Positions 1 to 64,000 of a stretch of DNA of 64,000 bases are shown here, piece after piece. The stretch is from IMG/VR virus record IMGVR_UViG_3300043774_001004, positions 1 to 64,000 of that record, one strand, 5' to 3'. This DNA comes from a virus. A model generated the notes under the pieces. It ran no database searches. It was not told the origin of the DNA and saw only the letters and a program-made list of their open reading frames with translations. The position numbers and the translations under genes were made by a program. Within the stretch, counting starts at the first letter, position 1. Every line of letters starts with the position of its first letter.

Positions 1-2
1 AG

Positions 3-293
3 AAAGAAGCAGGCGGTGAGCAAAAGACAGTTAAAGACAAAGACGGTAATGACGTTATTATGAAAAAAGTTAAGCAAGTAGCCGAAGACGAAGTAGCTAA
101 AAAGGAGAAAGAAGGCTATGTAAAAGGCGAGCTTACACCTGAAGAGAAAGAAGCAGGCGGTGAACAAATTACAGTTAAAGACAAAGACGGTAATGACGTT
201 ATTATGAAAAAAGTTAAGCAAGTAGCTTCAGTAGATAACTCTGTATACGAAAGCGTTGCTAGCAGGTTCAGAAAAGCTTTGAAAAATAAATAG
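3..293 (+). CDS. Lys/Glu-rich repeat protein, 5' end outside window
   Basis: The frame is open from base 3 and stops at 291-293, so only the C-terminal part is visible. It holds two copies of a 48-codon repeat with a 144-base period (for example bases 6 and 150 begin the same GAAGCAGGCGG string). Each copy carries a segment like VKDKDGNDVIMKKVKQVA. The tail is basic and ends RFRKALKNK. The repeat is highly charged with no hydrophobic segment, so a soluble protein is likely, possibly an internal head or scaffold protein, but I do not recognise the family. An ATG at 60 would start inside a repeat and is probably not the true start. The next gene begins 3 bases after the stop. Confidence 0.6.
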   Translation, partial: KEAGGEQKTVKDKDGNDVIMKKVKQVAEDEVAKKEKEGYVKGELTPEEKEAGGEQITVKDKDGNDVIMKKVKQVASVDNSVYESVASRFRKALKNK

Positions 294-296
294 AAT

Positions 297-803
297 ATGA
301 AATACTTTAAACTATTTGAGCAGTTTGTAATAGAGGACGTTGAACTTGTAACAGAAGGCGCATGGACTGGTAAACAAATGAAAGATCTTAAAAAAGCCGG
401 CTGGACATATTCTAAATCAATTGACGGTGGCACTCTAGGAGAGATCAGTACAGTACTTTCAAATCTTCTTAAATCAGGTAAGCTAGATACCGAAGAAAGA
501 AATACCAGTGGCTGGAAGGTAGCAAAGGATAATAACATGGCAAGCTGGGAAATGCTTACGTTTACAGATGAAATCCATGGTCCTATTAAATTAGTATCTT
601 ATAAAGAAGATCCATTTAATGATAGAAAATATGGAACTTTGCTTATTAAGTTACAAGATAGATGGTGGTACAAAATTACAGGCTATAAAGACATAACAAC
701 TGACATCGTTAATTGTTTTGCAAACCCTAATAGAGTTGCAGATGCAACTACCACTGATAAACTGATTGGTGCTTTTGAATACTTCCACATGGGTGTAGCA
801 TAA
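297..803 (+). CDS. Small protein with capsid-targeting-like N-terminus
   Basis: A 168-residue soluble protein of unknown function. Its first residues, MKYFKLFEQFVIEDVELVTE, resemble the capsid-targeting sequence of T4 internal proteins (MKTYQEFIAEA), which is cleaved by the gp21 protease after a hydrophobic-x-Glu motif. Five other small proteins in this window start in a similar way (2210-2542, 34651, 35033, 36657, 38061). The remainder is mixed alpha/beta with many Trp and Tyr and no motif I know. It lies 3 bases after the repeat protein and is followed by a terminator at 821-847, so the two form the end of one transcript. Packaging into the head is an inference from the N-terminus only. Confidence 0.65.
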   Translation: MKYFKLFEQFVIEDVELVTEGAWTGKQMKDLKKAGWTYSKSIDGGTLGEISTVLSNLLKSGKLDTEERNTSGWKVAKDNNMASWEMLTFTDEIHGPIKLVSYKEDPFNDRKYGTLLIKLQDRWWYKITGYKDITTDIVNCFANPNRVADATTTDKLIGAFEYFHMGVA

Positions 804-820
804 ATAAAATTACATAAATA

Positions 821-847
821 AAAAGGCCTCAACAGAGGCCTTTTTTA
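821..847 (+). terminator. Rho-independent terminator
   Basis: Stem AAGGCCTC / GAGGCCTT with an AACA loop, followed by six T. It ends the transcript of the 297-803 gene. Confidence 0.9.
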
Positions 848-862
848 TGATACATAATCTAT

Positions 863-1717
863 ATGTCAATACGTCGAACTAACTATATCAAGCCAGAAAG
901 AGTACAGAAAGAAGCTCCGGCTAATGTTAGATTAAGAAATCAACATCATGTACCTGAGAATAAACAAGTTATTCGTAAAGATCCTGCGGCCAGAATGACA
1001 ATTGAGGAGAAAAGAGCCAGAATTAAAGATATAAGAGAAAAACAGGCTATTGCTCAACAAAGAAAGCAGGAAAATGTCCAACAGAGAGTTAATCCTAGAA
1101 GAACAAGTTATAACTATGGTACTATACCAAAGGTCTGGAAAGGAGCAACTGTCTATATAGTTGCAGGTGGTGCCAGTCTTAAAGATTTTAATTTCGATAG
1201 ATTAAGTGGCAAACATGTTATAGCAATCAATAAGGCATTCAGATATGTAAAAGAACCAGGTGCTCTCTACTGGACTGATAGTCGTTTTTATAACTGGTAC
1301 AAAAGCGAGATAGATGAAATAAAGTGTATGAAATTTACAGGTGGCACAAATCCGAGAGATCTTGCCCCAGATGTTACAGTACTAAGACCAGCAGGTGGCA
1401 AAACAATTGATCTATCTTCACCCGACAACATTTCAGCCGGTAATAATTCAGGCTATGGTGCAATTAGTCTTGCCATTAAATTAGGTGCTAAACGAATATA
1501 TCTTTTAGGATATGACATGGGTCATGTAGGTGGTAAGTCTCATTTTCATGACGGATATCCTTCAGGAAATAGTAAAGAACATATCTATAAGGGTATGATG
1601 AGGTATTTCACAGACAATGCTGATATCATAAGCAACGTAGTTGAAATCTATAACACTAATCCGAAAAGCAATCTTAAAGCCTTTAAGTTTTGTAGTCTTT
1701 CTGACGCTTTTCTTTAA
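863..1717 (+). CDS. DUF115/MptE-like Rossmann protein
   Basis: A 284-residue protein. Residues 1-85 are basic and probably disordered. From about residue 90 there is a Rossmann-like domain with VAGGASLKDF (the GGG-P/A-S-L nucleotide-type loop), VIAINKAFRYV, GNNSGYGAISLAIKLGA and RIYLLGYDM. These features are shared with DUF115/MAF-flag10/MptE-like proteins, often found in surface glycan and flagellin glycosylation loci. A clear paralogue forms the N-terminal half of the protein at 52953-54518 inside the glycosylation cluster, and even the N-termini match (IKPERV against VKPDRV). The substrate is unknown. Its 3' end overlaps the convergent minus-strand gene by 35 bases. Confidence 0.7.
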   Translation: MSIRRTNYIKPERVQKEAPANVRLRNQHHVPENKQVIRKDPAARMTIEEKRARIKDIREKQAIAQQRKQENVQQRVNPRRTSYNYGTIPKVWKGATVYIVAGGASLKDFNFDRLSGKHVIAINKAFRYVKEPGALYWTDSRFYNWYKSEIDEIKCMKFTGGTNPRDLAPDVTVLRPAGGKTIDLSSPDNISAGNNSGYGAISLAIKLGAKRIYLLGYDMGHVGGKSHFHDGYPSGNSKEHIYKGMMRYFTDNADIISNVVEIYNTNPKSNLKAFKFCSLSDAFL

Positions 1718-2213
1718 CGCCTTTCTCAAAAACTTTGATATACTTTAAGTAGTGTTTCTGTTGCTGTAGTAGAATATCTCTACAGTACTCTCTAAATCTA
1801 ATACTAGAGTCAAGTATTCTATCATCTACTACATCAGTTGGGTTGCCATGAGATTGTACACATGTGCCACATAGAAAGTTACCAATTTCAAAATTACCCA
1901 TTTCTGATTTAATGTCACATCTACAGACACTGCATTTCCAGTTAAGTCTCTTAGAGTCTTCTATCAGCTCTTCGTAACTAGTAATTCTATCAGTATAGCT
2001 ATTGTAATATAATTTAAGATGATCTTTATGATGGGTTTCATATTCAAGTATCTTAAAAAGAACCTGAACATAACGATCATCTGTAGCCGCATGTGGCTTG
2101 ATGAGTTCATTTTCTTCTAAAAATCTAACTTGATAAGGTTTAAGTTCTTTGAATCTGATACCGTATAAACCTCTATGAAAACCTTTTGATCTTACAAAAT
2201 TGACAGGCTTCAT
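1683..2213 (-). CDS. Zinc-ribbon-like protein of unknown function
   Basis: A 176-residue protein, one of only two clear minus-strand genes in the window. Two Cys pairs, CSVC (about residue 94) and CGTC (about 115), could bind zinc. The rest is rich in charged and aromatic residues, with a Lys-rich C-terminal helix. Family not recognised. Its ATG overlaps the TGA of the upstream minus-strand gene (2210-2542), so the pair is probably one translationally coupled transcript, divergent from gp44. Confidence 0.6.
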   Translation of the reverse strand: MKPVNFVRSKGFHRGLYGIRFKELKPYQVRFLEENELIKPHAATDDRYVQVLFKILEYETHHKDHLKLYYNSYTDRITSYEELIEDSKRLNWKCSVCRCDIKSEMGNFEIGNFLCGTCVQSHGNPTDVVDDRILDSSIRFREYCRDILLQQQKHYLKYIKVFEKGVKEKRQKDYKT

Positions 2214-2542
2214 CGCATATTTTTTAGACGTTCCTTATACTTATTCTTGGTTTCTTTCCATTGAGAAGTTAATCCCTTTAGTGCCGCTTTTTCGGTTTCT
2301 CTCTTTACACCGTCTTGGGCTTTGTCGACATCATTCTGATAAGCATCTTTTCGCTTTTCGTACTCAAGCTTATCTTGCTTAAATTTAATATCATATCTAG
2401 CAGCAGTTGCCTTATTTGCAAACTTCTGGGCTTTTTTCATAGCCTTTGCTATCTGATCCTGAGTTGCCTGTATTGCATCTTTCTCAAGTAGGCTTTCAGC
2501 AAGAAATTGTTCAAACGTTTTTATGTGCTTCATTGTCGACAT
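2210..2542 (-). CDS. Coiled-coil protein with capsid-targeting-like N-terminus
   Basis: A 110-residue, highly charged helical protein. It reads MSTMKHIKTFEQFLAESLLEK; if translation starts at the second Met (base 2533), the N-terminus MKHIKTFEQFLAE closely mimics T4 capsid-targeting sequences, with FLAE as a gp21-type cleavage site. The remaining 90 residues are almost entirely Lys, Glu, Ala and Gln in a coiled-coil pattern, as in T4 internal proteins. The 58-base gap to the divergent gp44 gene must hold promoters for both directions; it contains an AT-rich TTTATATATTG stretch. Confidence 0.65.
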   Translation of the reverse strand: MSTMKHIKTFEQFLAESLLEKDAIQATQDQIAKAMKKAQKFANKATAARYDIKFKQDKLEYEKRKDAYQNDVDKAQDGVKRETEKAALKGLTSQWKETKNKYKERLKNMR

Positions 2543-2600
2543 CTTGGTTTATATATTGAAACTTAGTACGCTTGCAGTTGTATAAGAATAAAGGTTTATT

Positions 2601-3560
2601 ATGTCTATTTCAAATATCTTACTTACAGAAAAATACAGACCAGCATCACTAGAAGATCTAATCATACCCGATAGGATTAGAACAAAGCTGAATGATGGTG
2701 TCTATCAACATCTTTTATTTTATGGCTCGCCAGGTACCGGTAAAACCAGTGCAGCAAAGGCTTTATGTAAACAATTTGGTCTAGAATATAGATACATCAA
2801 TGCCTCTGATGAGACCAGTGTTGATGTAATACGTGAAAAGATTACAAAATTTTGTACAACTGCATCATTAACTTCACTTGACGGCAAGATGAAAGTTGTG
2901 ATACTTGATGAGATTGATGGTGTCAGTGACCAGTTTAATAAAGCCCTGAAAGCAACCATGGATTCTTTTTCAAAGAATACCAGGTTTATTGCTACCACCA
3001 ATCACATCAATAAAATACCAGAAGCAGTACTCAGTAGATTTGAGCAAATCAATTTCGACTTCACTAAAGAGGAAGAAACAGAACAACTTAAATTCTATAT
3101 GAAGCGGGTATATGAAATAGTGAAAAAGGAAGGTGCTGAAATTGAGAAGCCTGCTCTCTTAGAATTAGTTAAGCGTAAATTCCCAGATCTCAGAAATACT
3201 TTAACTGTACTACAGGGATATCTTGCTGAAGGCAAAGAGCTTATAACAATAGATGATGTTAAGAAATTTCATGGTGTCTATAAAGATGTCTATGATTTGA
3301 TATTCGACAATATAGATCCAGTAAAAAACTACCAGTATCTGGCATCTGAATATAGCAATAGGGTTGACGATGTATTAGCAAGCCTTGGTGGTGACTTCAT
3401 TGAGTATATCCAAATGGAAAAGCCATCATATGCCAAGCATGTGCCCCAAATAATTATTACTGTTGCTGAACATCAGGCACAAAGAGTTCATGTTATCGAC
3501 CAAGTCGTTACCATGCTTTCATGTGTTTATAGCATACAGTCTATCATACATTCTAAATAA
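2601..3560 (+). CDS. 44: Sliding-clamp loader large subunit (T4 gp44-like)
   Basis: AAA+ ATPase that loads the replicative sliding clamp. At 319 residues it has the same length as T4 gp44. It opens with the RFC-box-like TEKYRPASLEDL, followed by Walker A GSPGTGKT (residues 42-49), Walker B VVILDEIDG (99-107), a sensor-1 stretch TTNHINKIP and the SRF arginine-finger motif (145-147). A C-terminal helical collar domain follows. It heads a replication block: an RNase H-like nuclease and a probable small clamp-loader subunit lie immediately downstream, comparable to the linkage of 44 and 62 in T4-like phages. Confidence 0.95.
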   Translation: MSISNILLTEKYRPASLEDLIIPDRIRTKLNDGVYQHLLFYGSPGTGKTSAAKALCKQFGLEYRYINASDETSVDVIREKITKFCTTASLTSLDGKMKVVILDEIDGVSDQFNKALKATMDSFSKNTRFIATTNHINKIPEAVLSRFEQINFDFTKEEETEQLKFYMKRVYEIVKKEGAEIEKPALLELVKRKFPDLRNTLTVLQGYLAEGKELITIDDVKKFHGVYKDVYDLIFDNIDPVKNYQYLASEYSNRVDDVLASLGGDFIEYIQMEKPSYAKHVPQIIITVAEHQAQRVHVIDQVVTMLSCVYSIQSIIHSK

Positions 3561-3620
3561 TCTGCAATCTTCTTTATCATATAAAGATTATTTGTTAGAT
3601 TTACAAAATAACAAAAAGAA

Positions 3621-4826
3621 ATGAGAAATCACAATCTAATCATCGACGGTAACTACTTCATTTACAGTAGACTGTTTGTTTTACCAAGACAAAAGATGCC
3701 TACAGGATTTGGAGAATCAGTAGATGTCGATACAAGATTTATGTCAACTGAATCTGAAATGGGCATTTTTATGCGTAAACTTGCCACGGACTTTGCTTCA
3801 GAATTACGTAAAATCAAAAACATTACTGGTAGAATTATTTTTACACAAGACTCAAAGTCATGGCGTAAAGATCTATTTCCAGCATCTGAATACAAAGCAA
3901 ACAGGGAACAGGACAGTAAGATACATTGGGCAAATGTACATAAAGTTGTAGAAGAATTTACAGAATTTCTAAAAGAGAAAGGTGTAATCATACACAGGGT
4001 ATCAGGAGCTGAAGGTGATGATCTTATCTATGCATGGACCAGTGCACTTAATAGCAAAGGTGAAAATTGTATTGTCTGGTCTGGTGATACCGATCTAATG
4101 CAATTGGTTAATTACAATAAGTCTACTGACTCTTACACTATTTGGTACGATAATACCAGGTCTAAGATTGCAGTGTACCCAGGTTTTGAAAGATATCTGA
4201 ACATAAAAGACGGAAGTAAAGAATCGGAGTATGATGCCATTGATGATATCTTTAGCGTCGACCACGTACTGCTTATCAGTAATCAGATAAAAGAAGAGCT
4301 TAAGCTTTTCATAAATACAAATCATCTTGAAGTAAATGAGATCTACTGTGATGATTATGTCTTTACAAAAATACTAACTGGTGACAAGTCTGACAATATC
4401 AAATCAGTATATTCAATTGAAAAGATAGGTAAGACAGGTAAACCAAGAACATCAAGGATAAACGATGAAAAGGCCAAAAATATCTTAAACACATTTAAGA
4501 AGCGCCATGGTCGTTTTTCATCAATGTATCTTTTTGAAGAGTCATTCAAGGATGAAATCGTTAAAATCATAGCTTCTGAAATGAAGCTTACGACAAATGA
4601 AAATCTTCTATCAAATCTAGAACTAAATACTAATTTGATATTACTGCACAGCTCAACGATACCTGAAACTCTTCAAATAATTATGTTCAACCATATTGAA
4701 GATCTCTTGACCGATAACACCTTAGACATCAAAAACCTTCTTTCAAAAGATAGTATATTACATGGAACTAGTTATCTAGATCTAAACTTTAAAAAGAATG
4801 TAGGTAATACCGAAAGTTTATTTTAA
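3621..4826 (+). CDS. rnh: RNase H / 5'-3' exonuclease (FEN family)
   Basis: A structure-specific 5' nuclease of the T4 RNase H/FEN family, expected to remove RNA primers from lagging-strand fragments. Metal-binding acidic motifs appear in order: LIIDGNYF (Asp 9), SGAEGDDLIYAW (about residue 130), WSGDTDLMQLV (about 155) and LTGDKSDNIKSV (about 252), the last being the helix-hairpin-helix-proximal Asp motif of FENs. At 401 residues it is about 100 longer than T4 RNase H; the extra length lies in the region after residue 165 and at the C-terminus. Its TAA overlaps the ATG of the next gene (TAATG), which suggests coupled translation. Confidence 0.88.
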   Translation: MRNHNLIIDGNYFIYSRLFVLPRQKMPTGFGESVDVDTRFMSTESEMGIFMRKLATDFASELRKIKNITGRIIFTQDSKSWRKDLFPASEYKANREQDSKIHWANVHKVVEEFTEFLKEKGVIIHRVSGAEGDDLIYAWTSALNSKGENCIVWSGDTDLMQLVNYNKSTDSYTIWYDNTRSKIAVYPGFERYLNIKDGSKESEYDAIDDIFSVDHVLLISNQIKEELKLFINTNHLEVNEIYCDDYVFTKILTGDKSDNIKSVYSIEKIGKTGKPRTSRINDEKAKNILNTFKKRHGRFSSMYLFEESFKDEIVKIIASEMKLTTNENLLSNLELNTNLILLHSSTIPETLQIIMFNHIEDLLTDNTLDIKNLLSKDSILHGTSYLDLNFKKNVGNTESLF

Positions 4827-5305
4827 TGGCAAAAAAGGAAAGAGTTAAAAAGGAAAGAGTTAAAAAAGCAAAGGGTGCTACAGGTCATGATGGCACCCTT
4901 TTTAGCTTTGTTAAAGTTTTCTTCACTGACAGTGAAACGTATGACAGCCTCAAACAATATGATAAGGCCAAGCATCGATTCATGGTCAACAGGTTTATGG
5001 CCATAAACTATCCAGTTATGGCAAATAGGTTAAATAGAATTGGCACTAATGCCGCCAATGTTATTGATAGCTGGCACATGATTGCACAGAGATATACTAG
5101 AGTTCCTATCTGGATCTATACTAAATTAAATAAGCAGACCAAGGTCGATAATAAGATATATGACCCAGATCCAGAAGCATTGAAGTTTTATCTAAATAAA
5201 TATCAAATAAGCCAAAGAGATTTCAGACTGGCACTTAAATTCAATCCTGATCCAGTTATGAAAGAGATTGAGTATATTGAAAAACAAATGAAGGCGAATG
5301 AGTGA
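4826..5305 (+). CDS. Probable clamp-loader small subunit (gp62-like)
   Basis: A 159-residue basic helical protein. Weak similarity by eye to T4 gp62: HRFMVNRFMAINYPVMANRLN resembles the gp62 KFMVENALSQFP segment, and RYTRVPIWIYTKL and YQISQRDFRLALKF also line up in order. Its place right after gp44 and RNase H supports the role. In T4, gp62 bridges the gp44 tetramer. The first codons encode a repeated KKERVKK, and a terminator-like hairpin sits inside codons 14-28. It overlaps the next gene by 8 bases. The alternative is an unrelated replication accessory protein. Confidence 0.5.
   Translation: MAKKERVKKERVKKAKGATGHDGTLFSFVKVFFTDSETYDSLKQYDKAKHRFMVNRFMAINYPVMANRLNRIGTNAANVIDSWHMIAQRYTRVPIWIYTKLNKQTKVDNKIYDPDPEALKFYLNKYQISQRDFRLALKFNPDPVMKEIEYIEKQMKANE
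4865..4909 (+). promoter_or_regulatory. Intragenic terminator-like hairpin
   Basis: AAAGGGTGC (4870-4878) pairs with GCACCCTTT (4893-4901), giving a 9-bp stem followed by T-rich sequence. The outer AAAGC and GCTTT extend it. It lies near the 5' end of the gp62-like coding region, where it could act as an attenuator or reduce expression relative to gp44. Confidence 0.5.
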
Positions 5306-5954
5306 TAAGATAGATTACCCATACTTAGATTTTCCAAATGTTATTGATATAACACTATACAAGAATAATTATTATGACAACCTACTTGTAAATAAAATAA
5401 AAAAGGAAGCTGACTATGGTGATTTACCGGATCTTAAAGATTGCTATATAGTCTCTTCTGCTGAGTTCCAGGATATTTTTTACAATTCATTTTCGAATGA
5501 AGTTGATAAAGTAAGATCATTACCAGCTACAGACCTTCAGAAGAATGCTACCAGTCTGTATTTCATGGACAAGATTTTTAGTACTTTCACCAATCTAAAG
5601 TATGTCAAAATCAACGTGTCCAGGGATTCAAATTACAGTAGGGTTAACAAATCAGAAAAGGTACCTACAATATTCTTTAATTATAAGATAACAGCTTCCT
5701 GTATCGATCTGACTAAGATATTCGATAATGTTACTCTAGAACAGATTAACAAACTGTTTATAGAAAATAGGATATGTGCCCATGATGAGATCATAGGTTA
5801 TGACCACATCATAGAGATAAAAGCCCATGAGTTCTTAAAAATGCTTGATGATAATCAAGAAAATCCATTAGTTCCATATCTATTTGAACTCATAGATCCA
5901 AAAACAGAAACAGATAATCCCCTAATTGTATTCATTACAGACTTCGACATTTAA
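5298..5954 (+). CDS. Hypothetical protein
   Basis: A 218-residue acidic soluble protein that I do not recognise. It has no signal peptide, membrane segment or Cys cluster. It overlaps the upstream gp62-like gene by 8 bases, so it is the last gene of the gp44-rnh-gp62 unit and could be replication-linked. A 45-base gap with the late-promoter-like ATAAATATA (5971-5979) separates it from the morphogenesis block. Confidence 0.6.
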   Translation: MSDKIDYPYLDFPNVIDITLYKNNYYDNLLVNKIKKEADYGDLPDLKDCYIVSSAEFQDIFYNSFSNEVDKVRSLPATDLQKNATSLYFMDKIFSTFTNLKYVKINVSRDSNYSRVNKSEKVPTIFFNYKITASCIDLTKIFDNVTLEQINKLFIENRICAHDEIIGYDHIIEIKAHEFLKMLDDNQENPLVPYLFELIDPKTETDNPLIVFITDFDI

Positions 5955-5999
5955 TCTTCAGCTTTCGGCCATAAATATATAGCTAAAGAAGCAATTTTA

Positions 6000-7958
6000 A
6001 TGGCAGTACAAGATTATATAGTCGATAAACTAGACGAGACCTTAATTATTAAGCTTGCAGAACCCTATGAAAAGGTAGAGCAGGTGGTGGGTTATGTAGA
6101 TGAGGTTATCGGCGAAGACAGTGTCAATAAATTTGAGAGATATTTTAGATGGAGTCAAGATAACTCGAATTTTTCCGACTGGATTATATTGACAAATCTC
6201 AATCTTGCAAATCAGGTTATAGATCCTCTTAAACCTTTCTGGATAGAATACAAATACGTTGTAATAGATCTTCAGACAGGTCATACAATGGAATTTGTGT
6301 CAATTGCTCTAGAAATAATTTCAGACAACGGCGTAGTAAGACAAGTAAAGCAAGTAGGTGTAGACTGCTGTGAGCCTGGTCAGATACCTAGTGGATGTCA
6401 GAATCTGATAGTCACAGATTGTTGTGACGAAGACGATTTATTCAATCCCTATGGAATGTTGAATAACACCCGCAACATGTTTAATCAATTAACTAATGTT
6501 GTTAATGATATTTTCGGCCACTGCGTAAGATATTATAAAGTCAATCCTGATGTTAGAAGCCGTGATGCTATGTTAACAGAATATAGTTTATATCAGGTAT
6601 CAGACGTTAAAGAAATTAAAGTTTTAGTACCAGATAACGCATTTCCAAATAATGAATTTCAGTTCGATGAATTTGGTATGAACTTTGAAAATTTTGAAAT
6701 TCATATTACACGTGAAGAATTTCAAAAAGCATTTGGCGCAAGATCAATGCCAAATGAAAGAGACTACATTTACTTTCCTCTAATTGATAGAATGTATGAA
6801 TTAAACTCCGTGGCTCTAGCAGACCCTGTTGTTTATAAAGACATTTACTATAAAGCAATACTTAGAAAATGGAAAGATAGAGTTAGTGTTGATACTCCTG
6901 AAGATATTGCACAAGAACTTCAGGATCTTACAGTGCACGACCTTGAAGCCGAATTTGCACAAGAGGCGGTAGACGATCTTTTGAAGATTACAAAGCCTCA
7001 GCAGTATAGAACAATAGGCACAGGTGCCAATGACTATGTACGAAGTGATTTATCCACTTTACTTTCTATCTCAGATTTAAAAATCAATAACAACTGGGTT
7101 ATTGTCTCTAAAAACTACTATGAATTTAATAAGCTAAATCCAAACGAATTAGCCGTTAAGTATAGACAGAAGGCCAAATTCGAAACAACTGAAGATAGAG
7201 CTTTTACATTTTGGTTTCAACCAGTATTCCCAGCAGATAAGATACCTTCAATACTTGTAAGTATTACAGATTCATCTGGTAATGCAATGTTAACATTTGC
7301 TAATGAAAGAGCATATCAGATCGGAGATCTTATACAGATAGTTGATGCTGGCGATTATAATGGTTATTATCGTATAATTCAAGCCCCTAGTGGAGGAACT
7401 GAATATGTTATAGACACACCTTATGATGGTCCAGCAATTACAGGAGCCAAGGCCAGAATAGTTCCTAAAACGTTCTTGATACATGGTTACGGCGGAACGT
7501 TCAGTGGCCTTTCAGTTGAGGTTACAAAACAATTCCTTATAGTTTCAATCAACAATGTTGACTATTACTTTACACATGGTATAACATTTAATGAGGCCAG
7601 ATGGTACTCACTTGTTGTAAATCTCTCAAATAAATTTAAGACGCTTTCAACATATCTCTATGAACTTGATAAGCCTCTTAACTATACAATGCCGCAAAAT
7701 GAAACATCGGCACTTAAGTTATTGTATAACGATCTTATTTTCTTACCTGAACAGGTCAGTATCGATTCAGGAGACTATTGGGCGCTGTTGGCAGGACCTG
7801 TAAGATTAACAAACATTAGAATTTTTAAACGTATAATAGAAGAAGAAGCCCATAATATAGTTCTCAACCAGTATGTTGTAAATGATACACAGTATGCTGA
7901 ATTAGTTGATAATGCTATACCAGAACTTCGTCTATTGAGATTACCAAATCCTAGATAA
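6000..7958 (+). CDS. Virion structural protein with lectin-like domain
   Basis: A 652-residue protein directly upstream of the small terminase, where T4-like phages place neck and tail-completion genes, so a virion role is likely. Residues about 115-150 hold two CC pairs (DCCEPGQ and DCCDEDD). Residues about 400-610 look like an all-beta concanavalin/LamG-type domain: RAFTFWFQPVF near the start and EARWYSLVVNLSNKF near the end are typical edge strands. I cannot assign it to a specific T4 protein. Alternatives include a head fibre or a neck/whisker protein. The stop is followed after one base by the next ATG. Confidence 0.6.
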   Translation: MAVQDYIVDKLDETLIIKLAEPYEKVEQVVGYVDEVIGEDSVNKFERYFRWSQDNSNFSDWIILTNLNLANQVIDPLKPFWIEYKYVVIDLQTGHTMEFVSIALEIISDNGVVRQVKQVGVDCCEPGQIPSGCQNLIVTDCCDEDDLFNPYGMLNNTRNMFNQLTNVVNDIFGHCVRYYKVNPDVRSRDAMLTEYSLYQVSDVKEIKVLVPDNAFPNNEFQFDEFGMNFENFEIHITREEFQKAFGARSMPNERDYIYFPLIDRMYELNSVALADPVVYKDIYYKAILRKWKDRVSVDTPEDIAQELQDLTVHDLEAEFAQEAVDDLLKITKPQQYRTIGTGANDYVRSDLSTLLSISDLKINNNWVIVSKNYYEFNKLNPNELAVKYRQKAKFETTEDRAFTFWFQPVFPADKIPSILVSITDSSGNAMLTFANERAYQIGDLIQIVDAGDYNGYYRIIQAPSGGTEYVIDTPYDGPAITGAKARIVPKTFLIHGYGGTFSGLSVEVTKQFLIVSINNVDYYFTHGITFNEARWYSLVVNLSNKFKTLSTYLYELDKPLNYTMPQNETSALKLLYNDLIFLPEQVSIDSGDYWALLAGPVRLTNIRIFKRIIEEEAHNIVLNQYVVNDTQYAELVDNAIPELRLLRLPNPR

Positions 7959-7959
7959 T

Positions 7960-8649
7960 ATGAATGGAAAAAAGAATTATAGAAAACAAGCAAATGACAT
8001 CAGATCTTCACTTGACGATATATTAAATGATTCAGAATCGTTTGATCTGCCAATTGATAATACTGAATTAACCCCAATTAGAAGACCTGACCCATTCGAT
8101 TACACAAAGAAAAAGGGCGATGCATCAAATCAGGCAAAGAAGACTATCAACACTTTATTAAAGTTTTATCTCAGTGAAGAGATTATTGATAACGATGAGT
8201 ACGTAAAGGCTAAAATGAAAATTGAAGAAATGACTTTAAGTAGTCTTATCTTTCAAATGGAAACGGCTGAACGTGCAATCACAACCCTGCTTCAACAGAT
8301 AGACGATGGCGATGTTTCACCTAGAATGTTTGAGGTTTTAGGCACACTTCAAAAGTCAATGCTTGATATTATTAAGAGCCAGACCATGTATATGATGGCT
8401 ACTGAAGAGGGTGTAAAGAAGCTGGCCAGAGACTATGATGTATACTCTGAAAGAAAACAAATAGGCACAGGCGAGGTTAAAAAGATTGAAGGTCCAACAA
8501 ATGTAAATAGGGGTACTAAAAACCTTATGATGCAGATACAGGAAGAAATGGAGGCTACTAAACAAGAAAATACGTTTGACAGTGAGCCCATTCAAGAAGA
8601 TCCAGAAGATGATTTTCCTGTAGAAAATTATGATGAATATGACGAATGA
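7960..8649 (+). CDS. 16: Terminase small subunit (gp16-like)
   Basis: A 229-residue DNA-packaging subunit that would recognise viral DNA and regulate the large terminase. It has an acidic N-terminus, a central helical region (about residues 60-150) resembling the coiled-coil oligomerisation core of gp16, and an acidic C-terminal tail. The assignment rests mainly on this architecture and on lying immediately before the large terminase, with a 20-base overlap. T4 gp16 is somewhat shorter (164 residues). Confidence 0.75.
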   Translation: MNGKKNYRKQANDIRSSLDDILNDSESFDLPIDNTELTPIRRPDPFDYTKKKGDASNQAKKTINTLLKFYLSEEIIDNDEYVKAKMKIEEMTLSSLIFQMETAERAITTLLQQIDDGDVSPRMFEVLGTLQKSMLDIIKSQTMYMMATEEGVKKLARDYDVYSERKQIGTGEVKKIEGPTNVNRGTKNLMMQIQEEMEATKQENTFDSEPIQEDPEDDFPVENYDEYDE

Positions 8650-10462
8650 TTTTATGATACCTATGGGTTCTAGCCCAGAGGAACCACAAGCAGATAAATC
8701 AATATGGTCAACACTTGCAGTAGAGAAACTATTGCGAGCCATGGATGAAGGTTACAAGGTTAAAGCCACACCTTTTCATGAAGGTAATATCAATTATAGA
8801 AGAGGTAACATAGTATTTGAATATACTGATGAGGAAATGGAGCATATTAAAAGATGTGCTACCGACATCCTTTACTTTGCTGAACACTTTGCAACTGTAA
8901 TGACAGATAAGGGTTTACAGCGTATTAAGCTTAGAGATTATCAAAAGGATATGCTTGTAAACTTTGTAAATAATCGATTCAATGTTTGTCTTGCATCACG
9001 TCAGATTGGTAAAACAATCTGTTCAGCCATATTCATAGCCTGGTATGTTCTATTTAACTATGATAAGAATGCACTTATACTTTCGAATAAGGGCGGTACT
9101 ACAAAAGAAATTATCGATAAAGTAAAAGCTATTCTTGAGAACTTACCGTTCTTTCTAAAACCAGGCATGTTAAAGAATGACGTAATGAATATGAAGTTTG
9201 ATAACGGTTGCCGTATTGTAGGTCAATCTACAACAGGTAAAGCGGGTATCGGTTTTACTATCCACCTTCTATTCCTAGACGAGTTTGCTCACATCCATCA
9301 TAGCTTTGTGGATAGCTTCTATGAAAACGTATATCCTACACTGTCGTCTTCAAAGGTGTCTAGAATTATTATCACCAGTACACCGAACGGTTATAATAAG
9401 TTCTTTGAGATCTATGATGCAGCCGAAAAGAAATTAAATGAATTTGCATCATTCAGAGTTGACTGGTGGCAAGTTCCAGGTAGAGATGAAAAATGGAAAA
9501 ACCAGGAGGTTAAAAACCTGGGTAGTGAAGAGGCCTTTAATCGCCAATATGGTAATCAGTTCATGGCATCTAGTAATCTTTTGCTTTCAGGTGCTTCAGT
9601 TAAGAAATTGAAAAATGGTGAAAAGAAATTTGTATATCTAGATTTTGAACAATTTGAAAGAATCTCAATGGACATGCAAAGATTCCTCTTCTTTGATCCC
9701 AGCTATGACGGCTCAGAATTTAAAGATAAGTCAAGATATTGGATGTTTAGTGTTGATATAGCCGAAGGTGTAGGTGGTGACTATACAGTTATCAATATAT
9801 GGGAGGTTATACCGATGCAAGTTAAAGACTTTGATAGGATAACATCACCCAGTTCAATAAATGACTTCTTTGCCTTTAAGCAAATAGGTGTTTATAGAAG
9901 CAATGAACATAGCGTTGAAGATATATCAAAAATATTGTATACATTAGCCATAGATATTTTCTATCAAGAAAACGTAAAATTGGTAATAGAGTATAACACA
10001 TATGGTGCTACAGTTATGAATTATCTGACGAATATCTTTCCACAGAGAAATGAGTTTGATGAAGAGATGGTAGTTAAGTTTAAACACAGACATGATGCAA
10101 CAACTGCTAAATATGGTTTAAAAATCAAGAAAGATAACAAGACACTTCTTTGTCAAAATCTAAAGAAATACATCGAGCAAAATAAGATGTATGTATATGA
10201 CACCGAAACTGTAAAAGAAATCTCATCATTCGGTAGAACACCAAACGGCTCATATATAGGGCAAATGGGCCACGACGATCATGTAATGACTTGCGTTTCT
10301 GCAACAGAATTTTTTTCAACACTTGATTATTCAGATTATGTTGAAGAAATTTTAGATAACATAGACGAAGAAATATATGATAAAATGGAAGACACTTTAG
10401 CAAAGAGTAATAAAGAAGGAGACGGTAACATGCACTATGATATTTATGATTTGCTTGGCTGA
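8630..10462 (+). CDS. 17: Terminase large subunit (gp17-like)
   Basis: The packaging motor ATPase and nuclease. At 610 residues it matches T4 gp17 in length. The ATPase domain shows Walker A SRQIGKT (residues 123-129) and Walker B LLFLDEFAH (about 213-221), followed by an ITSTPNGYNKF coupling motif. The RNase H-like nuclease domain shows DIAEGVGGDYTV (first Asp about residue 376), VIEYNTYGATV and GHDDHVMTCV (about 547-556). Starts at 8630, 8633 or 8639 are all possible; all overlap the small terminase gene, implying coupling. Confidence 0.95.
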   Translation: MMNMTNDFMIPMGSSPEEPQADKSIWSTLAVEKLLRAMDEGYKVKATPFHEGNINYRRGNIVFEYTDEEMEHIKRCATDILYFAEHFATVMTDKGLQRIKLRDYQKDMLVNFVNNRFNVCLASRQIGKTICSAIFIAWYVLFNYDKNALILSNKGGTTKEIIDKVKAILENLPFFLKPGMLKNDVMNMKFDNGCRIVGQSTTGKAGIGFTIHLLFLDEFAHIHHSFVDSFYENVYPTLSSSKVSRIIITSTPNGYNKFFEIYDAAEKKLNEFASFRVDWWQVPGRDEKWKNQEVKNLGSEEAFNRQYGNQFMASSNLLLSGASVKKLKNGEKKFVYLDFEQFERISMDMQRFLFFDPSYDGSEFKDKSRYWMFSVDIAEGVGGDYTVINIWEVIPMQVKDFDRITSPSSINDFFAFKQIGVYRSNEHSVEDISKILYTLAIDIFYQENVKLVIEYNTYGATVMNYLTNIFPQRNEFDEEMVVKFKHRHDATTAKYGLKIKKDNKTLLCQNLKKYIEQNKMYVYDTETVKEISSFGRTPNGSYIGQMGHDDHVMTCVSATEFFSTLDYSDYVEEILDNIDEEIYDKMEDTLAKSNKEGDGNMHYDIYDLLG

Positions 10463-10494
10463 TATATAATAAAAATAAAAATAACGTATACAAA

Positions 10495-13400
10495 ATGGCA
10501 TTGTCACCAGAATTAGTACAGTTTAAGTCTAGCGGCGTTTATAGACTTGAATACGACAAAAGTCAAATCGCTAGCGTTCCAGCTGATCAGACACGTATGG
10601 TAGTAGGTTTCTCTAAACAGGGACCTTTTAACACACCAGTTTTCGTTTCTGACACTCAATTTTTCCAAGATACATTCGGAACAATTGATAGAACGTTAGA
10701 AAGAAAAGGTTCTTATTTCCATAGAACTTGTTTGCAGGCCTTAGAAAGAGGTCCGATATTGGCTCTTAATCTTTTAAGATTAAATAACGATCTACAGAGC
10801 GCAAATCCCGATTTAGTTGATTATCAGGTTTTTTCAGCTTCTGCTACAGATCTAAACCCAGCCGAAGACTCAGCTCTTTATTCAGGCTTTTTTAACAAGG
10901 ATAGATTCTTCTTCCCAGAAGATATCGCTTTCCTTCAAAACATAGGCCCGTTAAATTCTAAAATCTTCCAATTAGTAAACGTAAGACAGACACCAGTTTC
11001 TGTATTCATTCGTAAAGCACAAGATGTTAATCAGTTTAACGTTCTTGCTAAAGAATGGTATGGTGCAGGTGAAGTACCTATGTTTATGAGTGATTTTGAC
11101 TATATCAGCGACTACATGATCGATGTATTTGTAGTATCTGGCGACTGGTCAAATTATTCACAGTTAGCTATCGATCCACTTTACGGTGAGTATTTCGATG
11201 CAACAAAAGGTCTTATCAAATCAAAGTACCAGCAATTCTTAGATCTTCCTAGTGTTTCAACAATAGCTCAATATACTGGATCTTTTATTCCAGACTTTAT
11301 TGACCTTAACGGTAACAACTTGTTTATCTCAGACCTTATCAATTTTGACACAGCTCAGACTGGTCTTCTTTGTGCTATTGATAAAGCGCCATTCGATGGT
11401 GAAGATATCATAAGCGGTACTGAAAACGGAATTGACCTTGTAGGTCACAATATTGAAAATAAAGTCAATACTGATCCTACATTTACTAGCTTTAGATTCT
11501 TGTCTTATGATAGAGCAGTTAGAGACGATTTCGCTTACACGTTAACAGAAACACCTGAAATTGGTATTGATGTAAACACAGCAAACGATATTGCATTTTA
11601 TTTAGTAAGTGCTGGTTCAGGTACCGCTTCAACTACACCTCCTGGTGTTACATCAGGTGATTTACCATCTGCATTCGGTGCAAATGAGGCTAACTATGTA
11701 ATCCGCATCAGTGAATCTCACCCGCAGTATGATACACTTATCAAAGATAAGCTTATTGCAAACGTTGCAGGTCAAGGTCAAAATCAAAGAGTTGTAGGTT
11801 CTTACGTACTTGTAGACGACGGTCTTGTATATAACTGGGCACCGGTTGTTTCACTTACTGAAGCCGCAGGTTTCCTTTATATTGGAGTAAGTATTGAAGT
11901 TGCAAGTTATGCAGTTTCTATTGAAGCACCTTCTTCAGCAGGTAACCAGATCTTCCTTATTTATAGTCCTTCAGGTGCTGATTGGGACTCAACGGCTACT
12001 GATTACTTTAAGTTTGAAGCTGGTACAGATCTATATGCTGACTGGGATAACGGAGTAATTACTTCAGGTGATATTGCAATTGATTCTGCAAACACTGAGT
12101 TCTACCTAGATATGGATTTTGCTCTTCAGCCTCAGACATATTCTGATGATGCTTCAGGTGTAACAGGAGGTAACATTCCAGTTCTTGCAGATGGTACTGC
12201 AACATACTATGACATTCCAGTTGTAGAAGTTACAGGTTTTAACGACTCAGAATTTACTACACAGGAGAATCTTCCTGACTTTGGTAACTATGAAGATTCA
12301 ACAGGCACACTTATTACTGGTGCATTTGTAGTTCAGTCTTTGGCCGGATCACTTAGTCAAACATTTGAAGTTGTTCCTACTGTTGGTTTACCAGTAAACG
12401 AAATCAAAATAGATTTCCTTACAAATACAGGTGAAATTCAAGTAGGTGACTACTTGGTAGCAACTGAACTTGGACCAAATGGCGAATCTAGATTAACTAA
12501 GATCAATAAAATCGTTAGAGAAGGTGTTGCACCTAACCAGTTGCTCCACATCTACTGCGACCAGGAAATTAAGTTGTATCAAGCAGGTACATTGATTAAG
12601 AGATACAAAAACATCGAAGATGTTACAGATCACTACAAAGTGTTTGCTCTTAACGGTTTCACTTTAAACCCAGCTTATCATATTCCAGACGGTACACAAG
12701 ACAGAGTAGATGAAATCTATGCTGATACTATTCCTGAACAGTCAAATCTTTTCCAAGCCTTGATTGACAAAGATATTATCACATATCGTTACATCGTAGA
12801 CTCATTCGGTCTCGGTATTCAACCAGAATCTAAGTTTCAACTTGCATTACTTGCAAGAAGAAGACAAAATGCTCTTGCTATCTTGAATGCTCCTTCTATG
12901 AAAGACTTCAAAGATTCACAAGATCCTAAGTTTACAATTAGCGGTTCTGTAAGTACTAGATTGATTTCTACAGGTGGTGATCTTTCATTGAATCCACAAT
13001 TTGTTTATAGTCTACCTAGCATACCTAATGGTTCGAACTATTCAGCTTTCTATATTCCTTACCTCATAATCAGAGACAGAGGAAAGAACATTACAGTTCC
13101 ACCTGCAGGTGTTGTTTCTAACAACTTCATCGACAAGTATACAAATGCTTTACCTTGGTCTATCGTTGCAGGTCCAAGAAGAGGTATACTTACAGGTAAA
13201 GGTCTTATCGGACTAGAGACAAATCTTGATAAAAATGACAGAGACTACTTAGAGCCATTCGGTCTTAACCCTATCATCTTCCAAAGAGGCGTAGGTATTG
13301 AGATCCACGGTAATAAGACTGGTCAGCAAAATATCAAGTCTGCACTTTCTAGCATCCACGTAAGAGAAGCATTGATCTTCATTCAAGATGGTATTGCTAG

Positions 13401-13674
13401 TATCTTGAGAAACTACATATTTGAGTTCAACACAGCTCAAACGCGTTTAGAGATCAAGACTCTTGCAGATAACTTTATGCAAGGTGTAAAAAGAGACAAT
13501 GGCGTTTATGATTTCAAAAACGTTATGGACTTAACAAACAATACACCTGACGTAATTGATGCTAACATGGGTATACTAGATACTTATGTAGAACCAGTAA
13601 GAGGTCTTGAGATCCTTGTTCACAGAACAACTATTTTGAGAACAGGTTCTATCGCAGCAGGTCAATTCACCTAA
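10495..13674 (+). CDS. 18: Tail sheath protein (gp18-like), enlarged
   Basis: The contractile tail sheath. The C-terminal 250 residues carry the conserved sheath core: DRDYLEPFGLNPI, VREALIFIQDGIA, FNTAQTRLEIK and a final GLEILVHRTTI strand that links subunits. The N-terminus, with its VGFSKQGPFNTPVFV segment, also fits gp18. At 1059 residues it is about 400 longer than T4 gp18. The extra material lies in the middle (about residues 300-720) and is low in charge and rich in Ala, Ser, Thr and Gly beta strands, as expected for surface-exposed inserted domains. It is followed by a strong terminator, then the tail tube gene. Confidence 0.92.
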   Translation: MALSPELVQFKSSGVYRLEYDKSQIASVPADQTRMVVGFSKQGPFNTPVFVSDTQFFQDTFGTIDRTLERKGSYFHRTCLQALERGPILALNLLRLNNDLQSANPDLVDYQVFSASATDLNPAEDSALYSGFFNKDRFFFPEDIAFLQNIGPLNSKIFQLVNVRQTPVSVFIRKAQDVNQFNVLAKEWYGAGEVPMFMSDFDYISDYMIDVFVVSGDWSNYSQLAIDPLYGEYFDATKGLIKSKYQQFLDLPSVSTIAQYTGSFIPDFIDLNGNNLFISDLINFDTAQTGLLCAIDKAPFDGEDIISGTENGIDLVGHNIENKVNTDPTFTSFRFLSYDRAVRDDFAYTLTETPEIGIDVNTANDIAFYLVSAGSGTASTTPPGVTSGDLPSAFGANEANYVIRISESHPQYDTLIKDKLIANVAGQGQNQRVVGSYVLVDDGLVYNWAPVVSLTEAAGFLYIGVSIEVASYAVSIEAPSSAGNQIFLIYSPSGADWDSTATDYFKFEAGTDLYADWDNGVITSGDIAIDSANTEFYLDMDFALQPQTYSDDASGVTGGNIPVLADGTATYYDIPVVEVTGFNDSEFTTQENLPDFGNYEDSTGTLITGAFVVQSLAGSLSQTFEVVPTVGLPVNEIKIDFLTNTGEIQVGDYLVATELGPNGESRLTKINKIVREGVAPNQLLHIYCDQEIKLYQAGTLIKRYKNIEDVTDHYKVFALNGFTLNPAYHIPDGTQDRVDEIYADTIPEQSNLFQALIDKDIITYRYIVDSFGLGIQPESKFQLALLARRRQNALAILNAPSMKDFKDSQDPKFTISGSVSTRLISTGGDLSLNPQFVYSLPSIPNGSNYSAFYIPYLIIRDRGKNITVPPAGVVSNNFIDKYTNALPWSIVAGPRRGILTGKGLIGLETNLDKNDRDYLEPFGLNPIIFQRGVGIEIHGNKTGQQNIKSALSSIHVREALIFIQDGIASILRNYIFEFNTAQTRLEIKTLADNFMQGVKRDNGVYDFKNVMDLTNNTPDVIDANMGILDTYVEPVRGLEILVHRTTILRTGSIAAGQFT

Positions 13675-13684
13675 TATAATATAA

Positions 13685-13714
13685 AAAGCCCGACTCTATG
13701 AGTCGGGCTTTTCT
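13685..13714 (+). terminator. Rho-independent terminator after tail sheath
   Basis: AAAGCCCGACTC / GAGTCGGGCTTT, a 12-bp stem with a TAT loop and a T tract. It separates sheath and tube transcripts, probably to allow different abundances. Confidence 0.95.
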
Positions 13715-13761
13715 AAAAACCATAGAAAAATCAATATATACCAAAAATAATCTTATAAAAA

Positions 13762-14310
13762 ATGGCAGGTTTACCACATTATAATAACTCTAGAGCCGCT
13801 ACACAAAAGTTCGAGCCAATACAGGGTAATTTGTTCGAAGTAACAATACTCCCTCCGCAGATCGACGGTACTCTTTTACTTGAGCACGTTAATACTGTAA
13901 GTGGTCTAGGCGGTTTAAATCCAGCTTACGATGCAGTAACGCAGAAATATAAATTCGCAGAAAGAAGTTACGCTGGTATGCCAGGTAAAACATCTGTAGA
14001 CGTAACTGTTCAGTTCTCTTTGAACTTAAATGACACTAACCAGAACTATATCTACAAAACATTAAGAGATTGGTATAAGAAGATTTACGATCCTGCAACA
14101 GGTGCTATGGGTCTTAAGAAAGATTATGTAGGTACCATGATTATCGTTATGTACGATCGTGCCGGTAACATCCACAGAAAGATTACACTTCTTGATTGCT
14201 TCCCAACTGGAGGTGTTCCATTCGCAGATGGTTTAGATTATGGCTCACAAGATCCTATCACGCTTGATATGGTTTGGAGATCTGATAACTGGACTGAAGA
14301 GAATAACTAA
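13762..14310 (+). CDS. 19: Tail tube protein (gp19-like)
   Basis: The inner tail tube subunit, 182 residues against 163 in T4 gp19. It has the typical N-terminal FEVTILPP strand after a short leader, a VNTVSGLGGLNPAYD loop, and a C-terminal segment GLDYGSQDPITLDMVWRSDN, matching the conserved end of tube proteins where the last beta strand is followed by an acidic tail. It sits between the sheath and the tail chaperone genes, as in other T4-like phages, and is flanked on both sides by terminators, fitting a very abundant product. Confidence 0.92.
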   Translation: MAGLPHYNNSRAATQKFEPIQGNLFEVTILPPQIDGTLLLEHVNTVSGLGGLNPAYDAVTQKYKFAERSYAGMPGKTSVDVTVQFSLNLNDTNQNYIYKTLRDWYKKIYDPATGAMGLKKDYVGTMIIVMYDRAGNIHRKITLLDCFPTGGVPFADGLDYGSQDPITLDMVWRSDNWTEENN

Positions 14311-14329
14311 TTCTTTATTTAATAAACTG

Positions 14330-14357
14330 AAAAGCCAGCTAATGCTGGCTTTTTTTA
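14330..14357 (+). terminator. Rho-independent terminator after tail tube
   Basis: AAAGCCAGC / GCTGGCTTT, a 9-bp stem with a TAAT loop followed by a run of T. Confidence 0.93.
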
Positions 14358-14374
14358 TGTTTCAGTGACATATA

Positions 14375-14409
14375 TACTATGATAGTATAATACTATGATA
14401 GTATAAATA
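14375..14409 (+). promoter_or_regulatory. Tandem palindromic operator and TATAAATA box
   Basis: TACTATGATAGTATAA occurs twice in exact tandem (14375-14390 and 14391-14406). Each copy contains the perfect palindrome TACTAT-G-ATAGTA. The second runs into TATAAATA (14402-14409), identical to the T4 late promoter box, 13 bases before the next ATG. Tandem dyads overlapping a promoter upstream of a ribbon-helix-helix-like gene look like an autoregulatory operator. Confidence 0.65.
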
Positions 14410-14422
14410 AGTCAAACTTTAA

Positions 14423-14611
14423 ATGGCACGTGATGAAAATAATCTTACAGAGCGTATACAAGTACTTCTATCTAAAGAAGATCTCAGCAGATTACATACA
14501 ATCATATATCAGGAAGCAATGTCTGAAGGTAAAAAGCCTGAAACGATTTCATCGTATTTGCGTATAACAATTAAAAATTTAATCGAAAATAAAACTACGA
14601 CACATGAGTGA
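14423..14611 (+). CDS. Small ribbon-helix-helix-like DNA-binding protein
   Basis: A 62-residue protein whose layout matches ribbon-helix-helix regulators: an N-terminal strand (ERIQVLLSKEDL), a first helix (LHTIIYQEAMSEG), a short turn with Lys-Pro-Glu-Thr, and a second helix (SSYLRITIKNLIEN). Such proteins bind DNA as dimers through the strand, usually at tandem inverted repeats. Exactly that kind of site precedes the gene at 14375-14406. It overlaps the next gene, the tail chaperone, by 8 bases, so it may tune expression of the chaperone and tape measure genes. Function is inferred from fold pattern and context. Confidence 0.6.
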   Translation: MARDENNLTERIQVLLSKEDLSRLHTIIYQEAMSEGKKPETISSYLRITIKNLIENKTTTHE

Positions 14612-15614
14612 ACAAGGTAAATTAAGCGAAGAAGAAATGAAAAGAATCATTGAGGAGCAAGAAAGACAAGGTGCTGTCAATGATCCTATTATCGAAAATG
14701 CTAAAAGACTAAAAGAGTCTGCCAAAAAAGACGGACTAGGAAAGGTAGATACCAAAAGAGGTAAAGGTGGTTTAGTAGATTCTACTGAATTAAATTCAGA
14801 CATGATTCTAGGTTTCCATACTGTACATTCTGCAGATATGCCTTCAGGCGGTCTATTTTACCCATCTGACGTTGATATCCAAATCAGACCAGCTAAAGTA
14901 GCAGAGATTAGACATTTCTCTACTCTACAAGAAAGAGACTTATTTGACGTAGATGAAAAGTTAAATCATATCGTACAAAGCTGTACAAAGATTCGCACTA
15001 AGACCAGAGTAATGAGTTGGAAAGATCTCCTAGAAGAAGATCGTATCTATATTATTTTGGCTATTAGAGCACTTACGTTCAGTAAAGGCGAGAACAAATT
15101 ACAAGTCAAAAAGAATTGCCCTGACTGTAACACGGAGAACAGTATTGAAATCGCTAATGAAAATCTCCAGTTTAACTCTATACCAGAGGATCTCATGAAG
15201 TATTATGATGATTACAATAGAGTTCTTACTATTCAAACTAAATCATGTGGTACTATCTACATGAAGCCACCTACAATTGGTGTAATGCAAGTTGTTACTA
15301 AGTACATTCGTGAAAAAGAAAGACAAGGTGAAAACTGGGATAAAGCACATATCCAAGTTTTACCATACATTCAACATGAATGGAGAGGTTTCACTGAAAA
15401 AGAAATCTTCCAAAGTGAAGTAGATTTCCAAGGATGGGATGATACAAAATATACTTTGCATTACAGATTAGCTGAACAGATTAAAGTAGGTGTTAAACCT
15501 GATGTATCATGCTCTTGTAAAGCGTGTGGTGCGGAGGTCACCGCTGCTATCAACTTTCGCGGCGGAATCAAAGATCTTTTCGTTGTTTCAGATATCTCTG
15601 GAGAACTTCTTTAA
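14604..15614 (+). CDS. Tail/baseplate assembly chaperone (gp26-like)
   Basis: A 336-residue protein of the T4 gp26 baseplate family type. The family signature appears at about residues 76-100: MPSGGLFYPSDVDIQIRP followed by the EIRHFSTLQERDLF helix. A zinc-binding pair (CPDC at about residue 172 and CSCKAC near 304) is present. Residues 1-60 are a charged extension. It lies directly before the tape measure gene, the position of frameshifted tail assembly chaperones in many phages. The frame ends at TAA 15612-15614, but a second open frame continues in +1 with no stop, suggesting that a fraction of ribosomes shift. Confidence 0.7.
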   Translation: MSEQGKLSEEEMKRIIEEQERQGAVNDPIIENAKRLKESAKKDGLGKVDTKRGKGGLVDSTELNSDMILGFHTVHSADMPSGGLFYPSDVDIQIRPAKVAEIRHFSTLQERDLFDVDEKLNHIVQSCTKIRTKTRVMSWKDLLEEDRIYIILAIRALTFSKGENKLQVKKNCPDCNTENSIEIANENLQFNSIPEDLMKYYDDYNRVLTIQTKSCGTIYMKPPTIGVMQVVTKYIREKERQGENWDKAHIQVLPYIQHEWRGFTEKEIFQSEVDFQGWDDTKYTLHYRLAEQIKVGVKPDVSCSCKACGAEVTAAINFRGGIKDLFVVSDISGELL

Positions 15615-15615
15615 G
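15600..15615 (+). other. Candidate +1 programmed frameshift site
   Basis: The end of the chaperone frame reads GGA GAA CTT CTT TAA G. The CTT-TAA pair is the same type as the CUU-UGA site of bacterial release factor 2, where the Leu tRNA slips forward one base onto UUU. A purine-rich GGAG lies 5 bases upstream of the last CTT. A +1 slip would read CTT-(T)-AAG-ATT-AAA and enter the 15613-15897 frame. Confidence 0.6.
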
Positions 15616-15897
15616 ATTAAATTCTATCTTTATCATTATCTCAGAATACAGCCAAGCGAAATTGAAGCTTGGCCGTATTATGAGCTTGAGTACACAATGG
15701 AGAATCTCAAGGACTTCTTAGAGAAGAAGAAGAAAGGTGAGGATGAACAAAATGAGAAGTATAGCAAGAGTTCTACAAGCAATGATATGAGACGCCAACA
15801 ACAGGCTATGGGTAGATCAATAAATACTCCAAAGATGCCTAGTACTTCTTCATATAAAATGCCAAGTCCTAGCTTCAACATGCCTAAAAAATTCTAG
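15613..15897 (+). CDS. Frameshift extension of the tail chaperone
   Basis: An open frame of about 94 codons in +1 relative to the upstream chaperone. It starts KIKFYLYHYLRIQPSEIEAW, followed by PYYELEYTMENLKDFLEKK, a segment like the T domain of lambda G/GT-type chaperones and T4 gp51-like proteins, and ends in a Ser/Pro/Met-rich tail. No ATG lies at the start of the recognisable domain; the only alternatives are an ATG at 15490 inside the upstream gene or one at 15697 in the middle of the domain. Its location between chaperone and tape measure matches the conserved tail gene order. It is most simply made as a fusion by +1 frameshifting. Confidence 0.6.
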   Translation, partial: KIKFYLYHYLRIQPSEIEAWPYYELEYTMENLKDFLEKKKKGEDEQNEKYSKSSTSNDMRRQQQAMGRSINTPKMPSTSSYKMPSPSFNMPKKF

Positions 15898-15904
15898 AAC
15901 ATGA

Positions 15905-18900
15905 ATGGCGTTTAATCTGTTTAAGAACCCATTTGAGAATCTTTCTCTTGAGAATCAATCAGCTATGGTTGGTAGCCTGCAAGAAATTAAAGATTACTTT
16001 TTTAAAGGTAATACAATCGTTCAGGCTGTTTTAGAATTAACTGCTGAAGTCAAAAAGAACATAAAAGAGCAGGATCGTCTTATTCAAGTCCTCCTTAAGC
16101 GTCAAGAAAAGCAAATGACGGACAAGGACCAGAAGGAGATGGTTAAAACAATGCAGGTCTTCGGACCTGCTATGCAGAGAATTGTGGGTGCCATTAAAGA
16201 TTACTCAAAGGTACCTGAAGATGCTGTAGATAAATTTATCCTCTCTGTTGAAAAGATAGCTGCAGCTTTTGAAAAGATAAAAGATTTTGGAAAAACAATA
16301 GAAGAAGCCGGAAGGGGTCTTATGATGATGGCAGGTGGGATCATATTATTTGGTCTCGCACTTCTTATATCTGGACCTTTATATCTTTTAGCACTTCCTC
16401 TAACTCCTATCGTATTTGCAGTAGTATTAGGATTTCTATATTTATATAGTAGAATCTTAGGCCCTGAACAAAAGAGTGGTAACCTACAACAAGGCGGACA
16501 GGGTCTTATGTATATGGCCGCCGGAATATTCCTTTTCGGTCTCGCTCTTTATCTTGCCAGCTTTGTCTATCAGCAGTTATGGATGGGCACAGTTGGTGTC
16601 ATGGCTATATTGCTTACTATAGCCGCAGTTGTTGGTATATTCTACCTGATTCAAAAATCTGGTATAGGTGAAAATGCTGTTCAAAGTGCAAAAGCACTTC
16701 TCTATATGGCCGCAGTTATCGGTCTCTTTGGTTTAATACTTTATCTGTCGAGTCTTATTTATGCCGAACTATGGACAGGTACTGTGGGTGTATTAGCTAT
16801 ATTACTTACTATAGCCGCAGTTGTTGGTATATTCTATTTAATTGAAGCACTAGGTGTGGCTAAGTCTGCAATGCAAAGTGCAAAAGTACTTCTTTATATG
16901 GCCGGAGTTATCGGTCTATTTGGATTGATACTTCTTTTATCAAGTCTCATATATGCCGAACTGTGGACTGGTACGATAGGTATGCTAGCTATATTACTTA
17001 CTATAGCTGCAGTCGTAGGTATATTCTATTTAATTGAAGCAATGGGTGTTGCTAAGTCGGCATTGAATAGCGCGAGAGCGCTTCTCTATATGGCTGCAGC
17101 AATTGGTTTATTCGGCTTGATATTATATTTGGCTAGCTTTATCTATGCTGAATTATGGATGGGCACAGTTGGTGTCATGGCTATATTGCTTACCATAGCA
17201 GCGGTCATCGGTCTATTCTGGTTAATGGAATTTATGGGTATATCAGATGTCGCAATGAAAGGTGCTAAAACACTTCTTTATATGGCAGCTGTTATCGGTC
17301 TAGTAGGTTTAATACTCTATTTGGCTAGCTTTATTTATGCTGAATTATGGCAAGGAGCAGTAGGTGTTCTGGCTATATTATTAGTAATTGGAGCCATGGT
17401 CGGACTTATGTTTGTGCTTGACATGCTAAGCGATTCCATATATGATGGTGTAAAAGCTTTAGCATGGATGACACTTGTTCTTGTAATAGTTGGTATAGCT
17501 CTCTATGCAATAAGTTTTGTTTACGAAGAAATGTGGATGGGCGCTTTAGGTTCTTTACCTATTCTTTTAGTTATCGGTGCACTTGTAGGACTTATGTTCT
17601 TGCTTGACGGACTGAGTGATACTATTTATGATGGAGCCAAAGCTTTATTAGCAATGGTTTTTTCTTTTGGTTTAGCCGCATTTGTACTTTACATGATATC
17701 TGATCTTGCAGATGAAATGATGGCAGGTCTAGCAGCATCGTGGCCTATACTTATACTAATACTTGCCCTTGTCGGCATCATGTTCCTATTAGACATGCTA
17801 AAGACAAATATCATAATGGGAGCATTATCTCTAGGTGTAATGTCACTAGCGGTATTAGTGCTAGCAGGAGCTTTATATGTCCTTAAAGAAATTGAATGGA
17901 CTCCTGCTGACAGTTTAAGTTTAGCTGGCTTATTATTAGTTTTAGCACTTATTGGTAGTGTCTTAGGCGTTCTAATGGATGTAGGTCTATTGCCTCTTCT
18001 AGGTGCTGCAGCAATTGCAGCCATAGGTTTAGCTATTATACCTCTTGCAATAGGTCTTAAGTACTATAAAGAGGCAGGTTGGACAGGTGATGATACTATA
18101 AATCTAGGTTTACTTGTTGGTGCATTAGGTCTAGTTGCAACGGTTTTAGGTAATCCGTTTACAAACTTTATGACTCTTCTAGGAGCTGCAGCAATGGTAG
18201 TGATAGGAGCAGCAATTGTTCCTTTAACTGAAGGCTTAATGAATTACAAAAATTCAGGCTGGAAAGAATCCGATAACCAGAAGCTTATAGATACAATGAC
18301 TGCAGTCGTTAGAGCCTTTGGTATTATGTGGGACGAAGATCTACAAAAAGAAGCAGGTCTTAAGCCCTTCTCACCTTATGAGGTTTATATGGGTGTTACA
18401 GCACTTTCAGGTATAGGTAATGTAATGACAAGTCTTGCACAAGGTCTTGTGTCATTTGCCTCAATGCAATTTGTAGAATTTGAAGTAGTTAAAGACAAAG
18501 ACGGTAATGCAGTACTGCAGCCTAAGGCCGTACATAAATTAACAGACGCTGATATACAGGCAGCAGGAACTAATTTTGCAGCAGTTCTTAATGCGATACT
18601 TGATCCTATTGCAGCTGTAGGCAAGAAAGAAATTGAAGGACAAGGTCAATTTGCACAGGGATATGTTTCTAACGGTATTAGAGCTCTTACTGGTATAGGT
18701 AATATCATGACAGATCTCGCCAAGGGTATACAGGCATTCGCAGATCTTAAGTTTATAACATATGGTGTAGTAAATGGTGGAACACCTGATGCGAAATTAG
18801 TACCAACGTCAGTTGTACAGTTAACTGATTCTCATTTCAAAGCTGCTGGCGAAGGATTTGCTCAAGTGGTTAATGCGATACTTAATCCTATTGCAGATGT

Positions 18901-20287
18901 CGGTAAGAAAGAATCTGAAAGTTCAGGTTGGTTCAGCGACGGTTATGTTAAAAAGGGTATTGCAGCTCTTACAGGTATAGGTAATATCATGACTGACCTT
19001 GCAAAAGGTATACAGTCTTTTGCCAATCTTGAATTTACAACGTTTCAGGTAGTAAATGAAGGCACAGCTGACGCTAAAATAGTACCAAAGGGTATAGTAA
19101 AATTAGGAGATCAGGATTTTGTGAATATGTCAAGTAATTTTGACAAAGTTCTAACCGCTTTCTTGGATCCTTTTATAAGAGCTGCCTTTAAGATTAAAGA
19201 AAAGGAATACGACATTAACATTGCAATGCAGTTTCTACCAAATATAACCGACACTGTAAATAAAATCGGAGAAGCCGCAGCAAAATGGGCAAGCGAAATA
19301 TACGATAAGGGTGTAGGTGATAAACTATGGAACATTTACTCAGTTTTTGATTCAATAATCGATCCTGTATTACATGAAGCATTCAAGGTTAAAGATCAAG
19401 AATTTAATCTTAAAGTCTTTTTAGAATACTACGAAGATATACTTGATGTCATCAGTGCTTTCGGTGAATCTGCAAAAGAATGGGGCGCAGAACTTACTGA
19501 TACCGGTAAATGGATGGGACCTTGGACTATCTGGCCAGTTTTAAGTGGTATGTTAGATCCAATGTTAACGTATGGCCAAATAATTAAAGACAATTCAGAA
19601 AGCATAAATGCATTCTTTGACATGTTTACCCGTGATCCAAGTGCGACAGATATATTAAAGCAGATAAGAGAAGAGGCTTTAGAATGGGATAAATTTCAAA
19701 TGCCAACTAGACCAGGCGAAACATTTGCTCATTTTACTCAAAGTATATTTGACGCATTTAGAAAGCCGGACTATATTTCTATAGCTGCAAGATATCAAAA
19801 CTTCACAGACAACATGGAAGTTCTGATAAACGGTTACGATAAGATACAAAAGGTTGCTGATTCATTTGAGAGAATTGCAGATGCGTTTGGTGTAATGAAA
19901 GACCATATCAATGGTATGGAAATCGAGCGTCTAACTCAGGTTACTAATCTGATGGGATTCTTAGACGGTTTAGCAAATGGTGAATCAGACGATATAGTTG
20001 CAGACATTGGTGAAGCAATCACACAGGGTATGCAAACACTTCAAGAAATTTTAATGGAAATTAAGGATCAGTTAACACCTGCTGCGGCACCTGCTGCGGC
20101 ACCTGGTACACCAGGCGGAGTTGGACCTGGTACATCTACTGGAACTGGTGCTGCACAGCCTGCAGCTGGCGGCCAAAATCAAGTTCTTTCACAAGTTACA
20201 ACAGCACTTAACAATCTTAATAATACTCTTTCTAGAGGTATTAAAGCCACAGTTGCTTCAAGCAATTCGTACGTTCCGACTAAATAA
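15905..20287 (+). CDS. Tail tape measure protein, membrane-helix rich
   Basis: A 1460-residue protein identified as the tape measure by its length and its place after the tail tube and frameshifted chaperone. Residues 1-135 are helical. Residues about 140-720 form a series of very hydrophobic segments built from a repeat of about 64 residues (192-base period, for example 16709 and 16901) with the pattern LLYMAAVIGLFGLILYL then GVLAILLTIAAVVGIFYLI. A second repeat type, about 100 residues with ALTGIGNIMTDLAKGIQ, occurs three times at about 825-1085. The C-terminus has an Ala/Pro/Gly-rich linker. At about 0.15 nm per residue, the length implies a tail near 200 nm. The hydrophobic region may form the channel for DNA entry. 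Confidence 0.75.
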   Translation: MAFNLFKNPFENLSLENQSAMVGSLQEIKDYFFKGNTIVQAVLELTAEVKKNIKEQDRLIQVLLKRQEKQMTDKDQKEMVKTMQVFGPAMQRIVGAIKDYSKVPEDAVDKFILSVEKIAAAFEKIKDFGKTIEEAGRGLMMMAGGIILFGLALLISGPLYLLALPLTPIVFAVVLGFLYLYSRILGPEQKSGNLQQGGQGLMYMAAGIFLFGLALYLASFVYQQLWMGTVGVMAILLTIAAVVGIFYLIQKSGIGENAVQSAKALLYMAAVIGLFGLILYLSSLIYAELWTGTVGVLAILLTIAAVVGIFYLIEALGVAKSAMQSAKVLLYMAGVIGLFGLILLLSSLIYAELWTGTIGMLAILLTIAAVVGIFYLIEAMGVAKSALNSARALLYMAAAIGLFGLILYLASFIYAELWMGTVGVMAILLTIAAVIGLFWLMEFMGISDVAMKGAKTLLYMAAVIGLVGLILYLASFIYAELWQGAVGVLAILLVIGAMVGLMFVLDMLSDSIYDGVKALAWMTLVLVIVGIALYAISFVYEEMWMGALGSLPILLVIGALVGLMFLLDGLSDTIYDGAKALLAMVFSFGLAAFVLYMISDLADEMMAGLAASWPILILILALVGIMFLLDMLKTNIIMGALSLGVMSLAVLVLAGALYVLKEIEWTPADSLSLAGLLLVLALIGSVLGVLMDVGLLPLLGAAAIAAIGLAIIPLAIGLKYYKEAGWTGDDTINLGLLVGALGLVATVLGNPFTNFMTLLGAAAMVVIGAAIVPLTEGLMNYKNSGWKESDNQKLIDTMTAVVRAFGIMWDEDLQKEAGLKPFSPYEVYMGVTALSGIGNVMTSLAQGLVSFASMQFVEFEVVKDKDGNAVLQPKAVHKLTDADIQAAGTNFAAVLNAILDPIAAVGKKEIEGQGQFAQGYVSNGIRALTGIGNIMTDLAKGIQAFADLKFITYGVVNGGTPDAKLVPTSVVQLTDSHFKAAGEGFAQVVNAILNPIADVGKKESESSGWFSDGYVKKGIAALTGIGNIMTDLAKGIQSFANLEFTTFQVVNEGTADAKIVPKGIVKLGDQDFVNMSSNFDKVLTAFLDPFIRAAFKIKEKEYDINIAMQFLPNITDTVNKIGEAAAKWASEIYDKGVGDKLWNIYSVFDSIIDPVLHEAFKVKDQEFNLKVFLEYYEDILDVISAFGESAKEWGAELTDTGKWMGPWTIWPVLSGMLDPMLTYGQIIKDNSESINAFFDMFTRDPSATDILKQIREEALEWDKFQMPTRPGETFAHFTQSIFDAFRKPDYISIAARYQNFTDNMEVLINGYDKIQKVADSFERIADAFGVMKDHINGMEIERLTQVTNLMGFLDGLANGESDDIVADIGEAITQGMQTLQEILMEIKDQLTPAAAPAAAPGTPGGVGPGTSTGTGAAQPAAGGQNQVLSQVTTALNNLNNTLSRGIKATVASSNSYVPTK

Positions 20288-20302
20288 AAATAAACATAAG
20301 TA

Positions 20303-20659
20303 ATGAAAACCGTTCTTCTGTTTTTATTTTTGTTGTTTCCTTTTGTTTCCTTTTCACAAAAGGAATACAGGCTATTTGTATGTGGCGACTCTAAAGGTAA
20401 ACCTATCGGCGAGAACGTCTTAACCAGAACAGATCAGCTCTATGAAATCATGAAGACTGATTCTGGTATAGTAATTAAAAATCCAGCGCTAACACTTGTT
20501 AATGGTAAAAACTGGACATCAATTTATTTTAACGGAGAATACGAAGATACTTATCCTACTGAGTTTTTTGATTGCAGTAACTATTATGTAATAGATTTTA
20601 CACAAACTGGAAGTTGTTATTTCTTTTTTGAGGTTCACGCCGTCGACAAATCTTATTGA
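20303..20659 (+). CDS. Small secreted protein
   Basis: 118 residues with a clear signal peptide: MKTVLLFLFLLFPFVSFSQ followed by KEYR. The SFSQ ending is typical of Flavobacteriia exported proteins. The mature part is about 100 residues, beta-rich by appearance, with three Cys. Function is unknown; a periplasmic or outer-membrane role in superinfection exclusion or lysis is possible. It starts 15 bases after the tape measure stop and is followed by the RNA gene region. Confidence 0.6.
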   Translation: MKTVLLFLFLLFPFVSFSQKEYRLFVCGDSKGKPIGENVLTRTDQLYEIMKTDSGIVIKNPALTLVNGKNWTSIYFNGEYEDTYPTEFFDCSNYYVIDFTQTGSCYFFFEVHAVDKSY

Positions 20660-20696
20660 ACCTGTAAAACTTTTTTTCTTATAAAAGTATATTTAT

Positions 20697-20826
20697 TGAA
20701 CAAGTAAACTGAGGATCAGAACGTATGCTGATGCCGGAGTAGACAGAGCTCGAAAACTACTGAAAGGCCTAGAGCCAAAGCCCGGGAGTCGCGACCCAGG
20801 AACGACAATAAAAGGCACTTGTTTAT
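20697..20826 (+). ncRNA. Structured RNA of unknown class, about 130 nt
   Basis: Between 20660 and the CAU tRNA there is no coding frame. ACAAGT (about 20700) and ACTTGT (about 20818) can close a domain. Inside are the hairpins ATCAG / CTGAT and AGTAG / CTACT, a CCT / AGG helix, and GC-rich GGGAGTCGCGACCC. Local GC content is far above the surroundings. A TATATTTAT box (20688-20696) sits at the 5' edge as a possible promoter element. I checked for hammerhead ribozyme and tRNA and rejected both. The class is not recognised. Confidence 0.5.
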
Positions 20827-20828
20827 AT

Positions 20829-20902
20829 GCACCCTTAGCTCAGACGGTTAGAGCAGCTGACTCATAATCAGCGGGTCACAGGTTCGATCCCTGTAGGGTG
20901 CA
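20829..20902 (+). tRNA. tRNA with CAU anticodon (Met or Ile2)
   Basis: Complete cloverleaf: acceptor GCACCCT / AGGGTGC, D arm TAGCTCAGACGGTTAGAGCA, anticodon loop CTCATAA in the GCTGA / TCAGC stem, T arm ACAGGTTCGATCCCTGT, discriminator A, no encoded CCA. CAU could be elongator Met. The 5' part also resembles tRNA-Ile2, in which C34 is converted to lysidine and reads AUA; sequence alone does not settle it. Confidence 0.92.
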
Positions 20903-20914
20903 CTACTAAATATA

Positions 20915-20957
20915 CAGCAAAAGACTTTTACTTTCTAGTTTTTTATTGTATATTTAC
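20915..20957 (+). promoter_or_regulatory. Shared phage promoter motif, copy A
   Basis: CAGCAAAAG (20915) and TATATTTAC (20949) are spaced exactly 34 bases start to start. The same pair with identical spacing occurs at 21441 and 33937. TATATTTA fits the Bacteroidota TAnnTTTG -7 box; the upstream element differs from the host -33 TTTG. It would drive the HNH gene and tRNA-Arg. Confidence 0.6.
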
Positions 20958-20981
20958 AACATAACAATTACAAATGGTATA

Positions 20982-21020
20982 AATCTATTAGCTCAAATAG
21001 TAGAGCAACATAGATATATA
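20982..21020 (+). other. tRNA-like 5' fragment before HNH gene
   Basis: TTAGCTCAAATAGTAGAGCAACA has a D-arm shape (GCTC / GAGC) and resembles the same part of the downstream tRNA-Arg (TAGCTCAGCTTGGATAGAGCAACA). No anticodon arm or 3' half follows; the HNH ATG comes at 21025. It could be the remnant of a tRNA disrupted by the nuclease gene, or a partial duplication. Chance similarity cannot be excluded. Confidence 0.35.
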
Positions 21021-21024
21021 CAAC

Positions 21025-21354
21025 ATGGAAAGAAATTGTAAAACAGAAGGCTGTGGAAATAAAACAAGAGGTCGCGGTAATTATTGTCATCCTTGTAGAA
21101 ATTCTATGAGAAGATATGGATTATCAACTATTGAAAGAGACACTTTACTTGAAAATCAAAGCAACAGATGTTTGATATGTAGTGAGACAATATCATTTGA
21201 TGGGAGTACAAGTCAATATAGTGCATGCGTAGATCATAGCCATATCACCGGTAAAGTGAGAGGTATACTTTGCGGCAATTGCAATACATGGCTTGGTTAT
21301 TTTGAGAAAAAGAACTTGTCTTTAGATGTTGTTAGAAATTATATGGTCCCGTAG
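21025..21354 (+). CDS. HNH endonuclease, Endonuclease VII type
   Basis: A 109-residue protein with an N-terminal zinc finger (CKTEGCGNK with CHPC) and an HNH/Endonuclease VII core: CLICSE, VDHSHITGKVRGILCGNCN, and an aromatic end near WLGYFEK. The DH-H-x8-C-x2-C layout matches recombination endonuclease VII-like homing nucleases common in phages. The gene sits between tRNA genes, and its last 10 bases, including the TAG stop, lie inside the tRNA-Arg gene, so the stop codon is part of the tRNA acceptor/T8 region. This suggests a mobile nuclease integrated at a tRNA target. Confidence 0.8.
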   Translation: MERNCKTEGCGNKTRGRGNYCHPCRNSMRRYGLSTIERDTLLENQSNRCLICSETISFDGSTSQYSACVDHSHITGKVRGILCGNCNTWLGYFEKKNLSLDVVRNYMVP

Positions 21355-21419
21355 CTCAGCTTGGATAGAGCAACAGATTTCTAATCTGTGGGTCACAGGT
21401 TCGAATCCTGTCGGGATCA
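21345..21419 (+). tRNA. tRNA-Arg (UCU)
   Basis: Acceptor GGTCCCG / CGGGATC (one G-U pair), D arm TAGCTCAGCTTGGATAGAGCA, anticodon loop TTTCTAA within ACAGA / TCTGT giving UCU, T arm ACAGGTTCGAATCCTGT, discriminator A, no CCA. It reads AGA, a frequent Arg codon in the AT-rich genes here. Its 5' end overlaps the stop codon of the HNH gene. Confidence 0.95.
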
Positions 21420-21440
21420 CAACAGTAAATATGAAAAAAA

Positions 21441-21483
21441 CAGCAAAAGTCTTTCAAATCTGAAAACTTTTTATTAGTTTTAC
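21441..21483 (+). promoter_or_regulatory. Shared phage promoter motif, copy B
   Basis: CAGCAAAAG (21441) and TAGTTTTAC (21475), 34 bases apart as in copies A and C. It lies just upstream of the large structured RNA, so a transcript would start near 21487-21490. Confidence 0.55.
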
Positions 21484-21499
21484 ATAAATACTAACACAA

Positions 21500-22395
21500 A
21501 CGTTCTTTATTTATTAAAAAGATATCCATTTAGTGAAAGTAACTCTTCGGAGTGATGATAGCTAATAAAGATATTGGCCGCCTATAGTCATCAAATAAAC
21601 CGGGAAACCGGTATAAAGTGAACACAATCGTAAAGGTGTTTGCGGCCCATGATAACTTCGGTTACCATGGACTCGAGTAGGCAAGCAGGATATCACGATT
21701 TCTGAGTATCTGAGGGTAACACTGTAGGAGAAATGAAGTAGTGAATTGGCAATGTGGGTTGTCAGTTTGAGCTCGGAAGAGCAATAAGAATAACCTGTAG
21801 AAAGGTTGCAAAAAATATGTCCATCCAGATATATTATTGCGGTTTTCAATATTATAGAGTGCTTAAAGCCGAAAGGCAAGTCGGTGTACAAGTGGTGTTG
21901 TTACCTACCTTGATCTTAGCCTACCAAGGCATGCGTCACGAAGCAATCTTGAAATATGGAGATGGGGACATTTCAGAGAGTAGTTAAGTATTGACCCTGA
22001 CAAAATCGGGGTTAGCTTGGTCGACGGACCACTACTTTCACCGATCCACACACGAAAAAACTTACTTTGCAATTTTGGTGCAAAACCTAAGAACAAACTA
22101 AGCAAAAGTGTCCGCCAGTTGCAGACGAAAGGTGCTTACCTAGTAACCGGTTGTCGGTTGCCGCAAAAGGCCGCAAGTCTAATGTGATTTTCTAGAAAGC
22201 TTTATAACTCCGCAAGAGTGAATCAGGTCGGCAGACTTGAATAGATGTGAGTAAAGAGAGAGTAGTCTAAATAAAGCAACTTAAGGAGTGGTACACCTAA
22301 ATTACCAGCACTGTTAGAATAGTACTCAAAAGGTACTGGACAAAAGAGGAAACAATAATCTCTCTAAAGATCTAACGCTAAAGCTGTAGTCTCAG
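21500..22395 (+). ncRNA. Large ornate structured RNA, GOLLD/ROOL-like candidate
   Basis: About 0.9 kb with no plausible gene but dense in stable stem-loops. Examples: ACTC-UUCG-GAGT (21542-21553); a multi-branch domain closed by GGCCGC / GCGGCC (21576-21581 with 21642-21647) that holds ACCGG-GAAA-CCGGT (21599-21612) and AACAC / GTGTT; CCATG...TAAC-UUCG-GUUA...CATGG (21647-21670); GCTC-GGAA-GAGC (21771-21782); TGGTC-GACG-GACCA (22018-22031); ACTC / GAGT (22207-22219); and CAGGTC-GGCA-GACTTG (22224-22239). UUCG and GNRA loops dominate. Giant phage RNAs of the GOLLD and ROOL classes have this size, ornate folding and tRNA-adjacent location. The class assignment is inference; boundaries are approximate. 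Confidence 0.65.
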
Positions 22396-22410
22396 GCTTA
22401 TCTATTACAT

Positions 22411-22484
22411 CGCGAGTTGGTAGCAGTTGGTAGCTCGCCAGGCTCATAACCTGGAGGTCGGCGGTTCGAGTCCGTCACTCGCAA
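22411..22484 (+). tRNA. Initiator-type tRNA-fMet (CAU)
   Basis: It resembles E. coli tRNA-fMet closely: CGCGAGT at the 5' end, AGTTGGTAGCTCG in the D arm, CCAGG-CTCATAA-CCTGG anticodon arm, GGTCGGCGGTTCGAGTCCGTC and 3' ACTCGCAAC. Position 1 C faces A72, the unpaired C1-A72 end that marks bacterial initiators. The anticodon stem has two of the usual three G-C pairs next to the loop (position 29 is A-T). No full CCA is encoded. Confidence 0.9.
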
Positions 22485-22496
22485 CAAATAAACAAC

Positions 22497-22520
22497 AGGC
22501 GGTTAATACCGCCTTTTTTT
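22497..22520 (+). terminator. Rho-independent terminator after tRNA-fMet
   Basis: AGGCGG-TTAATA-CCGCCT followed by seven more T. It ends the large RNA/tRNA-fMet transcript. Confidence 0.93.
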
Positions 22521-22534
22521 ATGTCAAATATATA

Positions 22535-22581
22535 CCACAGATACTGTGGAATAGCTTTACGCTATTCGGTTCATAGGAACC
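22535..22581 (+). other. Three consecutive small hairpins
   Basis: CCACAG-ATA-CTGTGG, AATAGC-TTTAC-GCTATT and GGTTC-ATAG-GAACC follow each other with almost no spacer. It lies after a terminator and about 95 bases before the protease gene. It may be a 5' leader element, a small RNA or a protein-binding array; no known class recognised. The remaining 22582-22675 is AT-rich with no clear feature. Confidence 0.45.
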
Positions 22582-22675
22582 CTTCTGATTGCTTCTTTGT
22601 ACGTTCATGTATGGCTAAAACCTAGAAACTACTTAAACTGATCTAACTTTCTCAAAATAAAAATAAACACCCTAA

Positions 22676-24958
22676 ATGAAAAATTTATTAGCGGCATTTG
22701 TTCTCTTTCTGCTTTCATTTGCAGTAAGCGCACAAAATCTAATCCAGGATGTTGACAAGCAATACATGTTAACACCTGAAAAAAACATCAACAAGAGTTT
22801 AGTTGATGCTTTCTTTGAGTTTTATAATATACCAGTAGTGGCGTATTTCGATAAACTCAATACCTATGTAGTTAAAGTTGAAGATTACCAGTACTTTTCA
22901 GATGTATGTAATCTCGTTGACTATTTTGCAATTATAGAAAAGGACCGTACTGAAACCGTTAAAATGGACTATATTCCTACGGATCCTGAATTTGTTTCAT
23001 GTTGGCACTTGAGACAATCTACTGACAAAGACATTGATGCTGATGAGGCATGGGATCTTTTACCAAATGGTAACCCATGGGTTTCAGTTGCAATGTTTGA
23101 TGGTGGTCTTGATTTAACGATACCTGATTTAGTAGGTAACACCGACAGCCCATTTAACGCAGTTAATGGAACTTCATCTGTTTCTTATGTTAACCTAGAA
23201 GATAAGCACGGTACAGCATGTTCAGGAACAATTGCTGCAGTTACAAATAACGACCTAGGCGTAGCCAGTGTAGGTAATAACAAGGTAAAAGTTATGCCTA
23301 TAAATATCATGTCACAGGTATATGCAGGCGGTAGTTTTTCTACAACATCTACAATACAGGTTGCTGCAGTGAACGCTGCAATGTCAAATCCTAATTGTGT
23401 TGCAATCGCAATGTCATATGGCGGAAGCAGCTATTCTTCAACACTTGAAAATGCGTTCTTAACTGCAAGAGAAAACGGTAGAGGCGGAAAAGGAATGATG
23501 ATATTTGCATCATCTGGAAACGGCTCTTCTGGCACAGCAGCTCAATACCCTGCTAATTTTAATGGAGTTTGGGGAGTTGGAGCCACTTCTTCTAGTGACT
23601 TGAAAGCTTCATTCTCTAACTTTGGTCAGATTTGTGATATATCTGCCCCTGGTGTTTCTATCAGAACTACAGATAGACTAGGTGCAGAAGGTTACAATTC
23701 TACGGATTACACGTCTATCAGTGGTACTTCATTTTCTTGCCCAATCACAGCAGCAGCTTCTGCAGTTATTGCATATAAGAATTGGGAACTAACAGACGAC
23801 GAAATTCTTCAGATACTGTCACAGACTTGTGAAAAGGTTGGAGGATATGTTTATTCTAATAACTCTGCTTGGCCTTACAGTACTCGCAGTAATGAATTAG
23901 GTTATGGTCGTATCAATCTTAAAGATGCTGTAATTGCAACACCTAATCCAGGCGGCACACCGCCACCTCCTCCTACACCTGTACATAACTTTTTTGTTGA
24001 ATCTTTGAATGTTACACCAGGTGTTGTAAATCTAGGTGAAATAATTGCAGTAAACTTTAATGTTAAAACTACAGAGCCTTCACTTGACACAGTTACTGTA
24101 TCAACTCAGTTTAGATATTCTACAAATACTACATGGGGTGATACAGATGATATTATCATTGGAAGTACAACATCTACATTAGGTGGCGGTGTTAGTACTG
24201 AAGCTGAATCTTTTACATTTACTGTCGGCGGAACTGCAGGTTCTAGGTACATACTAGCTAAAGTAAACTTTGACGGATCTGCTTCTGAAAGCAACCAAAC
24301 AGATAACACATCAACTAAAGTTTTTACAGTTAATGACCCAGCTTTCTTTGGTACAGATTTGAAAGTAGAGCTTTTCATGCCTAGTTCAAATCCTGTTACA
24401 ACTTCAGCACAGATCCTTAACACTAAATGGAAGATCACTAATCTTGGTAGCACTACTATTACAACTATATCTTATCTAAGACGTTGGGTGAATTGCCCAG
24501 GTAATAGTAGCACCACAGGTAGTTGTGTTCAAACTGTGGCTTGGACAGGTAATTTATTACCAGGTCAGGTTAGTTATTTGCCAGGTGATAATAGTTACAT
24601 CAGTGTAAACCTTTGTCAAAATTCTAACAGATGTGCTGTTCCAGTAGGAAGCAGTAACACCTATAGATTAGATATAATTTCAGTAAATGGTTTACAAGGT
24701 GATGGTAACACTTCTAATAACAGAGTAGATTTGGTTGTAAATCGCATATCTACAACTGAAGAAGATATAATCAGCAGCGAAATTATAGTTGAAGACCCTA
24801 TTGAAACTACTGGAGAAGAATTACCTATTTCAGTACAGTTTTACACAATAACTGGATCTTTACTAGATATTACAAGATTTGATGAACTACCTTCAGGTAT
24901 TTATATTGCAAAAGAAAATTATAAAGACTATACTCTAACGTATAAGTTGATTAAGTAA
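22676..24958 (+). CDS. Secreted subtilisin-like protease with T9SS-type sorting domain
   Basis: A 760-residue S8-family serine protease. A signal peptide (MKNLLAAFVLFLLSFAVSAQ) is followed by a short propeptide-like region. The catalytic triad is Asp 142 (VAMFDGGLDL), His 178 (KHGTACSGTIAA) and Ser 352 (SGTSFSCPITAA). A Pro-rich linker (TPPPPPTP, about residue 430) leads to two CARDB-like beta domains. The last 40 residues, FYTITGSLLD...LPSGIYIAKENY...YKLIK, match the pattern of type IX secretion C-terminal sorting domains of Bacteroidota (GxxV, LPSGxY, K-L-K ending). It was probably acquired from a host and would be exported to or beyond the cell surface during infection. It lies between RNA genes, with its own terminator. 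Confidence 0.85.
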   Translation: MKNLLAAFVLFLLSFAVSAQNLIQDVDKQYMLTPEKNINKSLVDAFFEFYNIPVVAYFDKLNTYVVKVEDYQYFSDVCNLVDYFAIIEKDRTETVKMDYIPTDPEFVSCWHLRQSTDKDIDADEAWDLLPNGNPWVSVAMFDGGLDLTIPDLVGNTDSPFNAVNGTSSVSYVNLEDKHGTACSGTIAAVTNNDLGVASVGNNKVKVMPINIMSQVYAGGSFSTTSTIQVAAVNAAMSNPNCVAIAMSYGGSSYSSTLENAFLTARENGRGGKGMMIFASSGNGSSGTAAQYPANFNGVWGVGATSSSDLKASFSNFGQICDISAPGVSIRTTDRLGAEGYNSTDYTSISGTSFSCPITAAASAVIAYKNWELTDDEILQILSQTCEKVGGYVYSNNSAWPYSTRSNELGYGRINLKDAVIATPNPGGTPPPPPTPVHNFFVESLNVTPGVVNLGEIIAVNFNVKTTEPSLDTVTVSTQFRYSTNTTWGDTDDIIIGSTTSTLGGGVSTEAESFTFTVGGTAGSRYILAKVNFDGSASESNQTDNTSTKVFTVNDPAFFGTDLKVELFMPSSNPVTTSAQILNTKWKITNLGSTTITTISYLRRWVNCPGNSSTTGSCVQTVAWTGNLLPGQVSYLPGDNSYISVNLCQNSNRCAVPVGSSNTYRLDIISVNGLQGDGNTSNNRVDLVVNRISTTEEDIISSEIIVEDPIETTGEELPISVQFYTITGSLLDITRFDELPSGIYIAKENYKDYTLTYKLIK

Positions 24959-24966
24959 CTTTAACA

Positions 24967-24995
24967 AAATGCCTGCACTAGATGCAGGCATTTTT
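24967..24995 (+). terminator. Rho-independent terminator after protease
   Basis: AAATGCCTGCA-CTAGA-TGCAGGCATTT followed by T. A second AT-only inverted repeat, ATACTAAA / TTTAGTAT (25002-25030), follows and overlaps a TATAAATT box in front of tRNA-Leu. Confidence 0.9.
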
Positions 24996-25040
24996 GTTTT
25001 TATACTAAACAGTACTGTATCATTTAGTATAAATTAAGAT

Positions 25041-25126
25041 GCCGAGGTGATGAAACAGGTAGACATGCGGGACTTAAAATCCCGTGGACAGTAATGTCCG
25101 TATGGGTTCGACTCCCATCCTCGGTA
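25041..25126 (+). tRNA. tRNA-Leu (UAA)
   Basis: Class II tRNA with a variable arm (GTGGACAGTAATGTCCGT region). Acceptor GCCGAGG / CCTCGGT with G1-U72 as in E. coli tRNA-Leu, anticodon loop CTTAAAA within CGGGA / TCCCG, T arm ATGGGTTCGACTCCCAT, discriminator A. TATAAATT at 25028-25035 could be its promoter. Confidence 0.95.
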
Positions 25127-25147
25127 CTATTAAATAAATCTATATAG

Positions 25148-25597
25148 ATGTTTAAGAAATTCGGAGGCCAAAAAATACATGACGTTAGTCAGTATGTAAA
25201 AGAGTATCTTGAAAAATACCCCGATGTAAAAGTCTATATAGGTACGGATTCTGTTCAGATGAGGCTAGCAACTACCTATGCCACTGCAGTTTGTCTATGG
25301 CATGTCGGTAATGGGGCCCATGTCATCTTTGAAAGACAAAGACTAGAAAAAACAAAAGATCTTTTTACTAGACTTTGGAAAGAAACAGAAATTTCAATTA
25401 AGGTCGCAAATAAACTAAGAGACAGTATAGGCGTTGAGCCTATTATAGATCTTGATATCAACCCATCTGAAAAGTATAAATCTAATATGGCACATGATGC
25501 TGCCATCGGTATGGTTAAAGGATATGGCTTTGAGGCAAGATCTAAACCAGATGCCTGGGCTGCTACATGTGCTGCGGATCTATTATGTAAGGGCTGA
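25148..25597 (+). CDS. RNase H-like nuclease, YkuK/DUF458 type
   Basis: 149 residues. An IGTDSVQ strand-turn at about residues 32-38 (first catalytic Asp of an RNase H fold), a later DLDINPSEKYKSN (about residues 98-110) and a HDAAIGMVKGYGF helix match the YkuK (DUF458) family, predicted RNase H-like nucleases. The C-terminal KPDAWAATCAAD carries another acidic residue. Such proteins occur in many phages, but the substrate is unknown. It starts 22 bases after tRNA-Leu and is followed by a lipoprotein gene after 10 bases. Confidence 0.65.
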   Translation: MFKKFGGQKIHDVSQYVKEYLEKYPDVKVYIGTDSVQMRLATTYATAVCLWHVGNGAHVIFERQRLEKTKDLFTRLWKETEISIKVANKLRDSIGVEPIIDLDINPSEKYKSNMAHDAAIGMVKGYGFEARSKPDAWAATCAADLLCKG

Positions 25598-25607
25598 TAA
25601 ATAGAAT

Positions 25608-25841
25608 ATGAAAACCCTATTTATAGCCCTTATTCTTCTATTTAGCTCTTGTACTTATACAATAACATACAACTATAATTACTGTGGACAAGATAGCACT
25701 GTCAGTAAAAGTGTAGAAGTTACAGGCTTCCAAGATCCAGTTGTAGAAGAACCTGTAATAGAGGAACCCCTAATTGAAGCTCATGTTGAGCAGGAGTTTA
25801 ATCGATATGAAGATAACTTTACAGACACTGTAATCCACTAG
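25608..25841 (+). CDS. Small lipoprotein
   Basis: 77 residues: a hydrophobic leader MKTLFIALILLFSSC with a lipobox (LFSSC, Cys 15), then a Tyr/Asn-rich segment and an acidic Pro/Val/Glu tail (VVEEPVIEEPLIE). A lipid-anchored periplasmic or outer-membrane protein is likely. The size would fit an outer-membrane spanin or an exclusion lipoprotein, but there is no specific evidence. Confidence 0.55.
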   Translation: MKTLFIALILLFSSCTYTITYNYNYCGQDSTVSKSVEVTGFQDPVVEEPVIEEPLIEAHVEQEFNRYEDNFTDTVIH

Positions 25842-25883
25842 ATTATTCTATTTGAATATATAGACTAAATAATAATATGCGAC

Positions 25884-26432
25884 ATGGCGAATAGAAAAGC
25901 ATTAATGTTTGATGCAGATAGTTATACACCGGCAAATGACGAATTTTTCAAATGGGATTCAGCTACTGAATCTGTTATACCAACTGTAGGTCCTACAATC
26001 TTATCAAATCAGATAACACACACTGGAACTGCAGCAGTAACTGCGGCATCTTATAATGCTGGAATTAACCATTCTTTTACTATTTCAGGCCATGTTGTGG
26101 TTTCTGTAACTACACCAGGCACTGGCGCAACAAATTACGCAATAGGCAGTAGTTGCTCATGGCATATACCCGCTATAATAGTAGTACATAGCACAGGCGG
26201 TTCATATAGTGTAACACCTACAACCTGGAATCTATCAGCATCAGGTGGTATAGTCCCAACATATGACCAAACCTCTGGTAACCTATTTGCGGATGCTAAA
26301 CTCGGTCTGTCAGCTGCTTCAGGAATTTTTTATCTAACTTATACACCTGATACAGGTGCTAACAGTACTATAGCAGGCACTATTGTGAAAATAAACACAC
26401 AATTGTTAGTTTCTGCTATACAGCTCATTTAA
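25884..26432 (+). CDS. Putative virion or fibre-associated protein
   Basis: 182 residues rich in Gly, Ser, Thr and beta strands, with no charged clusters, Cys pairs or signal peptide. It begins MANRKALMFDADSYTPANDEFF and ends with IVKINTQLLVSAIQLI. This resembles phage tail-fibre or decoration proteins in composition only. No family recognised. It stands alone between a lipoprotein gene and the tmRNA. Confidence 0.5.
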   Translation: MANRKALMFDADSYTPANDEFFKWDSATESVIPTVGPTILSNQITHTGTAAVTAASYNAGINHSFTISGHVVVSVTTPGTGATNYAIGSSCSWHIPAIIVVHSTGGSYSVTPTTWNLSASGGIVPTYDQTSGNLFADAKLGLSAASGIFYLTYTPDTGANSTIAGTIVKINTQLLVSAIQLI

Positions 26433-26453
26433 ACAATTATCTTATTTTAAGTA

Positions 26454-26461
26454 TATAAATC
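26454..26461 (+). promoter_or_regulatory. Possible TATAAAT box before tmRNA
   Basis: TATAAATC lies 4 bases before the mature tmRNA 5' end. Similar boxes precede tRNA-Leu (25028), the RHH gene (14402) and the gene at 52166 (52142). In AT-rich DNA this 8-mer is common by chance, so position is the only support. Confidence 0.3.
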
Positions 26462-26465
26462 ATAT

Positions 26466-26947
26466 GTGCCCGACCAGGAATTGATTGGCGGTCGTAGTTC
26501 TTTGAGATGCAGGCGGTCTTAGATGGAAAGACCATAATCACCTATCAAGCCATTAAACGGCAATTCTTATATCACAGCAGAGGGTGACCTCGTACTTGAC
26601 GGCGTAGCTGTTGAGTTTGCTTCAGAGTTTGCATTAGCAGCCTAAGCACTTGGCGGCAACTGCCAAGCCTTAAACAAAGTTGCACCTCGGGAAAAAGGGT
26701 TAAGAGTACCATTTAGAATCACCAGAAACCCTGAGCGAAAGCAACAGTCCACGGAGAAATCCAAGGAGCGCTGTAGTGATTTTGTGAAATTCGGCTTATA
26801 CCGAAGAGTAGCCTGACTGAGCATTAAGTCTGAAAAGAAAAAGAAATGCAAAAAAGTTTGTTGATGTCAAACAATCAACTAAGCCTGTGAAAGAGTCCTT
26901 AAAATTAACCGAGCAAGACGTGGGTTCGACTCCCACCGGGTACACCA
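26466..26947 (+). ncRNA. ssrA: tmRNA (ssrA) with encoded CCA
   Basis: The 5' GTGCCCG pairs with 3' CGGGTAC, followed by A-CCA. The third pair is G-U, the alanine identity element of tmRNA. The T arm is GTGGG-TTCGACT-CCCAC, and CTAAGCCTGTG upstream matches the conserved CUAAGCxUGU element of tmRNA 3' domains. The tag reading frame ends in ...FASEFALAA-TAA (26610-26645), with the ALAA proteolysis signal. The frame is open back to 26545, so the resume codon is uncertain; GGC at 26601 would give a 14-residue tag. At 482 nt it is longer than the usual 350-400. A terminator follows directly. Phage-encoded tmRNAs are known but uncommon. Confidence 0.92.
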
Positions 26948-26973
26948 AAAGCGATCAAATGATCGCTTTTTTC
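26948..26973 (+). terminator. Rho-independent terminator after tmRNA
   Basis: AAAGCGATC-AAAT-GATCGCTTT plus a T tract, starting directly after the encoded CCA. Confidence 0.95.
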
Positions 26974-27017
26974 TTGTCCGGCTACTAAACAATACAGCCT
27001 TAAACGTTATAAAAAAC

Positions 27018-27506
27018 ATGAATAAGAGAATCATTTTAGTCGGTAAAGCTGGATCAGGCAAAGACTTCATGAGAAGGAAGTTAGAATCTAGAAATTTCAA
27101 ATACGCAACAAGTTATACAACAAGACCTGCAAGAGAAGGTGAAGTAGAAGGTAAAGACTATTTCTTTATCTCTGAAGAAAAGGCTCAATGGATGATAGAA
27201 AATGGTGAGTTCTTTGAGTATGTCCCATTTAATGGTTGGATCTATGGTACTACATTAAGTCAATGGAATCAAGAAAATGACGAAAGCGTTTTTATTATGA
27301 CTCCAACTGGTCTTTCACATGTCGGTCCAGATGACAGAAAAGAATGCTTTGTAATTTTCGTTGATATCGATAAAGAGGTTAGAAAAGAAAGACTTCTCAA
27401 CAGAAATATGCCAGGTGATAGCCTTGAACGAAGAATTGAGGCTGACGAATTGGACTTTGAAGATTTTTCTAATTATGATGTTAGAATTACCAATCCTGAT
27501 TTCTGA
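27018..27506 (+). CDS. Guanylate-kinase-like nucleotide kinase
   Basis: A 162-residue P-loop kinase. Walker A GKAGSGKD (residues 9-16), the guanylate kinase motif SYTTRPAREGEVEGKDYFF (about 32-50) that binds the base and phosphate of GMP, and a LID-like RLLNRN stretch are present. At 162 residues it is shorter than cellular Gmk (about 205). It would phosphorylate a (d)NMP, possibly a modified one, since the genes that follow look like a base-modification set. It starts the co-directional block after the tmRNA terminator. Confidence 0.8.
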   Translation: MNKRIILVGKAGSGKDFMRRKLESRNFKYATSYTTRPAREGEVEGKDYFFISEEKAQWMIENGEFFEYVPFNGWIYGTTLSQWNQENDESVFIMTPTGLSHVGPDDRKECFVIFVDIDKEVRKERLLNRNMPGDSLERRIEADELDFEDFSNYDVRITNPDF

Positions 27507-27547
27507 AACTAAACAAGTAATCTTAATATAAAAATAAAACAAATAAA

Positions 27548-28141
27548 ATGGCAAGAAAAGAAAAGATCGAAGCTGCTGAAGTAAATGTTCCGCAGGATGA
27601 AACAGTAACACTTAGCATGATTAAAGCAACTGACGCAAAAGAAATGTCAGATGATGTTTTGAAAGCTGAGCAACAACGCTATAGTGATATGGCAGACAAG
27701 TTTGGTCAGTTGACTAAAACTAAAAAGTATGGCATCAAGTTTGATGATATCAAGGATGCTAAAACGCTTCTTAAGCACTTTGAGAAAAATGTAAAATGGA
27801 CACATGCTGAAGCTCCACTTTTTGTTGCAGCATATCAAAAGCTTAAGGATGCAATTACTGAAGGCCTAAGCGAGCAAAATGAATTGTTGATCGATGGTCC
27901 ATCACTTAATGGCATTTATCAAATCCTTTTGAAAACTGAAGGTGTTGGTTTCTTTGCAGTTCGTGATTATATGTCACTTCTTACAATGACAGGTGAAGGT
28001 ATCACCAATGCAATGCGTAACATGATCGAAGATCAAAACACATTGAAGAATATCCATACAAATCTTAGTACACTTGATGATGAAGTTAATGCTCGTCACA
28101 TGGGTATCGAAGTAGAATCTGTAGAAGAAACACAAAAATAG
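27548..28141 (+). CDS. Hypothetical conserved phage protein
   Basis: 197 residues, soluble and helical, acidic. No catalytic motif, membrane segment or Cys cluster. It is embedded between two nucleotide kinases (41 bases after one, 8 before the next), so a role in nucleotide metabolism or DNA modification is possible by context only. The leader AATATAAAAATAAAACAAATAAAATG is the typical A-rich start of this genome. Confidence 0.55.
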   Translation: MARKEKIEAAEVNVPQDETVTLSMIKATDAKEMSDDVLKAEQQRYSDMADKFGQLTKTKKYGIKFDDIKDAKTLLKHFEKNVKWTHAEAPLFVAAYQKLKDAITEGLSEQNELLIDGPSLNGIYQILLKTEGVGFFAVRDYMSLLTMTGEGITNAMRNMIEDQNTLKNIHTNLSTLDDEVNARHMGIEVESVEETQK

Positions 28142-28149
28142 TAATCTAG

Positions 28150-28653
28150 ATGATATTCTTTATTGAAGGCTTGTCAGCCACAGGTAAAACAACTTTAATC
28201 AATAAGTATCTAGAAAAATACCCCAATAACGGCGCCATCCGATTCAAAGGATCTGGCGCCGTTAACATTGGGATGCAATCGAGATGGCAAGAATATAATT
28301 TCTGGATGCATAACATTATTGAAAGAATGGACCAGCTTAATGACTACAAAGTCCCATTTCTTTGGGATCGTGGCATTACTGATATCATTTATAGTGAAGA
28401 TGAGAATTATGCAACAGAACTTTTAAGAGTTGTCAAATCACATATCCGTAAAGCTGTTATCTATATTGATGCTCCACCTTCAACATTAAACAGAAGAATG
28501 ACTAAAGAAGGTAGTGATATGTCCGAACATGGTCGTAAATATGAGCATGTAATTAAAAGTTTTGACATATTAAGAATTACTCTTTCAGGTGATTGTTTGA
28601 TTACAGAAGAACATGTAGATATGCTTCATGAATATATTATGTCGAAGATATGA
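28150..28653 (+). CDS. P-loop nucleotide kinase, thymidylate-kinase-like
   Basis: 167 residues with Walker A EGLSATGKTT (residues 6-15), a DRG motif (LWDRGITD, about residue 75) as in thymidylate/deoxynucleoside kinases, and an IYIDAPPSTLNRRM segment like the conserved phosphate-binding region before the LID. It probably converts a (modified) dNMP to dNDP or phosphorylates a deoxynucleoside. It carries a remarkable long hairpin at 28222-28272 in the middle of the coding region. The stop overlaps the next start (TATGAG). Confidence 0.75.
   Translation: MIFFIEGLSATGKTTLINKYLEKYPNNGAIRFKGSGAVNIGMQSRWQEYNFWMHNIIERMDQLNDYKVPFLWDRGITDIIYSEDENYATELLRVVKSHIRKAVIYIDAPPSTLNRRMTKEGSDMSEHGRKYEHVIKSFDILRITLSGDCLITEEHVDMLHEYIMSKI
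28222..28272 (+). repeat. Long intragenic inverted repeat
   Basis: CCCAAT-AACGGCGCCA-TCC...GGA-TC-TGGCGCCGTT-AAC-ATTGGG. About 19 paired bases with a 3-base bulge, including a perfect 10-bp GC-rich core (28228-28237 with 28254-28263). It encodes NNGAIRFKGSGAVNIG within the kinase. Confidence 0.8.
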
Positions 28654-29867
28654 GTTTAAAGAAAGACTATAAAGAAATAATTAACAGAATCAATTCACTC
28701 AGAAGAATTGAATCATCAGGCGATCTAAATAAAAAGATTAAGAGAGTCGCAGTTATTCTTACTGGTTCACGTTCTGGTTCTAGTTTAATGAAAGCTGTAG
28801 TCTCAAAAAGTAATGATGTTGCATATCTTTCAGGTGAAGAAGAGCCATTTTTTATCTTAACAGGTAACGGCTTTCCATGGTCTAGTGACAGCGATGGCTT
28901 TAACACTATTAAGAATAAGCAAAAGCTTTTAGATAATCTATTCGATGATCTAGGTATAAATGATAAGGTATTCAATCTCACGAAGACCCTACATGACTGG
29001 CGTAATCGTATACTGTTGCAATTTCCAGATGTCGATTCTGATGTGATTGATTATCAGTTACCTAAGTATGTGTCTAAGTTTTATACAGAAGGCACAGACT
29101 ATACTGAAGCAACACAAAAGATGTTGTTTACTACTTTCAAAGAAAGGGCAGGACTGTATGATATCTGTGACGGCAGCTATGATTTTATGCTTCAGAAATT
29201 CAAAATTGAAGAACCTCCTTTTGTAATCCCACCACAGCGTAGAAAATTTACAGAATCCGACATTGAAGACAAAGTCCTTGTATTCAAGACACCTCAAGAC
29301 TGTTACAGAATAGGTATCTTTGAAGAGCTTTTTCCAAATGCGGATATCAAGTACATACATTTAACAAGAGGCTTTGCCCAAACAATCAATGGGCTTATGG
29401 ATGGCTGGTTATCAGATACTGGCTTTTTTGCCCATGATGTTTCTATCATCAATGAGAAATTAAACATTGAAGGCTACTCTGATGTTAAACCTTATGGTAG
29501 CAAATGGTGGAAGTTTGACCTGCCTCCAAATTGGAAAGATTATAAAGATGCCCCACTTCATGAGGTATGTTTAAATCAATGGCATTCTGCACATACGCAT
29601 ATCTTAAATTCAGGTAAGCAGGTATTGCATATTAGATTTGAGGATTTCTTAACTGATCCAAACACAACAGCAAATAAGATTACAGATTATCTTGGCATCA
29701 ATCCTATCAAGATCGATCATATACCTGTAGTAATGGCAACAGAAAAGCCTGAACAGTTCAGATGGATGAAAAGAAGTGCGCTAATAAATGATCTTTCACA
29801 GAGAAAAGAGGTAAAAGAACTAATGGATGCGTTAAAATATAAAATGGAACCAGAGTTATGGGTGTAA
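28650..29867 (+). CDS. Sulfotransferase-like protein
   Basis: A 405-residue protein of the PAPS-dependent sulfotransferase fold. The 5'-phosphosulfate-binding loop TGSRSGSSLM lies at about residues 38-47, VFKTPQDCYRIGIFEELFPNADIKYIHLTRG forms the 3'-phosphate-binding strand and helix, and a C-terminal HIRFEDFLTDP helps close the site. It is longer than the two small sulfotransferases at 54515 and 55800. It lies in the nucleotide kinase/cytosine-hydroxymethylase block, so the acceptor could be a nucleotide or a surface sugar. It overlaps the next gene by 10 bases. Confidence 0.7.
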   Translation: MSLKKDYKEIINRINSLRRIESSGDLNKKIKRVAVILTGSRSGSSLMKAVVSKSNDVAYLSGEEEPFFILTGNGFPWSSDSDGFNTIKNKQKLLDNLFDDLGINDKVFNLTKTLHDWRNRILLQFPDVDSDVIDYQLPKYVSKFYTEGTDYTEATQKMLFTTFKERAGLYDICDGSYDFMLQKFKIEEPPFVIPPQRRKFTESDIEDKVLVFKTPQDCYRIGIFEELFPNADIKYIHLTRGFAQTINGLMDGWLSDTGFFAHDVSIINEKLNIEGYSDVKPYGSKWWKFDLPPNWKDYKDAPLHEVCLNQWHSAHTHILNSGKQVLHIRFEDFLTDPNTTANKITDYLGINPIKIDHIPVVMATEKPEQFRWMKRSALINDLSQRKEVKELMDALKYKMEPELWV

Positions 29868-30838
29868 AAGAAACTAAAAATAAAAGATCTAAGAAAACAA
29901 AGGAACAAGAGTCTATTGATAAAGGCGTTGAGCTTTTACATGATGTTCCTACTCAACCTCAGCCTGAAACTGAGGAAGAGCCAAATTATTTTAAATACGG
30001 ATATACCAACGAGTACGATACACTCGTTGCAGCTATGATTCATATTCCAAGAAGGAATGAGATTGAGTATTTCGATCCTAAAAAGGCCATGTACAAAAGC
30101 ATTCCGAATTATGAAAAGCTTTTAGAAGAGGTTGATCAGTACAGAACTCTTTTAATGAATCTGGGTATTCAGGTTTACGATGATGTGTATTTCCATGATA
30201 CAGATTATAACCCATATCCTAACCAGATCTTTATGCGAGATCTGGCAGTTATCACGCCAAATGCAATCATCTTAGCCAATCCTAAATACGATATTAGAAA
30301 AGGTGAAGAGAGAAACCTATTGGCAACAATGAGAAAATGGGGTTACTTTGGTCGTGTAATTGAACTTTCAAAAAATACGACAATGGAAGGTGCCGACTTT
30401 TTCTGGATATCTGAAAGTGAAGTCCTGGTATCAGTTGGTAATAGAACTAGTGAAGATTTTGTAACAACATTTAAGTTCTTTTATCCAAATCTTAAAGTAA
30501 CAGTTGTTGAAGCTGCTGCTGAAGGTATTCCTCAACATATCCTAGGTGGCGCACATATTGTTGATAAAGATACAATCATTCAACGCAAATCGATTGTAAA
30601 GCATGACCTTGGCTTCAAGAATACAATTTTACTTGAAGAAACAGATGAGGTTGTTAATGGCTACGCAATGAATATCCTGACAGTAGGTCCAATGGAAATC
30701 ATTATGCCATCTGGCAATCCGGAAACCAAGGCAATTTATGAATCACATGGTATTAAAGTCCATGAAAGTCCAGCAAAGGAAATCGGTAAAATGGGAGGAG
30801 CCTTTGCCTGTATGACACTTCCAATGAAAAGAGGATAA
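29858..30838 (+). CDS. Guanidino-group modifying enzyme (ADI/DDAH/amidinotransferase fold)
   Basis: A 326-residue protein. Residues 1-45 are a charged extension. The pentein-fold markers follow: PNQIFMRDLAVITPNAIIL (about residues 112-130), MEGADFFWISESEVLVSVGNRTS (about 178-200, substrate carboxylate/guanidine-binding Asp and Arg), an IPQHILGG His region (about 227), and GGAFACMTLPMKR at the C-terminus with the nucleophile Cys 318. In arginine deiminases the equivalent reads GGxHCMTxP; the His before Cys is Ala here. It could hydrolyse or transfer an amidino group. The context, between a sulfotransferase and a dCMP-hydroxymethylase-like protein, suggests a modification role. Confidence 0.75.
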   Translation: MGVKETKNKRSKKTKEQESIDKGVELLHDVPTQPQPETEEEPNYFKYGYTNEYDTLVAAMIHIPRRNEIEYFDPKKAMYKSIPNYEKLLEEVDQYRTLLMNLGIQVYDDVYFHDTDYNPYPNQIFMRDLAVITPNAIILANPKYDIRKGEERNLLATMRKWGYFGRVIELSKNTTMEGADFFWISESEVLVSVGNRTSEDFVTTFKFFYPNLKVTVVEAAAEGIPQHILGGAHIVDKDTIIQRKSIVKHDLGFKNTILLEETDEVVNGYAMNILTVGPMEIIMPSGNPETKAIYESHGIKVHESPAKEIGKMGGAFACMTLPMKRG

Positions 30839-30840
30839 TT

Positions 30841-31749
30841 ATGAAAATGAGTTTAAAGTACAATGAAGTTGAAAGTGCTGCAGCAGCATATCAATGGTTT
30901 TGTAAATTGATAAATGAAGAAGGTGATTATGTAACCAGCAGAGGTGAACAGACCAAAGAGGTTTTGAATGCTGGCGTTCTGATCAAGAATATCAGAGATC
31001 GTGTTATACCAATCTCTAACTTCAATGAACGTTTCATACTTCAAGAAACATACGATATCTTAAATGAAAATCAACCCAGGGTTATGCACTCTAAAGAGAT
31101 GCTAGAAAAAACCATGGGTAATAGCAATAATATCATGTTCTTTGGTAATGAGATGCGTCAGGCTTTTAGCAGATGGTCGCTTCTTCGTATCAAAACTCTT
31201 TTTGAAAAAGATAAGTTCACAAGAAAGGCAATACTAGATTTAGGTAATAGAAGACCGATTGTGCATGCTCCATGTATGATTTACGCACATTTCATTATCA
31301 GAGACAATGCACTACACATGTTGGCTGAAACTAGGGGCACAGAAGTCTCCATGGGTTTTGTCAATGACATATATTTTTATACGATTATTCAAGAGCTGAT
31401 GTACAATTGGCTTCTAGAAACCTATCCAGATCTTGAACTTGGAACTTTCTTATACAAAACTACATCACTTCATTATTTTACAAACAAGGATGGTGGCCCA
31501 CTTTGGTCACAAGAGTTTATAGAATCTGATAGATCTGGTTATATCATAACAGATTTGAAATATTGTGATTATATAGCCGAGATGGGAGTTTTATACCATT
31601 ATGTCGATGCCTATATGAAAGCAGGTGAAAGAGAAGATGTCGATGCGGGTATAATTACAACATACAGAGACTTAAAGAATCCCGATTTTAATAATTTTAA
31701 GCAAGCTTTTTTCTATAATTGGGCAAAAATACTAACAACAGATGAGTGA
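30841..31749 (+). CDS. Thymidylate-synthase-family protein, dCMP-type (copy 1)
   Basis: 302 residues. Recognised by HAPCMIYAHF (nucleophile Cys 145) and ETRGTEVSMGFVNDIYFY, the counterpart of the ThyA RSxDxxxGxPFN motif. Asp 176 occupies the site of E. coli ThyA Asn 177; Asp there is found in T4 dCMP hydroxymethylase and switches specificity from uracil to cytosine. Ser and Asp of RSxD are replaced by Gly and Glu, so substrate or activity may differ further. A second family member lies two genes downstream. Predicted to make 5-hydroxymethyl- or 5-methyl-dCMP. It overlaps the next gene by 8 bases. Confidence 0.7.
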   Translation: MKMSLKYNEVESAAAAYQWFCKLINEEGDYVTSRGEQTKEVLNAGVLIKNIRDRVIPISNFNERFILQETYDILNENQPRVMHSKEMLEKTMGNSNNIMFFGNEMRQAFSRWSLLRIKTLFEKDKFTRKAILDLGNRRPIVHAPCMIYAHFIIRDNALHMLAETRGTEVSMGFVNDIYFYTIIQELMYNWLLETYPDLELGTFLYKTTSLHYFTNKDGGPLWSQEFIESDRSGYIITDLKYCDYIAEMGVLYHYVDAYMKAGEREDVDAGIITTYRDLKNPDFNNFKQAFFYNWAKILTTDE

Positions 31750-32578
31750 TAAAGGCGGCAATACCAGTGCTTACAAAATTTACCATCAAGGTAAAATGAA
31801 ATACTTTATCAAATCATTTCAGACAAATGGTTTTGATATCAGTAGCTTTACTTTTCAAAATTATCTCTACAATAATTTCAAATCAGATCTGAAGATCTGT
31901 AAGCCTATTAAGATAGTTTCTGAAAAGTCAAATGAGGTTCAAATCTATTATGAATATGTCAAGCCTATTGATTGGGAATTGACTGCAGACCGTGTTTCTT
32001 TCCTCGGTAAATCATTAGCAGAATTGCATAACTTCTGTTACTTAAAGAAAAATGAAATTTCATTACCTGATAAAGTTGCAGTTGTTGCAATGGGTAAATG
32101 GCAAGATGTTGAAGATTCATTTGATAAAGAACTTGCAGTCAGTATCAGAAAGGCAATCTATGATAACTTAAAGCCTTATGATAGAGATCAGATACGCATT
32201 CCTCTTCATCGTGACTTTAAGTTACATAACATTATGTTTGACGGTGAAAATCTTAATCTGATTGATTTTGATTTTGCAGCTATTGATAATATCGGCATAG
32301 AAATAATGTCGTTTATCATAGATTTTTACTATGAAACCAGGGATCAAAGTTTAGTATCTGATTTTATCAAAGCCTATAAACAAGAATCAAATCTTGACAT
32401 AAATTGGACATCGGTACTAAATGACTATCTAGTCTATATGTGCGTTAATACATTTCCTTTCTATATGAGAGGTAGAATTGGAGAACATAACTTCAAGAAC
32501 CTGCTTACTGAAAGAAATGGCAAACTAAATTTTACATACATCAATAAAGATTTCTTATATGAGAGTTTACAGAGGTGA
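31742..32578 (+). CDS. APH/choline-kinase-fold phosphotransferase
   Basis: A 278-residue kinase. The Brenner motif HRDFKLHNIMF (about residues 156-166) and the metal-binding LIDFDFAAID (about 174-183) are those of aminoglycoside phosphotransferase/choline kinase-like enzymes. The N-lobe is short, with a KYFIKSF lysine strand. It lies between two dCMP-hydroxymethylase-like genes, overlapping both (8 and 20 bases), so it probably phosphorylates a small hydroxyl compound in the same pathway, for example a hydroxymethyl base or a sugar. It is not similar to the known 5-hydroxymethyluridine DNA kinases that I can recall. Confidence 0.7.
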   Translation: MSDKGGNTSAYKIYHQGKMKYFIKSFQTNGFDISSFTFQNYLYNNFKSDLKICKPIKIVSEKSNEVQIYYEYVKPIDWELTADRVSFLGKSLAELHNFCYLKKNEISLPDKVAVVAMGKWQDVEDSFDKELAVSIRKAIYDNLKPYDRDQIRIPLHRDFKLHNIMFDGENLNLIDFDFAAIDNIGIEIMSFIIDFYYETRDQSLVSDFIKAYKQESNLDINWTSVLNDYLVYMCVNTFPFYMRGRIGEHNFKNLLTERNGKLNFTYINKDFLYESLQR

Positions 32579-33431
32579 AACATTTGCAGAAGTTTATAGA
32601 AAATCACTTTGGGATCTAATTAACGATCCTGAGCATTCAGTGTCGCCACGTGGCATGAAAATCAATGAAGTGGTAAACGCAGTTCATGTCGTTGAAGATC
32701 CATCTTCTTGTCTTTACTATAATGAAAGACGTAGCAGCCAATTGAAATATATTGCAGCAGAAACAGTTTATTACTTTGCTGGTCGTAGAGATCTTGGTTT
32801 TATCAAGAAGTTTGCCTCTTTCTGGGAACAGATTGCCAATATTGACGCAACTGTCAATTCAGCTTATGGTAATCTAATCTTTACTGAGGTGAATAAGGCA
32901 GGTGTTACACAATGGGATTGGGCGTTTCAGTCTCTAGTTAAAGATAAAGATACTAGACAGGCTATTCTCCTGTTTAATAAGCCAGACTATCAATACTTTG
33001 GTAACAAAGACGTGATCTGTACCCTTAATGGTATCTTCAACATCAGAGATAATAAATTGAATTTCACAATTCAGATGCGTTCAAATGATGCCATTCTTGG
33101 AACTCCAACTGATTTTGCATTCTTCTGTTTATTACAAATGCAGATGCTAAAGCTTCTGAAAGAGAAAGCGTATCCTGAATTAGAACTGGGTACATTTACC
33201 CATATTGCAAATTCATATCACGTCTATGAAAGGCACTTTGGTCTAATACAAGACATGCTGTCTGGTTATTTTGAGCCATCTTCATTCGAGCCAATCAACG
33301 AAAACTTTATCAATTATGAAGGTAAACCTACTGCAGAATTTGAAAAGTTAACACATGCTGTTGAATATGGTACATCATACGAAACAGAAGATAAATTATT
33401 TAATTGGATATATGAAAAAGCAAGAATCTAA
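32559..33431 (+). CDS. Thymidylate-synthase-family protein, dCMP-type (copy 2)
   Basis: 290 residues and closer to canonical ThyA than copy 1: NSAYGNLIF, KDTRQAILLFNKPDY, catalytic DVICTLNGIF (Cys 154), and QMRSNDAILGTPTDFAFF with the RSxD phosphate-binding motif intact. Asp 185 takes the place of the dUMP-recognising Asn (GLPFN becomes GTPTD), the signature of dCMP hydroxymethylases. The similar GTFTHIANSYHVYERH contains the conserved H-x-Y. Predicted dCMP hydroxymethylase or methylase. The phosphoesterase gene overlaps its end by 20 bases. Confidence 0.78.
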   Translation: MRVYRGETFAEVYRKSLWDLINDPEHSVSPRGMKINEVVNAVHVVEDPSSCLYYNERRSSQLKYIAAETVYYFAGRRDLGFIKKFASFWEQIANIDATVNSAYGNLIFTEVNKAGVTQWDWAFQSLVKDKDTRQAILLFNKPDYQYFGNKDVICTLNGIFNIRDNKLNFTIQMRSNDAILGTPTDFAFFCLLQMQMLKLLKEKAYPELELGTFTHIANSYHVYERHFGLIQDMLSGYFEPSSFEPINENFINYEGKPTAEFEKLTHAVEYGTSYETEDKLFNWIYEKARI

Positions 33432-33930
33432 GTTCTTTGTTACCAGTGATACTTTTTTCGGAAGGGTCAATAAAGCCGCTGAAAGGGGCTTTGCAACCGT
33501 TGAGGAAATGGATGAGGCCCTTGTCGAAAACTGGAACGCAAAAGTCGGCAAGGACGATGTTGTCGTACATCTGGGTAATTTTGCATGGACGCCAAATCAT
33601 GTTGAGGAAATACTAGAAAGACTAAATGGCACCATAATCTTCTTGCTCGGCGACAGAGATCAGGCTCTCGCAAAAGTTGCTGAAGTTAACGAAGATATAA
33701 AATTACAGCAAGAGCAAATCCTAACACATGATAATGTCATACTGTCTCACTGGCCACTTGAAATATGGCCAGGCAAAGATAAAGACTTCTATCACTTTCA
33801 TGGCCACGCTGAACCTGGATTAAGAACAGATATCAAATTGATGAAAAGGGTTAACGCATGCTGTGACCATTGGTCTTTAGCGCCGATAGAAATAAAAGAC
33901 ACTATTGATCTTCTAAGTGATTTTATGTAA
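33412..33930 (+). CDS. Calcineurin-like phosphoesterase with altered ligands
   Basis: A 172-residue protein of the YfcE/MJ0936-like metallophosphoesterase family. The motifs are all in place but changed: SDTFFG (normally SDxHFGH, His lost), VVHLGNFAW (normally HLGDFA, Asp to Asn), LLGDRD (normally GNHD), LSHWPL (normal) and HFHGHAE (normal GHxH partly kept). Loss of several metal ligands suggests an inactive, binding-only or altered-metal enzyme. The ATG at 33412 was chosen because a longer frame would reach 57 bases further into the upstream gene. Confidence 0.7.
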   Translation: MKKQESKFFVTSDTFFGRVNKAAERGFATVEEMDEALVENWNAKVGKDDVVVHLGNFAWTPNHVEEILERLNGTIIFLLGDRDQALAKVAEVNEDIKLQQEQILTHDNVILSHWPLEIWPGKDKDFYHFHGHAEPGLRTDIKLMKRVNACCDHWSLAPIEIKDTIDLLSDFM

Positions 33931-33936
33931 AGTTTT

Positions 33937-33979
33937 CAGCAAAAGACTATATGTTTATGTTTTTTGTTGTTATATTTAC
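33937..33979 (+). promoter_or_regulatory. Shared phage promoter motif, copy C
   Basis: CAGCAAAAG (33937) and TATATTTAC (33971), 34 bases apart as at 20915 and 21441, and also sharing a T-run before the second box. A start near 33985 would leave about 11 bases before the sigma factor ATG at 33996. Confidence 0.6.
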
Positions 33980-33995
33980 ACTATACATAAAATAT

Positions 33996-34631
33996 ATGAC
34001 AGAAACTACAAAAAATCTGATGCTTGACTTTCAAGCAACTAAAACCCACTCATCATTTACTAAACTTTATAAGAAGCTTGCGCCAAGCCTTAAAAACTAC
34101 ATCAGAGGTATTGTAAAAGACCAAGATGTAACTGAAGATCTTCTGGCTAATACGTTTGCCAAAATCTATACCAAGATCGACCAATATGACCCACAATGGC
34201 AAGCTTCTACTTGGTCATATACTATCGCCCATCGTGAATGCCTACGTTGGATTAAAAAAGAAAGAAATACCCGAGTTTCGCTTTCATACTTTAATGAAAA
34301 CGGCTCAGATGTAGTTTCAGATGATGATGTTGTATCAATCAGCAACAGCAATAATAGTAAAATTGAAGTTGAAAATTACAAAACTGAAGATCAATGGCTT
34401 GATGAAGATCGTCAGTTAAACGAACAGTTTGATTTTGCAATTGAGTCAATACAAAATCTGAAACCAATGTATCGTGAAATCCTGACAGACAACCTGATCA
34501 AAGGCATGAAGTATCGTGAAATTGCCGATAAACATAAATTACCTTTGCAGACTATTAAAAACCGCATTCGCCGTGCCAAGCAACTGGTAGCTGAAAGCTT
34601 AACAGGTGAATTTGGTGAAATCGATATATAA
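33996..34631 (+). CDS. ECF-like RNA polymerase sigma factor
   Basis: A 211-residue sigma-70 family protein. Region 2: NYIRGIVKDQDVTEDLLANT through STWSYTIAHRECLRWIKKER (about residues 30-85). Region 4: LKPMYREILTDNLIKGMKYREIA through TIKNRIRRAKQLV (about 145-200), with the helix-turn-helix. An acidic linker joins them, as in ECF sigmas. It would direct host polymerase to phage promoters, a functional counterpart of T4 gp55 but of different type. The ATG at 33996 was preferred to 33951 because the promoter-like motif at 33937-33979 overlaps the longer frame. Confidence 0.85.
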   Translation: MTETTKNLMLDFQATKTHSSFTKLYKKLAPSLKNYIRGIVKDQDVTEDLLANTFAKIYTKIDQYDPQWQASTWSYTIAHRECLRWIKKERNTRVSLSYFNENGSDVVSDDDVVSISNSNNSKIEVENYKTEDQWLDEDRQLNEQFDFAIESIQNLKPMYREILTDNLIKGMKYREIADKHKLPLQTIKNRIRRAKQLVAESLTGEFGEIDI

Positions 34632-34650
34632 AATGTAAAAAATCAAACCC

Positions 34651-35013
34651 ATGAAAAACTTTGGAGAATTTGTAAACGAGTCAAAAAAGAATCATAAGGC
34701 CAAATCAGTGAACGAGGCTAAGAAAGCTGATATCGAAAACAGCGTTGCCGATCTTTATGCTTTTGCAGGACCGAAGACTAAGTATGATGAAAGAATGGTT
34801 GAAAGATATGGCCAAGAAGTAGTTGATAAAGCTATAGAAATGGCTCCAGCAATTATTGCATACCAGAAGAAGATAAAGGAAATGACCAAAGAGGTTAGCA
34901 AAAGCCCAGAGGGTAAAATGTTAATGAAAGTAATTTCTAATGCTAAAGGGTATGGAGGTGAGCACTACACCGGCGTTACAGTCGGCGAATTATTTAATGT
35001 TTACTCAAGATAA
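34651..35013 (+). CDS. Small protein with capsid-targeting-like N-terminus
   Basis: 120 residues, strongly charged and helical. It starts MKNFGEFVNESKKNHKAK, with FVNE as a gp21-type cleavage candidate, and a second VNEA about 10 residues later. Function is unknown; by analogy with T4 internal proteins it may be packaged in the head. It is followed after 19 bases by a second protein of the same kind. Confidence 0.6.
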   Translation: MKNFGEFVNESKKNHKAKSVNEAKKADIENSVADLYAFAGPKTKYDERMVERYGQEVVDKAIEMAPAIIAYQKKIKEMTKEVSKSPEGKMLMKVISNAKGYGGEHYTGVTVGELFNVYSR

Positions 35014-35032
35014 TAAAAATCAATAAAAGACA

Positions 35033-35350
35033 ATGATTAAGAAATTTGCAGAAAGAAACAATGTTGTAAATGAGGCTAAAATGCCAACTGTTTCTAAGGA
35101 ACCCATATTCGAAAACAAAGTCATATCAGAAGAGGATGCTGCAAAGCAAGCTATACTGGATTCTTTGAAGGAGCTTCAAGATGAGTTTTCAGGTCATGTT
35201 GATGACGTTCTTGCCTATCTTGAAAGCACTATAGAGGACTATGAAGAATATCTCAGCAAAGAGACATATAAACACGTAGATGACTTATTTACACATATTT
35301 CAGAAGCGCAAGTTTCCTTAGTCAAAGCAATTATTTCACTAAGAAAATAA
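35033..35350 (+). CDS. Small acidic helical protein, capsid-targeting-like N-terminus
   Basis: 105 residues. The N-terminus MIKKFAERNNVVNEAK is a weaker variant of the FxxF-x-E pattern, with VVNEA similar to the KSVNEA of its neighbour. The rest is an acidic coiled-coil-like helix bundle (DSLKELQDEFSGHVDDVLAY). It ends 8 bases before a strong terminator. Function unknown. Confidence 0.55.
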   Translation: MIKKFAERNNVVNEAKMPTVSKEPIFENKVISEEDAAKQAILDSLKELQDEFSGHVDDVLAYLESTIEDYEEYLSKETYKHVDDLFTHISEAQVSLVKAIISLRK

Positions 35351-35358
35351 AACTATAT

Positions 35359-35384
35359 CAGGCCGGTTTAATTACCGGCCTTTT
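35359..35384 (+). terminator. Rho-independent terminator
   Basis: AGGCCGGT-TTAATT-ACCGGCCT followed by TTTT. It ends the sigma factor/small protein transcript. Confidence 0.93.
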
Positions 35385-35429
35385 TATGTCTAAACTTTAC
35401 TAAAGTATAACGTATAAAAAAGAAAGAAC

Positions 35430-35879
35430 ATGTACTTAATAGATCTTTGGAACGATATTACAATTTGGTATAAGTATGCCAAGGTTACCAAGAGTAATCG
35501 AAAAAAGCTCGAAGAGAAAAAACTCAGAGTCGATTGGGCAGGTAGAATATACACTGTAGTCAATGTACCAGATGAGCTTAAAAATTATCCAAATATCGAG
35601 ATGTGGGTTATGCAACAACTTGGCCCATATAATGATGTTCTTTTAGAACTCGGTATAGCAGACTATTCATTTCCTGAAGTTCAAAGAATTGAAGAGCCTG
35701 GTGTCGATGCCTATCTTGTTGTTATGTACCCTGAACTTAATAGCATAAGCTTCTGGCGTATCATACTTGAGATTGCAAAATGGGCCGGAATTGTGATTGC
35801 AATTAAAATAGGTTACAGCATCTGTATAGAAAATAATGTTTTTACTAATATAGGAAATTTCTTCTCTAAATATGTCTGA
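35430..35879 (+). CDS. Membrane-anchored protein of unknown function
   Basis: 149 residues. A soluble N-terminal part with a basic helix (YAKVTKSNRKKLEEKKLRVDW) is followed by a C-terminal hydrophobic segment, IILEIAKWAGIVIAIKIGY (about residues 115-133), likely one membrane helix. No known family. It overlaps the next gene by 8 bases. Confidence 0.55.
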   Translation: MYLIDLWNDITIWYKYAKVTKSNRKKLEEKKLRVDWAGRIYTVVNVPDELKNYPNIEMWVMQQLGPYNDVLLELGIADYSFPEVQRIEEPGVDAYLVVMYPELNSISFWRIILEIAKWAGIVIAIKIGYSICIENNVFTNIGNFFSKYV

Positions 35880-36636
35880 TTATAATATAAAGCGAGTAAA
35901 CCTATTAGGTAAAAGATTCTATGATGTCGAAGGTTGTGGTGTATTTCCAAGTGTAACGACAGTTTTGTCTTCTACTGGAGATAAATCTGGTCTTGAAAGA
36001 TGGAGAAAGCGTGTCGGTGAAGATGAGGCCAAAAGAATAGGCGAAGAGGCAACCAGTAGGGGTACAGTGATGCATAAACACCTAGAGCTTTATCTAGGTG
36101 AAGATCTGACCAAAGATAAAACTGAACTTCTTGCTCTATCTAGCGAAAAAGCCAAGACAGACGATGAGATAAATCAGTTTAACGACAAGGCAAAAGATCT
36201 CGGTGAAGACCTGTTCATGAAGTTCTATAACCATGATGACTTTTTTCCTAGAGTACAAGAGACTATATTCCAAGAAAGGTTCTTATGGTTTAATCAAGGC
36301 GAATTTGGATATGCAGGAACTGTAGATAATTTTAGTCTCCTGAAATGTGGCAATAGAAAAGTGATTGACTTTAAAACAGCCAAGAAACCCAAGGATGAAG
36401 ACTGGATAATGGACTATAAGTTACAGGTTTCGGCATATGCTATTGCGATCTGGCAGAGAACTGGTATCAAGCCAGATGGTGGCGAAATCTGGATCGCTAA
36501 TGAACTGACACCTGATCCTCAGCGTTTTGTTTTAGACTTTGATGAAATTAGATTTTTCTTTAGTCTTTTCAAAGACAGATTAAAAAGATTTAACGAAATA
36601 AAGAAAAATGCAGAATTGCGCGGGGTCAATATATAA
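35872..36636 (+). CDS. PD-(D/E)XK nuclease (RecB/Cas4-like exonuclease)
   Basis: 254 residues. Motifs of the RecB-type nuclease fold: FPSVTTVLSSTG, GTVMHKHLELYL (His of the RecB motif, about residue 68), YAGTVDNFSLL (about 146, motif II Asp), KVIDFKTAKKP (about 163, D-x-K) and YKLQVSAYAIAI (QxxxY, about 180). All catalytic positions are kept. It probably functions in phage recombination or DNA processing. It is not linked to any Cas gene, so a Cas4 role is not suggested. Confidence 0.85.
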   Translation: MSDYNIKRVNLLGKRFYDVEGCGVFPSVTTVLSSTGDKSGLERWRKRVGEDEAKRIGEEATSRGTVMHKHLELYLGEDLTKDKTELLALSSEKAKTDDEINQFNDKAKDLGEDLFMKFYNHDDFFPRVQETIFQERFLWFNQGEFGYAGTVDNFSLLKCGNRKVIDFKTAKKPKDEDWIMDYKLQVSAYAIAIWQRTGIKPDGGEIWIANELTPDPQRFVLDFDEIRFFFSLFKDRLKRFNEIKKNAELRGVNI

Positions 36637-36656
36637 ATAAAATCAATATAGGACAG

Positions 36657-36872
36657 ATGGCAATCAAAAAATTTACACAGTTCATAGCTGAAAAACAAAC
36701 AGATAAAGAGCTGAAGAAAAAAGCCGAAGAAGATCTGGGTCAAGTTGTTGATAAGTGCCCAAGATGTGGTGCATCCTTTCATGATTGTATCTGCCCGGAA
36801 ATTGATTACTATAGTACTGTAAACATATACAGAACGCCTAAAGGCGAAGTTAAAAACGGAAAAAGCAAATAA
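36657..36872 (+). CDS. Zinc-ribbon protein with capsid-targeting-like N-terminus
   Basis: 71 residues: MAIKKFTQFIAEKQTDKE strongly resembles the T4 capsid-targeting sequence, FIAE being identical to the T4 cleavage motif. A zinc ribbon CPRCGASFHDCIC (about residues 38-50) follows. It may be a packaged DNA-binding protein. It ends 2 bases before the next ATG. Confidence 0.6.
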   Translation: MAIKKFTQFIAEKQTDKELKKKAEEDLGQVVDKCPRCGASFHDCICPEIDYYSTVNIYRTPKGEVKNGKSK

Positions 36873-36874
36873 CA

Positions 36875-37153
36875 ATGATAAACACTCTTAAACAATGGTA
36901 CTGGGCAATTACACTCGTATTTTGTGCCCTTTTATTTCTAGGTCAATGTAGCACAAGCAGAAAGATTGCTACACTTAAAAAAGAAAATGATGCACTTCAG
37001 GCTAAAGTTGATAGCCTACAGGCACCTTTAACCGAAAAGGAAACAAAGGATCTGGTACAAAACATCATGTTCGATTTTCTTATTTTTGAAGATGATCTTG
37101 ATAAATCAAAAACAAGTCTCACTGATATAAAAACTAAAATCGAAAGAGACTAA
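36875..37153 (+). CDS. Small coiled-coil membrane protein or lipoprotein
   Basis: 92 residues. A hydrophobic N-terminal segment WAITLVFCALLFLGQCST could be a membrane anchor or a lipobox (FLGQC). It is followed by a heptad coiled coil (ATLKKENDALQAKVDSLQ) and an acidic helix. The stop overlaps the next ATG (TAATG). Size and topology fit one half of a spanin-like lysis pair with the downstream protein, but no cell-wall hydrolase or holin lies close by. Confidence 0.5.
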   Translation: MINTLKQWYWAITLVFCALLFLGQCSTSRKIATLKKENDALQAKVDSLQAPLTEKETKDLVQNIMFDFLIFEDDLDKSKTSLTDIKTKIERD

Positions 37154-38067
37154 TGTTTACACCCTTGACTATGATACCCTTTGTTGGAAGCTGGATTAAA
37201 AACCCATTTAGTAAAAATAACATAACAGGAACACTTGCAATAGCTTTAGGCATTTTCATACTTCTGAATATGAAAAGCTGTAAAAAGAATGCCGAGCTAA
37301 AAGCTGAAATGGAGTTCCAAAAAAATGTTGCAACCAATAATTACGACGCATTAAATGGCGAAGTTAAAACACTTAAGACCAAGAATGGCGAATTAGAGTA
37401 TTCAAAGACAATACTTTATACAGACATGGAAGGTCTTAAGAACCTGAATAGTAACTTATATGAAGAGTTAAAAAAGGAGAAAGGCAAAGTTAAAGTCATA
37501 ACAGATGTCGAAACTGTAATTGAGTATGTGCCAGTAACTATACCAAATACTGTTACATCTTTTGGCTCAGGTAAATATGGCTTATCATTTACTTCAACCT
37601 ATAGAGATTCTGGTCTTTACTCTCAAATAGAAGGTATCAGTAAGTTCAATATTAAAGATAACGTTGTTTCTCCTGATTCTACTTCAATAACTAAGAACTC
37701 TCTTAAGATAGATGTAATTTATGGTATGAGAGAGATCGATGATAAAATTGAAGTATTTGCCAGAAGTGCATCACCACTGGTAAGTTTCAATGAAATACAG
37801 GGCGCTTATATCATGAATAAAGGTAACACTCTTTTACCGGATGATAAGCCTGTTTCAAAACCAATTAAGTGGTTGTTAGGACCGCAGATTGGTTATAACT
37901 ATAACTGGCCTGCTGAAAGGTCTAATGTACAAATACTTGCAAATCTACAAAGAAGAGCGGGTAAATTTACTCTAGGCTTCCAAACAGGTATAGTAAGAGG
38001 CATAGAAAGCCAGCAAACGGATTTGAGATTAGGTCTCAGATTCCAATATAATTTATTTCAATGGTAA
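37153..38067 (+). CDS. Inner-membrane anchored coiled-coil protein with beta-rich C-terminus
   Basis: 304 residues. A membrane helix at about 25-40 (TGTLAIALGIFILLNM) precedes a long coiled coil (about 45-120), then a VIEYVPVTIPNTV linker and a beta-strand-rich C-terminal half. The last strands (LLGPQIGYNYNW, FTLGFQTGIVRG, LRLGLRFQYNLFQW) have the alternating pattern and terminal aromatic residue of outer-membrane strands. A protein reaching from inner to outer membrane would suit a unimolecular spanin-like or periplasmic-bridging role. This is inference. It overlaps the next gene by 7 bases. Confidence 0.5.
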   Translation: MFTPLTMIPFVGSWIKNPFSKNNITGTLAIALGIFILLNMKSCKKNAELKAEMEFQKNVATNNYDALNGEVKTLKTKNGELEYSKTILYTDMEGLKNLNSNLYEELKKEKGKVKVITDVETVIEYVPVTIPNTVTSFGSGKYGLSFTSTYRDSGLYSQIEGISKFNIKDNVVSPDSTSITKNSLKIDVIYGMREIDDKIEVFARSASPLVSFNEIQGAYIMNKGNTLLPDDKPVSKPIKWLLGPQIGYNYNWPAERSNVQILANLQRRAGKFTLGFQTGIVRGIESQQTDLRLGLRFQYNLFQW

Positions 38068-38267
38068 AACTTCTTTCATTCAAAGATTTTGTAGCAGAAG
38101 CAACTATAGGTGGTCAAATGTCACCAAACATTAGCTTTGCTCCAAATCTTGCTTTTGCCCCAATGGCTGAAAATCCTCAGCCAGACCCAGGTGAACAAGA
38201 TCATTTGAATATGCGAAACAGGATGAAGAAGAAAACCCCAAAAAAGAAGAAAAATGAAGAAGGATAA
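38061..38267 (+). CDS. Small basic-tailed protein, capsid-targeting-like N-terminus
   Basis: 68 residues: MVKLLSFKDFVAEATIGGQM, with FVAEA matching a gp21-type cleavage site, then a Pro/Asn-rich middle and a very basic tail (MKKKTPKKKKNEE). A short packaged DNA-contacting peptide is plausible. It overlaps both neighbours (7 and 14 bases). Confidence 0.55.
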   Translation: MVKLLSFKDFVAEATIGGQMSPNISFAPNLAFAPMAENPQPDPGEQDHLNMRNRMKKKTPKKKKNEEG

Positions 38268-38940
38268 CGTAATAAAATACGGTATAATATCAGTATTTAT
38301 CAGTCTATATCTGATCGTGTCGACGATCTCTATGATACACTCGATCGATTTCTTCGGTCTGTCTAATAGTAAAAGTATGGCATTAGCATTGGCTACTGCT
38401 TTTGAAATTGGACAAGTTGCTGCACTCTGTGGTATACTTATTTTAGATAAAACAAACAGATTTGTAATCTGGTCACTTTTCTTGCTGTTGACGTCAATGC
38501 AGATCATGAGTAATGTTTATTTCTCATATAAATATCTGGGTGACTATTCAACATGGGCTGAACTGTTTGGCCTAGGCGAAGAAGAGCCTATATTCCAAAA
38601 GAGAATGTTGGCAATTATTTCAGGCGGTATATTACCAATAGTTGCTCTAGGTTTTATCAAATCTCTTGTTGATTATTTAAGACCTGCAGGTGAAGAGGAA
38701 GTAAAAGTAGATGCAGAGCCAAGAGAAGACAAAGTAGTTACAATTACTGAAACTGAAGAAGAGCCTGAGATCCTAAGTGACAAATTTGATTCGACTATAA
38801 ATATATCAGATGAGCTTGCTCCTGTTAAAGACGAGACTGTGAAAGAAGTCATGACTAGGAAAGTTGAAATGCCTAGAACACCTGGCCAATATAGAGATCC
38901 TATAACAGGCGGTGGAGCTATAAAAAACAAGGGAAAATAA
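38254..38940 (+). CDS. Multi-pass membrane protein with acidic cytoplasmic tail
   Basis: 228 residues. About four membrane helices in residues 8-150 (IISVFISLYLIVSTISMI, a middle pair from ALALATAFEIG, WSLFLLLTSMQIM, and GGILPIVALGFIKSL). The last 80 residues are soluble, acidic and Thr/Val-rich, ending in GAIKNKGK. No known family. It could be a holin-like or exclusion protein, but it is larger than typical holins. Confidence 0.5.
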   Translation: MKKDNVIKYGIISVFISLYLIVSTISMIHSIDFFGLSNSKSMALALATAFEIGQVAALCGILILDKTNRFVIWSLFLLLTSMQIMSNVYFSYKYLGDYSTWAELFGLGEEEPIFQKRMLAIISGGILPIVALGFIKSLVDYLRPAGEEEVKVDAEPREDKVVTITETEEEPEILSDKFDSTINISDELAPVKDETVKEVMTRKVEMPRTPGQYRDPITGGGAIKNKGK

Positions 38941-38949
38941 TAAGAATGA

Positions 38950-39459
38950 ATGGCAATATGTAATGCTATTTCAGAATGTGGTTCAATATATGCTTCAGTT
39001 GAATGTTTAGCTGCAGTAGTACAGGGTGAGAGCTACCACTATGAAATTCAACTCACTAATGCTGACGGTACCCCGTTAGATTTAACACTTTACGATGCTA
39101 TCGTAATGAAATTATATGGTGAAGCCGTAGACATTACTTATGAGAGTCTTTATTATGGTTACTGGGGATGGCCATTTCCTTTGAATAGCGAAATTCAGAA
39201 TGAGCTTTATGTCTTACAAACAACTGAAGTGCCTTCAGGCACTACTGTGCCGATTATAGTTAATGAAGGCATGATAGCATTTGATCTAGACTATGAGCTG
39301 ACCAGATATTTCAATACTGGTAAATTATACGCAGAAATTAAACTTAAACAACAAAATTCAGGCACTGGAGGATTCCTTGAGCAGCCTGTTTATACAACAA
39401 TAACTTGCTTAAAAATAGGAAATGTGAAAGGTTCTAAAACCAGAGATTTCTTCTTCTAA
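38950..39459 (+). CDS. Putative baseplate/fibre-associated structural protein
   Basis: 169 residues, beta-rich. The QGESYHYEIQLTNADGTPLDL stretch followed by YDAIVMKLYG resembles N-terminal domains of baseplate upper proteins that mount receptor-binding fibres in many phages. It lies 15 bases upstream of the giant collagen-like fibre gene, so it may be the fibre's adaptor. Family assignment is tentative. Confidence 0.55.
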   Translation: MAICNAISECGSIYASVECLAAVVQGESYHYEIQLTNADGTPLDLTLYDAIVMKLYGEAVDITYESLYYGYWGWPFPLNSEIQNELYVLQTTEVPSGTTVPIIVNEGMIAFDLDYELTRYFNTGKLYAEIKLKQQNSGTGGFLEQPVYTTITCLKIGNVKGSKTRDFFF

Positions 39460-39474
39460 ACAAAGAGACTAGGA

Positions 39475-42400
39475 ATGCCGATACCTTTAAATGAGCCACC
39501 ACAGAGGATAACGAATGAACCGCCTACAGGGGTCATTAAGTTAACCAGAGAGCTTCAATTACTGAAGCCTGTGCTCACGTCTGATGGTGTCTTTACTGAT
39601 AGAATTACTCTTAACAATACATTTCTTGTTCTTGACTGGAATAACTGGCCTGAACTTGAATACGACGTCGTCGATGATCTTTATCAAATTAGAATAGGGG
39701 CATCAGGCACTAGTGGTACTGGTGGAATAGGAGCAGCTATCACAATTTTAGACGAGGGTAATCCTGTTACAACTAATGTCAGCTCAATCAATTTTGTAGG
39801 TGATATAATTACAGCACAGTCCCTAGATCCTCTCGATCCAACTGCAGTTACTGTAACTGTTACTACTCCTGCCCAAACCGAATTTTATTCATGTTCACCA
39901 TGGCAGATTTTAAGTACAAACAATACTCCGGCACTTCTTTCTACAAATAACGGCCGTGCAAATCTTAACGATAATACACCGCAATTTGTCAACACTCTAT
40001 ATTTACATGTAGATGACTTTAACGGTACAGATCAGGCTACATGGATAGATTCATGGCAGGACAGTGGAGCATATGGCTATATTAGTTTAACTGGTATTAC
40101 AACTGGCGCATACCTAAATGGTTATGTCACTGGTACTTTCCCAGGCACTAACACAAGAGAGATATACATAAATGTACTTTCTTATAGTTCAACTGATTTT
40201 ATAAATGGTGAAAAACTAGTTGTTTGTTTTACACAAAACGGTGCAAATGGTACATCTGGTTCAAGTGGTACATCAGGAACTAGCGGAGCAACATACGGCA
40301 CCAGTGGCTCATCTGGTACTAGAGGCACTAGTGGTACCAGCGGTAAAGGTACATCTGGCTCATCAGGTTCATCTGGCTCATCGGGTTCAAGTGGTACTAT
40401 AGGTACTTCAGGTACGTCTGGTACTACATTTGGATCTAGTGGTTTAGACGGTACAGCAGGTACAAGCGGTACTACTGGTATAGATGGTTCAAGCGGTACA
40501 TCTGGTCAAAATGGTACCAGCGGATCATCCGGATCCTCAGGTTCATCAGGAACCAGCGGTGTTACAGGTTCATCAGGAACCAGCGGTGTTACAGGTTCAT
40601 CAGGAACCAGCGGTGTTAATGGAACAAGTGGTATAGACGGTTCTAGTGGAACCAGTGGAGCTAATGGCACTAGAGGTACAAGTGGTACAAGTGGCAATAC
40701 AGGTTCTAGTGGAACTAGTGGAGCTAATGGCACTAGAGGTACAAGCGGTTTATCAGGAACGAGCGGTAATGATGGTTTAAATGGTTTACCGGGTACTTCA
40801 GGAACAAGTGGTTCAAGTGGCACTAGAGGGACATCTGGATTATCAGGTTCAAATGGAACCAGTGGTGTAACAGGTTCGTCAGGAACAAGTGGTGTTAATG
40901 GTTCTTCAGGAACAAGTGGTGCCAATGGCACAAGTGGTTCAAGCGGCACTAGAGGAACATCTGGATCTTCAGGTTCATCGGGAACAAGTGGTGTAACAGG
41001 TTCATCAGGAACCAGTGGTGCCAATGGCTCATCAGGAACCAGTGGTGCCAATGGCTCATCAGGAACCAGTGGTGCCAATGGCACTAGAGGCTCATCTGGA
41101 TCTTCAGGTTCATCAGGAACAAGTGGTAATACAGGTTCATCAGGAACAAGCGGTAATAATGGCTCAAATGGTACTAGAGGTTCAAGTGGCTCAAGCGGTA
41201 CTAGTGGTGTAGGTACAAGTGGTACTTCAGGTAATAATGGCTCAAATGGTACTAGAGGCTCATCTGGCTCAAGTGGTACATCAGGTCCTGCAGGTTCTTC
41301 AGGTACAAGCGGTGCTGATGGTAATAATGGCTCAAATGGTACTAGAGGTTCAAGTGGCTCAAGCGGTACTAGTGGTGTAGGTACAAGTGGTACTTCAGGT
41401 AATAATGGCTCAAATGGTACTAGAGGCTCATCTGGGTCAAGTGGTACATCAGGTCCTGCAGGTTCAAGCGGTACAAGCGGTGCTGATGGTAATAATGGCT
41501 CAAATGGTACTAGAGGTTCAAGTGGCTCAAGCGGTACTTCAGGTAATGATGGTTTAAATGGTACATCTGGTAGTAGCGGTTCGTCTGGAACTAGAGGTTC
41601 TTCAGGTACATCTGGTAGTAGCGGTTCGTCTGGCTCATCTGGCTCATCTGGCTCATCTGGTTCTTCAGGCACTTCAGGTACTAGAGGTACTTCAGGTACA
41701 TCTGGACAAGACGGAGCAGCTGCACCGGGTTGCTATGAGTATTTCTTAAAACTTAACGGTGCCACTGGAGGAAGCCCTTCAGCTCTGACTCCAGGTGAGG
41801 CATATCAAAACGTAGCAGCTGCTGCATCCATTACGGAATTTGCTATATACGAAATTGATGCTAACTCTCTAGATATTTCTTCTTTTCTAAATACTATAAC
41901 AGCAGGTTGTACAATTACAGTAACTGGTCAGACAAGTGGAGCAACTCTTACTGCAACCATTGGTTCAGTAAACATCATATCAGGTACAATATATCGTTTT
42001 ACAGGTTTAACTGTTATTGCATCTAGTGGTACTTTTATAACAGCGAATGTCGGTACAGAATTAGCATGGGTTTGTTTCTCATGTGCCGGTACAAGCGGTA
42101 ATAGCGGTACTTCAGGTACAAGTGCTGTAGGTACTTCGGGCACATCAGGAGCTAATGGTCTTTCTTTAGTTACTACAACGACTGGAGGAGGTGTAGTAGA
42201 AGTTAGCCCAGGTTGTTTTCAAAATACGGGTGCTGCAGGTTTTGGTAACTATGTCTATAGCGACCAGGCCTACACAAATGCATATATTTCAGTTACTATA
42301 TCAAATACTGGAGTATATGCAACAGGCTTAAGTACTAATCAAATACCCGTAGTTACATCACCTCCAGTAGCAGGTAATTATGACTATTGGATCTTCTTTG

Positions 42401-43800
42401 GTGCTGGAGGTACTGGTACAGCTTATGGCCCAGGTGGTGTTGTGTTAGCTAATTTTATAACACCTGGTTTCTTTTCAGCCGGTGATATTATAACAATCGT
42501 CTGGGATGGCTCACTTGCAACATATTATCAAAATGGTGTTGTAATAGCTACCACTACATTACCGCCTACAGGAGGAAACCCTCTATACGGTTCAACTGTT
42601 TTGAGCTCAACTGGTGACCAAGTATGTGACTTTATATTTGGACCAGTCGGACAAGGAGGTACTGGTACATCCGGTACTTCAGGCACAACAGGTCCTACAG
42701 GTACATCTGGTACTTCAGGAAACAATGGTACATCTGGTACAAGTGGAGCTAATGGTACAAGCGGTACTTCAGGTTCAAATGGCACTGCAGGTACTTCAGG
42801 TTCTTCATCAATATGCCCATGTATCTGTGCAGAATGGGTTATTAAACCTACAACAAATCCTGCAGCCGGTCAAGGAGTTCTAAATCCTACATTAGTTGCT
42901 ACAGGTATTACAAGCATCAATCTACACAATACTGACGCTAATTCTATAAACCAGGCGGCTTGGTTTGCTACATGGACCGGAGGCGGTAATTGGATAATGG
43001 TTGGTCAGTCAAGTGGAGCTACTGCAAGTGGCTTTACAACTAGTGTTAATACATCGCCTGGTGGTTTTACTGGCGTGTCACTCGGTGTTACAGTTGTTAG
43101 CGGTTCTGGAACTTTTACAGCAAATGAAACTATAACATTCTGCTTTGATCCAACAGGAGGTGGAGGAACAGGTACTTCAGGTACATCTGGAACTAGCCCC
43201 GGAGGAGGTGGCGGTACATCTGGTACTTCAGGATCATCTGGAACCAGAGGCACATCAGGTGTAAATGGAGCAACAGGTCCTGCAGGTACATCAGGAACAT
43301 CAGGTGCCGGAGGAGGAAAAGCTATAACGCCAATAGCAGAAAGTTCATGTCAAATTACAGACAATAGTACAATTTACGTAGGCGACTCGAAGGCAGGATG
43401 GGCAGGCCCCGGCTGGGATGTTCAGCGTACAGGAGGCTTGACGATCAGTATTAACAGTGCATGGTGTTTAATTAAAATACCAACAGAATTTACCGGCGGT
43501 GTTGATGCGTTTAAACTATGTGCTTCAGGTTATTGTGCTTCATGTGACGATTCTGACAATATCGGCGCAGCCGTATGGATTGTAAGTTGTGCAGATCTTG
43601 AAGGTGCTACAACTGATATTGATCTTGTACTCTGGGACAATTTTAGTACTAAGTATTATAGAAACGGAACTTTTTGTCTTACCGGATCAGATAAAGCCCC
43701 TAAGACAATTCCAGCATGTGATATGCTTCTTATAGGTTTTTATTCTACTGGTGGTACATCCGATACCGTTAATATAACCTGGCGATTAGACGAGGTATAA
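39475..43800 (+). CDS. Giant collagen-like tail fibre, Gly-Ser-Thr rich
   Basis: A 1441-residue virion protein. Residues 1-255 are a non-repetitive N-terminal domain, probably virion attachment. Residues about 258-745 are almost pure Gly-X-Y triplets, nearly all from Ser, Thr and Asn (GTSGSSGTSG, GTRGTSG, GANGTSG), with scarcely any Pro, unlike animal collagen. Globular domains follow, separated by shorter triplet islands at about 870-900, 1060-1115 and 1225-1285. The last 150 residues form a Cys-containing globular tip that may bind the receptor. The repeat offers several hundred Ser/Thr hydroxyls and is followed directly by a glycosyltransferase cluster, suggesting heavy O-glycosylation. 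Confidence 0.88.
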   Translation: MPIPLNEPPQRITNEPPTGVIKLTRELQLLKPVLTSDGVFTDRITLNNTFLVLDWNNWPELEYDVVDDLYQIRIGASGTSGTGGIGAAITILDEGNPVTTNVSSINFVGDIITAQSLDPLDPTAVTVTVTTPAQTEFYSCSPWQILSTNNTPALLSTNNGRANLNDNTPQFVNTLYLHVDDFNGTDQATWIDSWQDSGAYGYISLTGITTGAYLNGYVTGTFPGTNTREIYINVLSYSSTDFINGEKLVVCFTQNGANGTSGSSGTSGTSGATYGTSGSSGTRGTSGTSGKGTSGSSGSSGSSGSSGTIGTSGTSGTTFGSSGLDGTAGTSGTTGIDGSSGTSGQNGTSGSSGSSGSSGTSGVTGSSGTSGVTGSSGTSGVNGTSGIDGSSGTSGANGTRGTSGTSGNTGSSGTSGANGTRGTSGLSGTSGNDGLNGLPGTSGTSGSSGTRGTSGLSGSNGTSGVTGSSGTSGVNGSSGTSGANGTSGSSGTRGTSGSSGSSGTSGVTGSSGTSGANGSSGTSGANGSSGTSGANGTRGSSGSSGSSGTSGNTGSSGTSGNNGSNGTRGSSGSSGTSGVGTSGTSGNNGSNGTRGSSGSSGTSGPAGSSGTSGADGNNGSNGTRGSSGSSGTSGVGTSGTSGNNGSNGTRGSSGSSGTSGPAGSSGTSGADGNNGSNGTRGSSGSSGTSGNDGLNGTSGSSGSSGTRGSSGTSGSSGSSGSSGSSGSSGSSGTSGTRGTSGTSGQDGAAAPGCYEYFLKLNGATGGSPSALTPGEAYQNVAAAASITEFAIYEIDANSLDISSFLNTITAGCTITVTGQTSGATLTATIGSVNIISGTIYRFTGLTVIASSGTFITANVGTELAWVCFSCAGTSGNSGTSGTSAVGTSGTSGANGLSLVTTTTGGGVVEVSPGCFQNTGAAGFGNYVYSDQAYTNAYISVTISNTGVYATGLSTNQIPVVTSPPVAGNYDYWIFFGAGGTGTAYGPGGVVLANFITPGFFSAGDIITIVWDGSLATYYQNGVVIATTTLPPTGGNPLYGSTVLSSTGDQVCDFIFGPVGQGGTGTSGTSGTTGPTGTSGTSGNNGTSGTSGANGTSGTSGSNGTAGTSGSSSICPCICAEWVIKPTTNPAAGQGVLNPTLVATGITSINLHNTDANSINQAAWFATWTGGGNWIMVGQSSGATASGFTTSVNTSPGGFTGVSLGVTVVSGSGTFTANETITFCFDPTGGGGTGTSGTSGTSPGGGGGTSGTSGSSGTRGTSGVNGATGPAGTSGTSGAGGGKAITPIAESSCQITDNSTIYVGDSKAGWAGPGWDVQRTGGLTISINSAWCLIKIPTEFTGGVDAFKLCASGYCASCDDSDNIGAAVWIVSCADLEGATTDIDLVLWDNFSTKYYRNGTFCLTGSDKAPKTIPACDMLLIGFYSTGGTSDTVNITWRLDEV
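41161..41520 (+). repeat. 168-bp tandem repeat within fibre gene
   Basis: The string GGCTCAAATGGTACTAGAGG starts at 41161, 41329 and 41497, exactly 168 bases (56 codons) apart, with near-identical sequence between. This indicates recent duplication and likely length variation of the collagen-like shaft. Confidence 0.85.
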
Positions 43801-43837
43801 ACAATTTAATAGTCAGTTGTATAATTACTAAAAAGTA

Positions 43838-45502
43838 ATGCAGAGACTTTTAGTAATAACCCCACATCTTTCTACCGGCGGTTTACCACAATTTCTTTAT
43901 AAAAAACTTACTGTACTCAAGGATCGATTTGAGATACATGTAGTAGAATGGGATGATATTACAGGTGGTGTCTTGGTCGTACAAAGAAACCTGATTAAGA
44001 ATCTAGTTGGCCAAAATTTCTATACACTTGGCGCTAATAAAAATCAAATTCTAGAAATCATACAACGGGTTAAACCCAATGTCATTCACTTTGAAGAATT
44101 TCCAGAAACTTTTATAGACACTAAACTCGCCCAACGTATATTTTCTGATAAAGGATATTACATTACCGAAACTACACATGGTACTGGCTTTAAAAAAGAG
44201 GATAAACTTTTCAAGGCTGATAAAACCATGTTTGTTTCTGATATCAATTATACGCAATACGACTCTGTTACAAACAGGTCTGAGGTTATCAAACACCCAA
44301 TAGTCAAGAACAGAGAGTCTATTTTATTAGAATTAGGTTTAGATCCAGATTATTTTCATGTCTTAAATGTCGGCCTATTTACACCTGGTAAAAATCAGGC
44401 TGAGATCATTGGATATGCAAGAAGGCTAAAGGATAAAAAAATACAATTCCATTTTGTTGGCAATCAGGCTGGTAATTTTGAAAGTTACTGGAAGCCAATA
44501 ATGGATAGTCTTCCAGATAATTGTAGAGTATGGGGTGAGAGAAATGATGTCTACAGATTCTACAGCGCCATGGACCTGTTTCTGTTTACCTCTATGCTTG
44601 AGAATAGACCCCTTTCTGTGTTAGAAGCCTTAGCCTATAATATGCCAGTGCTGATGTACAATCTCGATAACTACGGCACCGAATTTTCAAATATCGAAGG
44701 TATAAGATTTCTGACAACATTTGAAGAAAATCTAAAAATGATTTATCCAGATATAGAAGAAAAGGTCGAAGAACCTTTCTATACACCCTTTGTTGAAATA
44801 CAAGAAACTGTAGTAGATTTGCCAGAAGGAATACCATGCATACCATGTAAAAATAAGGTTACAGCAATGCATATCTTGACTGATATTGACACTCCTCGTG
44901 AAATTAGATCAATGCAGTCTTTGACAAAACTAAAAGATAGAAAAATCAACTATATTCCTGTAGTCAGTAAAAGATATACTGAATTACCACCTGCTGAAAC
45001 ATGTCAATATCCAGAAAGGATTAGCATGGAACCTGGAGGTAAACTTACACCAGGTCACTATGGTTGTTATCTAGGTCACAGAAAGGCATTTGAAATGGGT
45101 CTAGAAACAAATAGTGACTTTTTACTTATATTTGAATGTGATGCCGTGATAGATGTGCCAATGGCCGAGTTTATGAAAAAGCTTAACTATGCCTGCACTG
45201 TATTACAAGAAACTGATCTTTTCTGGTTTTCATTTGGTTTCCATAACAATACAAACATTATAGAAAAGAATGAAAATTATTGGATAGTTGATGGCTTCTT
45301 TGGAGCACATGCCTATCTGATACCTAAAAAATCATTCGCCGAATTTAAAGAAATGTATGAAAAGAGCAAATGGAATGTAGCAGACCTATTATTTGTAGAA
45401 AAACTAAGTCACAAGAAAGCCGGTATATTTGAAAAGCCTTTAACATTACAGGCTGCAGGTTATTCTATACTTGATAAAATTGAAACCAATGACAGACACT
45501 AG
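43838..45502 (+). CDS. Bifunctional glycosyltransferase: GT4 + GT25
   Basis: A 554-residue fusion. Residues 1-300 are a GT-B fold enzyme: ITPHLSTGGLPQFL start, NVGLFTPGKNQAEII, and the donor-binding ENRPLSVLEALAYNMPV (the E-x7-E motif region of GT4). Residues about 340-550 are a GT25-type domain: MHILTDIDTPRE..., LTPGHYGCYLGHRKAFEMGL, FLLIFECDAVID (acidic metal/nucleotide site) and GAHAYLIPKKS. GT25 enzymes transfer sugars to LPS or proteins, including collagen. It is the first gene after the collagen-like fibre. It overlaps the next gene by 14 bases. Confidence 0.82.
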   Translation: MQRLLVITPHLSTGGLPQFLYKKLTVLKDRFEIHVVEWDDITGGVLVVQRNLIKNLVGQNFYTLGANKNQILEIIQRVKPNVIHFEEFPETFIDTKLAQRIFSDKGYYITETTHGTGFKKEDKLFKADKTMFVSDINYTQYDSVTNRSEVIKHPIVKNRESILLELGLDPDYFHVLNVGLFTPGKNQAEIIGYARRLKDKKIQFHFVGNQAGNFESYWKPIMDSLPDNCRVWGERNDVYRFYSAMDLFLFTSMLENRPLSVLEALAYNMPVLMYNLDNYGTEFSNIEGIRFLTTFEENLKMIYPDIEEKVEEPFYTPFVEIQETVVDLPEGIPCIPCKNKVTAMHILTDIDTPREIRSMQSLTKLKDRKINYIPVVSKRYTELPPAETCQYPERISMEPGGKLTPGHYGCYLGHRKAFEMGLETNSDFLLIFECDAVIDVPMAEFMKKLNYACTVLQETDLFWFSFGFHNNTNIIEKNENYWIVDGFFGAHAYLIPKKSFAEFKEMYEKSKWNVADLLFVEKLSHKKAGIFEKPLTLQAAGYSILDKIETNDRH

Positions 45503-47048
45503 AAAAGGATTCATAATTACCTATTTTAAGACATCAGACCAGGGTGAGCAATTGCTTAAAGATCTTGTAGACACGATGAGTCGTGAAAACTATTATCTGG
45601 TTTTGGCTTCACATTCACCTGTGCCAGTTGAAATTTATTCAAAGTGTGATTACTATATTTACCAGGAATTAAATGTTGTAGATAATAGAAAATACTCACA
45701 TGGCGTTGCAGAAAGCAACCTGATAGAACTTGCGCTTCTCCATCTAGCATATAAAGAAATTGAATGGACTTATAAAGTATGTTATGATATTCAAGTCAAT
45801 GATGTAACCCATTTTGAAAATTGGATAAAGGATGGCTACAATTTTGTAACATGTAATTGGGGTGAATACTACGTTTGCACTAATTCATTTTATGGTAGCG
45901 TTGATTGGCTTTTATCAAACATAACATTCTACAAAAAAGTGAATGAAATGTTTTCAGACAGCAATGTACTTGAATTATGTTGGCAAAAATCAATAGAAAA
46001 CAACGGTCTTAAGGGTGAAGTTTACACATGGTCAAACAAGACTGAGTTTTTTGGGCCTAATAAGATTGACATTCTTTATTATGACTATGACAGATTTCAG
46101 TTTTGGTATAGTGAAGATGAGCGAAGGTTTTATATACAAAATAATGGGTCTAACATCAGCTGTGAAGTTAAAATTTTTGAGTATTACACTGATCTATGCA
46201 TTTACGGAAACAGATTTAATTTATCTACAAATGATTCCCACTGGGTAATTCCACCAATGTCTGAATTTGTAAATAATTGCAAAAATGGTTTTTATGCTGA
46301 ATTTTACATTGACGGTAATGTCATTAGAAAAAACATAAACATTAGAAATTTTGAAGAAAAACATCCTCTTTCAAAAACATTTAAAGTCTTAAAAAAGGGT
46401 GAAAAAAGATTCGCAGAGTATGTTGCATTCAATGAATATCTCCAGTACAGACACTTAAATATAGATCTAGATAAAATTAAAAACTATGTAGATATTGGTG
46501 CTAATTATGGTTTTGCTAGTTTACCTTTCACGGAAAGAAAGTCTAAGATATACATGGTCGATGCGGATAAGGGTAATATAGATCTATTAAATGAGACATA
46601 TGGTAATCGACATAATATAAAAATAATCTATAAAGCGATTTGTGATGTAGACGGTTCTGTAGATTTTTATAATGATGTACATAACAGCCTTGTTTCTAGT
46701 ATAGATCCAATCGGACACGGTGGAGATAGTGTTAGAAATAAAGTCACTGTTCCTTCAATGACGATCAATACATTTATGGATAAGTATTTAGAAGAAGATG
46801 AGGTTGATTTAATGAAAATTGATATAGAAGGTGCAGAATATAGTTTATTCAGGGCTGCAACTGAAGCAAATCTTAAAAGAGTAAAAAGTTTTTTGATTGA
46901 GTTTCACGGTAATGATAATTTTCAAATAATGGAAATTATACAAAAATTGGCTAAATGTGATTTTAATTATAGAATCGATAATAGCTGGGGAAAAAATGAC
47001 GAGTATATGGTTGAAAATAAAGCAGGTATAATTTATGCATGGAGATAA
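45489..47048 (+). CDS. Glycosyltransferase-like domain fused to FkbM methyltransferase
   Basis: 519 residues from the ATG at 45489 (a longer frame from 45471 exists). The N-terminal domain (about 1-200) has the pattern HSPVPVEIYSKCDYYIYQ and a YSHG motif shared with the two later proteins at 49311 and 50403; this is a WcaA-like glycosyltransferase-type domain of phage glycan loci. The C-terminal domain (about 330-519) is an FkbM SAM methyltransferase: YVDIGANYGFASLPF, VPSMTINTFMDKY, DLMKIDIEGAEYSLF. It would O-methylate a sugar. It overlaps both neighbours by 14 bases. Confidence 0.75.
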   Translation: MTDTRKGFIITYFKTSDQGEQLLKDLVDTMSRENYYLVLASHSPVPVEIYSKCDYYIYQELNVVDNRKYSHGVAESNLIELALLHLAYKEIEWTYKVCYDIQVNDVTHFENWIKDGYNFVTCNWGEYYVCTNSFYGSVDWLLSNITFYKKVNEMFSDSNVLELCWQKSIENNGLKGEVYTWSNKTEFFGPNKIDILYYDYDRFQFWYSEDERRFYIQNNGSNISCEVKIFEYYTDLCIYGNRFNLSTNDSHWVIPPMSEFVNNCKNGFYAEFYIDGNVIRKNINIRNFEEKHPLSKTFKVLKKGEKRFAEYVAFNEYLQYRHLNIDLDKIKNYVDIGANYGFASLPFTERKSKIYMVDADKGNIDLLNETYGNRHNIKIIYKAICDVDGSVDFYNDVHNSLVSSIDPIGHGGDSVRNKVTVPSMTINTFMDKYLEEDEVDLMKIDIEGAEYSLFRAATEANLKRVKSFLIEFHGNDNFQIMEIIQKLAKCDFNYRIDNSWGKNDEYMVENKAGIIYAWR

Positions 47049-49308
47049 AGTAAAATCTAGACTAATTGGTGGTTTCATCGAAGTCGAAAACATTACAGGT
47101 CAGTTATTAAACAACTGTGTTGTTTCTTTGAGAAATATATTTTCAGGTAATCTTATTTTCGAAAAAACGACTCTTCGTCCGGGTGAAATAAAGAAGTTTC
47201 CGATAATAGGGCCTTCAACATTTAGAAGCCAATGGGAGGATGAAGCGCTTAACCTTAGGGTTTATAGCAACCATAGTCTTGTGCACAAGAAAATGTTTAA
47301 AGACAAAACTAAATGCTTTGTTGTTATATCAAATGATAAATTTGAAAAGATTGCTGAGCAGTTAATAATCGGTTTAACAAGATATTCAAACATTGATATT
47401 TTACATTATACCATAGGTTATAAGTCTAGCTTAAATTATAGATATCTCCAAAATATTGAATTTGATCTAAAGGGCGATATTAACGATCAGCAGTATATGC
47501 AATTTTCAAAGCCTCCGGTGTTTTTAGATGTCTTAAACAGGGGTTACAAAGCTGCTGTTTTTATAGATGCTGATGTGCAAGTTAGAAGCAATGTCGAAGA
47601 TCTTTTCGGTTATATCAATCAGATAGAAGACGGTCCTGTATTCCATAAATCACCCCATGAGTTTACAGTTGTCCATAATATGTACATACCAGGCCCATTA
47701 CTTTCGGGTTTAATGGATCTCGGTATAGAAAAACAGTTAGCGCCACAGGGTATTACAAATGTCGTTATATTTAATCAAACACATAGAGACCTATTTGAGG
47801 AATGGAATACACTTTGTTTTTCAAAAGAAATTGAAGAAATCAGAAAAACGGAGTTTTTACATGATGAGCTCCTGATAAATTGTTTAATGTGGAAGAAGGG
47901 AGTTAAACCAAAACTTTTCTTTCTGACAACAAATGTCAATACAATAAAAGACATTGAATTTTTCTACCATCATACTAAGAATTATTCCCCGCAGACAGAT
48001 CTGAATGAATACGACCTTGGCTTTTTTGCACAATCTTTTATCAACTATGAATCGGAAACTATATGTGGATTCCATTGTGTTAAAGATCCTGAAGTTGCAA
48101 AAAAAATAAATGATCTAATATACAAAAATGAAATAGGCCTTAGTTTCAAAGATGAGATTACTAACTTCTATGAAAACTTAGAAGTTTCTGATACTAGATT
48201 CTTTGAAGAGAAAAAGCCCATAATGATTAACCACTATATAAATGGCCCTTATCTGGAAATAAAGGGTAGTGGCGATAGAAATTTCAATGTCAAGTTTCTC
48301 GACGGTAAATTAAATACTATTTATGAAAGTAGAATAGGTTGCAATATGTGGTCTAGACCGTCGGCGAGATATTATGATGAATACACTACACAGGTTTTCG
48401 AAAACGGTGAACTTGTATATGATGAAAAAATAAATCTTAAAGGTAAAAGGGTCTATATCAGTTTAGACTCAAGTTCTTTAGGCGACACATTTGCATGGTT
48501 TCCATATGCTGAAGAGTTTAGAAAAAAACATGGATGCCATGTAGTAGTTTCAACTTTCATGAATGACTTGTTTAAAGATCAATATCCAGATCTAGAATTT
48601 GTAGCACCTGGTACTAATGTCCAAGGCATTTATGCAATGTATAACATCGGCTGGTACTATGATGATAAAGATCAGCCAGATCTCTCCAGGAATAAAGTTG
48701 ACTTTAAAGCTATACCTTTACAGATGACGGCCACTGAAATACTTGGTCTAGAATATAAAGAGGTTAAGCCACTTATCAAAGTTCCTAAAGTTGAAAAGAA
48801 GAAGAAGGTAGGTCTAGGTATACATTCAACGGCACAGGCAAAATACTGGAATAATCCAACTGGCTGGCAAGAGGTTACAGATTATTTAATAGCAAATGGT
48901 TATGAAGTTGTCATATATTCAAAAGAAGGTGACGACTACATGGGTAATAAATTTCCTAAAGGTGCCACTAAGTTTCCAAATGGCCCAATTGAAAATGTAA
49001 TTGAGGATATGGCCTCTTGTGAATTTTTTATAGGCATTGGATCAGGGTTAAGTTGGTTAGCATGGGCAGTTGGTCTCCCAATGTTTTTGATTTCAGGATT
49101 TAGTGAAGAGTATTCTGAGCCTACAGAAAACGTGGTTAGAATCATCAATAAAGACGTATGCCATGGATGCTTTAACAAGCACAGGCTTGATCCTGGCGAC
49201 TGGAACTGGTGTCCGTTACACAAGGGTACCGAAAGACAATTTGAATGTACTAAAAGCATTACAGGACAGACCGTTATCGGTAAAATAAAAGAAGTACTAA
49301 GCAAATAA
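47035..49308 (+). CDS. Glycosyltransferase fused to autotransporter-type O-heptosyltransferase
   Basis: 757 residues. Residues about 95-350 look like a GT-A-type transferase (KAAVFIDADVQVRSNVEDLF with a D-x-D). Residues about 395-757 match the bacterial autotransporter heptosyltransferase family (TibC/AAH): GPYLEIKGSGDRNFNVKF, SLDSSSLGDTFAWFPYAEEF, GIHSTAQAKYWNNP, FIGIGSGLSWLAWAVGLP, and the iron-finger cysteines C709, C712, C726 and C738 in CHGCF...WNWCP...RQFECTKSI. Those enzymes glycosylate Ser residues of surface adhesins using ADP-heptose. The neighbouring Ser/Thr-rich fibre is the obvious candidate substrate. Confidence 0.82.
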   Translation: MHGDKVKSRLIGGFIEVENITGQLLNNCVVSLRNIFSGNLIFEKTTLRPGEIKKFPIIGPSTFRSQWEDEALNLRVYSNHSLVHKKMFKDKTKCFVVISNDKFEKIAEQLIIGLTRYSNIDILHYTIGYKSSLNYRYLQNIEFDLKGDINDQQYMQFSKPPVFLDVLNRGYKAAVFIDADVQVRSNVEDLFGYINQIEDGPVFHKSPHEFTVVHNMYIPGPLLSGLMDLGIEKQLAPQGITNVVIFNQTHRDLFEEWNTLCFSKEIEEIRKTEFLHDELLINCLMWKKGVKPKLFFLTTNVNTIKDIEFFYHHTKNYSPQTDLNEYDLGFFAQSFINYESETICGFHCVKDPEVAKKINDLIYKNEIGLSFKDEITNFYENLEVSDTRFFEEKKPIMINHYINGPYLEIKGSGDRNFNVKFLDGKLNTIYESRIGCNMWSRPSARYYDEYTTQVFENGELVYDEKINLKGKRVYISLDSSSLGDTFAWFPYAEEFRKKHGCHVVVSTFMNDLFKDQYPDLEFVAPGTNVQGIYAMYNIGWYYDDKDQPDLSRNKVDFKAIPLQMTATEILGLEYKEVKPLIKVPKVEKKKKVGLGIHSTAQAKYWNNPTGWQEVTDYLIANGYEVVIYSKEGDDYMGNKFPKGATKFPNGPIENVIEDMASCEFFIGIGSGLSWLAWAVGLPMFLISGFSEEYSEPTENVVRIINKDVCHGCFNKHRLDPGDWNWCPLHKGTERQFECTKSITGQTVIGKIKEVLSK

Positions 49309-49310
49309 GT

Positions 49311-50369
49311 ATGGAATCAAACGAGGTTATAATTATTCTAGCACATTGCGATAACAGCAATAAACTTGAAATACTTGAGGAATGTATCGAATTGTGTAAA
49401 AAACAAAATAGGAAAATTATAATTTCAACAAATTATAAATTACCTGAAAGGATATATGAAAAAGTAGATTACATCGTATATGAAAAGGAAAACAGGTTAA
49501 TTTACCATTATGAAAATATACCAAGTGGGTATAGTTTTTTTATAAATTTCCCAACATACTGGCATATTCAAAGGGTTGAGTATGATATCGGTTATGCTGC
49601 TTTACAATTGATAAAAAACGGTTTAAGCCTTTCAGTGCAAAAAGGATTTGTTAAATCACATTTTGTAAATTATGACTATCTAATACGCGAAGAAAACTTT
49701 TTTGAAAAATATGCAGCACTGTTAGGCTTAGAATATGATGCTATTTCATATTATTTTTGCCATGATTTTTTCTTTAACACTGGCATGTTTTCAGTCATTA
49801 ACAAAACATTTTCTGAGACTTTAAAATCAGTTAATAATGTTTATGAGTATAGCAAATTACACAATGATGCCATATCATATAATGGTAACAACGGCGTTCT
49901 TGAAGGTATGCTGGATTATCTTTTTTATAAAAATAATTTAAAGTATCTAAAAGTAAAAGAAGAAAAGCTGGACGCAGAAATCAACGATTTCAATAAATTG
50001 TGTATCTTTTCAAGAAACAATTTTATAGAAAATACAGATATTGAAGTTTATAAATCAACCGATGGTTTAGACTATTATCTTACGTTTATAAATCCCGGAA
50101 ACGATAAATCTGACATAATAGAAATAAAATCAGAAGATGAAATTATATCAATTAAATTCAATGAAATAATAGAGTATGTCAATGGTATAACAGGAATGCC
50201 CTTGTTTGTATTAAAGTTATCTGATAGTCTAGCCGGTAAAAACATTATAGTCAATGTACCGACTAGGGGTTCTAAACTTATTAAGAGCAACTATAGTATA
50301 GCATCATGTGAAATACGCGACAAAAGAATTATATTTACAGATGATGTCTTAATACAAAAATCGAATTAA
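49311..50369 (+). CDS. Putative glycosyltransferase (paralogue of 50403 N-terminus)
   Basis: 352 residues. It starts IIILAHCDNSNKLEILEECIELCK and then YKLPERIYEKVDYIVYEKEN, the same domain as the N-terminal part of the following gene and related to that of 45489. It includes a SHFVNYDYLI segment shared with the next protein. A C-terminal beta-rich part (about 250-352) has no catalytic signature. Probably a sugar transferase or sugar-binding accessory protein; donor and acceptor unknown. It starts 2 bases after the heptosyltransferase-like gene. Confidence 0.6.
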   Translation: MESNEVIIILAHCDNSNKLEILEECIELCKKQNRKIIISTNYKLPERIYEKVDYIVYEKENRLIYHYENIPSGYSFFINFPTYWHIQRVEYDIGYAALQLIKNGLSLSVQKGFVKSHFVNYDYLIREENFFEKYAALLGLEYDAISYYFCHDFFFNTGMFSVINKTFSETLKSVNNVYEYSKLHNDAISYNGNNGVLEGMLDYLFYKNNLKYLKVKEEKLDAEINDFNKLCIFSRNNFIENTDIEVYKSTDGLDYYLTFINPGNDKSDIIEIKSEDEIISIKFNEIIEYVNGITGMPLFVLKLSDSLAGKNIIVNVPTRGSKLIKSNYSIASCEIRDKRIIFTDDVLIQKSN

Positions 50370-50402
50370 ACAAAACTGATTATAACCTTACAAATCAAGA
50401 TT

Positions 50403-52103
50403 ATGGACAATAGAAATAAAGAAATTGTAATTATACTTTCACATTGCGATAATCAACGTAAAGTTGATAAGTTAAAAAAATGTGTGAATGTAATAAAAGA
50501 ACAGGGTTACCCAATTATTATTTCCAGTCATATTAAGGTTCCTGATGACTTTTTTCCTGAGGTTGATTATGTTGTCTGTGATTCAGATAATCCGGTTATA
50601 AACAACATGGATAGTAATGAGATACCGTCCGGTGCACCTAATATATGGTTTAAAGATGATTCATATTACCAGGTATCATACGTGAGATATAATTATTCAT
50701 ACGCAGTAATGAAGCTCATGAAATCTTCTGCAGGTGTTGCTTATGCAAACGGGTATGAAAAAATACATTTCATCAATTATGACTACGTTATTAACGATCC
50801 TGGCATACTAAAAAAGCATTTAATTTTATTAGAAAAACATGACATAGTCGGTTATAATGAAAGTTATGAAGATCAAACTTACTTTAGTACAGGTATCTTC
50901 TCTGTAAATGCGCAGCCTTTTGTGTCAGCTTCAAATTCTATAAATTCAAAGTCTGATTTTCTTTCATATGGGCAACCTATTTTAGAAAAATTTATACACG
51001 AGTATTATCATAAAAAGGCAGGTTTAAGCATAGAAAACTCTATGCATATAGACACTATAAAAAATTCATGTGAAATAAACACCGAGGCGACATTTAATGG
51101 TATTATAGACGGTTTTAACGGTATCTTTTATTTGTTTTTTGCAAAAGACGAAGTCAAAAATAGTTACTATATTTCAACATGGGTAAATTCTGATTCATCA
51201 AAGCAGATTTTTTTGACAATTGATAATAAAAAAATTACAGTAGATACCTTACCATTTAATCAAAAAACAATAATAGACGTTACTGAAATTATAAAAAGTG
51301 GTAAAGTTATCAATGTTAGCGTTCCTGAATATCAATTCACAGATCAGTATCACCTCTTATATGAAACATCATACTGTGAAATACTCAACAATAATATAGT
51401 CAAAAGCATTGACAGTTTTGATTCCGTATTATTAAATGACGCCAATATTAAACCAAGAGCTTTTTCTGAAATTTCTAATAGCTTTGGTAGTGATAAATCA
51501 TGGTATCATAAATATGACAAGGTATATCCTGACTTTCTAGAAAGATTTAGAAATGAAAGCTTTAATTTATTCGAAATAGGAATAGAAGCAGGCGGATCGT
51601 TCAAGTTATGGCAAGAATATTTTCCATATGCAAGAATATATGGAATGGACATAGGCGTTGCCTTTAAAAATGAAAGAGGTGAAGTTTTTATCGGGGATCA
51701 AAGTAAAAAGGAAGACCTTGAAAGAATTGCTAATACTATAAAAGATAAGTGTAAAGTTATTATAGATGATGGTAGCCACGTAGCTGAGCATCAGCTTAAA
51801 ACCTTTTACTATTTTTTCGAAAATCTATTAGACTATGGTGGAGTTTACATTATAGAAGACATAGAATGTAGTTATTGGAAGCCTGAGGTACATGTTTATG
51901 GTTATGAGAGCGGCCACTTCAATATAATCGACTATTTCACAAAATTAAACCATACCGTAAACAGTCACTATAGTTTACATGTAAATAATCTAAATATAAA
52001 ATCTATAACATTTGCTTCTAATTGTATTATAGTAACAAAGAAAACAGAACATGATATAATAGAGGATAGTCAAAGATTTTATAGATTTGGAAATTTACTA
52101 TGA
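50403..52103 (+). CDS. Glycosyltransferase-like domain fused to SAM methyltransferase
   Basis: 566 residues. N-terminal domain: IVIILSHCDNQRKVDKLKKC, VDYVVCDSDNPV, HFINYDYVIND, homologous to the preceding gene. A beta-rich middle follows. The C-terminal domain (about 350-560) is a class I methyltransferase of the macrocin-O-methyltransferase/cephalosporin-hydroxylase type: FNLFEIGIEAGGSFKLW, ARIYGMDIGV, VIIDDGSHVAEHQ, GGVYIIEDIE. It would methylate a sugar hydroxyl. Confidence 0.72.
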   Translation: MDNRNKEIVIILSHCDNQRKVDKLKKCVNVIKEQGYPIIISSHIKVPDDFFPEVDYVVCDSDNPVINNMDSNEIPSGAPNIWFKDDSYYQVSYVRYNYSYAVMKLMKSSAGVAYANGYEKIHFINYDYVINDPGILKKHLILLEKHDIVGYNESYEDQTYFSTGIFSVNAQPFVSASNSINSKSDFLSYGQPILEKFIHEYYHKKAGLSIENSMHIDTIKNSCEINTEATFNGIIDGFNGIFYLFFAKDEVKNSYYISTWVNSDSSKQIFLTIDNKKITVDTLPFNQKTIIDVTEIIKSGKVINVSVPEYQFTDQYHLLYETSYCEILNNNIVKSIDSFDSVLLNDANIKPRAFSEISNSFGSDKSWYHKYDKVYPDFLERFRNESFNLFEIGIEAGGSFKLWQEYFPYARIYGMDIGVAFKNERGEVFIGDQSKKEDLERIANTIKDKCKVIIDDGSHVAEHQLKTFYYFFENLLDYGGVYIIEDIECSYWKPEVHVYGYESGHFNIIDYFTKLNHTVNSHYSLHVNNLNIKSITFASNCIIVTKKTEHDIIEDSQRFYRFGNLL

Positions 52104-52165
52104 AAATAAACTACTATAATAAACAAATCTATTACAAACAATATAAATCAAAAATAATAAAGATT

Positions 52166-52351
52166 ATGACACAAGATCAAGCACTTTCAGTTTTAGTACA
52201 AGCAGCCAGAGTAGCTCAGGCAAAAGGAGCATTCACTCTAGAGGATGCTAAAGTAGTTGCAGAAGCAGTTGCGGTATTTACACCAGCTCAAAAAGAAGAG
52301 TCTGAAGTTACACCAACAGTTGACGCTGTAACAGAAGAAAGCGGTAACTAA
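52166..52351 (+). CDS. Small helical phage protein
   Basis: 61 residues from the ATG at 52166: MTQDQALSVLVQAARVAQAK followed by GAFTLEDAKVVAEAVAVF and an acidic tail. Two amphipathic helices; similar small proteins are, as I recall, common in Bacteroidota phages, but the function is unknown. A longer frame from 52100 exists; 52166 was chosen because the extra 22 residues are an unlikely Tyr/Lys run and TATAAATC (52142) plus an A-rich leader fit a start here. Confidence 0.6.
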   Translation: MTQDQALSVLVQAARVAQAKGAFTLEDAKVVAEAVAVFTPAQKEESEVTPTVDAVTEESGN

Positions 52352-52360
52352 TCGCTTTCT
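52336..52360 (+). promoter_or_regulatory. Hairpin across stop codon and next gene start
   Basis: AGAAAGCG (52336-52343) pairs with CGCTTTCT (52353-52360), enclosing the TAA of the small gene and ending one base before the ATG at 52361. No T tract. It could restrict ribosome entry at the amidotransferase start. Confidence 0.45.
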
Positions 52361-52999
52361 ATGCGAATTGCCATCGCACCACCTAAATCTGGCCTACAAG
52401 ATTACATAGACTGGTTATCGTTACACTTTTCTATTAGCGTTTTAGAGCCAGATGAGGACCTTACTAATTATCAAGGTCTAGTCCTTACAGGCGGTGCAGA
52501 TATTGGTAAAAACCCAGAGCGCGACAGGATAGAAAAGATCTATCTTGATCGCGCTCTCTTTTTGGGTATACCTGTTTTAGGTGTATGCAGAGGTCTTCAA
52601 TTAGTCAATCTACATTTAGGCGGTACCCTATTAGATGATATAGAAGAGACTGTATGTAACCACGGCTTAGACAGAGAGCTTCTTTCAAGAGATGGCATGA
52701 AAATATCTCAAATGCCATCTAGTTTCCATGACGTCTTTTTTGAAAACACGGTCATTAAAGTTAACTCAAGGCATCATCAGGCTATAGATATACTAGCGGA
52801 CAGCTTAATATCACATGGCGTAGCCACTGATGGAATAATAGAGATGGCAGGCAACGATCAGTTTGTACTTGTCCAATGGCATCCAGAAAGACCTGAAGTT
52901 AGAGACATGATATGCTCTACCATGGTCATAGAAAAATTTAAAGATTTGATAAATGAAAAAGCAAGTCAAGATCAAGCCAAGCATAGTCAAGCCAGATAG
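52361..52999 (+). CDS. Class I glutamine amidotransferase, peptidase C26 type
   Basis: 212 residues. LVLTGGADI (about residue 44), nucleophile Cys in LGVCRGLQLVNLHLGG (about 87) and VQWHPERPE (about 170) give the Cys-His-Glu triad of gamma-glutamyl hydrolases like PuuD. Stand-alone enzymes of this type cleave gamma-glutamyl amides, or supply ammonia to a synthetase. In a glycan cluster it might support aminosugar formation, together with the DegT-like protein at 61565. A very long hairpin is embedded at 52511-52566. The next gene starts 47 bases before its end. Confidence 0.8.
   Translation: MRIAIAPPKSGLQDYIDWLSLHFSISVLEPDEDLTNYQGLVLTGGADIGKNPERDRIEKIYLDRALFLGIPVLGVCRGLQLVNLHLGGTLLDDIEETVCNHGLDRELLSRDGMKISQMPSSFHDVFFENTVIKVNSRHHQAIDILADSLISHGVATDGIIEMAGNDQFVLVQWHPERPEVRDMICSTMVIEKFKDLINEKASQDQAKHSQAR
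52511..52566 (+). repeat. Long intragenic inverted repeat with T tract
   Basis: AGAGCGCGA-C-AGGATAGA-AAAGA-TCTATCTT-GA-TCGCGCTCT then CTTTTT. About 17 bp of stem (52516-52533 with 52539-52557), preceded by AAAAACCC and followed by T tract and GGG. It is a perfect-looking intrinsic terminator inside the amidotransferase gene. Confidence 0.75.
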
Positions 53000-54518
53000 A
53001 GTTCCTGCTCAGATGCCAACTGTCAGAAGGGGCTCAGGCGGCCCAGATGACAATGGCGGATCACATATGGATGCAAGGCAAAGGGCAATGGCTGAAATAG
53101 CCAGACAGAATTACAACAAGGTAATGGGCAGAAGAACCGGTAAAGACTATAGCGGTTACGTGGGAGATCCTCTTACTAAAAATATGTCACAGATCGGCGA
53201 TGCTAAAAGGTCAGATACTGTATTTATTATAGGAGGAGGCCCATCCCTTATAGGTTTTGATTTTAATTCACTTACAGGTCGTGATACAATAGTTGTAAAT
53301 AAAGCTGTAGAGTATGTGCCAAATCCTACATACTTTATAACAATGGACTATTCTTATCTTTCAAAATCAGAACACTGGATAGCCAATTATTCTAAAAGAG
53401 GTATCAGTACTGTGTTTGTTGCCAATATGACAGGCAATCTAGCAAAAAAGGAAGAAATATATGTAGACACTAAGTTTAATATACGTTATACTAAACTGGG
53501 TGAGTTTAACTATGTTATAGAGTCTAAATATAGAATACATCCGAAAACAGGATTTGGTAAAACTTTAGGAGATTTTGCACATGGTGACAACAGCGGATTC
53601 TGCGCTGTACAGTTGGCTATTTTACTAGGGTATGAAAAAATATATTTGCTAGGTTTTGACATGAAGGCGGAAAGAAATACTAAAACGCATTTTCATGACG
53701 GTTATAAGGGCTCTAGTAGCATAAGAGGCAACATTGCAGGCTATGCAGAAAATATGAAAAACGCTTTAAGGTTAGTAAATGAACCAGAAAGGATCATCAG
53801 CTGCTCTCAGAGCAGTTCATTAAACCAGTACATCAAATTTAAAAATTATGATGACATAAAGACGCAGTATTTTATACAAGAAGATAACATACAAGAAGAT
53901 ATGGAACAAAACAATATTAAGGGATTATCGAATCTAGTGATTGTTGGTTATTACACCGTAAATACACCCTATCAAAATGAGGCGGTTAAGCTAATCAATT
54001 CATGTAAGAGGCTCGGCTTAAACCATGATATTATTGGAGTTGATAATCTAGGTAGCTGGCAATCAAACACTAGATATAAAGCAAAATTTATGGGTGATAT
54101 GCTCTTAAAGCATCCCGATAAAAGGCTTTTATATGTAGACTGTGACGCAGTAATACACAGGTTACCTGATCTATTTAAGAGTTATTCAGCAGACATCGCA
54201 GTTAGATTCCAGGACTTCAAATGGAGAAAGAATGAATGTCTTAGTGGAACAATCTACATGGAAAACAATCTTAAGACCAGAAAGCTTTGTGAAATATGGG
54301 GTAAGATTAACAAGAGTGAAGGCCCACAGGCTAAAACATTTGAACAATGGAATTTAGGTGCTGCAATTGAACAAATGGCTAAATCAGACGGTCTGGTCTG
54401 TAAGAACTTACCACCTGAATATACATTTATTTTTGACTCAATGAGAAAAATGTACCCAAATGCGGTTCCAGTAATTGAGCATTTTCAAGCAAGTAGAAAA
54501 TATAAACATAAAGTATGA
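52953..54518 (+). CDS. DUF115-like domain fused to glycosyltransferase
   Basis: 521 residues. Residues 1-80 are a basic Gly-rich linker. Residues about 85-300 are the Rossmann-like domain of the 863-1717 protein: VFIIGGGPSLIGFDF, IVVNKAVEYV, GDNSGFCAVQLAILLGYEKIYLLGFDM and HFHDGY. Residues about 325-521 form a GT-A-like domain: VIVGYYTVNTPYQNEAVKLI, RLLYVDCDAVIHRLPDLF (D-x-D), WNLGAAIEQM. It overlaps the amidotransferase by 47 bases; this start is supported by the match KPDRVPA with the paralogue's KPERVQK. Confidence 0.75.
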   Translation: MKKQVKIKPSIVKPDRVPAQMPTVRRGSGGPDDNGGSHMDARQRAMAEIARQNYNKVMGRRTGKDYSGYVGDPLTKNMSQIGDAKRSDTVFIIGGGPSLIGFDFNSLTGRDTIVVNKAVEYVPNPTYFITMDYSYLSKSEHWIANYSKRGISTVFVANMTGNLAKKEEIYVDTKFNIRYTKLGEFNYVIESKYRIHPKTGFGKTLGDFAHGDNSGFCAVQLAILLGYEKIYLLGFDMKAERNTKTHFHDGYKGSSSIRGNIAGYAENMKNALRLVNEPERIISCSQSSSLNQYIKFKNYDDIKTQYFIQEDNIQEDMEQNNIKGLSNLVIVGYYTVNTPYQNEAVKLINSCKRLGLNHDIIGVDNLGSWQSNTRYKAKFMGDMLLKHPDKRLLYVDCDAVIHRLPDLFKSYSADIAVRFQDFKWRKNECLSGTIYMENNLKTRKLCEIWGKINKSEGPQAKTFEQWNLGAAIEQMAKSDGLVCKNLPPEYTFIFDSMRKMYPNAVPVIEHFQASRKYKHKV

Positions 54519-55120
54519 TAGTAAGTGAAAAAAATAAATACGTGTTTATTTCTGTAATGAAATCAGGCACGCATTCAATGTATGAGTATTTAGTTAAAAA
54601 TTATGGAGGCAAGCATTTTACAAGAGGTAAAATTCTAAATGCCGGAGGAAAATATCACACAAATATCATACCTAAAGAAAATCAAGATTATTATAAATTT
54701 ACTCTAGTTAGAAATCCCTATAGTAGAGCCATATCAATATACAATGTCTGTAAAAACATAGAACCATATAAAGAAGACTATGTAAATAAAATAGGACATG
54801 ATTTCTTGAGCTTTTGTAAATGGCTTTCTAGTAATAATTGTAAAAAAGATCCAGGTAGAGCAGGTTTTGTTGCAAGACCGCAATCTGAATGGTTGCGCCC
54901 ATGTGGCAAATTCGACAAAATTTTACATGTGGAAAATGTTGAAAGTGAACTTAAAGATCTACCTTTTATAGATAAAGATATCCCATTTCCTAATTTATTA
55001 GAGAGGACAGATAAAAGTAAATGGAAAGAATTTTATAATCAACAGACTGCTGATCTTGTTTATAAATGGGCCCAAAGGGATTTTGAACTGTATGGCTATG
55101 ATAAAGAATCTTGGAAATAA
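54515..55120 (+). CDS. Sulfotransferase (family 2 type)
   Basis: 201 residues. FISVMKSGTHSMYEYL (about residues 11-26) is the phosphosulfate-binding loop, and FTLVRNPYSRAISIYN (about 67-82) is the 3'-phosphate motif of PAPS-dependent sulfotransferases such as carbohydrate sulfotransferases. A LHVENVESELKDLPF segment near the C-terminus also fits. It would sulfate a sugar hydroxyl, given its location among glycosyltransferases. ATG overlaps the preceding stop (TATGATAG). Confidence 0.82.
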   Translation: MIVSEKNKYVFISVMKSGTHSMYEYLVKNYGGKHFTRGKILNAGGKYHTNIIPKENQDYYKFTLVRNPYSRAISIYNVCKNIEPYKEDYVNKIGHDFLSFCKWLSSNNCKKDPGRAGFVARPQSEWLRPCGKFDKILHVENVESELKDLPFIDKDIPFPNLLERTDKSKWKEFYNQQTADLVYKWAQRDFELYGYDKESWK

Positions 55121-55129
55121 AATTTAGAC

Positions 55130-55798
55130 ATGGACATAAATAGTTACTTCGACAAAATAGTCTGCATCAATCTAGAAAGAAGACAAGATAGATGGAAGGA
55201 GTCAAAAAAAGAATTTGAAAAACACGGTCTAGATGTTTTAAGAATAGATGCAGTAGACGGGAATCCAATGGGATGGACTAAAGACTCGATGTTTCCTGGT
55301 CGCCATGATGGTGCCCTCGGCTGTATTGCTAGCCATGTAAATGTGTATAAAATGGCCAAAGAAAACGGCTGGAAAAATGTTTTGATAATCGAAGATGATT
55401 GTGAATTTATAGACAACTTAAATGAAAAATTCAAGTCATCTATCAAGACATTACCAGAAGATTGGGACATGTTATATTTTGGAGGAACCCATAAAACAAA
55501 AAATGGTAAATTTATACCAGAGAATTTCAATCAACACTTTGTTAAAGCTAAAAGAATACTTACAACCTCGTGTTATGCTGTTAATAATACAATGTACGAT
55601 ATTATTCTAAATAAAGTTTTAGAAAGAGAACCCACATTTGAGACAACCATTGACGGCTACCTAGCAATATACATGCAACCTATTTGTAAAACTTATGCGT
55701 ATCATCCTCCTATTGCCTGGCAAAGAGCAAGTCATAGCGATGTACAAAACTCATTTAGAGATTATTCACATCTAAGAAAAAATAATATAAGAGACTGA
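55130..55798 (+). CDS. GT25 glycosyltransferase
   Basis: 222 residues. A typical GT25 protein: IVCINLERRQDRWKESKKEF at the N-terminus, FPGRHDGALGCIASHVNVYK (the G-x-x-GC-x-x-SH motif), VLIIEDDCEFID (the E-D-D motif, about residue 86), LPEDWDMLYFGG, and a C-terminal DGYLAIYM. This family adds galactose or other sugars to LPS and to collagen-like proteins. One of three GT25-type domains in the window. Confidence 0.88.
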   Translation: MDINSYFDKIVCINLERRQDRWKESKKEFEKHGLDVLRIDAVDGNPMGWTKDSMFPGRHDGALGCIASHVNVYKMAKENGWKNVLIIEDDCEFIDNLNEKFKSSIKTLPEDWDMLYFGGTHKTKNGKFIPENFNQHFVKAKRILTTSCYAVNNTMYDIILNKVLEREPTFETTIDGYLAIYMQPICKTYAYHPPIAWQRASHSDVQNSFRDYSHLRKNNIRD

Positions 55799-55799
55799 T

Positions 55800-56390
55800 A
55801 TGCCTATAAGCCATAAACATAAAATAATTCTTATACATATTCCTAAAAATGCCGGAACTTCAATCGCTAATTCATTAGAAATGACGGACATGGGACATCA
55901 TAAACCCCATTATTATAAAAAGAAATATCCAAAAGAATGGGCATCATACAAGAAAATAGCAATTATTAGAAATACATGGGATAGATTTGTCTCAAGTTAT
56001 GAATATGCCAGAATGGAGGAAAGTTATTGGCATTCTGTTACTGGTAAGGCTAGGTATTCAAAGCATCCTGATCTAGATTTATTAAAAAACATTGAGTTTA
56101 ATAAATGTGTTATAATGTTTAAAGAACAACCAGAGCTCTTTAAGCACCAGGGGTGGCACAGCCAGTGTAGTTACATATTTGATGAAAATAACGATCTAAT
56201 GGTTGACATACTGATAAATTATAAAAATCTTGAAAGCAAGATACATGAACTCACAGGAGTAAAGATAAAAAATCAAAACAGCAGTGGCCATAAAGATTAT
56301 AAATTATACTACGATTCTGATAGTATAGAAGTAATCTCTGAGGTTTACAAAAGAGATATAAAATTATTAGGTTTTACATATGAAGACTAA
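55800..56390 (+). CDS. Sulfotransferase (family 2 type), second small copy
   Basis: 196 residues. LIHIPKNAGTSIANSL (about residues 12-27) and IAIIRNTWDRFVSSYEYA (about 56-73) are the two PAPS-binding motifs of sulfotransferase family 2. HSQCSYIFDENNDLMVDILINYKNLE at the C-terminal half is also characteristic. Different enough from the 54515 copy to have its own acceptor. It overlaps the next gene by 11 bases. Confidence 0.82.
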   Translation: MPISHKHKIILIHIPKNAGTSIANSLEMTDMGHHKPHYYKKKYPKEWASYKKIAIIRNTWDRFVSSYEYARMEESYWHSVTGKARYSKHPDLDLLKNIEFNKCVIMFKEQPELFKHQGWHSQCSYIFDENNDLMVDILINYKNLESKIHELTGVKIKNQNSSGHKDYKLYYDSDSIEVISEVYKRDIKLLGFTYED

Positions 56391-56922
56391 AAAAATGTTG
56401 AAGACGAATAACTGGTTTAACTATCAGGATTTCTATGAGAGTATGGCATCTATTAAAAAATATAAAACATATGTCGAACTAGGTGTATGGAAAGGCCACT
56501 CTGTTAGCTATCTAGCATCTAAGCTCAAAGGTCGTAATGTCAAAATATATGCTGTAGATATTTTCGAAGACTGGGATAAAAATAAAAAGGTATTAGACGA
56601 GGTTAAATATGTCACAGAGCTTTATAACGAAAATCTAATAAACGAAGGTGTCAGAAATATGATAACAGATATTAGATCTATTTCCTGGGAAGCAGCAGAT
56701 AATTTTAAAGAAGGTGAAGTTGATTTTGTATTCATCGATGCAGATCATACATATAATTCCGTCATAAAGGATATCAAAGCGTGGTTGCCTAAAATAAAAA
56801 AGGGCGGTATAATAAGCGGTCATGATTATTTTACATCACCTGGTGTAAAGTCTGCAGTAGATGAATTATTAGGTAAAGTAGAAAGTGATAGAAAACAAAA
56901 CATCTGGTATAAAAAAGTATAA
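56380..56922 (+). CDS. SAM-dependent methyltransferase (Methyltransf_24 type)
   Basis: 180 residues. KTYVELGVWKGHSVSYLAS is the SAM-binding loop, IYAVDIFEDWDK the acidic end of strand 2, VDFVFIDADHTYNSVIKDI the catalytic/metal region, and GGIISGHDYF the following loop. A paralogue (60439-60996) shares the NNWFNYQDFYE N-terminus and whole layout. A start at 56395 (MLKTNNWF) is equally possible. Probably an O-methyltransferase for sugars. Confidence 0.82.
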   Translation: MKTKKMLKTNNWFNYQDFYESMASIKKYKTYVELGVWKGHSVSYLASKLKGRNVKIYAVDIFEDWDKNKKVLDEVKYVTELYNENLINEGVRNMITDIRSISWEAADNFKEGEVDFVFIDADHTYNSVIKDIKAWLPKIKKGGIISGHDYFTSPGVKSAVDELLGKVESDRKQNIWYKKV

Positions 56923-56923
56923 C

Positions 56924-57796
56924 ATGGCATATATTACACCAAAATTAGTAAAATTCGGAGAAAGCAAGAATCTGCGTAGTTCTATAGGTCATGCCATGTA
57001 TAATTACATAACAGCTTTGATAATAGCCCATAAATTTAATCTAAATTTTATACATCAACCTTTCACACATGATACAGAAAGGTTTGAAAGGGTGCTAGGA
57101 TTGTGTAATAAATTTCCAAAAATAAAATCAGTTAAGAATCCGGAATTTGTAAAAATAGAAAGAGTAGATTTTGGCCATATATCTAAAATACCTGAAAAAG
57201 AGTTAAATGCGAAGTTAGAAGGAATAGGTAAAATCGTAAAGAAGGGTAAACCCAACACGGTTTTTATAATGGGCGATAGTCGACAATTTCCAGGTAATCT
57301 TATAAAAGAATCTGAATTTTTAGTAAAATACATTTCTGATGCATACTGGTCTGTTAACTCTAGAAAAAATAGTTTTTACGATAAGTCTTTTACTAATATC
57401 GCCATACACATAAGAAGAGGTGATATAGTAAATGATCCTACACATCCAACATATGGTAGATGGAAAGACAATAGCCATTATCTACAGATAGTAAAAGACA
57501 TCAATAACGTAATACCTAATGCTAAATTTTACATTTTCTCAGAGGGCATACCAGAGGATTTCAGCGAGTTTAAAGAATTTAATAACCTTGATTTAGTACT
57601 AAATGGTAGTGATATCAATGCTTTCTATAATCTTGCAACAGCAGACGTACTAGTTACAGGTCAGAGTACATTTTCAACAATTCTTGCGTATATCAATCCA
57701 AATAAAGTTATTTATACACCGTGTTTATCTTTTACCATGTTTGAGAATTATAGTAAGCGTTTTATACACTACGAAAAAATACTTGATGAATTATAA
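56924..57796 (+). CDS. Fucosyltransferase-like glycosyltransferase (GT11/O-FucT type)
   Basis: 290 residues from the ATG at 56924 (a longer frame from 56885 would overlap the previous gene). The key motif is NIAIHIRRGDIVNDP, the HxRRGD donor-binding motif shared by GDP-fucose alpha-1,2- and O-fucosyltransferases. KFYIFSEGIPEDF and ADVLVTGQSTFSTILAY support the GT-B fold. A GDP-mannose 4,6-dehydratase at 62176, which makes the GDP-fucose/GDP-rhamnose precursor, fits this role. It overlaps the next gene by 8 bases. Confidence 0.72.
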   Translation: MAYITPKLVKFGESKNLRSSIGHAMYNYITALIIAHKFNLNFIHQPFTHDTERFERVLGLCNKFPKIKSVKNPEFVKIERVDFGHISKIPEKELNAKLEGIGKIVKKGKPNTVFIMGDSRQFPGNLIKESEFLVKYISDAYWSVNSRKNSFYDKSFTNIAIHIRRGDIVNDPTHPTYGRWKDNSHYLQIVKDINNVIPNAKFYIFSEGIPEDFSEFKEFNNLDLVLNGSDINAFYNLATADVLVTGQSTFSTILAYINPNKVIYTPCLSFTMFENYSKRFIHYEKILDEL

Positions 57797-58646
57797 AATT
57801 TATATAACTAGTAATTGGGGTTTAGATCATGAAAAATTCATGAATTATCTAAAGAAACAAACACCCGGTAATAAAGGTGTATGGGATAATATTGAATTGA
57901 CATATAAAATGGAAGACGCTGATTTTATCGTTGTTCAAGATGATTCAGACCAAGGGATAATAGATTTTAAGAAAGTTATTTTTTTCGGCCGTGAACCCAA
58001 GCATATTAAATATCGATGCTGGGATAAAGAAAAATGTTTTAAGGTTTTTCATCATGAAAATAGCAACAGTTGGTTACCACAAACATGGTGGATAGGTTTA
58101 ATTTATGATGACCTAATCAATCTTAAATACATGAAAACTAGGAATCTGAGTATAATAGATTCTGGTAAAAAGCAAAGAGGTGGTCATATAACGAGATTTA
58201 ATTTTATCAACAGTCTTATTAAAAAATATCCTAACGAGTTCGACGTTTTCGGTAAAATCAATGGCTTAATTTTACCAGAAAGAGATAAGAGTAAAGCCCT
58301 ACTAGATTATAGGTATAGCTTATCAATTGAAAATGGCAGGACAGATTATTATTTTTCGGAGAAATTCGTAGATCCTATTTTGTGCTTGACTATGCCTATC
58401 TACTATGGGTGTAAGAAAATCGATAAATTTTTTCCTAAAGGTTCATACTATAACATTGATATTACCAAGAAAGGCGCAGAACAAGAGATCTATGAGCTTA
58501 TAAATAGTGACTATGCTCAAGAGAACCTAGAGCAATTGCTTGAAGCTAGGGATCTTGTGCTCAACAAATATAATATATGGCCTACTATTAAAATGGCAAT
58601 AGAAGATAAACGTAATAATCTATTAGAGTCAGATAAAATACTGTAA
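57789..58646 (+). CDS. GT10 alpha-fucosyltransferase-like
   Basis: 285 residues from the ATG at 57789. The hallmark of GT10 is present: YRYSLSIENGRTDYYFSEKF followed by VDPILCLTMPIYYGC (about residues 178-212), matching the GDP-fucose binding motif of alpha-1,3/1,4-fucosyltransferases. The N-terminal half is a GT-B fold with FFGREPKHIKY. The start was chosen over a longer upstream frame because it gives the usual 8-base overlap and removes an implausible hydrophobic leader. Confidence 0.82.
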   Translation, partial: NYKIYITSNWGLDHEKFMNYLKKQTPGNKGVWDNIELTYKMEDADFIVVQDDSDQGIIDFKKVIFFGREPKHIKYRCWDKEKCFKVFHHENSNSWLPQTWWIGLIYDDLINLKYMKTRNLSIIDSGKKQRGGHITRFNFINSLIKKYPNEFDVFGKINGLILPERDKSKALLDYRYSLSIENGRTDYYFSEKFVDPILCLTMPIYYGCKKIDKFFPKGSYYNIDITKKGAEQEIYELINSDYAQENLEQLLEARDLVLNKYNIWPTIKMAIEDKRNNLLESDKIL

Positions 58647-58669
58647 ATATATAAACTATAAGATTAAAA

Positions 58670-59080
58670 ATGGAAAAAATATATTCAAAAGTAAACCCTG
58701 ATCTGTTATTACATATTATTGTTAGAGAAGATGATATTGAACCAGGCAGGGTTGATTTAATATCTGATGAGCATTTTATCCAATGCTCTATGTTACAACT
58801 TGATAACGGTAAAACATTTAAACCCCATAAACACATCTGGAAAGAAAGAAACAGAAATGTGATTGCACAAGAAAGCTGGCATGTTATAAAAGGAAAGGTG
58901 AAATGTATTTTCTATGATATCGATGATAATGTAATAGCAGAACCTATCTTAAATACAGGTGATACTTCTTTTACACTTCTCGGAGGTCATAATTATTTGA
59001 TACTAGAAGACGGGACAAAGGTTTTAGAATATAAAACAGGTCCGTACGAGGGCCAGGAAAACGATAAAACATTCATATGA
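58670..59080 (+). CDS. Cupin-fold protein
   Basis: 136 residues of small beta-barrel type. FKPHKHIWKERN gives the HxH metal ligands, AQESWHVIKGKVKCIFYDID the Glu and G-x-V region, and LLGGHNYLILED the second motif. WbuC/FdtA-like cupins in O-antigen clusters are sugar-nucleotide epimerases or isomerases. It lacks the signature of RmlC. Its stop overlaps the next ATG (ATGATAC). Confidence 0.7.
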   Translation: MEKIYSKVNPDLLLHIIVREDDIEPGRVDLISDEHFIQCSMLQLDNGKTFKPHKHIWKERNRNVIAQESWHVIKGKVKCIFYDIDDNVIAEPILNTGDTSFTLLGGHNYLILEDGTKVLEYKTGPYEGQENDKTFI

Positions 59081-59631
59081 TACAAGAAAAAATTAAATTG
59101 CATCTAGGCTGCGGTTGGAGAAATTTTGGCAAAGACTGGATTCATATAGATGACGGTGATTATTCACACTTAGATATAAAATGTGATGTTTCAAAACTAG
59201 ATTTACCAGATAACTATGCTGATCTGATATATGCATCACACGTTATAGCATATTTTGATAGAACTGAAATTATAGATGTGCTTAAAGAATGGTATAGAGT
59301 TTTGAAGCCAGGTGGAACTTTAAGAATTGGCACACCTGATTTTGAAGCAATGTCTAGATTATATTCCAAGGGCGATATAAAATTAGAACAGATCTTAGGG
59401 CCAATGTATGGCAAAATGCCCATGGATAAAATTACAATATACCATAAGACTGTTTACGATTTCAATTCACTTTCAGAGCTAGCTTACAATTGTGGCTTTA
59501 CAGATATTAAAATCTATAAATGGGAAGATACAGAACATTCTAAACACGATGACCATTCGCAAGCATATATCCCACATATGGATAAAGAAAACGGAACCCT
59601 AATTAGTCTTAATGTTGAAATAACAAAGTAG
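59077..59631 (+). CDS. SAM-dependent methyltransferase
   Basis: 184 residues. LHLGCGWRNFGKDWIHID is the SAM-binding motif I and II, LPDNYADLIYASHVIAYFDR the acidic loop and helix, and WYRVLKPGGTLRIGTPD the post-I motif of class I methyltransferases. Acceptor unknown; sugar O- or N-methylation is probable in this cluster. It is followed after one base by the next gene. Confidence 0.82.
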   Translation: MIQEKIKLHLGCGWRNFGKDWIHIDDGDYSHLDIKCDVSKLDLPDNYADLIYASHVIAYFDRTEIIDVLKEWYRVLKPGGTLRIGTPDFEAMSRLYSKGDIKLEQILGPMYGKMPMDKITIYHKTVYDFNSLSELAYNCGFTDIKIYKWEDTEHSKHDDHSQAYIPHMDKENGTLISLNVEITK

Positions 59632-59632
59632 T

Positions 59633-60424
59633 ATGGATCAGAATCTAAAAAGATCATTTAATATCTGTTTTGACACTGTCCAAAGAAATACAGATGTTGT
59701 GAGAGATTATTACTCAAAGGAAGAATTAACAGACAGGGAAAAACTCTGGGATAAATTATGTCCAGCATATTACATTATAGGTATAGAAAAAAATAAAAAA
59801 TTCTTCAATGAAGAGGCAAAGAGATTAGGTTTTTATAATCTGCTTACACATATAATACCTAAAGAAAAGGCTTTAATCGGCAATATTTTTTCAAGAAATA
59901 AAGACATGGGCCGATTTGAGGCTTGGGTAAAAAATGTAGGTAAAAATCAGGCTAAAGTTTTAGGTTGCCATTTTTCACACGTTATCGCCGCCATGGATAT
60001 GGTTAAAAACAACTATACACATGCTATGGTTTTTGAAGATGATTGTAAATTTAAGTATGAACTTTCGGATTCTTTTCTATGTAAATTCTCAGACTATATA
60101 AATGAAAATATAGAGAAGATGCCATATCTAAACCTGGGAGCACCACATACTGAAAGCATAGATATTGAAGACTTTAAAATAGTTCAAAGACATTCTCCTT
60201 TTACACAATCATATATCATAAATTTAGAGACAGCAAAGAAATTAGTAGATAGTGTAAATCTAAAAATAGAAAAACCAGAATCAATAACAGGACTCTACAA
60301 TAAGGAACAATTCTACAGAGGAGGAGCCGATGATTTTTTCATGGGTTATATTAAGTCATATGTTTTTAATCCTGCTATGACATATCAACAGTTCATAGGA
60401 ACAAATATACAAAGAAACACATAA
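59633..60424 (+). CDS. GT25-like glycosyltransferase
   Basis: 263 residues. YYIIGIEKNKKFFNEEAKRL, LGCHFSHVIAAMDMVKNNY (the GCxxSH motif), AMVFEDDCKFKYEL (the E-D-D motif, about residue 142) and YLNLGAPHTESID match GT25. It has an extra N-terminal segment of about 45 residues compared with the 55130 protein. Third GT25-type domain of the cluster. Confidence 0.78.
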   Translation: MDQNLKRSFNICFDTVQRNTDVVRDYYSKEELTDREKLWDKLCPAYYIIGIEKNKKFFNEEAKRLGFYNLLTHIIPKEKALIGNIFSRNKDMGRFEAWVKNVGKNQAKVLGCHFSHVIAAMDMVKNNYTHAMVFEDDCKFKYELSDSFLCKFSDYINENIEKMPYLNLGAPHTESIDIEDFKIVQRHSPFTQSYIINLETAKKLVDSVNLKIEKPESITGLYNKEQFYRGGADDFFMGYIKSYVFNPAMTYQQFIGTNIQRNT

Positions 60425-60438
60425 ATAATTAAATAAAA

Positions 60439-60996
60439 ATGAAAATTAACAATTTTTTAGACACTGACAACTGGTTTAACTATTCTGGCTTTTATGATTT
60501 TGTATCTAAGCAAAATTTTGAAAAGCTAGTAGAAGTAGGCGTTTGGAAAGGTCATTCAATATCTTATCTTGCCGATAAAAATAGAAATAGTAAAATATGG
60601 GCTGTAGATTTGTTTGAAGAAACAGACGATGTTTATTATCAAAAACCTCATCTAAAGGATCAATTACCTCACATATATGAAATTTATAATGCTAATCTTA
60701 TAAATAAAAATGTTAGAGATATTGTACAGGATATAAAGGGTGATTCTTTCGAATCTGCTAAACATTTTGAAGACAATTCTATAGATTTTGTTTTCATAGA
60801 TGCTAGCCATGAATACGACAGGGTAAAAAAGGACATAGCAGCCTGGTATGATAAGGTAAAAGAAGGTGGTATGATCTCTGGTCATGACTATGGTTCATTT
60901 CCAGGTGTGAAAAAAGCTGTAGATGAGTTAGTAAATGACAAAAAATTAAAATTAAATACTGCGCCAGGTTGCGTATGGTATTGCTATAAAAAATAA
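60439..60996 (+). CDS. SAM-dependent methyltransferase (paralogue of 56380)
   Basis: 185 residues. DNWFNYSGFYDF, KLVEVGVWKGHSISYLA, IWAVDLFEETDD, IDFVFIDASHEYDRVKKDI and GGMISGHDYGSFPGVKKAVDEL align along the whole length with the 56380 protein, so the two arose by duplication. The divergence of the second half suggests a different sugar acceptor. Confidence 0.82.
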   Translation: MKINNFLDTDNWFNYSGFYDFVSKQNFEKLVEVGVWKGHSISYLADKNRNSKIWAVDLFEETDDVYYQKPHLKDQLPHIYEIYNANLINKNVRDIVQDIKGDSFESAKHFEDNSIDFVFIDASHEYDRVKKDIAAWYDKVKEGGMISGHDYGSFPGVKKAVDELVNDKKLKLNTAPGCVWYCYKK

Positions 60997-61002
60997 ATTA
61001 CT

Positions 61003-61572
61003 ATGTTTGACATTTTAGAAAACGGGATCTTCAATAGCGGAGATCAAAATAAAATAAAGCACTATAATGATCAGGGTGTAATGAGATCATTAAAAGATGT
61101 TCTTAAGTCAGAAAATATAAAAACCGTATGTGACTTAGGTTGTGGCAATGCCTTTTACGTTAAAAATCTAATAGACATAGGTTATCAATGTGAAGCATAT
61201 GATGGAAACCCATTTACCCCAAAGCTAACAAATGGCATAGGTAAAGTTTTAGATATATCTGTACCTGTAGATTTACAAAAGAAATTCGACTGTGTCATAA
61301 GTTTAGAAGTAGGTGAACACATACCTAAAAAATCAGAAAGCATTTTTCTAGATAATCTAGTGTCACATTCATTGAAGTATGTAATTTTAAGCTGGGCTAT
61401 ACCAGGGCAAGGTGGCGATGCCCATGTAAATGAGCAAAACAATGATTACGTTATTTCAAAAATGTCTGAAATTGGTTTTTCTATTATGGAAGACCACACT
61501 TTAAAAATGAGACAAAGTGCTGATAAATGGTATTTCAAAAATACAATAATGGTTTTTAAGAAAAATGATTGA
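61003..61572 (+). CDS. SAM-dependent methyltransferase
   Basis: 189 residues. VCDLGCGNAFYVKNLIDIG is motif I, CEAYDGNPF the strand-2 end, and FDCVISLEVGEHIPKKSE motif II with the V-E-H typical of Methyltransf_11/25-type enzymes. WAIPGQGGDAHVNEQNNDYV follows. One of several methyltransferases here; acceptor unknown. It overlaps the next gene by 8 bases. Confidence 0.8.
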   Translation: MFDILENGIFNSGDQNKIKHYNDQGVMRSLKDVLKSENIKTVCDLGCGNAFYVKNLIDIGYQCEAYDGNPFTPKLTNGIGKVLDISVPVDLQKKFDCVISLEVGEHIPKKSESIFLDNLVSHSLKYVILSWAIPGQGGDAHVNEQNNDYVISKMSEIGFSIMEDHTLKMRQSADKWYFKNTIMVFKKND

Positions 61573-62167
61573 TTTTAGCACAATAGAAGAGTTTGAAAAA
61601 AAGGTCTCTGGCTTTTTTGGCTCGCCATATGGCATAGCAGTTGATAGTTGTACACATGGGATAGAACTGTGTTTGAGATATACAGATACTAAAAAGATAA
61701 ATGTACCCAAAAACACTTACCTGTCTGTTCCGTTTTTAGCTGAAAAATTAAATATAGAAAGAATATGGAGGGATGAAAACTGGGAAGATTATTATACTTT
61801 AAATTATGATAACCCTAGAATTATTGATGCTGCAGTTCTTTGGAGAAGAAACTCATATATTCCGGACACATTCATGTGTTTAAGCTTTCAGTACCAGAAG
61901 CATTTATCATTAGGTAGAGGTGGAATGATTTTAACTGATAATGCCGAAGCTGCTGTACAGTTAAAGAAAATGTCATATGATGGGCGATTACCAAATATAC
62001 CATGGAGGGATCAAAACATTGAAACAATAGGATATCATTATTACATGACGCCTGAGACGGCTAAATTGGGTTTAGAAAAATTACCTAACGCAATTATTTC
62101 AGAGCCAAAGAAATGGACCGTAAATGACTGGCCTGATTTGACAAAAATGGATGTATTTCAAAAATAA
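61565..62167 (+). CDS. Short DegT/DnrJ-type aminotransferase-like protein
   Basis: 200 residues, about half the usual 360-400 of DegT/DnrJ/EryC1 sugar aminotransferases. GIAVDSCTHGIELCL (about residue 22) matches the PLP phosphate-binding start, INVPKNTYLSVP the next conserved strand, and CLSFQYQKHLSLGRGGMIL (about 100-118) keeps the lysine that would bind PLP. The C-terminal domain is largely missing, with no second frame nearby. It may be a minimal enzyme, a non-catalytic relative or a shortened copy. Confidence 0.7.
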   Translation: MIDFSTIEEFEKKVSGFFGSPYGIAVDSCTHGIELCLRYTDTKKINVPKNTYLSVPFLAEKLNIERIWRDENWEDYYTLNYDNPRIIDAAVLWRRNSYIPDTFMCLSFQYQKHLSLGRGGMILTDNAEAAVQLKKMSYDGRLPNIPWRDQNIETIGYHYYMTPETAKLGLEKLPNAIISEPKKWTVNDWPDLTKMDVFQK

Positions 62168-62175
62168 AATAAAAC

Positions 62176-63168
62176 ATGAAAAAAGCATTTATAACAGGCG
62201 TTGCAGGCCAGGATGGATCTTATCTTTCTGAATACTTACTTGAATTAGGTTATGAAGTGCATGGGATGGTCAGAAGATCCTCTACAGTCGAGAACCAATC
62301 TGCTAGGTTATTAGGAGTTGAAACAAATCCTAATTTCCATACCCATTATGGCGATCTCCTGGATCAAACTTCAATTGAAAAATTATTAACTGAAATTAAA
62401 CCGGATGAGATTTATAACTTAGCAGCACAGAGCCATGTTAGAATCAGTTTTGATATTCCGCAGTTTACTATACAAAGTAATGCTATCGGCGTAATAAATT
62501 TACTAGAAGCTTATAAAAGAATTGTGCCAAATGCAAAGTTTTATCAAGCAAGTTCAAGTGAAATGTTCGGTCTTTCTGTAGATGAAGACAATTTTCAAAG
62601 GGAAAGCACTCTGATGAATCCTGTTTCACCATACGGATGCAGTAAAGTATTCGGTTATAATATAGTTAGACATTATAGAAGAGCATATGGCTTACATGCT
62701 ACCAATGGCATACTTTTTAATCATGAATCTCCTAGGAGAGGTTCTAATTTTGTGACTAATAAGGTTGTAAAAGCAGCATGTTCTATAAAATTAGGTCTTG
62801 AAGATAAATTAGAAATGGGCAATATGGATTCTTATCGCGACTGGGGTCATTCTAAGGATTATGTTAAAGCTATGCATGCAATTACTAATCATGCTGAGGC
62901 TGATGATTTTGTTGTATCTACTATGGAGACACACAGTGTGCGAGAAATGTGTGATGTCGTTTTTAGTTATTTAGGTCTAGACTACAGGGACTATGTAACA
63001 CAGAATCCTAAGTATTTAAGACCCGAAGAATTACCATATCTAAAAGGCGATTCAAGTAAAGCCAGAGAAATACTTGGATGGAAACCAACTTACACATTTG
63101 AGTCAATGTTACATGAAATGTGTGACCACTGGTTAGACGTATTACAGGGAATAAAATCAACAAGATAA
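62176..63168 (+). CDS. gmd: GDP-mannose 4,6-dehydratase
   Basis: A 330-residue short-chain dehydrogenase that converts GDP-mannose to GDP-4-keto-6-deoxymannose, precursor of GDP-fucose, GDP-rhamnose and GDP-perosamine. GVAGQDGSYLSEYLLE is the NAD(P) loop, HGMVRRSST the Gmd-specific strand, YNLAAQSHV, the catalytic SPYGCSK (Tyr 153, Lys 157), NHESPRRGSNFVTNKV and YRDWGHSKDYVKAM are all as in Gmd. No GDP-fucose synthase lies in the window, so the host or another phage gene would finish the pathway for the fucosyltransferase-like proteins. Confidence 0.95.
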   Translation: MKKAFITGVAGQDGSYLSEYLLELGYEVHGMVRRSSTVENQSARLLGVETNPNFHTHYGDLLDQTSIEKLLTEIKPDEIYNLAAQSHVRISFDIPQFTIQSNAIGVINLLEAYKRIVPNAKFYQASSSEMFGLSVDEDNFQRESTLMNPVSPYGCSKVFGYNIVRHYRRAYGLHATNGILFNHESPRRGSNFVTNKVVKAACSIKLGLEDKLEMGNMDSYRDWGHSKDYVKAMHAITNHAEADDFVVSTMETHSVREMCDVVFSYLGLDYRDYVTQNPKYLRPEELPYLKGDSSKAREILGWKPTYTFESMLHEMCDHWLDVLQGIKSTR

Positions 63169-63169
63169 A

Positions 63170-63769
63170 ATGGATTACAATGTTTTTTCTATACTTAAAG
63201 CCGAGTCTGATGCTATACTTAATATACCATTAGATAATCCCTATGAGGAGGCAATTGATCTTATACAAAATAGAGTTCACTTCAATAATGGTAAACTCAT
63301 TTGTTCAGGCATGGGTAAAGCTGGGCAGATTGCCCTAAACATGGCCACTACTTTTAGTTCAACTGGAACCTGTGCAGTATATCTCCATCCAAGTGAAGCA
63401 CAACATGGTGACCTAGGTATACTTAGAGATAATGATGTACTTCTCTTAATTTCAAATTCAGGTAAGACCAGAGAAATTGTTGAGCTTATTACTCTGGCCA
63501 AAAATTTACATCCAAAAATTCCTATTATTTGTATTACAAAAGATCCAGATAGCCCATTGGCTAAAGGTTCTAATCTTGTTTTACATACTGGGTTTACAAA
63601 GGAGATCTGTCCATTGGGTCTTACGCCAACTGTATCTACTACAGTTATGACCGTCATTGGTGATATACTTGTTACACTTATGATGGAACGTATACAATTC
63701 ACAAAAGAAGATTATGCACTCAGACACCACTCAGGGTATCTTAATTTAAAGGCAAGAGGTCTAGTATAA
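63170..63769 (+). CDS. SIS-domain sugar phosphate isomerase (KdsD/KpsF type)
   Basis: 199 residues. CSGMGKAGQIALNMATTFSS, HPSEAQHGDLGILRDND, LISNSGKTREIVELI and CPLGLTPTVSTTVMTVIGDIL align with the SIS domain of arabinose 5-phosphate isomerases. The C-terminal CBS pair found in KdsD and KpsF is absent, as in some capsule-type forms. It would supply D-arabinose 5-phosphate for Kdo or another ulosonic sugar. A related GmhA-type role in ADP-heptose supply is less likely from the motifs. Confidence 0.82.
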   Translation: MDYNVFSILKAESDAILNIPLDNPYEEAIDLIQNRVHFNNGKLICSGMGKAGQIALNMATTFSSTGTCAVYLHPSEAQHGDLGILRDNDVLLLISNSGKTREIVELITLAKNLHPKIPIICITKDPDSPLAKGSNLVLHTGFTKEICPLGLTPTVSTTVMTVIGDILVTLMMERIQFTKEDYALRHHSGYLNLKARGLV

Positions 63770-63817
63770 AGGCACCAATCTAGTTAAAGCACGAGATATA
63801 TAAAAATAAAAATTACC

Positions 63818-64000
63818 GTGTTTTCAATCTATTATTTAACAACGGATGGCGAAGGTATTAAGTATATCGGATTAACTAAAAGAGAATTGTCGATAAGATT
63901 AAATGCACACATCAGTAAAGCTTTCAGAAGAAAAAAGCTAAATAGAGCCCAGTCTTGGATAAAATCGAGGATTAAAATCGGCAAAAATATCCAAATAGTT
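63818..64000 (+). CDS. GIY-YIG nuclease, 3' end outside window, GTG start
   Basis: An open frame from GTG 63818 to the window end (61 codons). FSIYYLTTDGEGIKYIGLTK is a GIY-YIG motif (here IYY...YIG), and RELSIRLNAHISKAF supplies the conserved Arg and following His. A basic region follows. No ATG is available, so GTG is the likely start. A homing or repair-type nuclease at the edge of the glycan cluster is the simplest reading. Confidence 0.72.
   Translation, partial: MFSIYYLTTDGEGIKYIGLTKRELSIRLNAHISKAFRRKKLNRAQSWIKSRIKIGKNIQIV

Follow-up and report, generated by a model that had tools for sequence, protein, structure and literature searches.

A GOLLD RNA flanked by tRNAs in a T4-like phage and the candidate rRNA-type leader of its relatives

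The closest described system is GOLLD env-38, which cryo-EM has shown to be a 14-mer hollow cage (PMC12286853). In env-38, L20.J13/15 forms the intermolecular bridge B7, and the J13/15 linker position is disordered and lies within the cage (PMC12286853). The presence of tRNAs near or inside GOLLD is also already known (PMC12286853, PMC6582537), and a rise in expression during lysis is a further trait ascribed to GOLLD. ROOL (RF03087) is likewise a large phage or prophage RNA found near tRNAs, and it forms cages as well. Another relevant system is the bacterial rrn leader, in which promoter, boxB, boxA, and boxC follow one another and boxA is both necessary and sufficient for the antitermination complex (PMC10250234). 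The E. coli boxA is GYTCTTTAANA (PMC5725501), and Nus factors have been proposed in the literature to act as helpers of rRNA folding.

Identity and extent of the GOLLD RNA

We analyzed 64 kb (hereafter, the window) out of an 89.8-kb virus record. The original prediction had placed a ~0.9-kb structured noncoding RNA at 21441-22484 and left undecided whether it belongs to the GOLLD/ROOL class or is new. Comparison with all of Rfam using Infernal settled this point, revealing a GOLLD (RF02032) match on the + strand at 21976-22398 (271.1 bits against a curated cut-off of 150 bits; E = 3.4e-76) that covers the full-length model (positions 1-416). A lax Rfam scan of 20300-22680 found no match at E <= 10 to ROOL or to group I/II intron and rRNA families, the latter being the origins that could have explained the prediction away. 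The RNA is thus a well-supported member of the known GOLLD family and therefore not a new class. That it is nevertheless a new class, or ROOL, we regard as extremely improbable: RF02032 represents only the GOLLD 3' domain, leaving the 5' half outside the Rfam model, but the full-length match refutes this reading, the 5' half is common to other GOLLDs, and ROOL is ruled out by the lack of any sequence or structure match to RF03087 down to E = 10. A BLASTN search of phage records with the 3' domain of the window returned nothing, and GOLLD-bearing records were reached only via relatives.

The whole RNA spans about 21520-22398, i.e., ~880 nt (>800 nt), so that the predicted size was right while its limits have to be redrawn, with the tRNA at the 3' side being a separate unit. 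In agreement with the claimed lack of a coding frame, no sense ORF reaches 80 aa; the sole ORF over the region is antisense, has a TTG start, and gives no Pfam match. The UUCG and GNRA loops are present as described. The folding energy of 21500-22410 is -251.3 kcal/mol versus -224.8 kcal/mol for shuffled sequences (z = -2.9), which supports a long structured RNA, with the covariation described below being much the stronger evidence. Compared with env-38, the window RNA has the same full-model 3' domain, two-domain layout, size, J13/15 linker, B7 pairing, L21a/L21b loops, phage origin, and tRNA neighborhood. It differs in that its tRNA abuts the 3' end instead of lying in the linker and in having leader elements that did not turn up in the literature searched.

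The 5' domain and cage contacts

GOLLD loci were taken from IMG/VR using patterns inside the 3' domain, the first batch being confirmed by RF02032; another 99 loci came from an HMM built on that domain. Grouping at 92% identity yielded 50 clusters with one representative each. The 5' half could be aligned with that of the window in 44 of the 50 representatives (59-85% identity) and was unrelated in the remaining 6 (L043, L044, L052, L054, L059, and L060), which possibly carry a second type of cap domain. RNAalifold predicted 192 pairs on the 44-sequence alignment, 147 of them with two-sided changes; within the 5' half, these numbers were 102 and 79, in line with the prediction, which had been made to hinge on covariation among homologues. 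Across the 5' half, 96.5% of the alignment cells were paired versus 36-41% when partners were slid by 1-3 columns, and none of 500 shuffles reached this level; given a sequence-based alignment and a structure derived from the same sequences, a certain lead over the slid controls is to be anticipated, though not one of this magnitude. The 5' half by itself also folds better than shuffled sequences (z = -3.0). Since it is common to 44 of the 50 representatives and covaries, this 5' domain (about 21520-21975, + strand) can be assigned on comparative grounds to the same GOLLD RNA. A perfect 6-bp GC helix between 21576-21581 and 21642-21647 had been proposed to close a multi-branch domain. The strands are indeed complementary, but the helix does not hold up as a conserved closing element: relatives keep it only through one-sided or G-U changes, and it is weaker than competing helices, which do show two-sided changes.

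We then scanned the 44 sequences for covariation outside the nested structure, numbering helices by analogy, without the env-38 sequence. By Rfam alignment and by analogy with PMC12286853, the J13/15 linker corresponds to 22044-22109. Its GC at 22102-22103 is complementary to 22173-22174 in L20 in 44/44 sequences, with a two-sided switch between GG.CC and GC.GC, and from the linker and hairpin positions we identify this pairing, by analogy, as the candidate bridge B7. The L21a loop CCGCAAG (22210-22216), with its self-complementary GC (bridge B8), is identical in 37 of 44 sequences and has CG in one row, and the L21b loop CGGCAG (22229-22234; bridge B9) keeps its GC core in 44/44. Position 22341 covaries with 22389, consistent with the L27/J24-26 contact known from env-38, and 22135-22136 covary with 22307-22308. 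In addition, 22024-22029 form a putative pseudoknot with 22110-22115, complementary in almost every row and through many base combinations. The hairpin loop GTGGG (21754-21758) is predicted to pair with 22045-22049 as an inter-domain contact, complementary in 44/44 sequences (GTGG.CCAC in most, GTAG.CTAC in eight), which we did not see in the text of PMC12286853. Collectively, the comparison shows that the predicted counterparts of known cage contacts are conserved in the window RNA and its relatives.

The GOLLD leader in the window and in relatives

Strings of the GTTCTT type lie directly 5' of the 5' domain in 45 of 47 clusters. More specifically, 36 of 47 clusters contain GTTCTTTGAA within their 120-nt leader, where other DNA of the same phages predicts 0.0006 per leader and 0.03 overall, related clusters not being independent events in these counts. 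Since retrieval of the loci relied on 3'-domain patterns, it involved no selection for the leader. Of the six clusters whose 5' half is unrelated, four also have the boxA-like motif, whereas L059 and L060 lack it. The string TAnnTTTG, which we take to be the Bacteroidota -7 box, was found within 80 nt upstream of the motif in 34/44 (expected, 0.074 each). Between promoter and boxA, 31/44 have a hairpin (10% in shuffles) with covarying stems of 4-7 bp (TCGGA, TCAGGA, TCAGTA, and CTTGGT) and mostly AANG loops. Among eight Bacteroidota rRNA leaders, which came from plasmid records, six carry GTTCTTTGA (e.g., GAGTTCTTTGAA and AAGTTCTTTGAA) 121-222 nt before 16S, and two of these loci have a boxA variant again past 16S. 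The GOLLD leader of relatives from phages that apparently infect Bacteroidota thus reads as a TAnnTTTG promoter, a covarying hairpin, and GTTCTTTGAAAA, which is the boxA of Bacteroidota rRNA leaders, an arrangement like that of the host's own rRNA leaders. As in an rrn boxB-boxA leader, promoter, hairpin, and boxA precede a long structured RNA and a tRNA; unlike it, this leader is phage-borne and would drive GOLLD rather than rRNA, and the copy in the window has diverged.

The boxA-like element of the window, GTTCTTTATTTA, keeps only the core. The site (ACGTTCTTTATTTA, 21500-21513, + strand) occupies the same place as ACGTTCTTTGAAAA in relatives and retains GTTCTTT while having lost the following GAA, and no hairpin precedes it in the window. 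In the closest relative (L100), the element has likewise diverged to the core and also lacks the hairpin. A promoter-like motif had been predicted here as well. The + strand near the GOLLD start gave no sigma-70-type promoter, and what stands of that claim is a weak Bacteroidota-like or T4-late-like string: an uncertain candidate element, TAGTTTTACATAAATACTA (21475-21493, + strand), in which TAnnTTTA precedes the boxA-like site by 27 nt. This string, kept in L100, also resembles a T4 late promoter; the T4-late-promoter motif gave one good match before GOLLD, but TATAAATA showed no clear enrichment in intergenic DNA.

Elsewhere in these phages, GTTCTTTGAA occurs four times in 375 kb, always in leaders, and two of these copies precede phage tmRNA genes; further phage tmRNA leaders have GTTCTTTGAA or near variants. 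Several tmRNA genes lie near GOLLD on the opposite strand (L145:4300-4722, L111:5886-6334, L154, L171, L190, L040, and L126), and a number of them have the boxA-like GTTCTTTGA/GTTCTTTAACA ~10-30 nt upstream of their 5' end. Of two ROOL loci, one, in a Bacilli genome (L234), has a boxA-like string, TGCCCTTTGAAAAC; it directly follows a TATAAT promoter where ROOL begins but doubles as one strand of the terminal helix.

A boxA common to all GOLLDs is refuted by Acinetobacter phages and one 642-kb megaphage, whose GOLLDs sit within tRNA arrays or directly follow a tRNA and lack boxA; the GOLLD of a 635-kb megaphage does have the string. Since the motif is lacking in the former and in L059 and L060, it is not required for GOLLD and accompanies the self-standing GOLLD units of Bacteroidota-type phages rather than GOLLD as such. 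We found no paper linking boxA to GOLLD or ROOL in the freely accessible literature, and the boxA-type leader of GOLLD is new as far as we have searched.

These observations lead us to postulate that Bacteroidota phages imitate the host rRNA operon when expressing GOLLD, using a host-type promoter, a boxB-like hairpin, the host boxA, the giant RNA, and a 3' tRNA, and thereby recruit the host Nus-factor transcription and folding machinery for an RNA cage, using the same boxA for tmRNA, a proposal that we favor slightly over its being wrong. Another reading is an ordinary GOLLD whose leader has no link to Nus factors, in which GTTCTTTGAAAA would, for example, extend a phage promoter, act as an RNase site, or form a strand of the GOLLD structure. 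The divergence of the motif in the window and its absence from some GOLLDs agree with this reading, but Bacteroidota rRNA leaders share the string, its place, and its promoter context, as do the regions before phage tmRNA, and it persists where the 5' half is unrelated. We therefore consider a Nus-unrelated leader unlikely, though worth serious attention.

The 3' end, genomic setting, and proposed function

An initiator-type tRNA-Met(CAT) was identified by ARAGORN at 22411-22485 (+ strand); its C1:A72 mismatch can be read directly from the tRNA sequence, and no CCA is encoded. The RNA had been predicted to end in such a tRNA; the tRNA exists but lies outside the RNA, 12 nt beyond the 3' end of GOLLD. 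The terminator foreseen behind it was confirmed as an intrinsic terminator, AGGCGGTTAATACCGCCT + T7 (22497-22521, + strand; 22497-22514, then T7). Among the relatives, ARAGORN places a tRNA 6-45 nt past the GOLLD 3' end in 17 of 49 clusters (Met, Gly, Thr, Leu, and one without assigned identity), and in several clusters it is the sole tRNA within 3 kb. Three more clusters (L041, L056, and L187) have tRNA-like elements that are reduced or were missed by ARAGORN, so that about 20 of 49 clusters have a tRNA or tRNA-like element abutting GOLLD. The remaining clusters, over half of the 49, mostly have a terminator directly after GOLLD. Directly past the GOLLD 3' end, the elements of L055, L057, L056, and L187 show an abnormal anticodon loop (L055 and L057) or consist of nearly only acceptor and T arms.

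The simplest route to the GOLLD 3' end in tRNA-abutting clusters would be RNase P cleavage at the tRNA. Alternatively, the tRNA might stay attached, with cages displaying or storing phage tRNAs (here, the initiator tRNA). The frequency and frequent solitude of the abutting tRNAs point in this direction, as do the odd elements without a normal anticodon loop in L055, L057, and L056 and the tRNA cargo suggested by Kretsch et al. A normal tRNA should, however, be released by RNase P, and more than half of the clusters have just a terminator at this position, making a tRNA carrier rather improbable.

The window contains genes matching phage families (terminase, tail sheath, and tail fiber). Among named phages, the closest terminases belong to Sphingomonas phage PAU, Tenacibaculum phages PTm1/PTm5, and Flavobacterium phage MaF61, which makes a Bacteroidota host likely; we regard the phage as T4-like with probable Bacteroidota hosts. 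Only 1 of 35 terminase relatives contains GOLLD, most of these relatives being fragments. tRNAs flank the GOLLD of the window on both sides, with tRNA-Met(CAT) at 20829-20903 and tRNA-Arg(TCT) at 21345-21420 upstream (ARAGORN, both + strand). An Endonuclease VII (HNH-type) gene (Pfam PF02945) at 21025-21354 overlaps the tRNA-Arg start with its end; mycobacterial tRNA clusters with GOLLD likewise contain an HNH gene (PMC6582537). Before this gene, 20984-21016 resembles the D-arm portion of a tRNA (TAGCTCAAATAGTAGAGCA), perhaps from a broken tRNA. Between the promoter-like string TATATTTA and tRNA-Met, 20690-20828 is a G+C-richer noncoding stretch, which we do not regard as a further structured RNA (folding z of only -1.25; no match in Rfam or, by BLAST, in phages).

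Unannotated GOLLDs were also observed inside the tRNA arrays of Acinetobacter phages YMC13/03/R2096, Ab15, and Bestia (L235, L236, and L239; 218-222 bits), with tRNA-Asp starting 9 nt past the 3' end; in Ab15, two annotated antisense CDS lie in or adjoin GOLLD. Two unannotated phage genomes of 635 kb (LR745206.1, L237) and 642 kb (LR756502.1, L238) have GOLLDs of 287 and 275 bits, respectively. In Bacilli genomes, none scored above the cut-off (151 and 251 genomes, stricter filters; controls silent).

Taken as a whole, the best explanation, which we consider probable, is an ~880-nt GOLLD with its own leader that would be Nus-assisted, RNase P-trimmed, and assembled into a 14-mer cage. GOLLD would be transcribed from this leader, which in relatives comprises the putative host-type promoter, boxB-like hairpin, and host rRNA boxA. 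The boxA may load NusB/S10 and other Nus factors, whose antitermination would let RNA polymerase complete a long untranslated structured RNA and which may assist GOLLD folding, as proposed for rRNA. An RNase P cut at the downstream tRNA would then set the 3' end, and the RNA would assemble like env-38. Our most plausible guess for the role of the cage is that, late in infection, it stores or shields some of the translation machinery.

Covariation at the quaternary contact, seen across a wide range of phage sequences, speaks for cage formation as the selected trait, and the 3' tRNA suggests how the GOLLD 3' end is cut. What may be new to specialists is how the leader and the 3' tRNA are arranged in relatives. 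The conserved boxA leader would tie GOLLD to the machinery that makes rRNA, offering a molecular handle in NusB/S10 binding and boxA point mutants, and it suggests that long untranslated phage RNAs may need antitermination or assisted folding.
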